Shown here: positions 1-44,459 of the stretch, in pieces | Layout: the number at the start of each line of letters is the position of its first letter | How positions within the stretch are numbered: position 1 is the stretch's first letter | Assembly: GCA_002841865.1 (NCBI GenBank) | Contig: PHBD01000026.1 | Location: 1-44,459 of the forward strand | Origin: Deltaproteobacteria bacterium HGW-Deltaproteobacteria-19 | GTDB taxonomy: Bacteria > Desulfobacterota > Syntrophia > Syntrophales > PHBD01 | Direction of reading: 5' to 3' | DNA: 44,459 bases | Notes under the pieces: model-generated | What the model was told of the DNA's origin: nothing | The model's input: only the letters and a program-made list of their open reading frames with translations | Database searches by the model: none | Position numbers and translations under genes: made by a program

Positions 1-1147
1 GGTACGAGCCGTAGGCCACCCCCAGGAGAACCAGGAGCCCGACAGGGGCCGCCATGGACGGGACGCCCACCAGGAATGTGAAGACCAAGAGCCCGCCCGA
101 TGCCAGAACCATCCCTCCCGTCGTCAGAAGCCGCACTCCGATCCGGTCCGACAGTCTTCCCGCCACCGGACTCACCAGCACATAAACGCCGCTGAAGAGG
201 ATCAGGACCGCTCCCGTCACCGCCTGGCCCAGGCCCTGCACGTACATGAGATAGAAGGGAAACAGGAAGTTCACCCCTGCAACGAACATGGACGTGAAGA
301 AATTTGCCAGGTTGGCGGCCAGAAAGCGGCGATCGCGAAAGAGGCCCCAGTTCAGGAGCGGGTCCGGGCTCCGTCGCTCCCGGAACAGAAAGGCGGCAAA
401 GAAAACGGCGCCGGAGAGAACGCTCCCCATCACCGGCATGGAGAGCCAGCCGTCTTCGGGCCCCCGGGTGATCCCGTAAAGCAGGCATCCGAGGGCGATC
501 ACGCTGAGCAGGACACCCGCCGGATCGATCCCCGTCGTCGGCCGGTTCCGGCCTGCCACGATTCCCGCGTCCCGCGGGAACCGAAAGGAAACGATGTACC
601 AGGCAAACAGGCCGACGGGAAGATTCACCAGGAAGATCCACCGCCATCCCGCCATTTCCGATAGAAATCCCCCGAGCGGCGCTCCCAGCATGGCCCCAAG
701 AGCCGACGCGGCGCTGACGATGCCGATGCCCCACCCCCGGCGCTCCGGGGGGAGGTAGCTGCCGACGGCACCGAGTGAGGTGGCGGAGAGCATTCCGCCG
801 CCGATCCCCTGCAGGAGCCGTCCGGTCACGAGAACCTCCGCGGTGGGGGCAAGACCGCAGAGGAGGGAACTGCACGTGAACAGGAGATATCCCCAGGTCA
901 TGACGCGGCCCATCCCGAGCCGGTCGGCCAGCTTGCCGAACGCCAGGACCGTTCCCGCGAGCGTGACGGAATAGGCCAGGATAATCCAGACGCCGACGTC
1001 CGTGTCGACCTTCAGGTCGTGCACGACCGACGGCAGCGAGACGTTGACGATGGTCCCGTCGAGGATGTTCATGAAGGCCGCGCAGCCGGCCGCGAGAATG
1101 ACCAGGCGGCTCCGGTCGGCATCTGGGGAAGACGGGGCTCTGCTCAT
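1..1147 (-). CDS. DHA2-family MFS multidrug exporter (3' end outside window)
   Basis: Inner-membrane proton-driven drug or solute exporter of the EmrB/QacA (DHA2, 14-TM) type. Reading the minus strand from the ATG at 1147 gives an open frame to the window edge, about 382 codons. TM1 carries the DHA2 signature LDGTIVNVSLP. The loop after TM2 has the MFS motif A (GKLADRLGMGRV), and TM5 has the motif-C-like stretch GAMLGAPLGGFL typical of antiporters. A run of further hydrophobic helices follows. The C-terminal part, usually another 80-130 residues, lies outside the window. It is divergent from the secreted-protein gene at 1470. Substrate cannot be told from sequence. Confidence 0.88.
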   Translation of the reverse strand, partial: MSRAPSSPDADRSRLVILAAGCAAFMNILDGTIVNVSLPSVVHDLKVDTDVGVWIILAYSVTLAGTVLAFGKLADRLGMGRVMTWGYLLFTCSSLLCGLAPTAEVLVTGRLLQGIGGGMLSATSLGAVGSYLPPERRGWGIGIVSAASALGAMLGAPLGGFLSEMAGWRWIFLVNLPVGLFAWYIVSFRFPRDAGIVAGRNRPTTGIDPAGVLLSVIALGCLLYGITRGPEDGWLSMPVMGSVLSGAVFFAAFLFRERRSPDPLLNWGLFRDRRFLAANLANFFTSMFVAGVNFLFPFYLMYVQGLGQAVTGAVLILFSGVYVLVSPVAGRLSDRIGVRLLTTGGMVLASGGLLVFTFLVGVPSMAAPVGLLVLLGVAYGSY

Positions 1148-1469
1148 GAGTGGTGTCGCGGCAGCCCGGGGGAGCGGAAAATCATGGCCGTGTTTCGCAT
1201 CTTTCCGGACCCGCCCGAAATATCGGGTCCTGTTTCCACTTTTTTCAAGATCACAAATCTTCGGATCGATTTATCTCATTTGACGGAGTCCGCACAATAA
1301 CTGCGGATCAGCTAATTTTCAACCGCATATTACCTATTGATATATAAGCGATTATTCCTGTTGATCCTTCAGGATTTTCCTTGAATACTGGCCGTGAGCG
1401 ATCAACCGAACCATTCAAAAAAAACAGATGTCACGCACTCGCCGGTGCCATGCCGGGAGAAAGGAAATC
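1148..1469. other. divergent intergenic region, AT-rich
   Basis: These 322 bases separate the divergent MFS exporter and secreted-protein genes. No convincing gene is seen. The stretch from about 1240 to 1400 is markedly AT-richer than the flanking coding DNA, as expected for a promoter region. It contains a short inverted repeat (1289-1307) and a TTGACG at 1280-1285 without a good -10 at the right distance, so no promoter is called. Confidence 0.5.
1289..1307. promoter_or_regulatory. 6-bp inverted repeat, possible operator
   Basis: TCCGCA and TGCGGA form perfect arms around a 7-base spacer in the middle of the divergent intergenic region. The spacing is compatible with a dimeric repressor site controlling the exporter. 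No regulator gene is adjacent, so the role is conjecture. Confidence 0.22.
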
Positions 1470-2543
1470 ATGAAAAAATCCGTTTATGCACTCTGCCTTG
1501 GAATCCTCTTTCTGCTGTTTACAAACGTGGCCTCATCCCAGGCGGCGGAGACGATTCTTCGCAGTTACTCCCTTTCCGATTATGGAATCCTTCAGTTCCA
1601 GGTGCCTGCGGACTGGAGCGACGAGGTCTCTCAGCCCAGGGATCGCCCGGAGCCGACGATCTCCTTCAAGCCGAAACGCGGCAAGCCCTTCAACGTCATG
1701 GTGACACCGCACTGGCCCCCCGGCAAAGGCATGTCGCCCCCCGGGGATGCCGCCCTGCGCGGGAGGGTGCAGAAGCGCGCGGAGGAGATCAAATCCGGGG
1801 CCGTGGAAGACAGAATCAATATTCGCAAACTGGAAGGAACCTCAGCCACCGGTTACTACTTTTCAGCAACGGACCGGGCACCGGAGGAAGGTGGATACAG
1901 ATACATGACCCAGGGCATCGCCCGCGCCGGGAACGTGCTCATGCACTTCACGATCCTGGCCAACGATGACCGGGAGGCCGCTGTCTCCGCCGGACTGGCC
2001 ATGGTGGGCAGCGCCGCCTGCAAGGAAAGTGAGGGCCGCAAGGATGCGGGGGCATCACGGCAGGCCGTGCAGATCGGCAAGAGAGATGGCCAGTATGTGC
2101 TGACCGCTCCCCCCGGCCGGATCGTCCTGAGCTTTCCCCAAAACGGCCTGATGCCGGACAAGTCGGCCGGCGGCGGAGGCGGCACCGATAACCCCGGCTA
2201 CTTCTATTTCGACGGAGGCGACAGCGGAATCATCCTTTCCGGGTGGTTCGAGCCGGCCGGGGCATTCGAAGACAGAGAAAAATACTTCGCCACGATCAGG
2301 AACAAGCTCTCCAATCTCGGTCCTGTCCTCGTCGAAAACATTACCACCCGGAAAATCGGCTTCTGGGATGTCATGACCTACTCCATGTTCCCCAAAGCAA
2401 AGCCGGAATGGGTCCAGTTCAATCTGCGGGCAAGCTGTGTACGGGAGGACACCTGGATTGACCTGCACATCTCCTCCAGCATCAGCCGCGACAAATTGAT
2501 TGCTTTCCTGAAAAGCGTCGGAATCGAAACGAAACAGCAATAG
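1470..2543 (+). CDS. secreted protein of unknown function, 357 aa
   Basis: The N-terminus is a clear Sec signal peptide: MKKS, a hydrophobic core, and a likely cleavage after SSQA at about residue 25. The ATG at 1470 was chosen because it is preceded by GGGAGAAAGGA and starts the signal peptide exactly; an in-frame upstream ATG at 1428 would add an implausible Arg-rich leader. The mature part looks like two alpha/beta halves, with a phrase of the type 'FQVPADW' in the first half (weakly reminiscent of PsbP/DcrB-like periplasmic domains) and a Gly-rich loop near residues 226-235. I do not recognise the family. It precedes the four-paralogue array by 95 bases on the same strand and may be co-expressed. 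Confidence 0.8.
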   Translation: MKKSVYALCLGILFLLFTNVASSQAAETILRSYSLSDYGILQFQVPADWSDEVSQPRDRPEPTISFKPKRGKPFNVMVTPHWPPGKGMSPPGDAALRGRVQKRAEEIKSGAVEDRINIRKLEGTSATGYYFSATDRAPEEGGYRYMTQGIARAGNVLMHFTILANDDREAAVSAGLAMVGSAACKESEGRKDAGASRQAVQIGKRDGQYVLTAPPGRIVLSFPQNGLMPDKSAGGGGGTDNPGYFYFDGGDSGIILSGWFEPAGAFEDREKYFATIRNKLSNLGPVLVENITTRKIGFWDVMTYSMFPKAKPEWVQFNLRASCVREDTWIDLHISSSISRDKLIAFLKSVGIETKQQ

Positions 2544-2578
2544 AGGCAATAAAGACCCCAACTTGCAAGGAAGCGGAA

Positions 2579-2619
2579 AATCGATCTCAGGTAGCGGATG
2601 TTCAACCGGATAAATCAAA
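2579..2619 (+). repeat. leader repeat A, copy 1
   Basis: A 41-base stretch just upstream of the first array gene that matches 3246-3286 at 38 of 41 positions. It lies between the stop of the preceding gene and the ribosome-binding site of paralogue 1. Its conservation outside coding DNA shows that the duplication unit carried its 5' leader. Confidence 0.85.
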
Positions 2620-2637
2620 GAAAGGAGAAGGATCATC

Positions 2638-3093
2638 ATGTGCAAAAAGAAGGGGGCGGTATTGTTTGCGGTATGGATTTTTTCGACACTGCTCGTATTT
2701 CTGATGACGGAGCGGGCAGGTGCATTTTGCATCTATAACAATTCGGACAGGCAAATGCATGCAATGCAAAGCTACGGCTTCGAAATCGGCAGAGGCTTCG
2801 ACAAGTTCATCAGTTCCGGCGATCATGAATGCTGCAACTGGAAAAACAAGGACTGCAACAAGAAAGGAAAGAGAGACAGTACGGTAAAGTTTAATATCGA
2901 TTACGCAAGATTTGTATTTTACTTTACGCCCTGCGCTGACTTTCCTATCAAGGCGGGCGGCTGGCTATCGATAAGCGGAGACATTCACAAGGGTTATCAA
3001 TGTGAAGCGTTCTTCGATGAATCGTCGGAAAAGGACGATGCTGACGAGGAACCATCCAAAGAACCATCCAAAGAACCATCTGAAAAGAAATGA
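2638..3093 (+). CDS. secreted cysteine-rich family protein, paralogue 1 (151 aa)
   Basis: First of four tandem paralogues. Sec signal peptide of about 29 residues ends in AGA, and the mature chain begins FCIYNN. Family landmarks follow: a CCNWKNKDCN block, a D-S-T-V-K-F strand, a C-x-DFP-x-KAGGW block, and a final CEAFFDES. Six mature cysteines in a conserved order suggest three disulfides. Unlike its sisters it ends in a charged tail built from 12-base DNA repeats that encode E-P-S-K units. GGAG precedes the ATG. I do not recognise a described family; the pattern suggests a small secreted beta-sandwich-like domain, which is inference. Confidence 0.85.
   Translation: MCKKKGAVLFAVWIFSTLLVFLMTERAGAFCIYNNSDRQMHAMQSYGFEIGRGFDKFISSGDHECCNWKNKDCNKKGKRDSTVKFNIDYARFVFYFTPCADFPIKAGGWLSISGDIHKGYQCEAFFDESSEKDDADEEPSKEPSKEPSEKK
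3048..3086 (+). repeat. 12-bp tandem repeat encoding E-P-S-K tail
   Basis: GAACCATCCAAA is repeated in frame, about three units with the last diverged, giving the acidic/basic tail E-P-S-K of paralogue 1. The other three paralogues end before this point, so the tail was added or kept only here. Confidence 0.75.
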
Positions 3094-3118
3094 CACAAGG
3101 AGATCCGCCAAACCGGGG

Positions 3119-3144
3119 AATGTCGGCAGCCTCACTTGCCGCCG
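3119..3144 (+). repeat. 3'-flank repeat with stem-loop, copy 1
   Basis: This 26-base stretch 25 bases after paralogue 1 matches 4726-4751, after paralogue 4, at 22 of 26 positions. In both copies it can form a GC-rich stem-loop. There is no T-run on the plus strand, so a classical Rho-independent terminator is not claimed. A second imperfect inverted repeat (3150-3180) follows. Confidence 0.6.
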
Positions 3145-3245
3145 TATCCCCGATCCCGGATACGGATTCCGGAGGATCGGGCTGTATGAAGACAGCAACG
3201 AAGCACCAATAGAGGAAGATAAGCCGATTCTGAGACATGACGGCC

Positions 3246-3286
3246 AATCGATCTCACGCAGCGGATGTTCAACCGGATCAATCAAA
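3246..3286 (+). repeat. leader repeat A, copy 2
   Basis: Second copy of the 41-base leader upstream of paralogue 2, with three mismatches to 2579-2619. It is followed by AGAGGT before the ATG at 3307. Confidence 0.85.
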
Positions 3287-3306
3287 AGGAAATAAGAGGT
3301 ATCGCC

Positions 3307-3717
3307 ATGTATAAAAAGAGGACGTCGGTTTTGTTTGCAGTATGGATCGTTTCGGTAATTTTTCTATGTCTGACGGCAGAGGGCGCAGATGCCTTTTGCG
3401 TCTATAACAATTCGGACTTGGAATTTCAGGTCCAGGAAACTCATGGTGGAAGGAAGTTCAAGGAGTTTATAAAAGTAATCAGCCCGGGAAACCATGCCTG
3501 CTGCAACTGGAAAAACAAGGACTGCAACGCGAAAGGGAAGAAAGACAGTACGGTCAAGTTCCTTGTCGCGTTCACGCAGGTGCTCCCGATCAACCTCTGT
3601 GTCGACTTTCCCGTCAAGGCGGGTGGATGGCTGTCGGTATCCGGTGATAGAAAGAGCCCATATAAGTGTGAAGCGTACTTTGATGAATCCTGGGACAAAG
3701 ACGGCGACGACCAATAA
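3307..3717 (+). CDS. secreted cysteine-rich family protein, paralogue 2 (136 aa)
   Basis: Signal peptide of about 29 residues ends in ADA; the mature protein starts FCVYNN. It carries the same landmarks as its sisters (CCNWKNKDCN, FPVKAGGWLSVSG, KCEAYFDES) and six mature cysteines. The ATG at 3307 opens the signal peptide; an upstream in-frame start at 3265 would place the leader repeat inside the protein. The signal peptide and C-terminal 17 residues are almost or fully identical to paralogue 3, while the segments after FCVYNN and before the C-x-DFP block differ strongly. Function unknown. Confidence 0.85.
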   Translation: MYKKRTSVLFAVWIVSVIFLCLTAEGADAFCVYNNSDLEFQVQETHGGRKFKEFIKVISPGNHACCNWKNKDCNAKGKKDSTVKFLVAFTQVLPINLCVDFPVKAGGWLSVSGDRKSPYKCEAYFDESWDKDGDDQ

Positions 3718-3750
3718 GTGTCCGGGCAACGATGAAAAAACAAAATGCCT

Positions 3751-3819
3751 CGACAGACCGATTTCGTTCATTGAGTGTTCATGCTGAAGAATCTATTCGA
3801 AGGAGGATCGTTTACCATG
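3751..3819 (+). repeat. leader repeat B, copy 1
   Basis: A 69-base leader ending at the ATG of paralogue 3, matching 4257-4325 (leader of paralogue 4) at about 59 of 69 positions, including the ribosome-binding site. The bases just after the stops of paralogues 2 and 3 are also similar, so the repeat unit extends upstream. Confidence 0.8.
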
Positions 3820-4224
3820 TGCAAAAAGAAGAAGGCTGTTTTGTTTGCGGTATGGATCGTTTCGGCAATTTTTTTATGCCTGACGGCAGAGGGCGCAGAT
3901 GCCTTTTGCGTCTACAACAATACGGACAAAGAATTTAATGCCGCGGAATGTCACGGTGGAAAGACAGCCAAAGGATTTGAAAAAAATCTCAAACCGGGAG
4001 ACCATGCCTGCTGCAACTGGGAAAACAAGGACTGCAACGAGAAAGGGAAGAAAGACAGTATCGTAGCGTTCAATGTCATGTTCACGCAGGTGGACATGGA
4101 TAACGCTTGTCTCGACTTTCCCGTTAAGGCGGGTGGATGGCTTTCGGTAAGCGGCAAAAATGGCAGATATAAGTGTGAAGCGTACTTTGATGAATCCTGG
4201 GACAAAGACGGTGACGACCAATAA
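3817..4224 (+). CDS. secreted cysteine-rich family protein, paralogue 3 (135 aa)
   Basis: Third tandem paralogue. Signal peptide ends in ADA before FCVYNN; a strong AAGGAGG lies about nine bases before the ATG at 3817, which decides this start over the in-frame 3775. Landmarks are CCNWENKDCN, FPVKAGGWLSVSG and KCEAYFDES, and the C-terminal tail WDKDGDDQ is identical to paralogue 2. It has seven mature cysteines: the six family positions plus one extra in the first variable segment (AECHGG), so one cysteine may be free or form a dimer. Function unknown. Confidence 0.85.
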   Translation: MCKKKKAVLFAVWIVSAIFLCLTAEGADAFCVYNNTDKEFNAAECHGGKTAKGFEKNLKPGDHACCNWENKDCNEKGKKDSIVAFNVMFTQVDMDNACLDFPVKAGGWLSVSGKNGRYKCEAYFDESWDKDGDDQ

Positions 4225-4256
4225 GTGTCTGTGCAACGACGAAAATCGGCATGCCC

Positions 4257-4325
4257 CGACAAACCGGTTTCGTTCATTGAATGTTCATGCTGAAAAATCT
4301 CGTACAAGGAGAATCGTTTGCCATG
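4257..4325 (+). repeat. leader repeat B, copy 2
   Basis: Second copy of the 69-base leader, ending at the ATG of paralogue 4, with AAGGAG as ribosome-binding site. Ten mismatches to 3751-3819. Confidence 0.8.
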
Positions 4326-4712
4326 AGTAAAAAAAAGAGTCTCGTTTCAACGGTATTGATTCTGTCCGTATTCGGTTTTTGTCTGATGGCGGGGAGCGCG
4401 GGCGCATTTTGTGTCTATAACAATACGGACCGGCCGATCCACGTCAAGGAAACGTACGGCTGCAATAATGTAAAATGTGCTGAATGGTGGGGCGTCCAGC
4501 CCGGAGATCACGTCTGCTGCAACTGGAAGAACAAGGACTGCAACATGGAAGGGAAGAGAGACAGCACCGTCAAGTTCATGATCCACGACATGAAACCGCA
4601 AAGCTTTGAGTGTCTGGGTTTCCCGGCCAAGGCGGGCGGATGGGTGTCGGTCACCGGGACCGAAGGGAATCGCCACTGCGAAGCGTTTTTCGAGGAATCG
4701 TCCGACAAGTGA
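4323..4712 (+). CDS. secreted cysteine-rich family protein, paralogue 4 (129 aa)
   Basis: Last and most divergent member. Signal peptide of about 28 residues ends in AGA; the mature chain begins FCVYNN and keeps CCNWKNKDCN, FPAKAGGWVSVTG and CEAFFEES. It has eight mature cysteines: the six family positions plus a pair (YGCNNVKC) in the first variable segment, which could form a fourth disulfide. The start at 4323 is fixed by the AAGGAG in leader B and by the signal peptide. It is followed by a perfect GC-rich stem-loop. Confidence 0.85.
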   Translation: MSKKKSLVSTVLILSVFGFCLMAGSAGAFCVYNNTDRPIHVKETYGCNNVKCAEWWGVQPGDHVCCNWKNKDCNMEGKRDSTVKFMIHDMKPQSFECLGFPAKAGGWVSVTGTEGNRHCEAFFEESSDK

Positions 4713-4728
4713 AGTACCGGCCAAAAAT

Positions 4729-4753
4729 GCCGGCGGCCTCCCGTGCCGCCGGC
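4729..4753 (+). terminator. stem-loop ending the paralogue array
   Basis: GCCGGCGG pairs perfectly with CCGCCGGC across a 9-base loop, 16 bases after the stop of paralogue 4. It corresponds to the diverged hairpin after paralogue 1. No T-run follows on the plus strand; on the minus strand a T-run does follow, but no minus-strand gene ends here. It may act as a weak or RNA-stabilising 3' end. Confidence 0.45.
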
Positions 4754-4793
4754 GTCCCGGCCGCTGACTGATCATTGGCAAGGAGCAGGCTGC

Positions 4794-5927
4794 ATGAAGA
4801 AGGAAACCATCTGCGTTCACGGCGGCACGTACCGCGATGCCGCGACGCGGGGCGTCAACACGCCGATTTTCACGTCCTCCTCGTTCGAATACCTGGACCG
4901 GGACGACATCCCTTATCCCCGCTACTTCAACACACCGAATCAGGACGCCGTGGTCCGCAAGCTCTGCGCGCTGGAAGGCGCGGAAGACGGCGTCCTGTTC
5001 AGCTCCGGCATGGCCGCCGTCAGCTCGGCGATCCTCGCCTTCGCCGGGGCGGGGGACCATGTCGTCATGATGGACGAGCTGTACGGCGGAACCCACGCCT
5101 TCGCCACGGACATGTTCGACCGGCTGGGGATCCGCCACACCTTCGCGGCCACGGACGCCGCGGCGGTAGCGGATGCCGTGACGCCGCGGACGAAAGTCAT
5201 CGTGATCGAGTCGCCCACGAACCCCCTGCTGGGGATCATCGACATCCGGCGGGTGGCGCAGATCGGCCGGGAACGGGGCATCGTCACGATCCTCGACAAT
5301 ACCTTCGCCACGCCGGTGAACCAATGCCCCCTGCAGCTCGGCATCGACGTGGTCGTCCACAGCGGAACCAAGTACCTGGGCGGCCACAGCGACCTGAGCT
5401 GCGGCGCCGCCCTGACCTCGCGCCCCCATGCCTCTAAAATCCGCGCCGCGGCCCGCCACCTGGGCGGCAGCCTGAACGCCATGATGTGCTACCTCCTCGA
5501 ACGGAGCCTGAAGACGCTGTCCCTCCGGGTCGAACGCCAGACGGCAAACGCCGCCCGCATCGCCGCCTATCTGTCCGCCCATGCATCCGTTTTCCGCGTG
5601 AACTATCCCGGCCAGCCGGACTCGCCGGGGCATGAAATCGCCCGGTCCCAGATGACGGGATTCGGGGCCATGCTGTCCTTTGAACTGGACGAGCGGATCG
5701 TCTCCGCCGCCTCGTTCCTGCGCCGTCTCCGGATCATCCGCCCGGCTGTCAGCCTGGGCGGGGTGGAGACGCTGATCTGCGCCCCCGCCGGGACCTCCCA
5801 CGCGAAGATCTCCCCGGAGGAGCGCCGGAGGATCGGCATTTCGGACTCGCTCCTGCGGCTCTCCGTCGGGATTGAAGATGCGGACGACCTGATCGCGGAT
5901 CTGGACCAGGCGATGGAAAAAGCGTAG
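4794..5927 (+). CDS. trans-sulfuration family PLP enzyme (cystathionine gamma-synthase/lyase type), 377 aa
   Basis: Cytoplasmic PLP-dependent enzyme of the Cys/Met metabolism family, acting on cystathionine, O-acyl-homoserine or methionine-type substrates. The PLP-binding lysine is K193 in the SGTKYLGGHSD motif. The aspartate that contacts the pyridine nitrogen lies in TILDNTFATP (about 168), the ESPTNPLLGI motif is at 139-148, and a YPRYFN motif near 41-46 supplies the phosphate-binding Tyr and Arg. Length is normal for the family. The ATG at 4794 has AAGGAG upstream; the frame extends further 5' without a good start. Sequence alone does not separate synthase, gamma-lyase and methionine gamma-lyase activities. 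Followed after 9 bases by a GNAT gene. Confidence 0.9.
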   Translation: MKKETICVHGGTYRDAATRGVNTPIFTSSSFEYLDRDDIPYPRYFNTPNQDAVVRKLCALEGAEDGVLFSSGMAAVSSAILAFAGAGDHVVMMDELYGGTHAFATDMFDRLGIRHTFAATDAAAVADAVTPRTKVIVIESPTNPLLGIIDIRRVAQIGRERGIVTILDNTFATPVNQCPLQLGIDVVVHSGTKYLGGHSDLSCGAALTSRPHASKIRAAARHLGGSLNAMMCYLLERSLKTLSLRVERQTANAARIAAYLSAHASVFRVNYPGQPDSPGHEIARSQMTGFGAMLSFELDERIVSAASFLRRLRIIRPAVSLGGVETLICAPAGTSHAKISPEERRRIGISDSLLRLSVGIEDADDLIADLDQAMEKA

Positions 5928-5936
5928 AAACCCACC

Positions 5937-6566
5937 ATGGAAACGAACCCGCATCCCCCCGCGCTCATGCCGGCCGGTCCCGAGCACGCCCAGGCCGCAT
6001 CCCGGCTCATCTACAGCACGGATCCCCGCCTCTGGGACTGCTTCTTTGAAAACGATTTCGACCGCTTTCTCCGCTTCTTCACCGCCATGTGGAAAGAGGA
6101 GGAGAGCCTTTACAGCCACTCCAACGCCACGGTCGCCGTCGCCGGCGGCAGGCTTGCCGGCCTGGAAGTCGGGTACGACCGGGACAGGCAGGATCAGATG
6201 ATCCCCAACATGGTGAAGCGGACCCCGGAGATCCTGGCGCCCGGCGAATTGCGGCACTACGCGGAAATGACCGGATACATCCGGTATCTAACGCCGCCGA
6301 TCCCGAATCATGCCTATTACGTGCTTTTCCTGGCGACGGATCCCGGGGAGCAGGGAAAAGGCCTCGGGAAGAGGCTGCTGACCGGCGCGTTCGACCGAGC
6401 CCGCGAGCGGGGCTATGACGCCTGCCATCTCGACGTGGCCGGCGACAACCCGGCGGTCCGGTTTTACCGGCGACTGGGGATGGAGATTCTCTCCGAGAGC
6501 CGCGTTCTTCCCCTGGAGGAGCGGGGCGTAAAAAGCCACTGCCGGATGGTGAAACGGCTGCGATAG
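5937..6566 (+). CDS. GNAT-family N-acetyltransferase, 209 aa
   Basis: Transfers an acetyl group from acetyl-CoA to an unknown amine. The acetyl-CoA pyrophosphate loop EQGKGLGKRL (about 138-147) follows a beta strand, and the C-terminal GNAT signature DNPAVRFYRRLGM is present. The N-terminal half is long and variable, as in substrate-recognition regions. It starts 9 bases after the trans-sulfuration gene, so the two are probably co-transcribed. The ribosome-binding site is weak. Substrate unknown. Confidence 0.85.
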   Translation: METNPHPPALMPAGPEHAQAASRLIYSTDPRLWDCFFENDFDRFLRFFTAMWKEEESLYSHSNATVAVAGGRLAGLEVGYDRDRQDQMIPNMVKRTPEILAPGELRHYAEMTGYIRYLTPPIPNHAYYVLFLATDPGEQGKGLGKRLLTGAFDRARERGYDACHLDVAGDNPAVRFYRRLGMEILSESRVLPLEERGVKSHCRMVKRLR

Positions 6567-6627
6567 CAGCCGCCGAGCCGGCATATCCTCCGGGATGTAA
6601 GCCCCTCTCCATGAATGCCATGCGTCC

Positions 6628-7212
6628 ATGAAACAAACAGCAACCGATCCGATCTTCTTCCTTCTGCGCGACACTCCCTTCGGCCCCGTCGCCGTGCTCT
6701 GGTCCGCAGGAAGAGACAGGCCCGAAGTCCGTCGCATCCTGATCTCCCGGCCGGCCAATCCGGCGGGGCAGGCGGTCAGCGTGATATCCCCGAATGCCGT
6801 CTCCTCTTCCTGCCGGGAGGTTGACGACCTCCTCGACCGGATCGAATCTTTTCTGAATGGCGAGGATATCCGGATTTCCCTCGAGGCGGTCCGCCTCGAC
6901 CTCTGCTCCCCCTTTCAGCGGAGCGTCCTGCTCGCCGAATACGCCATCCCCAGGGGAAGCGTCAGCACATACAGCCTCATCGCCAGGTACCTGGGAAACC
7001 CGAAGGGTGCCCGCGCCGTCGGCACGGCCCTGGCGACGAATCCCTTTCCCGTTGTCATTCCCTGTCATCGGGCGATCCGCTCCGACGGCTCCCTGGGGGG
7101 CTACCAGGGAGGTCTCGACATGAAACGAGCCTTATTACTAATGGAAGGGGTTGCCTTTTGTGATGAAGATCGTGTAGCCATACGGGGATTTCATTACGGA
7201 GAAACACCATGA
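6628..7212 (+). CDS. ogt: methylated-DNA-[protein]-cysteine S-methyltransferase, 194 aa
   Basis: Suicide repair protein that moves the methyl group from O6-methylguanine (and O4-methylthymine) in DNA to its own cysteine. The active-site motif is VIPCHRAI with the acceptor C146, preceded by the winged-helix DNA-binding segment (FQRSVL...YSLIARYLG) and the conserved GARAVG stretch with the arginine finger. Only the Ogt/C-terminal AGT part is typical; the N-terminal 90 residues are variable, as usual. The stop overlaps the start of the next gene (ATGA at 7209-7212), so translation is coupled to the exporter. An AlkD-like glycosylase lies one gene downstream. Confidence 0.92.
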   Translation: MKQTATDPIFFLLRDTPFGPVAVLWSAGRDRPEVRRILISRPANPAGQAVSVISPNAVSSSCREVDDLLDRIESFLNGEDIRISLEAVRLDLCSPFQRSVLLAEYAIPRGSVSTYSLIARYLGNPKGARAVGTALATNPFPVVIPCHRAIRSDGSLGGYQGGLDMKRALLLMEGVAFCDEDRVAIRGFHYGETP

Positions 7213-7820
7213 CCCTTTACCCGCTCTTCCTGCTCGTGGCCGCCCTGACCGTGCTCAGCCCGGGGCCGGGCGTCGTCATGACCCTCACCAATTCCCTTCG
7301 CTACGGCATGAAGGGATCCTTCGGCGGAATTCTCGGCATTGCCATCGGCGCCCTCGCGGTCGCCGCCATCTCGGCGACGAGCCTGGGGATCCTGTTGGCC
7401 GCCTCCGCCCTGGCATTCACGATCCTGAAGTTTATCGGGGCCGCCTACCTTTTCTACCTGGGCATCCGGCTCTGGCGCGCTCCGGCGATGCGCTTCCAGG
7501 AACCGGCGTCGCGCGAGGCCGGATTCGGCAGGCGTTTCCTGGAGGGGCTGTCCCTGCAGCTCACGAATCCCAAGGTGATCTTCTTTTTCCTTTCCATCTT
7601 TCCCCAGTTCATCGACCTCTCGAAGAACTACTGGACCCAGTTCGCCGTCCAGGTCCTGACGTACAGCTCCCTGGTCGTGGTCATCCACTGCCTGTACGCG
7701 CTGTTTGCCGGCACCGCCAGGCGCTGGCTCACCTCCGAGCGGGGCGGACGGGCCATCAACCGGCTGGGCGGGGCCACGTTCATGTTTTTCGGGGCCGCCC
7801 TGATCGCCGCCAAAAAGTGA
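7209..7820 (+). CDS. LysE/RhtB-family amino-acid exporter, 203 aa
   Basis: Inner-membrane exporter of the LysE superfamily, about six transmembrane helices. The family signature SPGPGVVMTLTNSLRYGMKGS (its first residues SPGPG are diagnostic) lies at about 17-37, and a conserved LTNPKVIFFFLSIFPQF stretch marks the central helices. Length is normal. The start overlaps the ogt stop by four bases. The exported compound (amino acid or analogue) is not predictable. Confidence 0.9.
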   Translation: MTLYPLFLLVAALTVLSPGPGVVMTLTNSLRYGMKGSFGGILGIAIGALAVAAISATSLGILLAASALAFTILKFIGAAYLFYLGIRLWRAPAMRFQEPASREAGFGRRFLEGLSLQLTNPKVIFFFLSIFPQFIDLSKNYWTQFAVQVLTYSSLVVVIHCLYALFAGTARRWLTSERGGRAINRLGGATFMFFGAALIAAKK

Positions 7821-7881
7821 ATATGCCGCCTCGGCCACAGCACGCTGTTCCGGTCAAGAAGCATCGGGAAAGGATTGTCAT

Positions 7882-8586
7882 TTGAAGGCTGCCGACATCC
7901 AGCGCCGGCTGCAGACGCTGGGCAACCCGGAGAGGGTCCGGATCCTGCAGCGGTTTTTCAAGACGGCCAAAGGGGAGTACGGCGAAGGGGACGTTTTCAT
8001 CGGCCTCTACGTCCCGGAGATCCGGGAACTCGCCCGGGAGTACGGGGATCTACCCCTGCCGGAGGTCGTCGATCTGCTCCATTCCCCCATCCACGAGGCA
8101 AGGCTTCTGGCGCTGCTCATCCTGGTCGACGCCCATGCGCGGGGAGACGCCGCAGCGCGGGAGCGGATCTACCGCCTGTACCTGGAGCACTCGCGGTTCA
8201 TCAACAACTGGGACCTGGTCGACGCCTCGGCCGGGCACATCGTGGGCCGTCATCTCCTGGAGCGCAGCCGCGCGCCGCTTCATGCCCTGGCGGTCTCCGG
8301 GCTGCTCTGGGACCGGAGGATCTCCGTAATGGCGACCTTCCACTTCATCAAGCGGGGGGAGTTCGCCGAGACGCTCCGCATCGCCGAGCGGCTCCTCCGG
8401 GATCGGGAGGACCTGATCCACAAGGCCGTCGGCTGGATGCTCCGGGAGATCGGCAAGCGCGACCGGGCGGCGGAAGAGGCATTTCTGAAGGTTCATTGCC
8501 GGATCATGCCGCGGACGATGCTCCGGTACGCCATCGAGAGGTTTCCCGGGGAGTTGAGACAGCGGTACCTGCGCGGGGAAGTATAG
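7882..8586 (+). CDS. alkD: AlkD-like DNA alkylation repair protein, 234 aa
   Basis: HEAT-repeat-like DNA glycosylase family that removes N3- and N7-alkylated purines. The signature INNWDLVDAS gives the W110-x3-D114 pair that corresponds to the catalytic Trp/Asp of Bacillus cereus AlkD, and R145/R146 in WDRRISVM lies where the third catalytic residue is expected. Alpha-helical repeats run through the whole chain. It starts with TTG, with GGGAAAGGA about ten bases upstream. It stands with ogt, suggesting an alkylation-repair group. Confidence 0.85.
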   Translation: MKAADIQRRLQTLGNPERVRILQRFFKTAKGEYGEGDVFIGLYVPEIRELAREYGDLPLPEVVDLLHSPIHEARLLALLILVDAHARGDAAARERIYRLYLEHSRFINNWDLVDASAGHIVGRHLLERSRAPLHALAVSGLLWDRRISVMATFHFIKRGEFAETLRIAERLLRDREDLIHKAVGWMLREIGKRDRAAEEAFLKVHCRIMPRTMLRYAIERFPGELRQRYLRGEV

Positions 8587-8646
8587 TAAGATCAATTGTG
8601 TGGCAGGACAAATCGATGAAACGGGGTCCTAAAGGAGGTGGACACC

Positions 8647-8958
8647 ATGATAACGGTACTGGTTCAATTCAAGCTCCCGCAACCGTTTACCCGTAAAAAG
8701 GCGAGAGAGGCCTTCTCGGCAACAGCTCCAAAGTATAGAGAGGTTCGGGGCCTCATCAGGAAGTACTACCTCCTATCGCAAGATGGCGGGACTGCGGGTG
8801 GTGTATATCTATGGAAGTCTCTGGAGGATGCAGAGCGTTTCTATACAAGTGAATGGAAAAACTTTATCCGCGAGAAATACGGGGTGCTTCCGTCGGTGAC
8901 TGTCTTTGAAAGCCCCGTCATTGTTGATAATGAAAATGGGAGCATCGTCAACGACTGA
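8647..8958 (+). CDS. YdhR-like putative monooxygenase, 103 aa
   Basis: Small dimeric alpha/beta-barrel protein of the YdhR/ABM type; the GGVYLWKSLEDAERFY stretch is typical. The ATG at 8647 is chosen because AAAGGAGG sits eight bases upstream; the in-frame GTG at 8638 overlaps that site. Enzymatic activity in this family is largely unproven. The gene is distinctly AT-richer than both neighbours, which suggests later acquisition. Confidence 0.75.
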   Translation: MITVLVQFKLPQPFTRKKAREAFSATAPKYREVRGLIRKYYLLSQDGGTAGGVYLWKSLEDAERFYTSEWKNFIREKYGVLPSVTVFESPVIVDNENGSIVND

Positions 8959-8985
8959 AATGGATTCGCAATTATATTTCCGGCC

Positions 8986-9849
8986 ATGAGACTAAAAGAC
9001 ATAACAAGTCGAACGATTCCTCCCCTTTCCTGGGCCGAGGGGGAGAACATCCCCTGGAACGACCCGGACTTCAGCCGGCGCATGCTGGCGGAGCATCTCT
9101 CCCAGGAGCACAACCTGGCCAGCCGCCGTTTCGAGATCATCGACCGGCAGGTCGGCTGGATTCATGGAGAACTGCTGAGCGGCCGGCCGACGCGGCTCCT
9201 GGAGCTGGCCTGCGGGCCCGGGCTGTACACGAGCCGCCTGGCCAGACTGGGGCATGCGTGTGTCGGCATCGACTACGCTCCTGAGCCGATCCGTTACGCC
9301 CGGGACACCACGGCGCACGAAGGCCTGGATTGCCGTTACCGGCTGGAGGATGTGCGAAACGCTGATTACGGCGGCGGTTACGGACTGGTCATGATGATCT
9401 TCGGCCAGTTCAATGTCTTCCGGAGAAGCGACGCGTGCCGGATCCTCGAGAAGGCCCTCTCCGCCCTTGCCCCGGATGGCATCTTGCTGCTTGAACCGCA
9501 GAAGTTCGACACGGTCATGAAACATGGGCAGGCGGGAAGCTCCTGGCATACCTGCGGCGAAGGCGGCGGCCTGTTTTCGGACCGCCCGCATCTCTGCCTG
9601 ACCGAAAGCTTCTGGGATACCGACGAGCTGGCGACCACGCAGCGCTTTTTCATCGTGGACGCCGGGACGGGAGCAGTAACCCGCCACGCAATGACCAGTG
9701 AAGCCTATACGGACGAACAGTTCCGGGATCTGCTCACCCGGGCGGGATTCGAAGACATCCGGTTTTACCCTTCCCTCGTGGGCGTCGAGGTGGAAGAGGA
9801 AAGCCAGTCCGCCAACCTGGCAATTGTCGCTCGAAAAGGCCGGAGATAA
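8986..9849 (+). CDS. class I SAM-dependent methyltransferase, 287 aa
   Basis: Rossmann-fold methyltransferase. Motif I is LLELACGPGLYTSRLA (71-86) followed by VGIDYAPEPI with the acidic residue binding the SAM ribose, then LEDVRNADY and the motif-IV-like strand VMMIFGQFNVF. An N-terminal helical region (residues 1-65) and a C-terminal beta-rich cap (about 195-260) may select the substrate, which is unknown. It starts 27 bases after the YdhR-like gene; the ribosome-binding site is weak. Confidence 0.85.
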   Translation: MRLKDITSRTIPPLSWAEGENIPWNDPDFSRRMLAEHLSQEHNLASRRFEIIDRQVGWIHGELLSGRPTRLLELACGPGLYTSRLARLGHACVGIDYAPEPIRYARDTTAHEGLDCRYRLEDVRNADYGGGYGLVMMIFGQFNVFRRSDACRILEKALSALAPDGILLLEPQKFDTVMKHGQAGSSWHTCGEGGGLFSDRPHLCLTESFWDTDELATTQRFFIVDAGTGAVTRHAMTSEAYTDEQFRDLLTRAGFEDIRFYPSLVGVEVEEESQSANLAIVARKGRR

Positions 9850-9929
9850 TTGGGGCAGCCGGAGCGGCCGCCCGCGGGAAGAGCGGCGGGGTCACACCGA
9901 CGGCGGCCGGCGGGTTGCGGGAGGATCGA

Positions 9930-10370
9930 ATGGAAACGAGAGAGCTTCTTGAAGGGGAACTGGACGACCTGCTCACCCTTTATTCGCAGATGCATGCATC
10001 CGACGATCCGCTGCCGGAAAGGCGGGAGGTGGAGGCCGTCTGGAGGCAGATCCGGGACAGCCGGTCCTTCCGGTACCTGGGCGTCTTCGTGGACGGGCGG
10101 CTCGTATCCTCCTGCACCCTGAGCATCATTCCGAATCTCAGCCGGGGCTGCCGGCCGTACGGCGTCATCGAAAACGTGGTCACCCACGCTGCACATCGCC
10201 GCAAGGGATACGGCACGGCTGTTCTGAAGGAAGCGCTGGCGCTGGCCCGGGAGAGCCGCTGTTACAAGGTCATGCTGTGCACAGGAAGAAAAAGCGAAGA
10301 AATCGGAACGTTCTACGAATCCGCCGGTTTCGACGGCCGGAGCAAGCGGGCGTTCCTGGCAAGGCCGTAG
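9930..10370 (+). CDS. GNAT-family N-acetyltransferase, 146 aa
   Basis: Compact single-domain acetyltransferase. The acetyl-CoA loop is HRRKGYGTAVL (about 91-101) after the strand VIENVVTH, with the C-terminal signature GTFYESAGF. The ATG at 9930 has GGGAGG five bases upstream; an in-frame TTG at 9915 overlaps that site. Convergent with the ATPase/GNAT fusion gene. Substrate unknown. Confidence 0.85.
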   Translation: METRELLEGELDDLLTLYSQMHASDDPLPERREVEAVWRQIRDSRSFRYLGVFVDGRLVSSCTLSIIPNLSRGCRPYGVIENVVTHAAHRRKGYGTAVLKEALALARESRCYKVMLCTGRKSEEIGTFYESAGFDGRSKRAFLARP

Positions 10371-10403
10371 CAGGACGCTCCGGGGCAGACGGAAAAGCAG
10401 TCC

Positions 10404-11894
10404 CTACCCGCCCGGTTCCGTTGATTTCTTGCCCGATTCTCCCATCCCCGCCTTCACGTAATCGAAGAGCAGCCTGCCGAATTCGTCGAAAAACTGCAGG
10501 CGGTCCGGATCGAAGGGGCAGTGGAGCCGCTGGAGCCTCAGGCTGTCGCCGTCCGGGGCCTCCCGGGGCCGGAGCCCCGAAAAAAAGAAGCCCGCCTCCT
10601 CCGCCCGCTTGCAGAGCAGGGCCGACGCCGGCTGCTCGAGGGGAAGATCGAGGTTCACCACCTCCGCGCCCGCGTACTCCGCGAGGTCGTCCGCAGCCCG
10701 GAGAAGCTCCGGCCACTGGCGCTCGTCGGCCCGCACCACCCGGATGATCCCCTTGAGCACGGTTTTGTCGAAGTCGATCCGGTACTCCCCCAACGCGGAG
10801 GCCGGGGCCTGATCGCCGAAGGTGCAGGCCTGGGCAAGGCATTCGTAGATGCGGGTGACAATCTCCCGGTGGCGGGGCGGGACATGGACCTTCACCGGCG
10901 GAGGGGAGTCGAAGTAGCGGAAGCAGTGGAGGCAGGACTCCCGCTGGGGCGGGGCCGTTTCGGAGCCGAGGGCCTTGAACAGCCTGGGAGGACTGGCGGC
11001 CAGGTCCAGGCCGCAGGGCCTTCCCCCCAGCCGCATCACGTCCCGCTGGCTGATGGCATGGCTGGTGACGGGATTGACGGACATTCCGAGCAGCCCCATC
11101 TCCAGGGCCCTGGCCTCGTTGGCCCTGGAAAGCGCGCCCATCAGCCCGCGGCCCCGGTGGGCCGGGTTGATCACCAGGAGGGCCGCCTCGGCCATGGGCG
11201 CCGGAGTCGGCCGCAGGATGCCGGCGTGCCCCACGACCTCGCCGCCGTCGGTCACGGCGACGGTGCTGGTCAGGCGGCCGCTGCCCACCAGGTGCAGGAG
11301 GCCTTCCGGCCGGTAAAAATTCTCGTTCTTGTAGGAGTAGCCGTAGGCCAGCCAGAAGATCCGGGCCACCTGGATGGCCTCCTCGGGTTTCATGGGCCGG
11401 ATCTCGTACTGCTGCGGGGGGGCCGGCGCGATCCTCGACGGCAGAGGTTCCGGCTCCGGTTCGGCGGGCGCAGCCAGCCGCTTGACGAGTCGCAGGGCCT
11501 TCCCCCGGCGGCCGAGGTTTTCAAACCGGGCCTCGTCCACCTCGTGACGGATGATCCGCAGCCCCAGGCCCCGGGCCGAAAACTCGTCGGCGGCCGTCCC
11601 GGAAACATCGGCCGGTTCCAGATCCGGGTCGAAGGGCAGCCCCTCGTCCCGGATGGACAGGACCAGCTCCGTCCGCCCGATCTCCGCCTTCAGGAAAATG
11701 TCTCCCGGCCGGCCGTCCGGATAGGCATGCTCGATGCTGTTGACGGAGGCCTCTTCGGCGGCCAGTTCCAGGCCCAGAATCTCTCTCTGGGAAAACCCGG
11801 CAGCCGAGGCCAGTTCCCGCACAAAGCCCCGGATCATCTCCAGGAAGCGCATGTCCGCCGGAACGGTTAGACGCACGATGGAAGAAGGGTTCAC
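10404..11894 (-). CDS. RsbW-like ATPase domain fused to GNAT acetyltransferase, 496 aa
   Basis: Residues 1-140 form a GHKL ATP-binding domain of the anti-sigma-factor serine kinase type: N-box EEASVNSIEHAY (47-58), G1-like IRDEGLPFDP (81-90), and G2-like ARGLGLRII (107-115). A Pro/Glu/Ala linker (141-160) leads to a GNAT domain (164-300) with acetyl-CoA loop NPAHRGRGLMGAL (243-255). Residues 300-496 look like a second, degenerate GNAT-type half. The GTG at 11894 is chosen because AGAGGAG lies seven bases upstream and the domain begins right there; the longer frame runs back into the divergent gene. The partner may be an anti-sigma-antagonist or an acetylated protein; unknown. Confidence 0.8.
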   Translation of the reverse strand: MNPSSIVRLTVPADMRFLEMIRGFVRELASAAGFSQREILGLELAAEEASVNSIEHAYPDGRPGDIFLKAEIGRTELVLSIRDEGLPFDPDLEPADVSGTAADEFSARGLGLRIIRHEVDEARFENLGRRGKALRLVKRLAAPAEPEPEPLPSRIAPAPPQQYEIRPMKPEEAIQVARIFWLAYGYSYKNENFYRPEGLLHLVGSGRLTSTVAVTDGGEVVGHAGILRPTPAPMAEAALLVINPAHRGRGLMGALSRANEARALEMGLLGMSVNPVTSHAISQRDVMRLGGRPCGLDLAASPPRLFKALGSETAPPQRESCLHCFRYFDSPPPVKVHVPPRHREIVTRIYECLAQACTFGDQAPASALGEYRIDFDKTVLKGIIRVVRADERQWPELLRAADDLAEYAGAEVVNLDLPLEQPASALLCKRAEEAGFFFSGLRPREAPDGDSLRLQRLHCPFDPDRLQFFDEFGRLLFDYVKAGMGESGKKSTEPGG

Positions 11895-11970
11895 CGGTTT
11901 TCTCCTCTGGAATGCCTGATGATGCCTCACCTGCAGGATCGCTCCCTGCCGCGGCGGGGATATCTTGCAT

Positions 11971-11999
11971 TTGACACGATCCGGCGGCGCCGTTATAGT
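11971..11999 (+). promoter_or_regulatory. sigma-70-type promoter for the C45 hydrolase gene
   Basis: TTGACA (11971-11976), a 17-base spacer and TATAGT (11994-11999). This is a near-consensus promoter pointing toward the gene at 12133, leaving a 5' leader of about 125 bases. Confidence 0.7.
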
Positions 12000-12132
12000 T
12001 CGCGAGTCAAGGGAAGCCGCATCAAGTTTCGAGCATATACCCGCAAACCCGCCGAAAAGCAAAGCGATGTCTCGATCCGATGGATGAGGTGCGATCCGCC
12101 CATCGGAATTCCCCGCCGGAAGGAGGTTTTCA

Positions 12133-13560
12133 ATGATCAGAAAAGCAATGCTCTCCCTTGCGATTGCAGCATGGATCTCCATGGCCCTTGCCGCGGCCGC
12201 CGCGGACGGCCCGGTCAAGAGCTACGGGAAGTCATACCGGTTCGAGCAGGACGGCTGGATCTATCTTCACATCGAGGGGGCGCCTTACGAACGGGGCATG
12301 CAGCACGGATTCCTCCTGGCGCCGGAGCTGGACAGGGTCCTGCGGAACATCCGTTCCCTGACGTATCTCGAAACGGGAAAGGAGTGGGACTTCTTCGTCC
12401 AGGCAGCGGACCGGCTCTTCACGCGCCGCCTCGATCCGGAATTCCTGGCTGAGATCAAGGGCATCGCCGCGGGGGCGCAGAAGGCGGGCGTCAGGATCAC
12501 CTGGAAAGAGGTGCTCGCCTGGAACGGATATGCGGAACTGACGGGCTACTGGTGGCCCAACGCCATGGCAAAATATCGATACGCAAACCGGATCCCCGCT
12601 GTGTCGGACCACTGCAGCGCCTTCATCGCCGCGGGCAAGGCGACGAAGGACGGCAAGATCGTCATGGCCCACAATACCTGGAACGATTTTCAGATCGGCC
12701 AATTCGCCAATCTCATCCTCGACATCCTTCCCGACAGGGGGTACCGGATCTTCATGCAGTCCGTTCCGGGCTACATCCACAGCAAAACCGACTTCTTCGT
12801 CACCGGGGCGGGGATTATGGGGACCGAGACGACCATCGGCGGATTCGGCATGTACAGGGAAAAGGCGGCGCCGGCGTTCTTCCGCGTCCGGAAGGCCATG
12901 CAGTACGCCTGGACGCTGGACGATTTCGTCCGCACCATGCGGCACAGGAACAGCGGCGGCTACGCCAACAGCTGGCTCCTGGCGGACACGAAAACGAACG
13001 AGATCATGCGGTTCGAGCTGGGGCTCGAATTCTACAACGTCGAGCGGACCAAAGACGGCTGGTTCATCGGCTTCAACGCCCCCCTGGATCCGCGGATCCG
13101 GAACCTGGAGTGCGGAAACACGGGATTCGCCGACATCCGCCGGCACCAGGGTGCCCGGCAGGTACGGCTTACCCAACTTATGAGGCAGCATGACGGGAAG
13201 ATCGACACGGAGACGGCCAGGCAGATCCTGGCGGACCACTACGACGTGTACCTGAAGAAGGACAATCCCTGCTCCCGGACGGTGGACGGCCACTACGAAC
13301 TGGACGACCGGGCCTTCATGAGCCAGCCCGGCCGCCCCCTTCCCTTCCAGCCCCGCGGCACGGTGGACGGAAAGGTCATGGACAGCGACATGGCCAAGGA
13401 CATGGCCTTCTGGGCCCGCTTCGGGAATTCCAGCGGGATGCCCTTCATAGCCGAGGAGTTCCTGAAGGAGAACATCCAGTGGGAGCATCTCCGCGGCTAC
13501 CTGGATGACCGGCCTTCCCGGCCCTGGTCGCTTTTCATGGCGGCGCAGAGAAACAATTGA
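12133..13560 (+). CDS. exported C45/phospholipase-B-like Ntn hydrolase, 475 aa
   Basis: Signal peptide (about residues 1-24, ending in AAAA-ADG) followed by an N-terminal-nucleophile hydrolase of the C45 peptidase/acyltransferase and phospholipase-B-like group. The expected autocatalytic site is before C161 in SDHCSAFIAAG; cleavage there would expose the nucleophilic cysteine. The family strand IVMAHNTWNDF follows, and a second Asn/Arg-rich block lies near YANSWLLAD. Strong GGAAGGAGG precedes the ATG. It acts on an amide or ester bond, probably in the periplasm; substrate unknown. It is divergent from the ATPase/GNAT fusion. Confidence 0.82.
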   Translation: MIRKAMLSLAIAAWISMALAAAAADGPVKSYGKSYRFEQDGWIYLHIEGAPYERGMQHGFLLAPELDRVLRNIRSLTYLETGKEWDFFVQAADRLFTRRLDPEFLAEIKGIAAGAQKAGVRITWKEVLAWNGYAELTGYWWPNAMAKYRYANRIPAVSDHCSAFIAAGKATKDGKIVMAHNTWNDFQIGQFANLILDILPDRGYRIFMQSVPGYIHSKTDFFVTGAGIMGTETTIGGFGMYREKAAPAFFRVRKAMQYAWTLDDFVRTMRHRNSGGYANSWLLADTKTNEIMRFELGLEFYNVERTKDGWFIGFNAPLDPRIRNLECGNTGFADIRRHQGARQVRLTQLMRQHDGKIDTETARQILADHYDVYLKKDNPCSRTVDGHYELDDRAFMSQPGRPLPFQPRGTVDGKVMDSDMAKDMAFWARFGNSSGMPFIAEEFLKENIQWEHLRGYLDDRPSRPWSLFMAAQRNN

Positions 13561-13593
13561 GGAAAGACCGGTGTGCCGCCCGGTGAATCATCT

Positions 13594-15597
13594 ATGAACC
13601 GCTTTCAGCTCACGTCGGAATTCCAGCCCGCCGGCGACCAGCCGCAGGCCATCGAGGCGCTGACGGAGGGCGTCCTCCGCGGCGATCCCCACCAGGTCCT
13701 CCTGGGGGTCACCGGCTCGGGGAAGACCTTCACCGTCGCCCAGGTCATCCAGGCGGTCCAGCGGCCCGCCCTGATCATGGCCCACAACAAGACCCTGGCG
13801 GCCCAGCTCTACGGCGAGTTCAAGTCCCTCTTCCCGGAGAACGCCGTCCACTATTTCGTCAGCTACTACGACTACTACCAGCCCGAGGCCTACCTCCCCA
13901 GCACGGACACCTATATAGAGAAGGACTCGTCCATCAACGAGGAGATCGACAAGCTGCGCCACGCCGCCACCCACGCCCTCTTCGAGCGGAGCGACGTGAT
14001 CATCGTGGCCAGCGTCTCCTGCATCTACGGCCTGGGGTCCCCCGAGTCCTACTCGGGAATGCAGGTGAACGTGGCGGAGGGCCTGGAGATCCCCCGGGAC
14101 GACCTGTTGCGCCACCTCGTGGAGATCCAGTACGAGCGGAACGACATCGACTTCCACCGGGGGACCTTCCGGGTCCGGGGGGACACGGTGGAGATCTTCC
14201 CGGCCTACGAAGAGGACCGGGCCGTCCGGATTGAGTTCTTCGGCGACGTCGTCGAGACCGTCTCCTGGGTTGACCCCCTGCGCGGGAAGAAGCTCATGAA
14301 GGTGGACAAGATGGCCATATACCCCGGGAGCCACTACGTCACGACGCGGGACAACCTCGTGCGGGCCGTGAAGGACATCCGGGTCGAACTGAAGGAGCGC
14401 CTGGCCTGGCTCAAGGACCAGGGGAAGCTCCTGGAGGTCCAGCGGCTGGAGCAGCGGACATCCTTCGACCTGGAGATGATGGAGGAGATGGGCTACTGCC
14501 AGGGAATCGAGAACTACTCACGGCACCTGACGGGCCGGAGACCCGGGGAGCCGCCGCCCACCCTCGTGGAGTACCTCCCGAAGGACGCCCTCATCATCGT
14601 CGACGAGAGCCACGCCACCATCCCCCAGCTGAACGGCATGTACCGGGGGGACCGCTCCCGGAAGGAGACCCTGGTGAACCACGGGTTCCGCCTGCCCTCG
14701 GCGCTGGACAACCGGCCGCTCCGCTTCGACGAGTATGAAAAATTCCCCCAGCAGCGCCTCTACATCTCCGCCACCCCTGCCGAGTACGAAATCAAGAAGG
14801 CCCGGGGACAAGTTGTCGAACAGATCATCCGGCCTACGGGGCTTATGGATCCGGAGCTCGCTGTCAAGCCCGTGGCGGACCAGGTGGACGACCTCCTGGC
14901 GGAGATCCGCGAGCGGACGGACCGGGGGGAGCGGGTCCTCGTGACGACCCTGACGAAGCGGATGGCGGAGCACCTGACCCGCTACTACGAAGAGCTGGGC
15001 GTCCGGGTCCGCTATCTTCACTCGGACATCCAGACCCTCGAGCGGGTGGCGATCATCCGGGACCTCCGTCTCGGCGAGTTCGATGTCCTGGTTGGGGTGA
15101 ATCTCCTCCGGGAGGGGCTGGACATCCCCGAGGTCTCCCTGGTGGCGATCCTGGACGCCGACAAGGAAGGATTCCTCCGGTCCGAGCGTTCGTTGATCCA
15201 GACCAGCGGCCGGGCCGCCCGGAACGTCGCCGGCCGGGTCATCCTCTACGCCGACCGGGAGACCCAGGCCATCCGGGCCTGCCTTTCGGAGACGAAACGC
15301 CGCCGGGAGCTCCAGCACCGCTACAACGAGGAGCACGGCATCACTCCCGAAACCATCCGGAAGGCCATCTCCGACGTCCTCTCCTCGGTCTACGAGGCGG
15401 ACTACGTCACCGTCCCCGTCGTGAAGGAGCCCGGGGCTGCCTACGGCACGGAAGAGGAGATCACCGCCGTCATCGAGCGCCTGAAAAAGGAGATGAAGGC
15501 CGCGGCGAAGGACCTGGAATTCGAAAAGGCCGCGGAGCTTCGGGACCGCATCAAGGAGTTGACTGCCATCATGCTGGCCATGGGGGAGATGGGCTGA
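13594..15597 (+). CDS. uvrB: excinuclease ABC subunit B
   Basis: DNA-damage recognition helicase of nucleotide excision repair, loaded by UvrA and partner of the UvrC nuclease. The chain has the N-terminal [11 protein letters not shown] Q-motif, Walker [11 protein letters not shown] (38-47), the DNA-gripping beta-hairpin ([15 protein letters not shown], starting near residue 91), the DESH Walker B, helicase motifs V and VI ([24 protein letters not shown]) and a C-terminal UVR coiled coil for UvrC binding. Full length at 667 aa. The ATG at 13594 matches the usual N-terminus; a GTG seven codons upstream (13573) is possible. Not in an obvious operon with uvrA or uvrC. Confidence 0.97.
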
Positions 15598-15707
15598 GGG
15601 ATGCGGAGGAACGTGCCAATCCAATGCCCGAGGCAGCAGCCTGTGCCGTCGGCGTTTCCATCCCCCTCACAAGCCCCGACCATTCGGCAAGATTCTGCAC
15701 AAAAGTC

Positions 15708-15735
15708 TTGACGGATCGTCAAAATCCTGCATAAT
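15708..15735 (+). promoter_or_regulatory. promoter immediately upstream of the AAA/DUF4143 gene
   Basis: TTGACG (15708-15713), 16-base spacer and CATAAT (15730-15735). The predicted transcription start is at or within a base or two of the ATG at 15743, and no ribosome-binding sequence exists upstream, implying a leaderless message. Confidence 0.5.
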
Positions 15736-15742
15736 CGCCAGC

Positions 15743-16870
15743 ATGAACCGATATCTTTATGATAACATAAAGATAGACCTTGCCAGAAAGATGATCTTCC
15801 TGACGGGGCCGCGCCAGATCGGCAAGACACATCTTGCCCGCCAGATCCTCTCCGAATACAGCCGCCCCCAGTACCTCGACTACGACGCGACGGACGACGC
15901 CCGCATCATCGCCTCCCGAAGCTGGTCCGCCGACGCGGACATCCTGGTCTTCGACGAGATTCACAAGATGAAAGGCTGGAAGCGGTTTCTCAAAGGCGTA
16001 TACGATACGAGGCGGCCGGGCCAGGCGATCCTGGTGGCGGGCAGCTCCCGCATGGAGACCTTCCGCCAGTCGGGGGAATCCCTGGCGGGACGCTACTTTC
16101 ACTATCGCTTCCAACCTTTTTCCGTACGGGAAGCGGTAGAGCTGATGGGTGCAAACGAAGCGCTGGACCGCCTGAACCGGCTTGGCGGTTTCCCGGAGCC
16201 CTTTCTCTCCGGCTCCGAGGAAGAAGCCGACCGGTGGCGCAGCCGGCATTACGCAGACCTGATCCGGGAGGACATCCCGGACTTCAGCCGGGTCCACGAA
16301 CTCCGCACGATGCGTCTGCTTCTGGAAATGCTGCGGGAACGGGTCGGATTGCCGTTATCCTTCACGGGCCTTGCGGGGGACCTGCAGATCGCCCCCAACA
16401 CCGTCCGCCGTTATGTGGAAATTCTCGAGGGCCTCTACATTGTCTTTCTTGTCCGGCCCTTCCACCGGAACGTGGCCCGGGCGATCCGGAAGGAGCCGAA
16501 GGCCTATTTTTTCGACACGGGCCTCGTCAAGGGAGGCGAGGGAATCCGGCTGGAAAACACGGTGGCCGTGAGCCTGCAGAAATATGCCTCTTTCCTCCAG
16601 GACGCCGTGGGGGAGACGGTGTCTCTCCAGTACCTGCGCACGAAGGAAAAACGGGAGGTTGATTTCGTCCTCAGCCGGGACGAGAATGTCACACACCTGA
16701 TCGAAGTGAAACTCTCCGAACCGGATCCGTCGCCCCACCTGCTCTACTTCCGGAATATGTTCCCCGAGGCGGTGTCGGTCCAGCTTGTCCGGCATCTGAA
16801 GCACGAACGGGACCTCTCCGGGGTCTCCGTCCGGGCCGCCGCGCCCTGGCTTCGGGATCTGGCCGTGTGA
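15743..16870 (+). CDS. AAA_14/DUF4143 ATPase, 375 aa
   Basis: Member of the widespread ATPase family with an N-terminal AAA domain and C-terminal DUF4143. Walker A is GPRQIGKTHLA (22-32), Walker B is ILVFDEIHKM (67-76), and the sensor stretch is AILVAGSSRME. The middle holds a winged-helix-like segment (IAPNTVRRYVEIL). The C-terminus carries a PD-(D/E)xK-like pattern, REVDFVLS ... LIEVKLSE, with the expected strand-turn-strand order. Biological role of the family is not settled; toxin-like and DNA-related roles are proposed. The start at 15743 lacks any Shine-Dalgarno and sits on the predicted transcription start. Confidence 0.88.
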   Translation: MNRYLYDNIKIDLARKMIFLTGPRQIGKTHLARQILSEYSRPQYLDYDATDDARIIASRSWSADADILVFDEIHKMKGWKRFLKGVYDTRRPGQAILVAGSSRMETFRQSGESLAGRYFHYRFQPFSVREAVELMGANEALDRLNRLGGFPEPFLSGSEEEADRWRSRHYADLIREDIPDFSRVHELRTMRLLLEMLRERVGLPLSFTGLAGDLQIAPNTVRRYVEILEGLYIVFLVRPFHRNVARAIRKEPKAYFFDTGLVKGGEGIRLENTVAVSLQKYASFLQDAVGETVSLQYLRTKEKREVDFVLSRDENVTHLIEVKLSEPDPSPHLLYFRNMFPEAVSVQLVRHLKHERDLSGVSVRAAAPWLRDLAV

Positions 16871-16940
16871 GCAATCCTCTCGTGTTCGAATGCCGGCCGA
16901 AAATACAGCGCGCGGCACCGGTCCTGAATGGCGGCCCTGC

Positions 16941-18200
16941 CTACTTCCAACTCCGCTCATCGACGATCCGCCTGTCCTCGTCCGTGAGCGTCCCCGGCTT
17001 CAGGAATTCGATCCGGTCGATCCGGACGGTGCAGATCTCCCGGAAGGCCTTGTGGAAGGCCTGCTCCAGGGAGGAAAAATCGCCGCTCGGCTCCGCCGGA
17101 TCGATGCGCACGTTCAGCCGGTCCTCGTGGCCGCTGCGGCCGACGACGATCTGGAACTTCCGGATCTCCGGGAATTTTGCATCCACCTGCTGGAGCTGGC
17201 TCGGGGCGACGAAGAGGCCCCGGACCTTCACGGCGTCCCCCACCCGGCCCAGGATCCCGGCGAGGCGGTATGACGTCCTCCCGCACGGGCAAGGCTCTTC
17301 GACAATCCGGGACAGGTCGCCGGTGCCGAAGCGGAACAGGTAGAAGATGTCGTTGAACCGCGTCACGACGATCTCTCCCGGCGTCCCCGGCGGAACGGCC
17401 TTCCCCGTCGCAGGATCGACGATCTCGACGTAAACCTCCTCGCAGAGGTGCCAGCCCTTCTTTTCACGGCACTCGTAGGCGACGTCCCCCACCTCCGTTG
17501 CACCGTACATCTGGTAGGTATCGATGCCGAACTCCGTCTCGAAGCGCTCGCGCATGGCCGGAAACAGGGGCTCGGCGGCGAAGCAGGCCTTCCGGACCCG
17601 GAAATCCTTCCGGAAGTCGTACCCCATCTCCCGGGCCTTCTCGATGATTGCCATCAGGAAGCTCGGCGTCCCCGTGTAAGCCGTGGCGCCGAGGTCGCGG
17701 ATCAACTGCACCTGGGCCTGGGCGCTCGAGGCCCCCGATGGGATGACCGTCGCGCCGACTTTCCGCAGCCCCCCGTGGAAGGTCAGCCCCGCCGCGACCA
17801 TGTGGTAGGAGAAGGCATTCAGGACCACGTCGCCCTTCGCGAGCCCGGCGGCCTTGTAGGCCCGGGCCCAGAGGACATCCTCCTCACCCAGGTGGGGCTC
17901 GTAGACGGGACCGGGAGAGATGAAGATCCGGTCTATCTCGGCGTCGGGGTTCTCCAGGCCCGCATAGGGCGGGCGTTCCAGCTCCATCTCCACGAGCCTT
18001 TCCCGGGAGATGACCGGCAGGCGTTCGAAATCGGCCACCGTCTTGATGTCCCCGGGGTTGACGCCCAGGTCCTCGAATCCCTTTCGCAGGACGGTCGATT
18101 GGCGGCGGGCGGCTTCCACCATCCGGGAGAGCGCCTCCACCTGAATGCGAAGCCGTTCCTCCCGGCGCAGGGTTTCCCGGTCGTCGAAATAGGGTTCCAT
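16941..18200 (-). CDS. PaaK-like phenylacetate-CoA ligase family protein, 419 aa
   Basis: AMP-forming acyl-CoA ligase of the phenylacetate-CoA ligase type: activates a carboxylic acid as acyl-AMP and then thioesterifies it to CoA. Visible motifs are YTGTPSFL, QMYGATEVGDVAYEC (adenine/acyl-AMP binding), FRFGTGDLS with the ribose-binding Asp, and GRVGDAVKVRG before the C-terminal hinge domain. The C-terminal ACT-like PaaK domain follows. The ATG at 18200 has AAGGAGGACATC upstream. Length is normal. The acid substrate cannot be assigned; an aromatic acid is likely for this family. It stands alone with its own promoter. Confidence 0.9.
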   Translation of the reverse strand: MEPYFDDRETLRREERLRIQVEALSRMVEAARRQSTVLRKGFEDLGVNPGDIKTVADFERLPVISRERLVEMELERPPYAGLENPDAEIDRIFISPGPVYEPHLGEEDVLWARAYKAAGLAKGDVVLNAFSYHMVAAGLTFHGGLRKVGATVIPSGASSAQAQVQLIRDLGATAYTGTPSFLMAIIEKAREMGYDFRKDFRVRKACFAAEPLFPAMRERFETEFGIDTYQMYGATEVGDVAYECREKKGWHLCEEVYVEIVDPATGKAVPPGTPGEIVVTRFNDIFYLFRFGTGDLSRIVEEPCPCGRTSYRLAGILGRVGDAVKVRGLFVAPSQLQQVDAKFPEIRKFQIVVGRSGHEDRLNVRIDPAEPSGDFSSLEQAFHKAFREICTVRIDRIEFLKPGTLTDEDRRIVDERSWK

Positions 18201-18232
18201 GATGTCCTCCTTGGCGTATTGAAGATCCGAAG

Positions 18233-18266
18233 GCGCCCCCGGTGGGGATCGCATGCCCCGGGGCGC
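18233..18266 (-). promoter_or_regulatory. GC-rich stem-loop in the 5' leader of the CoA-ligase gene
   Basis: GCGCCCC (18233-18239) pairs with GGGGCGC (18260-18266). On the minus strand the hairpin would sit right at the 5' end of the message from the predicted promoter and 33 bases before the ATG. It might stabilise or regulate the transcript; no known riboswitch is recognised. Confidence 0.3.
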
Positions 18267-18277
18267 ATCCTGCAGGG

Positions 18278-18306
18278 TTTGTAGGGGAAAGCCCGATGCT
18301 TGTCAA
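18278..18306 (-). promoter_or_regulatory. sigma-70-type promoter for the CoA-ligase gene
   Basis: On the minus strand: TTGACA (18306-18301), 17-base spacer and TACAAA (18283-18278). The -35 is perfect and the -10 matches at four of six positions. Transcription would start near 18271, giving a leader of about 70 bases. Confidence 0.55.
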
Positions 18307-18433
18307 ACCGGCATTCCGGGCCCGCAAGCAGTGCCGGTATGTGACGATGTATCCGGGCGATATCGACGCGGGGAGAGACGGAGCCTGGCGGACTCCTAAA
18401 TGTGAACTTTCCGGGGCGTCCCGGTCGATGCTT

Positions 18434-19426
18434 TCAGCCGGCAGTGCAGACCCGGTCACGCCCTTCCTGCTTGGCCCGCTTCACCGCCCCCCGGACGGAC
18501 TGGAGGATGTCCCCCGCCGTCTCTCCATGCTGCGGGGAAGCCGCCACGCCGATTGAAAGGGTGACTCGCCGCAGGTGCTGGTGTCCTTCCTTCTGCTCCT
18601 GGTCCTTGAGCATCTCCCGCAGGTTCTCCGCCCGGCGCCGGGCGGCGTCGAGGCCGCTTCCCGGGAAAATCAGGACGAATTCGTCGGCCCCCCAGCGGCA
18701 GGCGATGTCTTCGTCCCGGATGTTCCCGCCGAGGAACGTTCCCAGATCGCGGATGATCTGTTCCCCTTCTTCGATGCCGTGGGTCTGGTTGATGTGGCCG
18801 AGATGGTCGATGTCTATGAACACGACGCCCACGGACAGTCCCTGCCTCCCGGCTTTTTTCAGCTCCCGCTCCAGCGTTGCCTCCAGGTAGCGTCGGTTGA
18901 CGAGCCCCGTCAGGGGATCCCGGGTGGAGAGTCCGCTCAGTTCCTCCCGGAGCTGGACGTTCTTCATGGCCAGCCGGACCTGCTGGGCCGCCACAAGGGC
19001 CAGTTGCTCGGCCGCGTCGATGGACCGCACCGACGCCCCAGGGGGCAGGTCGAAGCGGATGTGAAGCAGCCCGAGAAACTCTCCATGGACCGTCATGGGT
19101 ACGCACAGAGACGCACGCCCGTCCGTCTCTCCTTCCGTGTGGCGGCAAGGGAGCCCCTTCGTTGTCCCTGCCACCAGGTGCGGCCGGTTCCTGCGCAATG
19201 CATGACATTCTTCCGGGGTAAAAACGGCTTCCCCCGGTGCATCCCCCCAGCGAGCCTCGGCCTCCAGCAGGTCCCGGACGGCGCGGTGCCGATAAAAGGC
19301 GCCGGCCGGGAACAGGCGGGCCATTTCCCGGCCGAGGACGCCGCAGGCCTCCTCCATCGTGAAGGAGGCACAGAGCAGGTCCGCCATCTTGATCAGCCGC
19401 TTCAACTTGTCCTTAGCAACGGCCAT
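18434..19426 (-). CDS. GAF-GGDEF-type diguanylate cyclase-like protein with GADEF motif, 330 aa
   Basis: Cytoplasmic signalling protein with an N-terminal GAF-like sensor (about 10-155) and a C-terminal GGDEF domain (165-325). The metal-binding FIDIDHL (203-209) and a full RxxD product-inhibition site RDED (237-240) at the right spacing are present. The signature itself is GADEF (246-250) and the HINQTHG loop replaces the usual ND with NQ. Cyclic-di-GMP synthesis is therefore possible but uncertain; it could be a c-di-GMP sensor. The start overlaps the end of the upstream metallophosphoesterase gene by 14 bases, so the two are translationally coupled. Confidence 0.85.
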   Translation of the reverse strand: MAVAKDKLKRLIKMADLLCASFTMEEACGVLGREMARLFPAGAFYRHRAVRDLLEAEARWGDAPGEAVFTPEECHALRRNRPHLVAGTTKGLPCRHTEGETDGRASLCVPMTVHGEFLGLLHIRFDLPPGASVRSIDAAEQLALVAAQQVRLAMKNVQLREELSGLSTRDPLTGLVNRRYLEATLERELKKAGRQGLSVGVVFIDIDHLGHINQTHGIEEGEQIIRDLGTFLGGNIRDEDIACRWGADEFVLIFPGSGLDAARRRAENLREMLKDQEQKEGHQHLRRVTLSIGVAASPQHGETAGDILQSVRGAVKRAKQEGRDRVCTAG

Positions 19427-21086
19427 GGAGAACTCCTTCGATTTTTCTTCGATAGGCCTCGGGGGCGACGATTCCCAGTTCCTTCAGGCCGGCATCAAAT
19501 TCCTTCATGGTTCGAACCTGCGCGGACGTATTCAGGAAAATCTCCATGTATGCCCCGCCGGTCCCCTCGATCTCTCCGCGGAATGCCCCATCCGAATCGA
19601 GCCGTTCCTCCACCGCGGTGACAGTGCCGGGTTCCAGCAAGCGCCCTACGGACCGGTAGGCGGCAAACCGCTGGGCGGCGTCGCACTCGTAATCCTTCGC
19701 CCGGATGCTTCGATCCACTCGCCCCAGGTCGATGCCGTCGACGACGGCAACTCCCGGAAAGGCTTCCAGCTCCACCCGAAGCGCCTCCAGCGCTTCTTCG
19801 AACCAGGGGCTCTCTTCATCCACCCCTGTGCCCGCCTTTCCGGGAAGATCAGCGCGGTGGAGATAGACGGCCAGATCCAGGCGGGGCGACGATCCGAAGG
19901 GCGCAAGGCTGCCGCCGCTCACAAGGTCCACCCCTGCGTCCACGCCGCGGCGCGCCCCGATCCGGCGGCAGGACTCGACGACATGTCTCTGCAGGGGCCC
20001 GGTATCGACTGTCCCGTCGGGACCGGGGAAAAACCGGGCCATGAGGGTGACCATTCGCTCCCGCGGTTCCCGGCTGCTGCCCTCCCCTTCACGCTCCAGA
20101 CTCATCGCTCGCAGGTGGGCTCCGTAACGATCCCGGTCCACCACGGTCTTGGACCATCCCTCGCTGCCGGGCTCGAAGGCGACGACGTCATGGACGTCGC
20201 TCCGGACCAGCTTCCTCAAGATGACCCGGGCGATCCGCCGATGATCCACCTCAATGGCATAGAAAAACCCGCCCTCGTCAATCCCCCCGCCGGGGGCATG
20301 GACCTCTCCGAAATTCGAGGGATTGAGATACACCGTTCCGTCGATTTCCTCGAAGCCCCACTGGTCGTGAAGATGGCCCGTCAGGCATAGAAGCGCCCCG
20401 TTCTGTTCGCAGTAGCGCCGGAGATCCGGCGAGCCGCTCTCCCCCTGGGAGGGGAGATGGTCGAGGACGCCGTGGGCCGGCTTGTGCGTCGCCACAATGT
20501 CCGGCCGCGCCTCGCCGAAGAACCGGACCATCTCGCTGGCGCCCCGGTCGGCGTGGTATTTTACCGTATACTGCTGCGGGATGCCCGGGGTAAACACATC
20601 GGCGCCCCCGTATCCGGCGATCCTCAAGTCCCCGACCTGAACCCAGTGCCGGTGGAGGTCCCTCTCATGGAGGGAGGTGTACTGGAGGTCCATGTCGTAA
20701 TTCCCCGGAAGGCATAGGATCCGCGCGCCCGATTTGAGACGCAGGATGCTCTCGAGGATCTTGTACTTCTGCTGCATGACCCGGCGGCCCCGGATGGTCT
20801 CCTCCCGGAACTCCGCCGCCTGCCGCCGGACGTCCTCCGATACGTCGGCCCGTTTCAGCAGGGCGTTGATAAAATCTTCGACGTCGATTTCCCCGTATCC
20901 CAGCTGATGGCGAAGTCCGGAAAAGGACGCCTGCTTCTTTCTGTAGCGGGCGGACATTTCTTTCGTGTAGAAGGGCCGATCGATGAGGTCGCCCGCGATG
21001 ACGTAGACGTCGGCGCTTGTCCGGGACAGGAGTTCCTTGACCCGGCCAAAGGCATCGTGGACATCGGAGAGGTAGACAAGCTCCAT
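19413..21086 (-). CDS. calcineurin-like metallophosphoesterase fused to a nucleotidyltransferase-like domain, 557 aa
   Basis: Residues 1-300 form a two-metal phosphoesterase: SDVHD (D8, H10), AGDLID (GD at 32-33), PGNYD (127-131), THKPAHG (H201) and LTGHLHD (236-241). A helical insert (about 40-115) splits the domain. After a linker, residues 381-500 resemble a minimal nucleotidyltransferase: a GGS loop (391-393) followed ten residues later by RLDLAVYL (402-409), then VVDGIDL and an RFAAYRSVGRLL helix. The usual first Asp of the DxD pair is Arg, so that domain may be inactive. The ATG at 21086 begins exactly with the phosphoesterase strand MELVYLSD; the longer frame is ignored. Substrate unknown; it heads an operon with the GGDEF-like gene. 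Confidence 0.82.
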   Translation of the reverse strand: MELVYLSDVHDAFGRVKELLSRTSADVYVIAGDLIDRPFYTKEMSARYRKKQASFSGLRHQLGYGEIDVEDFINALLKRADVSEDVRRQAAEFREETIRGRRVMQQKYKILESILRLKSGARILCLPGNYDMDLQYTSLHERDLHRHWVQVGDLRIAGYGGADVFTPGIPQQYTVKYHADRGASEMVRFFGEARPDIVATHKPAHGVLDHLPSQGESGSPDLRRYCEQNGALLCLTGHLHDQWGFEEIDGTVYLNPSNFGEVHAPGGGIDEGGFFYAIEVDHRRIARVILRKLVRSDVHDVVAFEPGSEGWSKTVVDRDRYGAHLRAMSLEREGEGSSREPRERMVTLMARFFPGPDGTVDTGPLQRHVVESCRRIGARRGVDAGVDLVSGGSLAPFGSSPRLDLAVYLHRADLPGKAGTGVDEESPWFEEALEALRVELEAFPGVAVVDGIDLGRVDRSIRAKDYECDAAQRFAAYRSVGRLLEPGTVTAVEERLDSDGAFRGEIEGTGGAYMEIFLNTSAQVRTMKEFDAGLKELGIVAPEAYRRKIEGVLHGRC

Positions 21087-21113
21087 GGGCTCAATCCGGT
21101 GGAGGATGATGCC

Positions 21114-21142
21114 TGTATAACACGAATCACCTTCCCGGTCAG
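21114..21142 (-). promoter_or_regulatory. promoter for the metallophosphoesterase-GGDEF operon
   Basis: On the minus strand CTGACC (21142-21137), a 17-base spacer and TATACA (21119-21114). Four of six matches in each hexamer. It is back to back with the gspE promoter in the 155-base intergenic region. Confidence 0.42.
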
Positions 21143-21170
21143 CATGGACATGCCGGCGGCATATCAGCCG

Positions 21171-21199
21171 TTGAAGAATATTCCCGCTTCCCCTATAAT
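21171..21199 (+). promoter_or_regulatory. sigma-70-type promoter for gspE
   Basis: TTGAAG (21171-21176), 17-base spacer and a perfect TATAAT (21194-21199). Predicted start near 21206, giving a leader of about 36 bases before the ATG at 21242. Confidence 0.7.
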
Positions 21200-21241
21200 G
21201 ATCCCGCTTTACGGTACACATCCGGCGAGGGCATTGAAATC

Positions 21242-22867
21242 ATGAGACATCCGGTTGTTCGGCAGAACGGAGACGAAACAGAGAGTGAGGCGGGGCGGTC
21301 CGACGGGACGCAAAAATCCGCCCATGTCCGTTCGGTATCCTTCGACGAACGGGTTCCCGTCCCCCGCAGCCTTCTTGTAAACCTCAAACACGAATACCTG
21401 CACCGCGAGGGATGGGTACCCCTGGAGCGGCGGGAAGGACGGGTCTCGGTCCTGGTGGACGACCCGGACGACCTGCCGCGGCGGGACAGCATCGAAAACC
21501 TGCTGAAGACGAAACAGATCGAGTACTGCCTGGCATCCCGGGAAGACATTCTGAAGTTCATCGATCATTTCTACGGAACGGCCTACCTGAAGGAAGCCTC
21601 CAGAACAAAGGAAAATGCGGCTGAGAACGGAGATCGGCGGGACGAATTCGTGGACATCACCGAGACGGACGGAACCATCGTCCGCCTGGTGAACGAGATC
21701 ATCAACGAGGCCTGCCTGCGACGCGCCTCGGACATCCATATCGAGCCGGACGTCCGGGACCGGGAGGTAATCGTCCGGTTCCGCGTCGACGGCGAGTGCT
21801 TTCCGTACCGCTCGCTGCCCTACGACTACCGCGCGGCGATTGTCTCGCGCATCAAGATTCTCTCCAACCTGGATATCACGGAGCGGCGCCTGCCCCAGGA
21901 CGGGAAGATCCGGTACACGCGGCCCAACGGCGAAGACATCGAACTCCGGGTGGCCACCATGCCGACCCACGGCTACGTGGAGGACGTGGTCCTGAGGATC
22001 CTGACCCGGGGAAAGATCATGACCCTGGACGAACTGGGGATGCCGCCGGATACCCTGGCCCTGTTCATCGAGCAGCTCGACAAGCCCTACGGGTTGATCC
22101 TGATCGTCGGACCCACCGGTTCCGGCAAGACCACGACGGCCCACGCCGCTCTCCACCGGCTGAACCGCCCCAACACCAAGATCTGGACCGCCGAAGATCC
22201 CGTCGAGATCACGCAGAAGGGGATACGCCAGGTCCAGATGCACCACAAGATCGGTCTGGATTTCGGTACGGCCATGCGGGCCTTCCTGCGCTCCGATCCG
22301 GACATCATCATGGTGGGGGAAATGCGGGATTACGAAACGGCCAAGATGGGCGTCGAGGCGTCCACGACGGGCCATCTCGTCCTCTCCACCCTGCACACGA
22401 ACAATGCCCCGGAGACCATCGTCCGCCTCCTGGACATGAAGATCGACCCTTTCGGTTTCGCCGACTCGCTTCTGTGCGTCCTGGCCCAGCGTCTCGTCCG
22501 GCGCCTCTGCGTCCACTGCCGCGAATCCCTCCCCATCAGCCGGGAGGAGTGGGACGACATGGTGCGGAACTACGGCGAGAAGGCCTTCGCCCCCCTGAAC
22601 ATGGAGTATTCGGCGGATCGCCGGATCAACCGTGCAAGAGGCTGCCCGGAGTGCAACGGAACCGGATACCGCGGCATGATGGGCATCTATGAGCTTCTGG
22701 TGGCCAGCGACGGCATCAAGCAGATGATCATCAGCCGGAAATCCATTGCCTCCATCCGGAAGACCGCCACGGCGGAGGGGATGAACACCCTGCTGCAGAG
22801 CGGAATCCGGAAGGTGCTGGAGGGAGAGACGGACTTCATCGAGATCCTGAGCGTCTGCCTGCGCTGA
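21242..22867 (+). CDS. gspE: type II secretion / type IV pilus assembly ATPase (GspE/PilB family), 541 aa
   Basis: Hexameric cytoplasmic ATPase that powers pseudopilus or pilus assembly. An N-terminal domain (about 35-120) precedes the two-lobe motor: ASDIHIEP (162-169), Walker A GPTGSGKTTT (290-299), Asp box TAEDPVEI (316-323), Walker B SDPDIIMVGE (351-360), and His box GHLVLSTLHT (377-386). A zinc tetracysteine is formed by CVHC (423-426) and CPEC (468-471). Length and motif set are complete. It is separated by 11 kb from the gspI-J-K-L-M-C operon, whose products it could serve. The Shine-Dalgarno is weak. GspE and PilB cannot be told apart with certainty. Confidence 0.9.
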   Translation: MRHPVVRQNGDETESEAGRSDGTQKSAHVRSVSFDERVPVPRSLLVNLKHEYLHREGWVPLERREGRVSVLVDDPDDLPRRDSIENLLKTKQIEYCLASREDILKFIDHFYGTAYLKEASRTKENAAENGDRRDEFVDITETDGTIVRLVNEIINEACLRRASDIHIEPDVRDREVIVRFRVDGECFPYRSLPYDYRAAIVSRIKILSNLDITERRLPQDGKIRYTRPNGEDIELRVATMPTHGYVEDVVLRILTRGKIMTLDELGMPPDTLALFIEQLDKPYGLILIVGPTGSGKTTTAHAALHRLNRPNTKIWTAEDPVEITQKGIRQVQMHHKIGLDFGTAMRAFLRSDPDIIMVGEMRDYETAKMGVEASTTGHLVLSTLHTNNAPETIVRLLDMKIDPFGFADSLLCVLAQRLVRRLCVHCRESLPISREEWDDMVRNYGEKAFAPLNMEYSADRRINRARGCPECNGTGYRGMMGIYELLVASDGIKQMIISRKSIASIRKTATAEGMNTLLQSGIRKVLEGETDFIEILSVCLR

Positions 22868-22958
22868 GGGAAAAGGGGTTGGAAAACAGAGTGGCCGCCA
22901 CGACCGGATCCGATGGCGAGAGAACGATCCAACCGGGGAATGAACGGGGAGGGAATCC

Positions 22959-23912
22959 GTGAAGCACAGAATGTTCGTATGGGCCGCCTGGGCGGTCCTG
23001 TTGATCGCCCTTCTGGCGGGCTGCCGCAACACCTTCGTGAATGCCATCATTGCCGGCGACGGTCCGGCGGTCACAAGCTTCCTGAATCAGGGGAGCGATG
23101 TGAACGAAAAGGGAGCCGACGGCTTCACTCCCCTTCATTGGGCGGCATACTACGGCAAGGCGGACATCATCACGCTGCTCGTCAGCCGGGGCGCCAATGT
23201 GAATGCATCTTCGCCATACGGCACCCCCCTGACCCTGGCGTCACAATACGGTTTTACCGCCGCCGTCAAGGCACTCCTCGATGCCGGTGCCGATCCCTCC
23301 ATAAAGGACGCCTCCGGGCAGACAGCCGCGGGCTATGCACAACAGGGTGGGTTCACGGAGATCGTCGCTCTTCTCGGCGGTGCCCCTTCGCAGCACGCCC
23401 GGGCGATGGCCCGGCCGGAGCCGCAGCCCGCGACCCCTCCTCCCGCGTCCGTGCCCGGTCCGACCCCCGTCCCGGTCGAAGCGGCTCCCGCGCCGGCTGA
23501 ATCGTCAGCCCCCGTCCGGATCGCCGTCTACAATTTCCAGTCCCTGACGATCGACGCCTCCGCGGTTTCCGCGCCCATTACAGACACCCTCAGCCACACC
23601 CTCCGGAAGACCCCCTCGTTCCATCTCGTGGAACGGAAGGAACTGGAGGAGTTTCTGAGCCTCAACGATCTCCAGCAGAACGAAAAGCTGGGCGACATCA
23701 TACACGTCGGCGAACGGATGGGTATCCCTTACATCGTGGCGGGCAGCGTGGAGAAGAAAAAAACCGTTTATATCGTGCACTGCCGCCTGATCGACGTCCC
23801 GGCGAGAAAAGTGATCATGGACAGGCAGGCCCGCTCATTCGGCGAAGCCGGCCTCAACCGGGAGGTGGAGAAACTCGGCGAAGCCATTGCCAGGGCGATC
23901 CGGAGCCGGTAG
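22959..23912 (+). CDS. ankyrin-repeat lipoprotein with CsgG/FlgO-like C-terminal domain, 317 aa
   Basis: Lipoprotein signal peptide with lipobox LLAGC (C22). Residues 30-143 hold about three ankyrin repeats (DGFTPLHWAAYYGKADIITLL is the clearest, first residues shown). A Pro/Ala-rich linker (about 150-186) leads to a domain like those in CsgG/FlgO-type outer-membrane assembly lipoproteins: a start strand RIAVYNFQS, the helix LSHTLRKTPSFHLVERKEL, and PYIVAGSVEK. The GTG at 22959 follows GGGGAGGGA. It lies 91 bases after gspE and converges on the flavoenzyme gene with only three bases between stops. Function unknown. Confidence 0.8.
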   Translation: MKHRMFVWAAWAVLLIALLAGCRNTFVNAIIAGDGPAVTSFLNQGSDVNEKGADGFTPLHWAAYYGKADIITLLVSRGANVNASSPYGTPLTLASQYGFTAAVKALLDAGADPSIKDASGQTAAGYAQQGGFTEIVALLGGAPSQHARAMARPEPQPATPPPASVPGPTPVPVEAAPAPAESSAPVRIAVYNFQSLTIDASAVSAPITDTLSHTLRKTPSFHLVERKELEEFLSLNDLQQNEKLGDIIHVGERMGIPYIVAGSVEKKKTVYIVHCRLIDVPARKVIMDRQARSFGEAGLNREVEKLGEAIARAIRSR

Positions 23913-23915
23913 GTT

Positions 23916-25841
23916 TCAGATCTCCCGACCCGCCCGGTCGCCCTCGTGGATGGCCTCCAGAAGCCGCCGGGGACCCGCCGCATCGCCGACGGTCCTCCAG
24001 GGGATGCCGATCTCCCGCAGGACGTCTTCCAGCCGGTTCTCCATTCTGGCCCCCAGCGCCGTAATCACCGAGGCCGCGGGGACGGTTCCTTCTTCTTCCC
24101 CCTGCCGGTAGGCAACGGCATGCTCCCCGATTCCCGTCACCATCGTGCCGAGGAGAATGCGAGCGCCCCGTTCCTTGAGCCGCAGGTGCAGCCAGTACCC
24201 ATGGGAGGTGTGCTTGCCCACGGGATAAGCGGCCTGCATCTCGAGGATCGTGACGTCGATTCCCCGGGCCAGCAGATAGTCCGCCGTCTCCATGCCGACG
24301 TAGCCTGCGCCGAGGACGGCAGCGGGCCCCGCGGGGTCCGCCCTGCCAGTCAGAACGTTACGGGCGTCGAAGACATGGCATCCGTGGATGCCCGGGATCT
24401 TCGGAACCGAAGGGGAGGCCCCGGCGGCGAGGACGACCGCGTCGGGCCGTCCCGATTTTAAAAGCTCCGCATCGACCTCCCGACCGCAGTGAAAAATCAC
24501 ACCTCGCTCCTTCGCCTGACGGACCGCCCAGTTCACCCAGTCCAGGAAGGCCTCCTTGTGAGGCGGGCGGCTGGCTGGAAGGACCTGTCCTCCCGGGGTC
24601 TCCTCCTTCTCGAAGACCTCCACCTTGAGCCCGCGCTCCACCGCGGCCAAGGCGGCGGAAAGTCCCGCCGGACCGGCGCCGATCACCCACAGGCGGCGTC
24701 CCGGGGTGTCAGGGGCCGCCTGTTCGCGCTCGTTCCCGCATTCGGGGTTGAACGTGCAGGTGACGGGCTGCATCTCGTACATCAACCGCTCGATGCAACC
24801 CTGGTTGCAGGAGACACACCAGCGGATGTCATCCCACCGCCCCTCCCGGGCCTTGGCGAGAAAATCCGGATCCGCAAGGTGCTGGCGTCCGAAACTCACC
24901 AGGTCGGCATCACCCGCCGCAATGGCCCGGTCGGCCAGCCGAGGGTCGTTGATGCGTCCCACGGCGATGACCGGGACGTTCACCATCTCCCGGATGGCCC
25001 GGGCGCGGAACAGGTTGAACCCGGCCTCCGTGTCCATGGACGCGATGCTCAGGTTGCCCGGGGTGGAATAGACGCCCACCGAGACGTGGATCGCGTCGGC
25101 GCCGGCGGAAACCAGGCGGGGCGCCAGGCGTTTCGTGAACTCCAGGTCGTAACCGCCCTTGATCAGTTCGTCCGCGGAGATCCGGACGAGGACCGGAAAG
25201 GTTGATCCCACGGCCTTCCGAACGGCCGCAACGGTCTCCAGGACGAAACGCATCCGGTTCTCCTCGGAACCTCCGTACCGGTCCGTCCGCACGTTGGAAA
25301 AGGGGGACAGGAACTGGGTCAGCAGATACCCGTGGGCGCCGTGGATCTCGACGGCGTCCAGGCCCGCGTTTTGGGCCCGCAGGGCCGCGGAGGCGAAGGA
25401 ATCGACGACCTCGCCGATCCGGTCCGTGCTCATCTCCTCGCAGGGTTGCCTCATGATGACGCTGGGGATGGGCGACGGGGCCTCGGGCGTACCCCCGGCG
25501 GCGGCCGCAAAGGTCTCCCGGCCGGCATGGTGGAGCTGCAGGGCGATTTTCGCTCCTTCGCGGTGGACCGCCTTGGCCATGCCCGCCAGGCCGGAGATGA
25601 AATCATCGCTCCAGGCTCCGATCTCCCGGAGAAACCCCTTTCCCCGGGGCGTGACCGCGCAGACCTCCGTGATGATCAGTCCCGCCCCGCCCCGGGCCCT
25701 CCGGGCCAGGTACCGGACCAGGCGGTCGCTGACGGTGCCGTCCGGGTTGCCGTAACCGGTTCCCATGGCGGGCATGACGGCCCGGTTCAGGAGCGTCAGG
25801 CCGTTGACCGTAACGGGTGAAAACAGGGCATCCAGGCTCAT
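23916..25841 (-). CDS. NADH:flavin oxidoreductase / 2,4-dienoyl-CoA reductase-like Fe-S flavoenzyme, 641 aa
   Basis: Three-part enzyme of the old-yellow-enzyme/DCR/TMADH class: an FMN TIM barrel (1-340; active-region motif EIHGAHGYLLTQFLSP at 165-180), a 4Fe-4S cluster bound by C342, C345, C349 and C362, and a C-terminal FAD/NAD module with GAGPAG (388-393) and a second dinucleotide fold near GAGYVGMETA. It reduces C=C bonds of unsaturated acyl-CoAs or enoates with NAD(P)H. The start at 25841 overlaps the stop of the acyl-CoA dehydrogenase gene (ATGA), so both are coupled; this points to a beta-oxidation-like or enoyl-CoA role. Confidence 0.92.
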   Translation of the reverse strand: MSLDALFSPVTVNGLTLLNRAVMPAMGTGYGNPDGTVSDRLVRYLARRARGGAGLIITEVCAVTPRGKGFLREIGAWSDDFISGLAGMAKAVHREGAKIALQLHHAGRETFAAAAGGTPEAPSPIPSVIMRQPCEEMSTDRIGEVVDSFASAALRAQNAGLDAVEIHGAHGYLLTQFLSPFSNVRTDRYGGSEENRMRFVLETVAAVRKAVGSTFPVLVRISADELIKGGYDLEFTKRLAPRLVSAGADAIHVSVGVYSTPGNLSIASMDTEAGFNLFRARAIREMVNVPVIAVGRINDPRLADRAIAAGDADLVSFGRQHLADPDFLAKAREGRWDDIRWCVSCNQGCIERLMYEMQPVTCTFNPECGNEREQAAPDTPGRRLWVIGAGPAGLSAALAAVERGLKVEVFEKEETPGGQVLPASRPPHKEAFLDWVNWAVRQAKERGVIFHCGREVDAELLKSGRPDAVVLAAGASPSVPKIPGIHGCHVFDARNVLTGRADPAGPAAVLGAGYVGMETADYLLARGIDVTILEMQAAYPVGKHTSHGYWLHLRLKERGARILLGTMVTGIGEHAVAYRQGEEEGTVPAASVITALGARMENRLEDVLREIGIPWRTVGDAAGPRRLLEAIHEGDRAGREI

Positions 25842-26767
25842 GGTCCCTCTCCCTCCTCTTTGACCCGACCCTCGACGAAGCCGGGCTTCGTGAAACGGGG
25901 CCCCGGGTAGGCATAGAAACCCCGCCCCGTTTTCTGGCCCAGTTCTCCCCTCTCCACCCGGCTTTTCAGGAAGGCGGCGTTCTTCAGCGCCCGGGGGTCC
26001 CGGGTCTTCGAGGCCCAGTAATCCACAATCTTCCACGCAGTGTCGATACCGACGCGATCCATGAGTCCGAAAGGCCCGATGGGCATGCCGAACACCCCCA
26101 TCCAGGCACGGTCGATGTCCTCGATCGCAGCGACATCATCGGCCGCCAGGGTCTGGGCTGCCCCCAGGAGGGCCATGAACATGTGATTGAAGAGGTAGCC
26201 GGGATGCTCCCTTTTCAGGACGATGGGGATCAGGCCCGTCCGCTCGCAGAATTCCCGGACGACGCGCACAGCCTCCCTGTCCGTCCCGGGGTGGGGCATG
26301 ACGTCCACGACCAGATTGTACGAAAGGTCGTGGAAGTGGAGGGCCAGGAATTTTTCCGGCCGTCCGGTTGCGGCGGCGAACATGGAGGGGACAAGGGAGG
26401 AGGTATTGGTGGTGAACAGGGTTCGAGCCGGACAAAGACCGTGAAAAAGGGAAAAGACCTTTCCTTTGAGAACCGGGTCCTCCGGAACGGATTCGCTGAC
26501 CAGGTCGGCGCCGTCCGCCGCCTGCGCGGCGTCGGTCGTGGCGCGGATCCGGACGAGGGCTTCCTCCGCCTCCCTTTCCGTCACCCGTCCCTGCCGTACG
26601 AGGCCCGCGGTGGCCTTCCGGATGAACGCCGCCGCCTGCTTCAGGACGGCGTCTTCCAGATCATACAGAACAACGTCGCAGCCCCGCAGTGCGAAATGCA
26701 GGGCGATCTGCCTTCCCATGGTGCCGGCCCCGAGAACGAGGATGCACCGGATATCCGCTGCCTTCAC
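25838..26767 (-). CDS. 3-hydroxyacyl-CoA dehydrogenase family protein, 309 aa
   Basis: NAD-dependent oxidation of 3-hydroxyacyl-CoA to 3-oxoacyl-CoA. The Rossmann motif is LVLGAGTMGRQIALHF near the N-terminus, followed by ETxP-like SESVPED, NTSSL, the catalytic-histidine segment ALHFHDL (usually HFFNP), HPGYLFNHM and the C-terminal domain with MDRVGIDTAW and TGRGFYAYP. Length is normal. The start is uncertain: GTG at 26767 is preferred because the Rossmann strand follows at once; a TTG at 26821 has no room for a ribosome site. Coupled to the downstream flavoenzyme. Confidence 0.88.
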   Translation of the reverse strand: MKAADIRCILVLGAGTMGRQIALHFALRGCDVVLYDLEDAVLKQAAAFIRKATAGLVRQGRVTEREAEEALVRIRATTDAAQAADGADLVSESVPEDPVLKGKVFSLFHGLCPARTLFTTNTSSLVPSMFAAATGRPEKFLALHFHDLSYNLVVDVMPHPGTDREAVRVVREFCERTGLIPIVLKREHPGYLFNHMFMALLGAAQTLAADDVAAIEDIDRAWMGVFGMPIGPFGLMDRVGIDTAWKIVDYWASKTRDPRALKNAAFLKSRVERGELGQKTGRGFYAYPGPRFTKPGFVEGRVKEEGEGP

Positions 26768-26856
26768 AGCTTTTGATTCCCCCTTTCCCAGCGTCCTGTG
26801 GACCGTCGGGACAGCCGGCAACCTCCCTTTCCGGCTCGACCGTCACTGCAATGCGG

Positions 26857-27345
26857 CTATTCGCTCTCGATGATCGTCACCTTGTCCATCTTGTCCCCCT
26901 GGCGGATCGCGTCGATGACATCCAGGCCCGCAACGACTTTTCCGAACACGGTGTGCCGCCCGTTCAAGTGGGGTTGCGGCGAGTGGGTGATGAAGAACTG
27001 GCTGCCGTTCGTGCCGGGGCCGGCGTTTGCCATGGAGAGAACGCCCCGCTCGTGGATCAGCGGATTTCCTTCGCACTCGTCCTCGAAGCGGTACCCGGGG
27101 CCGCCCCGGCCGGTGCCCGTCGGATCGCCCCCCTGGATGACGAAATCGGGAATCACCCGGTGGAACACGACCCCGTCATAGAAGCCCTCGCGGGCCAGAA
27201 AGACGAAGTTGTTTACCGTCAGCGGGGCATGCTGCGGATAAAACTCGATCTCGATGATCCCCCGTGCGGTTTCAATCGTCCCGCGGTATTTCCTGTCCGG
27301 ATCGATCAGCATCTCCGGCGGACTGTCCCATTGCTTCATGGTCAT
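26857..27345 (-). CDS. cyclophilin-type peptidyl-prolyl cis-trans isomerase, 162 aa
   Basis: Protein-folding isomerase; no signal peptide, so probably cytoplasmic. Cyclophilin motifs are complete: [20 protein letters not shown] (R and F of the active site; first 20 residues shown), [12 protein letters not shown], and [21 protein letters not shown] precedes the ATG at 27345. It could be co-transcribed with the 3-hydroxyacyl-CoA dehydrogenase gene 90 bases downstream, but no functional link is evident. Confidence 0.93.
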
Positions 27346-27471
27346 GTTTTCCTCCTCCTCTGGAATAATGCCTGCACTTCCTCCCGAGCCGTCGCGCCGG
27401 GCAGGTCCCGGTTTATCTTCGCGACGCCTGTGGTTACGGCTGTATGCCCGAAACGGCCGCCCCTGTCACGA

Positions 27472-27975
27472 TCATTTTCCATCTCCAAGCATGCGCTGCA
27501 TCCACAACGTGTCCACGAAGCGGCCCCTTTTCCGGAACACCTCCCGGAATCGGCCGCACTCGGCGAATCCATGCTTTCGGTGAAACCGGATGCTCGGTTC
27601 GTTGACCGCCGAGACGGCCGCCAGGATCGTGTGAATTCCCTTCACCGCGGCCGCTTCCAGGAGATGATCCAGCAGGATCCCGCCAAGGCCCCGCCCGCAG
27701 TGGTCCGGGTGAAGGAAATAGGAGATCTCCGCCGTTCCCGCCATGGTCGGGATCGGGCTGTGGGGCCTGAGAAAGCCGAAGCCGATGACCTCTCCCGCCT
27801 CCGTCTTCATGGCCGCGGCCGGGTATCCCTCCGCCGTCTTGAGCAGGACATTGAAAAAGGCGTATGGAACCTTGTTTTCCAGGAACGCCGCGAAGGTATG
27901 CTCGATGTAGTGATTGAAGATGTCAATGACCGGCCGGCCGTGGTCCGGCGCAAGGGGTTCCATTTTCACATGCAT
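27472..27975 (-). CDS. phosphinothricin-type GNAT acetyltransferase, 167 aa
   Basis: Single-domain GNAT of the PAT/YncA-like group. Typical pattern: an N-terminal IFNHYIEHTFAAF helix, a GFGFLRP strand, the EISYFLHPDHCGRGLG acetyl-CoA strand and loop, and a C-terminal SIRFHRKHGF signature. The ATG at 27975 fits the family N-terminus and has AGGA four bases upstream; the frame continues upstream only into the HD gene. Substrate may be methionine-sulfone-like or another small amine; not provable. Confidence 0.82.
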   Translation of the reverse strand: MHVKMEPLAPDHGRPVIDIFNHYIEHTFAAFLENKVPYAFFNVLLKTAEGYPAAAMKTEAGEVIGFGFLRPHSPIPTMAGTAEISYFLHPDHCGRGLGGILLDHLLEAAAVKGIHTILAAVSAVNEPSIRFHRKHGFAECGRFREVFRKRGRFVDTLWMQRMLGDGK

Positions 27976-28037
27976 TCCTGACACCTCACGATTCATGAAG
28001 GTTGATGGAAACGTTCTGTCCGCGGGCACCCGCATGG

Positions 28038-28649
28038 TCAGGGAGCCTTCGTCCCGGCGATCCTGACCAGTTCGTCCACGACGGACCGGAGCTCTCCCGC
28101 CAGTCCGCGGAATTTCCCTGACCGCTCGAAGGTCTCCGCCAGGGTTTCGTAATACCAGAGGGTCCCGGACCGGCCACCGCGGAACCGTTCCCAGAGGGCC
28201 TCGCCCACGGCCCTGTAATCCCGCAGGATCGCCCGGGCGTTGTGGAGTTTGTCCGCCAGGGAGACGAGGAGCACGCCGTCGGGAACCGCCGCCAGATGCG
28301 CGATGTAGCGCTCTTTCCGCTCGCGCCACGGAGGCTTGGGTGACTCCGTCGTATCCGAACAGGCCTCCACGACCGCCGCCACGGACTCCCCGTAGAGGGA
28401 ACGGATCCGCACCAGGATCTCCGAACCGCCCTGGTCCTCCGCTGCGTCGTGGAGGAGCGCGGCAATGGCCAGGTCCTCGATCCCGCCCTCCTCGATCACG
28501 ATCGCTGCCACTGCAAGCAGGTGCGCCACATAGGGAATCCCCGATCCCTTGCGGACCTGATCCGCGTGGAGGACAGCCGCAAAGCCGAGGGCATCCCGGA
28601 AACGGGCGGTCAGCGCGGTCCGGGCGTCGGCAGGTTCATCCTTCTTCAT
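28038..28649 (-). CDS. small SpoT-like HD hydrolase (candidate alarmone hydrolase), 203 aa
   Basis: HD-domain phosphohydrolase resembling the hydrolase half of RelA/SpoT and the stand-alone Mesh1-type small alarmone hydrolases. Key elements in order: HADQVRKGSGIPYVAH (28-43; the H-x2-Q-x-RK and PY-x2-H pattern), AALLHDAAEDQ (63-73; HD and ED metal/catalytic residues), and SLADKLHNARAI (KLAD-x-LxN-like). No synthetase, TGS or ACT domain is present. The ATG at 28649 has GGGAG seven bases upstream. The predicted reaction is removal of the 3' pyrophosphate from (p)ppGpp, by family resemblance only. The GNAT gene follows after 62 bases. Confidence 0.82.
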   Translation of the reverse strand: MKKDEPADARTALTARFRDALGFAAVLHADQVRKGSGIPYVAHLLAVAAIVIEEGGIEDLAIAALLHDAAEDQGGSEILVRIRSLYGESVAAVVEACSDTTESPKPPWRERKERYIAHLAAVPDGVLLVSLADKLHNARAILRDYRAVGEALWERFRGGRSGTLWYYETLAETFERSGKFRGLAGELRSVVDELVRIAGTKAP

Positions 28650-29041
28650 ATTCATTCTCCCTGTTTCCCCTTCCCCGGAAAGCAAATACCTCTGCATGTC
28701 CGCTGGTTTCCGCAGGAACGATCCACGCTCCGCATGTCCCGGATCGAAGCCGGGCAGACGCCTCGGACGAGCCGGCAAACGAACTGCCTATATATCTTTC
28801 CCGGCCCTTGAGATCAACCGGCCTCATGATTCGTCACACAGAGAGGCGACGGAGCCGCAAAACGATGATTTCTTTCGTTTATACAAATGGTTGCGATCCG
28901 GGATTGACTTCGAATCAACAGTCAGCGTATTAGGTAGATTATTCATCAGGCCGGGGCCTGGTGAACGGAAACAGGAAGCAAGGGGCTGTACGGGGGGGGA
29001 TAATAACCCATCCATGCGAATGGAAACTCAGGAGGTATGAC
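28650..29041. other. divergent intergenic region
   Basis: About 390 bases between the HD gene and the Tat flavoprotein gene. Its right half is AT-rich and holds a promoter for the flavoprotein (28904-28933). No gene, RNA or repeat that I can support is seen; short reading frames lack ribosome sites. Confidence 0.5.
28904..28933 (+). promoter_or_regulatory. promoter for the Tat-exported flavoprotein gene
   Basis: TTGACT (28904-28909), an 18-base spacer and TATTAG (28928-28933). The predicted leader is about 100 bases long, ending in GGAGG before the ATG at 29042. Confidence 0.55.
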
Positions 29042-30601
29042 ATGTCGGAAGAGACGAAAACCCCGAAGGCAATGACGAGAAGAAACTTTTTGAAAACAAG
29101 CGGCGCGGTTGCAGCAGCTGGCGTCGCAACGGGTACGCTCGCACTGAAGCCCTGGAGCGCCGAGGCGGCCCCCATGCCGAAGAAGTGGCAGGAGACCTTC
29201 GACGTGGTGGTCATCGGCAGCGGCTTCGCCGGTCTGGCGGCGGCCTACGAGGCGAAGAAGGCCGGCGCCTCCGTGGTAGTCCTGGAGAAAATGATGACCC
29301 CCGGCGGCAATTCCATCATCAACGGCGGCGTTGTATCGGCGGCGGGTTCTCCCCTGGAGGAAAGGGAAGGGATCAAGGATTCCCCGGAGCTGCTTCTGAA
29401 GGACATGCTCGCGGCGGGCCTGAACCTGAACCATGTGGAGCTGGCCAAAATGGTGGCCGACCAGTCTGTCAGCACGGTCATGTGGACCATCAGCGAACTC
29501 GGCGTCAAGTACAAGGACAAGCTGACCCAGGAGGGTGGCCATTCCGTCCCCAGGATGTACAGCACCTACAACCAGAGCGGATCGGCCATCGTGCAGCAGC
29601 AGCTCCTGAAACTGAAAACATTGGGCGTCGTGCCCCGGACCCGGGCTTTGCTTACCCAGGTTTACCGGGACGCGGACGGCCGGGTGAAGGGCGTCCAGAT
29701 CCGCGAAGGGTATGCATTCCCGAAGACAGGCAGCGGCAAGCTGAAGGACATCAAGGCCCGCAAGGCCGTCGTCCTGGCTACGGGCGGATTCGGCGCCGAC
29801 GTGGCCTTCCGGACCCTCCAGGACCCCCGGCTGACGGCGGACATGCAGACGACGAACCAGCCCGGAGCCACCGCTGAGGCCCTGCGGGAGGCCTTCCGGA
29901 TCGGCTGCACGCCGATCCAGCTCTCCTGGATTCAGCTGGGTCCCTGGGGCAGCCCCGATGAAAAAGGGATGGGGCTCTCCCCCTTCTTCGCCCAGCTTTG
30001 CGCCGCCATGTATGGCCTCTGGGTGGACACCAAGACGGGGAAACGCTTCGTCAACGAGCTGGCGGACCGGAAAATCCGCGCCGACGCGATCATCAAGGCG
30101 GGGAACAAGTGCATCGCCATGACCGACGCGAACGGTTACGCCATCGGCAAGAAGCTCCTGGCGGAGTACATGCCGAAGCTGATGGAGCGGGGTGTCGTGA
30201 AGGAATACAAGACGCTGGAGGAGATGGCGGCGGCCTACAGCATCCCCGTCGAGCCCCTGAAGCAAACCATCGAAACCTGGAACAAAAGCGTCCTGGCGGG
30301 CAAGGACGAGGAGTGGGGCCGGTACCTGCAGAAGAACCAGAAGCCCCTCGGCCCCGGTCCGTGGTACGCCCTGCGGCTCATGCCCAAGGTTCACCACACC
30401 ATGGGCGGCATCAACATGAACACGAAAGCCCAGGCAACGGATGTCTCGACGGACAAGCCCATTGCGGGTCTTTACTGCGCCGGCGAGGTGACCGGCGGCG
30501 TCCACGGCGCGGTCCGGCTGGGCAGCTGCGCTACACTGGACTGCCTCGTCTTCGGCCGGATCGCCGGCAGGAACGCGGCGGCTGAGAAGGCGTGGGGCTG
30601 A
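29042..30601 (+). CDS. Tat-exported FAD-dependent fumarate-reductase-like oxidoreductase, 519 aa
   Basis: Periplasmic flavoprotein of the flavocytochrome-c/fumarate-reductase flavoprotein (FAD_binding_2) family. Tat signal TRRNFLK (12-18) plus hydrophobic stretch ends near residue 43. The FAD fold starts VVVIGSGFAGLAAAYEA (about 55-71). Substrate-site hallmarks are HHTMGGINM and GEVTGGVHGAVRLGS, carrying the His and Arg that bind the dicarboxylate in fumarate reductases. No CXXCH is present, so heme must come from a partner. GGAGG precedes the ATG at 29042. Substrate could be fumarate, urocanate, methacrylate or another enoate. Confidence 0.9.
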   Translation: MSEETKTPKAMTRRNFLKTSGAVAAAGVATGTLALKPWSAEAAPMPKKWQETFDVVVIGSGFAGLAAAYEAKKAGASVVVLEKMMTPGGNSIINGGVVSAAGSPLEEREGIKDSPELLLKDMLAAGLNLNHVELAKMVADQSVSTVMWTISELGVKYKDKLTQEGGHSVPRMYSTYNQSGSAIVQQQLLKLKTLGVVPRTRALLTQVYRDADGRVKGVQIREGYAFPKTGSGKLKDIKARKAVVLATGGFGADVAFRTLQDPRLTADMQTTNQPGATAEALREAFRIGCTPIQLSWIQLGPWGSPDEKGMGLSPFFAQLCAAMYGLWVDTKTGKRFVNELADRKIRADAIIKAGNKCIAMTDANGYAIGKKLLAEYMPKLMERGVVKEYKTLEEMAAAYSIPVEPLKQTIETWNKSVLAGKDEEWGRYLQKNQKPLGPGPWYALRLMPKVHHTMGGINMNTKAQATDVSTDKPIAGLYCAGEVTGGVHGAVRLGSCATLDCLVFGRIAGRNAAAEKAWG

Positions 30602-30625
30602 TCTTCCCCACTCCGTAACATCATC

Positions 30626-30656
30626 GGGGGCGCCGATCCGGCGCCCCTTTTCTTTT
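30626..30656 (+). terminator. Rho-independent terminator after the flavoprotein gene
   Basis: GGGGCGCC and GGCGCCCC form an 8-bp perfect stem with a 5-base loop, followed by TTTTCTTTT. It lies 25 bases after the stop and is the clearest intrinsic terminator in the window. Confidence 0.92.
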
Positions 30657-30781
30657 GTCCGTTTCCATCCGGCAGAGCTTTCGGCACACCTCCATAGCGC
30701 CCGCCACATTTTCGCCCTGATTCTCTGGAACGGGACAAAAATGTCGGACTTGCTCCCATTCCATCCCCCTTCCAGAATTGG

Positions 30782-30811
30782 TTGTTCCATCACAGTAACA
30801 AGTAGTTATAT
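30782..30811 (+). promoter_or_regulatory. possible promoter for the outer-membrane protein gene
   Basis: TTGTTC (30782-30787), an 18-base spacer and TTATAT (30806-30811), about 70 bases before the ATG at 30880 in an AT-rich stretch. Both hexamers are imperfect. Confidence 0.35.
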
Positions 30812-30879
30812 CACCAGGACCTCCCGTGGCACACTCCTTGAGAAACACCTTTCATTCTGTTTGCAAGGAGGAATGAATC

Positions 30880-31812
30880 ATGTTCTACGGGAAAAAGATT
30901 TTCATCATCCTGTGTTGCGCCCTCGCGGCGGTTTTTTTGATCCAGACGGCATCGCTGGCGGAGGAAAAACCGGCCGAGGCAAAGGCTCCGGCGGCGGAGG
31001 CCGCTCCCCCCGCAGTGGAAGCACCCACGGGCGACGTTTCGGTCTCCGTCCTGAGCCAGTACATCTGGCGGGGCTATGAACTGAGCCGGAACAGCATCGT
31101 CATCCAGCCGTCCGCCACAGTCGGCTGGAAGGGCTTCTCCATCAACCTGTGGGGAAACATCGACACGAACCCCTACTACGGCGGCAGCGACGGGAAGAGC
31201 TACCACGGGACCTGGAACGAGACGGACCTGACGCTTTCGTACACGAAGGCAATCGGGCCCGTGAACCTCGGTGTCGGCTACATCTACTACAGCCTGGCGT
31301 CTCTGAACAAAGACGCCCCGGACCGGGCCGACGCCCAGGAGATCTTCGCCTCCATCGGCCTCAACACGCTTCTCTCGCCGACCCTGACGGTCTACAAGGA
31401 GATCGACCACTACCGGAACTGGTATTTCCTGCTCGGGATCTCCCACGTCTTTGAGCTGAACAAGATGGTCTCCCTGAAACTTGGAGCATCGGCCAGCTAT
31501 CTCCTGAGTACCTATGCGGACGCCACCCTGTTCAACGCCGGCGCCGGATACGGCGGATACCCGAAATTCGACGGCGACAGCCTGGCAACGGACGACAAGT
31601 TCAGCAATTTCCATGACGGCGTCGTGACGGCGAGCCTGCCCGTCAAGGCGACGGACAAAATCACCATCACGCCGATCCTTTCCTATGTGTTCCCCCTGTC
31701 CAACGAGGCGCGACTGGAGATGAAAGGCCAGGGCCTGAAGGGCACGGCAACGCCTTCCGAGCGGGACAGCTCCTACCTGTACGGCGGGGTGACGCTGAGT
31801 TTCTCCTTCTGA
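30880..31812 (+). CDS. outer-membrane beta-barrel protein, 310 aa
   Basis: Signal peptide (about 1-27, ending ASLA) followed by a Glu/Ala/Pro-rich linker (28-50) and a barrel of alternating strands rich in Tyr, Trp and Gly, such as SQYIWRGYELSRNS and VNLGVGYIYYSL. The chain ends in a strand with C-terminal phenylalanine (LSFSF), the outer-membrane assembly signal. AAGGAGG precedes the ATG. It resembles TorF-like/short-porin families in layout, but I cannot name the family or solute. It has its own likely promoter and an upstream terminator, so it is monocistronic. Confidence 0.82.
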   Translation: MFYGKKIFIILCCALAAVFLIQTASLAEEKPAEAKAPAAEAAPPAVEAPTGDVSVSVLSQYIWRGYELSRNSIVIQPSATVGWKGFSINLWGNIDTNPYYGGSDGKSYHGTWNETDLTLSYTKAIGPVNLGVGYIYYSLASLNKDAPDRADAQEIFASIGLNTLLSPTLTVYKEIDHYRNWYFLLGISHVFELNKMVSLKLGASASYLLSTYADATLFNAGAGYGGYPKFDGDSLATDDKFSNFHDGVVTASLPVKATDKITITPILSYVFPLSNEARLEMKGQGLKGTATPSERDSSYLYGGVTLSFSF

Positions 31813-31834
31813 AAAAACATATCGTGCCCATCGA

Positions 31835-31858
31835 GTCCCGCCCCCCGTGGGGCGGGAC
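31835..31858 (+). terminator. GC-rich hairpin after the outer-membrane protein gene
   Basis: GTCCCGCCCC pairs perfectly with GGGGCGGGAC around a 4-base loop, 22 bases past the stop. There is no downstream T-run, so it is a stable 3' stem-loop rather than a certain terminator. Confidence 0.5.
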
Positions 31859-32024
31859 CGTGAGCATCGGCGATGGAACCAATCCGGACGGACGTCTCCT
31901 GCCATCGATGCGAAAATGGATGGAGAATCCATTCCTTCGGCCATCTCCCCTCCCTGATTGTTTTTCTTGTAAGTGTCTCCCCGTGCTGATATAGGGCGCG
32001 CCGAAGCAGGCAAGGGGAACAATC

Positions 32025-33056
32025 ATGGAGCTTGGAATCATAGGGCTTCCCCAGAGCGGGAAGAGCACTCTGTTTGAAATCATGACCGGCACGAACAGCC
32101 GGGACGCCTTCGGGGAGACCTGTGTCCGTGGACAGGCCGTCGTGCCTGACGAGCGTTTCGACAACCTCGTTTCGATTTTCCATCCTGCCAAGGTTTCGCC
32201 GGCCAGGGCGCCCTTCGTGGACGTCCATGCCGCCGGGGAAAAGGCCTGGCAGACGGTCCGCCAGAGCCTGGCCGGCGTCGATGGGCTCCTGCACGTGGTG
32301 GATGGGTTTACCGCCCTGGATGTGCAGGAGATGATTAAACGGTGGCGCCAGTTGGAAGACGAGCTGATTCTCTCCGATCTGATGGTCGTGGAAAACAGGG
32401 GGGAGCGGCTCCGGAAAATCCCCCGCAAGGCCCTCAATCCGCTGGAGCTGCTCCAGGCGGACCTGCTGCCGCGGCTCCAGGAGCAGCTCGAGGGAAGCCG
32501 GCCGCTTCGGGAACTGGATCTTGCCCCCGAGGAAACACATGCCCTCCGCAGTTTTTCTTTCTGGACCCTGCGGCCGGAGCTTGTCGTCTTGAACACGGCC
32601 GAGGGGGACACGCCACAGGTCGATGAGTTCCGCAAGAAGGCCGGCCTGAAGGATCCCGTCATCGGCATCTGCGGCAAACTTGAGGCGGAAATGCTGGAGC
32701 TTCCTCCGGAGGAGCAGGCAGACTTCCTCGAAGCGCTCGGCCTTGCCGAGCCGGCATTTACCCGCGTCATCCGGGCTGCATTCGAGATGCTCGGGCGAAT
32801 CCAGTATTTCACCGTCGGCGAGGACGAGGTGAAGTCCTGGGTAATTCCGGCGGAGTCGAGGGCGCCCAGGGCCGCCGCCGCCATCCACAAGGACTTCGAG
32901 CGGGGCTTCATCAAGGCGGAGGTCGTTGGATACGAGGACTTCGTCGCCTGCGGAGGAACCCTCCCCGCCGTGAAGGCCGCCGGCCGCCTGCGCCTGGAGG
33001 GAAAGGAATACATCGTCCGGGACGGGGATATCGTGACCTTCCGCTTCAACGTATAG
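32025..33056 (+). CDS. divergent YchF/Obg-like GTPase with TGS domain, 343 aa
   Basis: P-loop NTPase related to the ribosome-associated ATPase YchF. G1 is GLPQSGKST (7-15). The G4 position has LNTAEGD, the N-x-x-E pattern of YchF rather than NKxD. A helical coiled-coil segment lies in the middle. The C-terminal TGS/DUF933 domain is clear, with IHKDFERGFIKAEV and GKEYIVRDGDIVTFRFNV. It departs from true YchF at G3, where DVHAAG replaces D-x-AGL and the following Gly-rich switch is absent, so it is a paralogue of uncertain activity. Monocistronic. Confidence 0.85.
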   Translation: MELGIIGLPQSGKSTLFEIMTGTNSRDAFGETCVRGQAVVPDERFDNLVSIFHPAKVSPARAPFVDVHAAGEKAWQTVRQSLAGVDGLLHVVDGFTALDVQEMIKRWRQLEDELILSDLMVVENRGERLRKIPRKALNPLELLQADLLPRLQEQLEGSRPLRELDLAPEETHALRSFSFWTLRPELVVLNTAEGDTPQVDEFRKKAGLKDPVIGICGKLEAEMLELPPEEQADFLEALGLAEPAFTRVIRAAFEMLGRIQYFTVGEDEVKSWVIPAESRAPRAAAAIHKDFERGFIKAEVVGYEDFVACGGTLPAVKAAGRLRLEGKEYIVRDGDIVTFRFNV

Positions 33057-33061
33057 ACACA

Positions 33062-33120
33062 CAGGCCGTTGAAAACGTCTGCCTGCCGTGTCCCCCTCGT
33101 CCCTCGCCGCTCGTCGTGCG
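33062..33120. repeat. diverged copy of the 33301 repeat element
   Basis: Begins GGCCGTTGAAAAC and continues with a CTGC...CCCTCGTCC...TCGCC series that aligns, with small gaps, to 33301-33360. It directly follows the YchF-like stop codon. Confidence 0.5.
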
Positions 33121-33300
33121 AGGGAACAAACTGACACGCCATCGAACAAGAAAGTCAAAAGCGAACGGATTTCAAATCCATTCCTCCTCCTTCTTTCATT
33201 TTCTTTCCTGACAGGCAGGCCCCCCTTTCCTTTGTATTCAGCGCATCGGCGCGGGGGCTGCCACGGGGGCATGCCGCCGTCGCGGCCACTTTTCCGCACG

Positions 33301-33422
33301 GGCTGTTGAAAAACACCCGTCTGCTGCGTTTCCCTCATCCTTCGCCATTCGACGTACCGAAAAGGGTACAACTCATGGCTCAGGATTTCGGGGGCCTTGC
33401 ATCCGGGCATTTTTGAACAGCC
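33301..33422. repeat. palindrome-ended extragenic repeat element
   Basis: Ends are imperfect inverted repeats: GGCTGTTGAAAAAC on the left and its near complement ending GAACAGCC on the right. An inner hairpin GTACC/GGTAC sits at 33354-33369. No coding capacity. The form is that of a REP- or MITE-like interspersed element. Confidence 0.55.
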
Positions 33423-33644
33423 CGTCCCATGCTCCCGGCAGGGATGTTCCAATTGCTCCTCTGGAAACCCCCGGTCGCGCCCCCGCGAACGTCGGTTGGT
33501 GAGGGGGGATTCCCGGAGCGCGAGGGAAACCCTCGCTCCCACATGCCGACCTCCCATGCGTGCCTGATTTTCTATAAAAAAGAAGGAATGAATGATGGAG
33601 GGATGGGGAAAGTGTCCCTGTATTTAGCCGAGCCCCATGGGTAA

Positions 33645-33764
33645 AACCGGTTGGGTGCGATTCAGAACTTGAATCTGGCAGCATCCTTGGGATTGGGTTT
33701 GCAGGGTTCGATGGATAAACTTGGCAACTTCTTCATCGGATATGAATATTCATGTTATTCATGA
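33645..33764 (+). pseudogene. possible remnant of an outer-membrane barrel gene
   Basis: A 39-codon frame between two stops, with no start, reads as a strand-turn-strand pattern (LAASLGLGLQGS and FFIGYEYS) like the last strands of a beta-barrel. It has no ribosome site and is convergent with gspC. Chance cannot be excluded. Confidence 0.2.
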
Positions 33765-33778
33765 GACGCCTCACTCGT

Positions 33779-34540
33779 TCACTGGGAACCCAACCGATTC
33801 GTGCGGTAAACCTCGGCCTTTTTCCGCTGGATCTCGATCCGCTGGAGCCGTGTGCTGGGCAACCCGCCGGGCAGGACGGCCGTTTTCCCCGCGTCGGTAC
33901 TCGCAGTCGCCGGAGAGGTCGGTGCTGCTGCTTTCCCGACATTCTTGGCGGCCGGTGGCAACCCTCCAGGACCTGAAGGAGCGGCTGCCGTCGCGGTGCC
34001 TGGCGCCGCGGCAGGAGGCGCGACCGCAGCGCTGGGCTTCCGCTTCTCCGCATCGCTGAGCACCACCACGATCCGGTCGTCTCCCCGAACGAGGGCGACC
34101 TGGTCCGCGCGAACTTCCTGAAGGACATACCCGCTGACGGACTCCCCTTTCCGGACCATCCGCGGGCGCTTTCCCCTCCCCGTCGTCGTATAGGGCGATT
34201 TCCTGTCCTCCAGGAAGGCGATGGTCATGTCCCCCGAGATGATCGTTCCGTAGAGAAATAACTCCGGCCGGGGCACTGCCTTGCGTTCCTGCGGAATGCG
34301 GCGCTCCGGGTGGAAGGGGTTCTGGTTGCTGATGACCGCGTAGTCGGCGGGAGACGGGCTCTGGGCCGGCGTCACCGGATCCGCCGCCGGCGGTGCCTGC
34401 GACTGCACGGTGGGGAGTTGCGGCTTCACATCCAGGTTCACGAAGGGAACGGCCATGAAATAGGCCACGGCGACGACCGCCGCCAACAGCAGGCCGTTGA
34501 TCACGTTGACGCTCTGCATCAGGTATTGCATACCGGGCAT
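33779..34540 (-). CDS. gspC: GspC-like type II secretion protein, 253 aa
   Basis: Inner-membrane clamp protein that links the platform to the secretin. A TM helix (about 13-33) is followed by a Pro-rich linker, then the GspC homology region (about 65-165) with the landmark SNQNPFHPE and the pattern LFLYGTIISGDMTIAFLED ... RKGESVSGYVLQEV. The C-terminus is an Ala/Pro-rich stretch with no visible PDZ domain. It is the last gene of the operon, starting one base after the gspM stop. Confidence 0.78.
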   Translation of the reverse strand: MPGMQYLMQSVNVINGLLLAAVVAVAYFMAVPFVNLDVKPQLPTVQSQAPPAADPVTPAQSPSPADYAVISNQNPFHPERRIPQERKAVPRPELFLYGTIISGDMTIAFLEDRKSPYTTTGRGKRPRMVRKGESVSGYVLQEVRADQVALVRGDDRIVVVLSDAEKRKPSAAVAPPAAAPGTATAAAPSGPGGLPPAAKNVGKAAAPTSPATASTDAGKTAVLPGGLPSTRLQRIEIQRKKAEVYRTNRLGSQ

Positions 34541-34541
34541 G

Positions 34542-35096
34542 TCAGCGGCCTCCCGTCAATCCGGAAACCTTCAGCCGGACCGTCAGGTCCCTGGGCTCCC
34601 GAAAATTCCGGATCCTCGCATCCAACTCCCGGGCAACCAGATAGGGAGTCTGCGTCTCAACGGCGTAAAGGACCTCCACAAGGGCCGCCGTGTCGGGAAG
34701 AACGGCGTCGAGGGTCACCGTGATCAGCTTGAACGTTCCGGCATCTTCCGGCTTTTCGACGCGCTCACTGGATATGCTCCCCCCCCGGGCCGTGATCATC
34801 CCCTTGACGACACCCTGGAGGGTAGCGGCGGCAACGGAGGGGGTCTGCCCCTCGATGATCTTGGATTCCTCGGCCATGCGGGCTTCCACCAGGGAGGCGA
34901 GCCTCGTCTCCATCTGCGGCCGGTCGGCAATCAACGCCATGTACTTGGCCAGAATCTTCGTCTTCACGGCGAGCGCCTCCTCCCGGTCGACCAGCTCCGA
35001 CTGGACGCGCAGGTAACCCTGGTCGTACACCACAGCCCCGAGGAGGACGAACATGAGCACTACCGCGACAAGAAGGGTCTTACTCTTTCTGTGCAT
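34542..35096 (-). CDS. gspM: GspM/PilO-like type II secretion protein, 184 aa
   Basis: Bitopic inner-membrane platform protein. A short basic cytoplasmic N-terminus precedes one TM helix (about 8-24), a coiled-coil region rich in Glu/Lys (35-80), and a ferredoxin-like periplasmic domain (about 95-184) as in GspM and PilO. The start at 35096 overlaps the end of gspL by 17 bases. Assigned from size, topology and position between gspL and gspC more than from motifs. Confidence 0.72.
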   Translation of the reverse strand: MHRKSKTLLVAVVLMFVLLGAVVYDQGYLRVQSELVDREEALAVKTKILAKYMALIADRPQMETRLASLVEARMAEESKIIEGQTPSVAAATLQGVVKGMITARGGSISSERVEKPEDAGTFKLITVTLDAVLPDTAALVEVLYAVETQTPYLVARELDARIRNFREPRDLTVRLKVSGLTGGR

Positions 35097-36621
35097 CACG
35101 GGCCTTTCCGCCGGCCAGGCTTTCAATTTCCATCTTGATGCTGAACCGGTCCATGTTCAGCCGGGTATCCCGGGAGGTGGGAGCGGCAAATTCGACCTTC
35201 CGGAAATGGGGGGAGACTTCGAACTTGGGAAGGATCTCCGTTGCCGTGGATGCATATCCCTCGATCTCCACGTTGTTGTCCATGATCCGCAGCCGAGAGA
35301 GCCAGGCCGTCTTCGGGAGGACGGTCGTAATTTCGCGGATCAGAATCAGCCTCATGGGGTGATTGGCCTTGAACGCACCGATCGCGGCGATTTGCTTCTC
35401 CACCCCCTCGACGTCCCGCTTCAGGACCTCGATCTTCGCAATCTCGCCCCGGCGGGACGCGATCTCACGGTCCACCGCCTCGATCTTCCATTCCACAAAC
35501 TGCAGGGGCGACACCAGCCAGAGAATGCCCACGGCGGTCAGGACGGCGAGGAGGACCATTGTCACCGCCAGAGGCGCTTTCCGGGGATTGTGGACGCCCC
35601 GGCTGAGGAGGTTCATTCCCTCCGCTCCCGGCCACAGGGATTCCAGGGCCCCCCCCAGGGCGACATGGGGGATGTCCACCCCTTTTCCTGCCGGCAGGAG
35701 GAGGGGCGCCAGATCACTGTCCCGGATGTACCGGACGGGTGCCTGAATGAGATCCCTCAAGCCGGACCATGCTTCGGCCTCCGCCTCGGCATAAACATAG
35801 ACCCGGGGCGGCGGGCCGCCCGATGCCGGAACGCGATCCAGAACGGCCTGCACGGCATCGGCGAGGACTCCCACGGCGGCTTCTCCATCCCGGGCCGGGA
35901 GGTTTCCCGCAAAGGAGTCCTCCCATCGGCCGTCGCGAACCCATCCTCCCTCATAGGCCCCGGCACGGATCCCTACGAAGACGGTGTTTCCGCTTCTGTG
36001 GAGGAAATGGCCGAGGGTACCGAGGGCGGAAACGTGAACGGTCACCCGGTCGACGGTAACGCCACGCTTCCGGAGGGCTGCCAGATAAGGCTGGACCATA
36101 TCCTCCCGGACGGCTGCAAGCATGATCCGGACCGGGCCTTCCCCGCTCTCGAGAGCCTGAAAATCATAGAGGGCCTGCTCTGCGGGTAGTGGCGTGAGCC
36201 GGTCCAGTTCGAATGTGACGACGTCGGGAAGGTTCTCCCGGACCGCCGGCGGAAACTCAATCTTCCGGATAATGCACCAGGCCTTGGGGATTACGAGGCT
36301 TATCGGCGTACCCGCGGCGTTCAGCTCGTTGACGGCCAGAAGGATGGATGCAGCAACATTCTCCGGCGTCGGGTACCGGCCCGGTTCGAAGGCGTAGCGC
36401 CGGACGCCCCGCAGCCGGATCCTCGACAGGAACCGGGACGCGTAAACAACGGACATTCCTCCTTCCTCCAGGAGGATAGCGACGCTCCGGAGGGGGGCGA
36501 CGCGTTCGTCGGCCAGGCTGAAGGTGAGGGCCCTCCAGAGGATACCAAACCACCGCAGAACGCGGTCCGCGATGCCCGAGGCCAGGGAGGTCGTCCTGTT
36601 CAGCATTTCCGCCGTTGTCAT
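35080..36621 (-). CDS. gspL: GspL-like type II secretion protein (PilM-PilN fusion type), 513 aa
   Basis: Inner-membrane platform protein that recruits the GspE ATPase. Residues about 40-340 form an actin-like (PilM-type) cytoplasmic domain, a single TM helix spans 349-371, a coiled coil runs 378-415, and a PilN-like periplasmic domain ends the chain. The phrase LPAEQALYDFQ is typical of the first domain. The ATG at 36621 overlaps the gspK stop (ATGA); the reading frame extends far upstream in the gspK/gspJ region but that part is out-of-frame shadow. Coupled to both neighbours. Confidence 0.8.
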   Translation of the reverse strand: MTTAEMLNRTTSLASGIADRVLRWFGILWRALTFSLADERVAPLRSVAILLEEGGMSVVYASRFLSRIRLRGVRRYAFEPGRYPTPENVAASILLAVNELNAAGTPISLVIPKAWCIIRKIEFPPAVRENLPDVVTFELDRLTPLPAEQALYDFQALESGEGPVRIMLAAVREDMVQPYLAALRKRGVTVDRVTVHVSALGTLGHFLHRSGNTVFVGIRAGAYEGGWVRDGRWEDSFAGNLPARDGEAAVGVLADAVQAVLDRVPASGGPPPRVYVYAEAEAEAWSGLRDLIQAPVRYIRDSDLAPLLLPAGKGVDIPHVALGGALESLWPGAEGMNLLSRGVHNPRKAPLAVTMVLLAVLTAVGILWLVSPLQFVEWKIEAVDREIASRRGEIAKIEVLKRDVEGVEKQIAAIGAFKANHPMRLILIREITTVLPKTAWLSRLRIMDNNVEIEGYASTATEILPKFEVSPHFRKVEFAAPTSRDTRLNMDRFSIKMEIESLAGGKARDAQKE

Positions 36622-37586
36622 GGGGAAAGGTCCGCCGGGCTCTTGTAATAAAGGTAACGGTAAGGATCCCGCCCCTCGATGGCCACCGTCGCGACGATGC
36701 TGTACCCCTTTTCGCCGCCGGGGCGCATGCCCGTGGATTCGATGGCGTAGATCGTGGACGTTCCCTGCGCCCTCGCGTCCACGTAAGGCGCCATTCGGGC
36801 ATATCCGGCCCCGAGGATTTCCTGAAGGTCGGCGATCCCGTTGATCGTCGCCGAAGACCGGAACGCGATGAGCTGTGTTGCCATCTCCGGGTCCATCCCG
36901 GGCAGGGAGAGGAGGACCTCCTTCGACGCGGCGGACAGGTTGATCCGGGCCGCCTTGCCTTGTGCCGTCAGGTGGCGGATGATGCCGTCCGCCCGCTCCG
37001 TCCCGTACAGAATGTCCGGCGTAATGCCTTTCACGAGGATCAGTTCCTCCAGGGTCTCGAAGTCGGCGTTCCGCGGGCGGTAGGGCTTCGGGAGCGACTG
37101 ATAATACTCGCTCTCCGCCCCGCTGAGGCGGTGGAGGTCGTCGGGGTCCTTCCAGTCCAGGATCGAATCGACGATCCCGTCGGCCTGCTCGGGGGTTGCC
37201 CCGTGCCGCAGCAGGAGGTTCTTCAGGATGATGCCGGAGGAATCGGTCAGGGCGTTGAGCGAAATCTTGCCCGACTCGTCGATGATCCGCACGGAGCACC
37301 TGCCGCCCGCCATCTCGATCCGATGGGGCGTCCCGTCGGCTTTCCATGCCGCTCGCCCCTCCAGAACGACCGACTGGCCCCGGTTCCTGGAACTGTAGAG
37401 GATTTCCATGATGCCCCGCTCGATGCCCGCCTCGGCCAGATACTTCTGCCGGATCGCCTCCCGGAATGCCAGGGTCCCCTGGGTCTCGGCCCTCGTCATC
37501 ACGGCAAAAGAAAAGGCCGTCACGGTGAGGATTGCCATAACCCACAGGACGACCAGGAGTGCGATGCCTTTCCGGGAAATCGACAT
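36618..37586 (-). CDS. gspK: GspK minor pseudopilin, 322 aa
   Basis: Large tip pseudopilin of the type II secretion pseudopilus. The prepilin-type N-terminus is RKGIALLVVLWVMAIL: cleavage after the Gly, and no Glu at position 5, the hallmark of GspK. The body has the pattern SGKISLNALTDSS and two SAM-like/helix-hairpin-helix-type modules (ETLEELILVKGIT; LPGMDPEMATQLIAFR). The ATG at 37586 shares one base with the gspJ stop (TGATG). Confidence 0.88.
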   Translation of the reverse strand: MSISRKGIALLVVLWVMAILTVTAFSFAVMTRAETQGTLAFREAIRQKYLAEAGIERGIMEILYSSRNRGQSVVLEGRAAWKADGTPHRIEMAGGRCSVRIIDESGKISLNALTDSSGIILKNLLLRHGATPEQADGIVDSILDWKDPDDLHRLSGAESEYYQSLPKPYRPRNADFETLEELILVKGITPDILYGTERADGIIRHLTAQGKAARINLSAASKEVLLSLPGMDPEMATQLIAFRSSATINGIADLQEILGAGYARMAPYVDARAQGTSTIYAIESTGMRPGGEKGYSIVATVAIEGRDPYRYLYYKSPADLSP

Positions 37587-38200
37587 CACGGCCCTGTCCC
37601 TCCCGCAACGGCGCTCATGCGCCCCTGGATGCGAATAGGAAACAGCTCCGTCCTCTCCTTCCCTCCGGAGGCGACCAGGAAGCGGATTTGCCTGGGCAGG
37701 GCCGTTCCGTCCTTCATTGCATCCAGCCACTGGCCTTTCTCGTCGGCAGCGTCGCGGTGAAAGTATTCGAACCACATCCGGTCCGCCTCGATCAGCCGGG
37801 TGTCGACGTCTCCCTCGATCCCCGGGACGCTCTCGCGGACCCGGAGATGAGCCTTTCCGTCGGATCCCTCCTCGATCCGGTACTCGACGACGACATAGCC
37901 CTCTCGACCGCCCCGGATAGACCGGCTGGTGGCGAACCGGAGCGATGCACCGTCGCCGCGAAACGAAAACCGCTTCCCCTTTTCCGTGTCCTCCTTCAGG
38001 GGAAGCAGGGACTGGATCTGCGCATCCATGATCGACAGGACCGCCCGAAAGCGTTCCTGCTCCTCCATTTTCCGTTCTCCCGCCGTGACCGACCGGCCGG
38101 CCAGGCGCAAAGCCCCGAGCATGATGACCAGAATCACCACCAGCATGGAGAGGGAAACCAGCAGTTCCAGGAGCGTAAACCCCCGCTGCGATGTGCTCAT
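37586..38200 (-). CDS. gspJ: GspJ minor pseudopilin, 204 aa
   Basis: Prepilin-type leader MSTSQRG followed by FTLLELLVSLS with the conserved Glu5, then a TM helix and a beta-rich pseudopilin body. Order after gspI and before gspK fits GspJ. It starts three bases after the gspI stop; translation of the three minor pseudopilins is therefore coupled. Confidence 0.85.
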   Translation of the reverse strand: MSTSQRGFTLLELLVSLSMLVVILVIMLGALRLAGRSVTAGERKMEEQERFRAVLSIMDAQIQSLLPLKEDTEKGKRFSFRGDGASLRFATSRSIRGGREGYVVVEYRIEEGSDGKAHLRVRESVPGIEGDVDTRLIEADRMWFEYFHRDAADEKGQWLDAMKDGTALPRQIRFLVASGGKERTELFPIRIQGRMSAVAGGTGP

Positions 38201-38203
38201 GCT

Positions 38204-38620
38204 TCAAACCCGATCTTCCTGGAGCATCCGGTCGACCAGTTTCATCGATTTCAGTTCGAGGCTCCGCTCCCGCCCCCCCGCAGTCCAGCGGATCGTCAGG
38301 CTGACCTCCATCATCCGGACCGGCAGGCCCTCCGTCCGCTCCGCCAGCGTCTCGGCCATGGAGACGTCCATCCGGTAGCCGTCGTCGGTCGTCTCGGTCC
38401 AGGTCCGCTCCGCCGGGCGGACATCGGCGAGAAGTTCCCGGAGCCTCGCGTCGGCCCGTGCAGAGGCCGCCGTTACGTCCGCGGAAACGGAGATGCTGCG
38501 CAGGTTTGCCGCGAAGAGCTGCAGGATCAGGGTCCCGGCAATGGCCATGACGGCCAGGGCCACCAGGACCTCCAGGAGGGTGAATCCTGCCCGCCTTCCC
38601 CGATCTCGTAGAAACCGCAT
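38204..38620 (-). CDS. gspI: GspI minor pseudopilin, 138 aa
   Basis: Prepilin leader MRFLRDRGRRAG followed by FTLLEVLVALAVMAI with Glu5; compact pseudopilin body. The ATG at 38620 is preferred since the leader is then of normal length, although a start at 38653 is possible. It is the first gene of the operon: no gspG or gspH lies upstream. Confidence 0.85.
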   Translation of the reverse strand: MRFLRDRGRRAGFTLLEVLVALAVMAIAGTLILQLFAANLRSISVSADVTAASARADARLRELLADVRPAERTWTETTDDGYRMDVSMAETLAERTEGLPVRMMEVSLTIRWTAGGRERSLELKSMKLVDRMLQEDRV

Positions 38621-38814
38621 CCCCTGCCTCCCGCTGCCCGGTGCGCAAGGCATCCCGGCGGGCGCTCGCTCACGCTTACGACTGTTGCATGATCCAGGCG
38701 CGTTTTGAATCGGGGCAAGACTTGATGGGGGCGGGCAGAACTCTTACTTGCCTGTCGGGAAATGGATGAAGGCCCAAGGGGAGCGGCGGGTGTGAGGGAG
38801 GGAATACGGCGGGA

Positions 38815-39480
38815 TTATTTCGGGAGGGACGGACGGATCGGAACGGTCGCAGTTGCGACACGACGGCGATAGCTCTCGTAGAGGTCCAGGACGCGGCGCA
38901 CGTACGCCCGGGTCTCGGCGAAGGGGGGAATGCCACGGTAGCGGTATACGGCACCCTCGCCGGCATTGTAGGCCGCCAGGGCAAGGCGCAGGTCGCCAGC
39001 GTAGAGGCGGATCAGGTAGGAGAGGTAGCGGATGCCGCCATTGATGTTCTCCTCGGGGTGAAAACTGTCGTTGACCCCCAGGGTGAGAGCGGTTTGCGGC
39101 ATGAGCTGCATGAGCCCCCGGGCACCCTTCTTCGAGACCGCACGGTGGTTGAAGTTCGATTCGGCTTTGATGACGGCCTTTACCAAGGCCCCGTCAACAC
39201 CGTGCCGGCTGGCGCTTTGAAAGATAAGCTCCTCATAGGGGGCCGATCCGAGACCCGGCAGGAAATGGACCGGCTCCTCCCGGATCAGGAGTTGGAAGTG
39301 GGGACCGGAGGGAACATTGGTCAGGTACGTCACGTTGTCCCGGTCCACGTACTTGTAGACGTCGGCCCCGGAGGGAGAAGGGTTAATAAGGAAAAGCAGC
39401 AGGGTGCCGGCAAGCAGGAGCCCGAGCCTCCCGGCTCTCCCCCCTGCCCTGTCTGTTTGCGACCGACGGTTCCTTCTCAT
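38815..39480 (-). CDS. exported lytic transglycosylase (SLT) with DUF4124-like N-terminus, 221 aa
   Basis: Periplasmic peptidoglycan-cleaving enzyme. A basic signal sequence with hydrophobic core (about 15-38) is followed by a DUF4124-like segment (VYKYVDRDNVTYLTN, 41-55) and the SLT domain: catalytic glutamate E107 in IKAESNFN, then KKGARGLMQLMP and the AAYNAGEGAV motif. GGGGAG precedes the ATG. It may open the wall for the neighbouring secretion system or serve in wall turnover. Confidence 0.92.
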   Translation of the reverse strand: MRRNRRSQTDRAGGRAGRLGLLLAGTLLLFLINPSPSGADVYKYVDRDNVTYLTNVPSGPHFQLLIREEPVHFLPGLGSAPYEELIFQSASRHGVDGALVKAVIKAESNFNHRAVSKKGARGLMQLMPQTALTLGVNDSFHPEENINGGIRYLSYLIRLYAGDLRLALAAYNAGEGAVYRYRGIPPFAETRAYVRRVLDLYESYRRRVATATVPIRPSLPK

Positions 39481-39501
39481 TTCCCGCTCCCCTTGCTCCT
39501 G

Positions 39502-39530
39502 AATATGGAGACTGTCTCCGGAATGATCAA
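39502..39530 (-). promoter_or_regulatory. promoter of the lytic transglycosylase gene
   Basis: On the minus strand TTGATC (39530-39525), 17-base spacer and CATATT (39507-39502). Start is predicted near 39495, 15 bases before the ATG at 39480, leaving just room for the ribosome site. Confidence 0.42.
39507..39519. promoter_or_regulatory. 13-bp palindrome inside the transglycosylase promoter
   Basis: GGAGAC-T-GTCTCC lies between the predicted -35 and -10 and touches the -10, a classic repressor position. No regulator gene is adjacent. Confidence 0.35.
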
Positions 39531-39627
39531 GCTGCGTGATCGCTCTGCCCGGTCGGCCCTTCTGCCATGGTCACGTTGTGGAACGAATCCGCACCCTCCG
39601 GTCTCCGCCGTGCCGCCCGTGGCATCG

Positions 39628-40329
39628 TCACTTGATCCTCAGGAGCTCGACCTCGAAAATCAGGGTCGCGTTGGGCGCGATCCGGGGAGCCGCCCCCTTC
39701 GCACCGTAGGCGAGTTGAGGCGGAATGAAAAGCTGCCACGTGGACCCCACGGGCATGAGCTTCAAGGCCTCGGTCCACCCGGCAATCACTCCGGAAACCT
39801 TCACTGCCAGGGGTTTTCCGGCACGGTAGGAACTATCGAATTCCGTCCCGTTGATGAGGGTACCGCGGTAATGGCACTCCACCGTGTCCGTGTCCGTGGG
39901 CTTTTTGCCTGTACCCGCCTTCAGGACCTTGTACTGCAGTCCGCTCGGCAGAGTCACCACGCCCTCTTTCTTGCCGTTCGCCGCCAGAAACGCCTCCCCT
40001 TCCTTTGTGTTGGCTTCCCCGATCTCCTTCATTGCCAGGGTGTACTTCTCTCGCAGCTCGTTCTGGTAGGCGTTCAGGGTCGCACGGAGGTCCTCCTCGG
40101 TCATGAGCAGGCTCCCGCCCGAGAGGGCGTCCCTCATGCCCCGGACCATGAGATCCGTATCAATCACCACCCCCTGCTGCTTCAGGTTCCGGATGATGCT
40201 GACCCCGACCGCGTAACTGACCTTGTCCTGCCGCGACTTCAGGGGCGACTGCTCCGCGGCACCGGCCGGAACAGCCAGGATCAGGGCCGCCAGGACCGCC
40301 GTCCAACTCCAGGTTATGGCTCGTTTCAT
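39628..40329 (-). CDS. FKBP-type peptidyl-prolyl isomerase, exported, 233 aa
   Basis: FkpA/Mip-like periplasmic foldase. A signal peptide ends near AGAA (about residue 25), an alpha-helical dimerisation domain (30-125, FKBP_N) follows with DKVSYAVGVSI, and the FKBP catalytic domain (about 133-233) holds LPSGLQYKVLKAG, HYRGTLINGTEFDSS, GVIAGWTEAL and IPPQLAYG. AGAGGATG precedes the ATG at 40329; upstream the frame continues only into the spacer. It follows the lipoprotein-like gene by 20 bases. Confidence 0.92.
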   Translation of the reverse strand: MKRAITWSWTAVLAALILAVPAGAAEQSPLKSRQDKVSYAVGVSIIRNLKQQGVVIDTDLMVRGMRDALSGGSLLMTEEDLRATLNAYQNELREKYTLAMKEIGEANTKEGEAFLAANGKKEGVVTLPSGLQYKVLKAGTGKKPTDTDTVECHYRGTLINGTEFDSSYRAGKPLAVKVSGVIAGWTEALKLMPVGSTWQLFIPPQLAYGAKGAAPRIAPNATLIFEVELLRIK

Positions 40330-40349
40330 GTCATCCTCTTTCGGGTTGC

Positions 40350-40883
40350 CTACCAACGAATCCATTTGCGAACCCCGAAGCTCTCATCGAGGCCCATCTT
40401 CCACTCGCCGTTTTCCTTCATGATCCGAAGGATCGCCGCCTTTTGCGATTCCCTGTGCCGGACGAGGACCTCGGCCTCGTCGGCACTCACGTTTCCCATG
40501 CTCCATCGGCTCTCCCGGAGCACCGTGTTCGGGTCGAAGGCGGCAAGGTAGTTCTCCCAGTAGATCATTGCGCTGGGGCCGCCCTTCGCGAAATCAGCCT
40601 GCAGTTCGTTCCGATCGCACTCCACGTGGAGGCTCCGGCAGGCCTTCAGAACGTCGTTCAGAATCGCGACACGGGACCGTTGGCTGATGCTTCCCCAGAG
40701 GGTCCGGAAGTCCTTTTGCCCCATCAGAACAAACGGTTTCTCCGCTGCCGCCAGAATCCGCTCCTGCTCCCCAAGGGAAATGCCCGCATCCGGTACGGAC
40801 CGGCACGCCATCGGCAGGAAAAGCAGACACAAAATCAGAAGCCCGGACCAGGCCGGTCGTGTGATTGCATTCCGCATCGGCAT
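40350..40883 (-). CDS. small exported or lipoprotein-like protein, 177 aa
   Basis: N-terminal hydrophobic segment ending in LPMAC (C27) looks like a lipobox, but the -3 Pro is unusual. The mature part (about 150 residues) contains FRTLWGSISQRSRVAIL and ends in NGEWKMGLDESFG, a pattern often seen in small NTF2-like or DUF-type periplasmic proteins; I do not recognise the family. The start is either 40883 or 40877 (ATG CCG ATG); no good ribosome site. It is 20 bases upstream of the FKBP gene and probably co-transcribed. Confidence 0.65.
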   Translation of the reverse strand: MPMRNAITRPAWSGLLILCLLFLPMACRSVPDAGISLGEQERILAAAEKPFVLMGQKDFRTLWGSISQRSRVAILNDVLKACRSLHVECDRNELQADFAKGGPSAMIYWENYLAAFDPNTVLRESRWSMGNVSADEAEVLVRHRESQKAAILRIMKENGEWKMGLDESFGVRKWIRW

Positions 40884-41196
40884 TATTTTTTGCACACCCC
40901 TTGAAAAATGAAAAGGGAACGGTCCCTGATTTCGCCATGGGGGAAAGGACGGTTCCCTTTGTGCTTTTTCCTGATCCCCGCCGGTCCGGGTCAAGCCTGA
41001 ATTCACCAGGGAAAGGTACGATATGTCAAACCCGCCATACCCGGAGAGAGCCCCTTGAATTTCCTGAACAGGCACAAGCGGAGGACAGGCATCCCCCCCC
41101 CCTTTGCTCCTTCCGATGGAATCATGTTTCCGGAGGACCTCATTGATTTGAAGCCGGTAGATGACAGCGTTGACCCTCTCCATCCTCGTCCGCCCT
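40884..41196. other. 313-base gene-free region
   Basis: Lies between the lipoprotein-like gene and the end of yjbH. It contains the long palindrome at 40903-40969, a run of ten C bases at 41093-41102, and no gene I can support. Confidence 0.6.
40903..40969. repeat. long REP-like palindrome, possible bidirectional terminator
   Basis: AAAGGGAACGGTCC (40912-40925) and GGACGGTTCCCTTT (40947-40960) are inverted repeats at 13 of 14 positions. Beyond them an A-run on the left (GAAAAA) and a T-run on the right (CTTTTT) extend the symmetry, so either strand could yield a stem followed by U residues. The AAAGGGAC/GTCCCTTT-type core is like repetitive extragenic palindromes. Confidence 0.7.
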
Positions 41197-43278
41197 TCAC
41201 TGGACCATCCCCCAGTCCTTCTCCAGGTACACCTTCACACTGCGGCCGATGAAATCGAAGAGGTCTCCCGGGTGAGCGATGTCCTGGGCCACGTCCCGCG
41301 TCCAGGGGGAGAGGGCGTAGCTGTAGGATGTGCGCGAATCCCGGCCCAGGAAGAGCCATATCGGGATGGACACCGCGATCCCCTTGTCGTGGTAGCCCTG
41401 GTTGAAGCTGTCCTTGAAGATCGACGTGTCCGAAACGCTGTACCAGGCCGAGAGGACCACGCCGCCGAAGCTCTTCGAGACGGTCACCCGGACCCCGTTA
41501 TCCCCCGCCAGGAACCGCCCGGCCTTCATGTCGATGTTTGCGTCCAGCTCCGGGATGCTCAGGCGGGCGTTGAAGAAGCCCGTCGTGTAGTAGTCCTTGT
41601 AGTCGTTCTCCTTGAACCGGAAGGGGCTCTTCGGGTCCCGCTTCTTCACCGCACTCCCGCTCAACCCCACGAGAATGCGCCCCCCGAAGAGGGGCTTCGC
41701 GACCTCTGCGTCGACACCGGTGTACTGGATCTCCAGGATTCCGGCGGAGAGCCGCGTGTAGATCTCGTGATCCGCTTTCCAGGTCTGGCTGACCAGGAGG
41801 CTGCTCAAGATGAATTTCTCCTGAATGTAGTCCACCAGGTCCGAGCGGACGGCGTTGGAGGAAGGCGTGAGGGGGGAGGAGATGTTGTTGGCAGGGAACG
41901 TCTCGCTCGCCGCCAACAGCATCCCTCCCGGCCACGGCGAAACGCTGGCCCAACCGCTCAGCCCGAAGCGGTATTTGAAGAAGCCCGAGGGGTCGTTCAG
42001 GTAGGTCTTGAAATCGGGCTTCAGGCCGTAGTCGAAATACTCCCTGTGCCTGATCACGGCAGGAGTGGGCTCCCTCGCGTCGGCCCGCAGCTCCGAGACG
42101 GACAGGAACTCCCGGAGGCTCAGTGCCTTCGAGGCGTAAAGCTGAATGTCCCCGCGGTTCGTGGAGAAGGTGGTCATCGGAATGCCCAGCCGGGTGAGCG
42201 TCACCCGGACGTCCCTTATCTCCGGCGGTGCCGTCCGGTCCACGATCCGGAGGATCACTCCCAGGGCCTTCATGTCGTAGAAGTAGCGCCGATTGGCCGC
42301 CTGGATCCGGAGATCGCCTCCCTGGGCGAGGACGGCTATGTCGCTGAAGCCGGAGCTGTACAGCGCCTCCGTGATCCGCTCCTCCAGGGGGCTTGCACGC
42401 ATCTGGGTGGTTTCCCGGTAGGCGGCGTCGACGATAGGGATCAGCGGCTGTCCGAGTTCGAAGGTGAGGCTCAGGTTGGCTCCCACCGTGTCGCCTCGCT
42501 GGTAGCTCAGGGCCAGCTCCATCCAGTCCCAGGGCTTCAGGCGGAGGCCGAAGTTGAACTTCGACCGGACGGGCTCGGGGAAATAACCTCGCGCCGGGTC
42601 GTTCTGGAATGTATGGTAAGGCGTGGGGTCGTACTCCACCATCAGGGAGAGCCAGTCCACCGGCGAGAACTGGACCCCGGCGAACCAGTTCGCGTCCTCC
42701 CACCACTGACGTGGGCTGGTGAGGATCTCCGCCTTGAAGGAATCCCCCGTCCCGACGTCCGTGAGTTCCCGCTTCCCAAAGCGCCCGTTGGCGAAACCCA
42801 GGGTGAAGTCGAAGGGGTAGACCTGCTTGCTGACAACAAGGTACTGGGAGCTGTAGAGGCGCGTCCCATGGGGGTCCATGAATCCGACGGCCACCGCGGG
42901 GAAATACTTCATCTCCCGGATGAGCTGGAGCTTGAGGTCCACGGCCTTGTCCTTGAAGTTGCCGTAATCCGAGCCTTGCCCGGCAAACGCCTGGACGCCG
43001 ATGATCTCCGTGACGCGGCCGTCGATCTCGACCCCCGGCAGGGGGCTCACGGCCCCGTAGTAGTAGCGGTAGGGATGAACCTGGGCGGCCCCGAGGCGAT
43101 AGGTCCCTTCCTTGAGGACCCGGGCCGTGGGGACCGCCATCAAACCCGTGCCGCCCCAGTTGGAGGCACCCGTGAAGGGCGCGTCGGCAGAGCGTACCGC
43201 CGTCGGAAAAACAACCAGCGTGGCCAGGAGGAACAGCCACGCTGCCGTGTATCTGTGAGATTTGCCGCTGTCCGTCAT
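41197..43278 (-). CDS. yjbH: YjbH-family outer-membrane exopolysaccharide protein, 693 aa
   Basis: Large outer-membrane protein of the YjbH/GfcD family involved in exopolysaccharide or capsule export and assembly. Signal peptide (about 9-30, ending VRSADA) then the family N-terminal phrase NWGGTGLMAVPTARVL, an extended amphipathic strand series, GFMDPHGTRLYSSQYLV, and a C-terminal barrel half with a conserved IPIWLFLGRDSR motif. Length is normal. GGAGG precedes the ATG at 43278 and overlaps the upstream small gene's stop region; 10 bases separate the two. No yjbE, F or G homologue is seen in the window. Confidence 0.88.
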   Translation of the reverse strand: MTDSGKSHRYTAAWLFLLATLVVFPTAVRSADAPFTGASNWGGTGLMAVPTARVLKEGTYRLGAAQVHPYRYYYGAVSPLPGVEIDGRVTEIIGVQAFAGQGSDYGNFKDKAVDLKLQLIREMKYFPAVAVGFMDPHGTRLYSSQYLVVSKQVYPFDFTLGFANGRFGKRELTDVGTGDSFKAEILTSPRQWWEDANWFAGVQFSPVDWLSLMVEYDPTPYHTFQNDPARGYFPEPVRSKFNFGLRLKPWDWMELALSYQRGDTVGANLSLTFELGQPLIPIVDAAYRETTQMRASPLEERITEALYSSGFSDIAVLAQGGDLRIQAANRRYFYDMKALGVILRIVDRTAPPEIRDVRVTLTRLGIPMTTFSTNRGDIQLYASKALSLREFLSVSELRADAREPTPAVIRHREYFDYGLKPDFKTYLNDPSGFFKYRFGLSGWASVSPWPGGMLLAASETFPANNISSPLTPSSNAVRSDLVDYIQEKFILSSLLVSQTWKADHEIYTRLSAGILEIQYTGVDAEVAKPLFGGRILVGLSGSAVKKRDPKSPFRFKENDYKDYYTTGFFNARLSIPELDANIDMKAGRFLAGDNGVRVTVSKSFGGVVLSAWYSVSDTSIFKDSFNQGYHDKGIAVSIPIWLFLGRDSRTSYSYALSPWTRDVAQDIAHPGDLFDFIGRSVKVYLEKDWGMVQ

Positions 43279-43288
43279 CGCCTCCGGT

Positions 43289-43558
43289 CTAAAGCACCGT
43301 CCTCGCGATGGATGGCGGCCATGTCTTGCAGCCATCCTGCGTGCAGACCTCAGCGCTGGCCTGGCAGTACCACTTGACGGGGTTGAAGGCGGGCTGACCG
43401 TTGGTGAATTCGATCCGCAGGCCCGCGATGCAGTGTGGGTGCACAAAGGAATCGGGTTTGCAGCAGAAGGGGTTTGGTTCCTTGAGTCTCGTCCCGTCGA
43501 GGCCGAATCCGCAGTTGCAGTCGCTGATGACGATGATCTTTTCGGGAATCGCGGGCAT
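43289..43558 (-). CDS. small eight-cysteine protein upstream of yjbH, 89 aa
   Basis: A strong AAGGAG six bases before the ATG at 43558 and tight linkage to yjbH support a real gene. Cysteines fall as C14, C16, C32, C33, C43, C65, C72 and C77 in patterns D-C-N-C-G, F-C-C-K, H-C and C-x4-C, with two histidines (40, 42) nearby. No signal peptide is visible: the N-terminus MPAIPEKIIVIS looks cytoplasmic. It could bind metal (two Zn sites) or be a disulfide-rich peptide. I do not recognise the family. A REP-like hairpin lies upstream, between it and galE. Confidence 0.72.
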   Translation of the reverse strand: MPAIPEKIIVISDCNCGFGLDGTRLKEPNPFCCKPDSFVHPHCIAGLRIEFTNGQPAFNPVKWYCQASAEVCTQDGCKTWPPSIARTVL

Positions 43559-43580
43559 GATCTCCTTACGCTGGCTAAAA

Positions 43581-43620
43581 TGATAAAGGGACAGATCCAC
43601 GCGGGCCGGTCCCCTTATTT
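43581..43620. repeat. REP-like hairpin between galE and the small cysteine-rich gene
   Basis: GATAAAGGGAC on the left and GGTCCCCTTATTT on the right form an imperfect stem. Same AAAGGGAC / GTCCCTT-type core as at 40903-40969. On the minus strand it directly follows the galE stop and could terminate galE. Confidence 0.55.
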
Positions 43621-44459
43621 CTGATTGGTATACTGCTCGAAGCGCCAGGCGTCAGCGCACATCTGGTCGAGGCCGCGGGTGGCCAGCCACTTGAGGTCCC
43701 GGGCGGCCCGGGAGGGGTCTGCCCAGCAGGCGGCGATGTCACCCGGGCGGCGGGGGGCGCTCTTGTACGGAATGGTTGTGTTGGCAACTTTTTCGTAGGC
43801 CCGGAGTATTTCCAGGACGGTGTAACCCTGGCCGGTCCCAAGATTGTAGACGGCCAGCGGGCGCCTGTCGATCTGCACCAGGGCCTTGAGGTGGCCCAGC
43901 GCCAGATCGGTCACGTGGATGTAGTCGCGGACGCCCGTGCCGTCGGGGGTGTCGTAGTCACTGCCGAAGACGTTCAGGTGAGGGAGCCGTCCGGCAGCAA
44001 CCCGGCCGACGCTGGGCATCAGGTTGCTGGGGATTCCCGAGGGGTTTTCACCGATGAGCCCGCTGGAGTGGGCGCCAACAGGGTTGAAGTAGCGGAGGAG
44101 GATGATCCGCCATGCGGGATCAGAAGCGTGGAGGTCCCGGAGGATCTCCTCGATCATGAGCTTCGTGCGCCCGTAGGGGTTCGTGGGCCGAACAGGGAAA
44201 TCTTCCTTGATAGGAACCGTGTCAGGGGCCCCATAGACGGCTGCGGAGGAACTGAAGACCATGCTCTTCACGCCTGCCCAGACCATAACCTCGAGCAGGG
44301 CCAGTGTCCCGCCCACGTTGTTGTCGTAGTAGAGAAGGGGCTTCTCGACGGACTCCCCCACGGCTTTCAAGCCTGCAAAGTGTATGACGGCATCGATCCG
44401 GTGCTTCCTGAACAGTGTTTCGATGATGGCCTTGTCTCGGCAGTCCGCCTCGACGAATG
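43615..44459 (-). CDS. galE: UDP-glucose 4-epimerase (N-terminus outside window)
   Basis: NAD-dependent interconversion of UDP-glucose and UDP-galactose (or the N-acetyl forms). The visible 281 residues start inside the Rossmann fold (FVEADCRD ... AVIHFAGLKAVGES) and include SSSAAVYG, the catalytic YGRTK (Tyr and Lys, in NPYGRTK), RYFNPVGAH, and the substrate domain with GTGVRDYIHV and YNLGTG. The first 55-60 residues, including the GxxGxxG turn, lie beyond 44459. Placed before the eight-cysteine gene and yjbH, it fits sugar-nucleotide supply for a surface polysaccharide. Confidence 0.95.
   Translation of the reverse strand, partial: FVEADCRDKAIIETLFRKHRIDAVIHFAGLKAVGESVEKPLLYYDNNVGGTLALLEVMVWAGVKSMVFSSSAAVYGAPDTVPIKEDFPVRPTNPYGRTKLMIEEILRDLHASDPAWRIILLRYFNPVGAHSSGLIGENPSGIPSNLMPSVGRVAAGRLPHLNVFGSDYDTPDGTGVRDYIHVTDLALGHLKALVQIDRRPLAVYNLGTGQGYTVLEILRAYEKVANTTIPYKSAPRRPGDIAACWADPSRAARDLKWLATRGLDQMCADAWRFEQYTNQK

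Follow-up and report, generated by a model that had tools for sequence, protein, structure and literature searches.

A tandem gene array encoding a previously unnamed family of exported, disulfide-rich proteins with a predicted beta-sandwich fold

We analysed a stretch of 44,459 nt (the window) from the genome of Deltaproteobacteria bacterium HGW-Deltaproteobacteria-19. Close to its start lies a row of four genes on the plus strand, at positions 2638–3093 (copy 1), 3307–3717 (copy 2), 3817–4224 (copy 3) and 4323–4712 (copy 4), with products of 151, 136, 135 and 129 aa, respectively. All four proteins carry signal peptides of 28–29 residues that end in A-x-A, and their mature parts open with FC[VI]YNN. 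A lipobox ([LVI][ASTVI][GAS]C) at the end of the signal peptide was found in none of the four; instead, a cleavage-like A-x-A is followed directly by F-C. Six cysteines are conserved across the family, and each mature array protein has six to eight. When copy 2 was used as a query against its own genome, the other three copies were matched at E = 4.7e-65, 5.1e-47 and 3.0e-36, far beyond chance, and their pairwise protein identity to copy 2 was 74, 54 and 50%. The original prediction, which had been made from the sequence alone, proposed four consecutive genes encoding signal peptides and a common core; all four were found where it had placed them.

The copies differ in detail. Copy 1 has six cysteines in its mature part and a charged EPSK tail, where a perfect 12-base tandem repeat (GAACCATCCAAA, 2.7 copies) at 3049–3080 yields an EPSK-repeat seen in this copy only. 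The mature domain of copy 2 has an orthologue in a genome of the same genus (G001, the sister genome below). Copy 4 has an extra cysteine pair in the first of the variable segments described below, and was the window copy matched by the profile of a distant subfamily B (E = 8.6e-9). Copies 2 and 3 are nearly identical in the leader and the C-terminal end and diverged in the middle segments, as had been noted from the sequence.

Upstream of the array is a gene for an exported 357-residue protein without a Pfam or NCBIfam match (1470–2543, plus strand); its synonymous divergence (dS) from its orthologue, 0.215, is roughly double the value for the array and for the downstream gene. Downstream is a gene for a Cys/Met-metabolism PLP enzyme (4794–5927, plus strand; PF01053, E = 2e-124). 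Farther along, the window contains a type II secretion or type IV pilus-type cluster (33779–38653; T2SSK, T2SSM, PilN/PilM-like proteins and pseudopilins), a separate T2SSE ATPase (21242–22867) and a large YjbH-type exopolysaccharide protein (41197–43446; PF06082, E = 1e-149). The profile matches of the secretion components were at E = 5e-116 (T2SSE), 1e-17 (T2SSK) and 1e-12 (T2SSM).

None of the four array proteins had a meaningful match in Pfam-A, NCBIfam, PHROGs or the PDB sequences, in line with the suggestion that the family was unrecognised. A profile of the array subfamily likewise found nothing convincing among PDB sequences, the stand-alone relatives that were tested had no Pfam-A or NCBIfam match at the curated cut-off, and paper searches returned no published description of the family. 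We predicted the structure of the mature part of copy 3 (3904–4221) with AlphaFold, using 12 aligned proteins, window copies and relatives, as input. This structure prediction, which had been proposed as a check, gave a confident eight-strand beta-sandwich (mean pLDDT 85.3, pTM 0.78). The four genes form a tandem multigene array of a hitherto unnamed family of exported, disulfide-rich proteins with a predicted beta-sandwich fold, which the conserved CCNW-x-NKDCN and KAGGW parts would hold together.

The predicted fold is a common sandwich arrangement. In Foldseek searches with the array model, no E-value fell under 0.014 in the PDB or under 0.0036 among viral models (BFVD). A longer cyanobacterial relative was also modelled (pLDDT 80.5), and its PDB matches were equally weak, including thaumatin-like proteins from E = 0.06. 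Reading a function from the fold was thus rejected as a lead, neither model having a significant Foldseek match in the PDB and the first none in BFVD. Transthyretin/Ig-like sandwiches (the PepT2 extracellular domain, AlgF domains and cytolysin domain 4) have a strand arrangement similar to that of the array model, with VIA Z scores up to 8.4 (rmsd 4.5 over 95 residues), although this is about the range reached by unrelated sandwiches, the Foldseek E-value was not below 0.014 and there is no sequence similarity to the array. Thaumatin-like proteins (PF00314) are secreted and disulfide-rich, as is the array family, and several weak Foldseek rows linked their fold to the model of the cyanobacterial relative (E = 0.06–0.4 and above, TM-score about 0.3). 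However, thaumatin-like proteins have ten or sixteen conserved cysteines, whereas the array family has six, and PF00314 was absent among the profile matches up to E = 1 for the array proteins and the relatives tested. Plant SPH proteins (PMC6439154) are also small, secreted and disulfide-bonded with many members per genome, but the array has no sequence or Pfam match to them, and their fold appeared in one weak Foldseek row against the array model (6g7g, E = 0.29, TM 0.43).

The sequences between the genes record how the row was built. Leader A of copy 1, with its ribosome-binding site, occupies 2579–2637 (plus strand) and forms the upstream outer edge of the array, matched by the sister genome. 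Leader A is common to copies 1 and 2 (38 of 41 bases identical between 2579–2619 and 3246–3286) and leader B to copies 3 and 4 (58 of 69 bases), as originally described; leader B, however, is part of a spacer of about 99 bases that separates both copies 2 and 3 (3718–3816) and copies 3 and 4 (4225–4322), and that recurs as the middle spacer of the sister genome. The 3′ hairpin flank attributed to copies 1 and 4 is present after both (folding z = −3.0 and −4.5); after copy 4 (4713–4775, minimum free energy −33.7 kcal/mol) it forms the downstream outer edge of the array. The possibility of a structured RNA leader was rejected, as there was no Rfam match and leader A and the two leader-B spacers folded no better than shuffled sequences; promoter signals were not above shuffles either.

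The spacer between copies 1 and 2 (3094–3306) consists of the array's two outer edges fused together and includes pieces of both neighbouring genes. Its first half (3113–3199) contains the hairpin and the first codons of the PLP-enzyme gene (ATGAAGA...), and matched 4726–4807 (blastn E = 2.7e-8) and the corresponding edge in the sister genome (E = 7e-11). Its second half (3197–3306) contains the end of the upstream gene's coding sequence (CAATAG) and leader A of copy 2, and matched 2528–2634 (E = 2e-16) and the sister's edge (E = 4e-18). The two halves overlap by three bases (AAC). Read plainly, this fossil junction records that the entire array was duplicated in tandem long ago, the joint sharing at most a few bases: the ancestral array, flanked by the upstream gene and the PLP-enzyme gene, doubled as a unit and left the fused-edge spacer between copies 1 and 2. 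Copies 2 and 3 come from a later duplication that included the spacer, because the spacer that follows copy 2 and the one that follows copy 3 are duplicates of each other. The flanks that the original prediction saw as shuffled are indeed shared between copies, but the fossil junction and the spacer copies point to nested tandem duplications instead of shuffling.

The sister genome has the same neighbours around two array genes rather than four, with long aligned flanking blocks that are 89–94% identical. Its first array gene is a hybrid of the copy 1 leader and the copy 2 mature domain: upstream of codon 16, 26 of the 33 informative two-way sites match copy 1, and from nt 49 on, all but six informative sites match copy 2. 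On a maximum-likelihood tree, the retained copies pair one-to-one with their orthologues. In the mature part, copies 2 and 3 had a synonymous divergence of 0.29, and pairs involving copy 1 or 4 exceeded 1.5; the corresponding values were 0.09–0.10 between array orthologues of the two genomes and 0.11–0.22 for the flanking genes. Because the divergence between paralogues exceeds that between orthologues, the paralogues predate the separation of the two species, and we interpret the two-gene state as loss rather than gain, on the strength of divergence and one sister genome. On that reading, the sister lost copies at least once through recombination within the near-identical stretch of leader and signal peptide, which deleted one mature domain and kept one reading frame. 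Where its copy 3 was lost, informative sites in the spacer and gene start were mixed as to a leader crossover with copy 4.

An array of distant relatives unlinked to the window array lies on another contig of the same genome (C31; L035:6474–11228). It comprises eight tandem genes of subfamily B (ACCFYN ... HKCRPGKGG ... KHGW), of which the sister genome has seven. Comparison of the subfamily A (window array) and subfamily B profiles gave E = 3.5e-6 and a probability of 87%. The sister's seventh gene combines the 5′ flank of b8 with the mature domain of b7 and switches at the leader; its flank matches b8 at informative sites almost throughout, and from nt 106 on its sites match b7 with one exception. 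In the mature part, dS is 0.43 between b7 and b8 and 0.07 between b7 and its orthologue. The subfamily-B array of the sister thus lost a copy by the same leader-anchored route. In both arrays, neighbouring leaders resemble each other more closely than the mature parts do, and ordinary homologous recombination therefore explains the breakpoints without a special hotspot; that exchange falls in the leader probably reflects no more than its being the longest identical stretch shared by neighbouring copies. The unequal recombination postulated from the window is borne out by the sister-genome hybrid and the second array, with copy counts of four versus two and eight versus seven in the two species.

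Three segments of the protein are variable (residues 38–60, 86–99 and 114–118 of copy 3). Between copies 2 and 3, these held about 39 nonsynonymous and 8 synonymous changes, versus 15 and 11 in the rest of the protein (Fisher p = 0.026). The comparison of variable segments with the core, suggested beforehand, revealed excess amino-acid change between paralogues only (copies 2 and 3). The ratio in the segments was about 1.4, not clearly above neutrality and short of proof of positive selection; relaxed constraint may account for the excess. The copy 2 orthologues were identical in amino-acid sequence across segments 1 and 2, and segment 3 held three nonsynonymous changes. The copy 4 orthologues differed by six nonsynonymous and five synonymous changes in segment 1 and by none in the other two, their variable segments changing more slowly than synonymous sites. 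The subfamily-B orthologues were mostly under constraint, b4 and b6 not clearly so (dN/dS about 1 and 0.7). The proposed diversification of the segments is thus seen between paralogues but is not supported as a continuing process, given the almost unchanged segments of the copy 2 orthologues and the slow change in those of copy 4. As divergence among the copies came before the two species separated, and the variable segments of orthologues have hardly changed since, the repertoire is mostly old and fixed, without ongoing variation of the surface-antigen type.

The base composition of the array is AT-rich, as had been remarked: GC content was 0.45–0.53 in the array genes versus 0.59–0.67 in their neighbours, and third-position GC 0.55–0.68 versus 0.69–0.92. 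The subfamily-B array also has low third-position GC (0.57–0.63 versus 0.78–0.88 in its flanks). Such values, together with the sporadic distribution of relatives, could indicate acquired DNA, as the original prediction suggested. We nevertheless regard a recently acquired foreign island as highly improbable: the array lies between the same genes in two species, its orthologues have diverged at synonymous sites (0.09–0.10) nearly as far as the downstream flanking gene (0.11), and no phage, plasmid or viral copy was found. A recent phage or plasmid origin was rejected in searches of phages, plasmids and viral contigs, which gave no match.

Matches to the family were found in four of the 155 genomes of the window's own order and in five of the 395 of its phylum. 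Relatives belonging to subfamily A occur as a tandem pair in Syntrophorhabdus, singly in one Desulfarculaceae genome and in four cyanobacteria, and as five dispersed genes in one Rhodocyclaceae genome, with none in the 199 other Rhodocyclaceae genomes sampled. In one cyanobacterium, the family domain stands N-terminal to a predicted secreted, signal-peptide-bearing calcineurin-like phosphoesterase (L068:1423–2742; PF00149, E = 2e-5), an arrangement seen once. The adjoining gene (L068:356–1156) is aerolysin-like at E = 9e-4, below the Pfam cut-off.

A further row of 13 small exported genes was identified in another genome (G206, L037:7222–13017), of which 12 are of an AYAIYNH type (subfamily C) and one, inside the row, is B-like. 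Subfamily-C matches numbered 16 in this genome and 0–5 in the other members of the genus. The subfamily-C profile compared to A with a probability of 5% and to B with 45%, the latter resting on the signal peptide and YN start, and the subfamily-B profile reached one subfamily-C protein at E = 8e-4. Subfamily C is possibly a member of the same superfamily as A and B. Apparent subfamily-C fusions in two genomes (G345 and G427) were discarded, as the gene start lies within a longer open frame, and the portion of that frame ahead of the start overlaps another gene. In two genomes, the subfamily-C gene is accompanied by a similar short gene (L075:1428–1817 and L076:1430–1861) that looks cytoplasmic and, by eye, HicB-like.

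The best fit to these observations, held tentatively, is that the array proteins are extracellular or periplasmic ligand-binding or targeting domains, since export, conserved cysteines, the predicted sandwich, stand-alone copies without conserved partners, the enzyme fusion and the copy-specific segments together fit such a role; the phosphoesterase fusion was counted for targeting. Against it, no conserved neighbour gene that would name a pathway was seen by eye. The proteins would pass via Sec to the periplasm and perhaps beyond it via a type II secretion system, some genes of which are in the window, a possible route out of the cell for folded proteins that the array products may use. Type II secretion substrates carry no simple sequence signal. 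The three less conserved segments would give each copy its own binding partner, i.e., a sugar, lipid or protein outside the cell.

Two other functions were weighed against binding or targeting. The proteins could serve secreted antagonism or defence against it, as effectors or as inhibitors of foreign lytic enzymes, with different targets for different copies. They are small, disulfide-rich and exported, the tandem paralogues show excess amino-acid change in three segments, subfamily-C copy number ranges from 0 to 16 within one genus and one relative adjoins the aerolysin-like gene. We consider this role unlikely, however, as no conserved partner (immunity) gene was seen by eye, no copy was found on phages, plasmids or viruses, and the variable segments are stable between most orthologues, if mixed in the subfamily-B array. 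It seems quite unlikely, too, that the copies share one job, with duplication raising output and the variable segments drifting under weak constraint. Such a dosage effect would agree with the ratio near 1 in the variable segments of copies 2 and 3 and with the loss of copies in the sister species, which shows no sign of replacement; yet the copy-specific segments are conserved in orthologues, a cysteine pair sets copy 4 apart and a charged tail copy 1, and long-separated copies are kept one-to-one on the tree. Extending the binding or targeting reading beyond the window, we see some possibility, with more doubt than confidence, of an unnamed superfamily of exported beta-sandwich binding domains across Desulfobacterota, cyanobacteria and Rhodocyclaceae, sometimes enzyme-fused, in which the leader acts as a recurrent recombination joint that swaps or deletes mature domains and leaves lineage-fixed repertoires.

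Pathogens are the usual setting in which tandem exported-protein families of variable copy number are studied. Families of tandem exported paralogues are a known kind; the protein family of this array has no model in the libraries searched. The case concerns environmental bacteria, in whose DNA a duplication junction and two copy-loss hybrids are still readable. It offers a defined family to model and name, and a clean case of how a repeated signal-peptide stretch can drive whole-domain turnover. The nuSa-alpha lipoprotein-like (lpl) cluster of S. aureus likewise consists of rows of tandem paralogues of small exported proteins (PMC4470592). The array differs from the lpl cluster in its lack of a lipobox, in its environmental hosts and in that no shared Pfam family was found, and resembles it in its head-to-tail paralogues of variable copy number (4 versus 2 and 8 versus 7).
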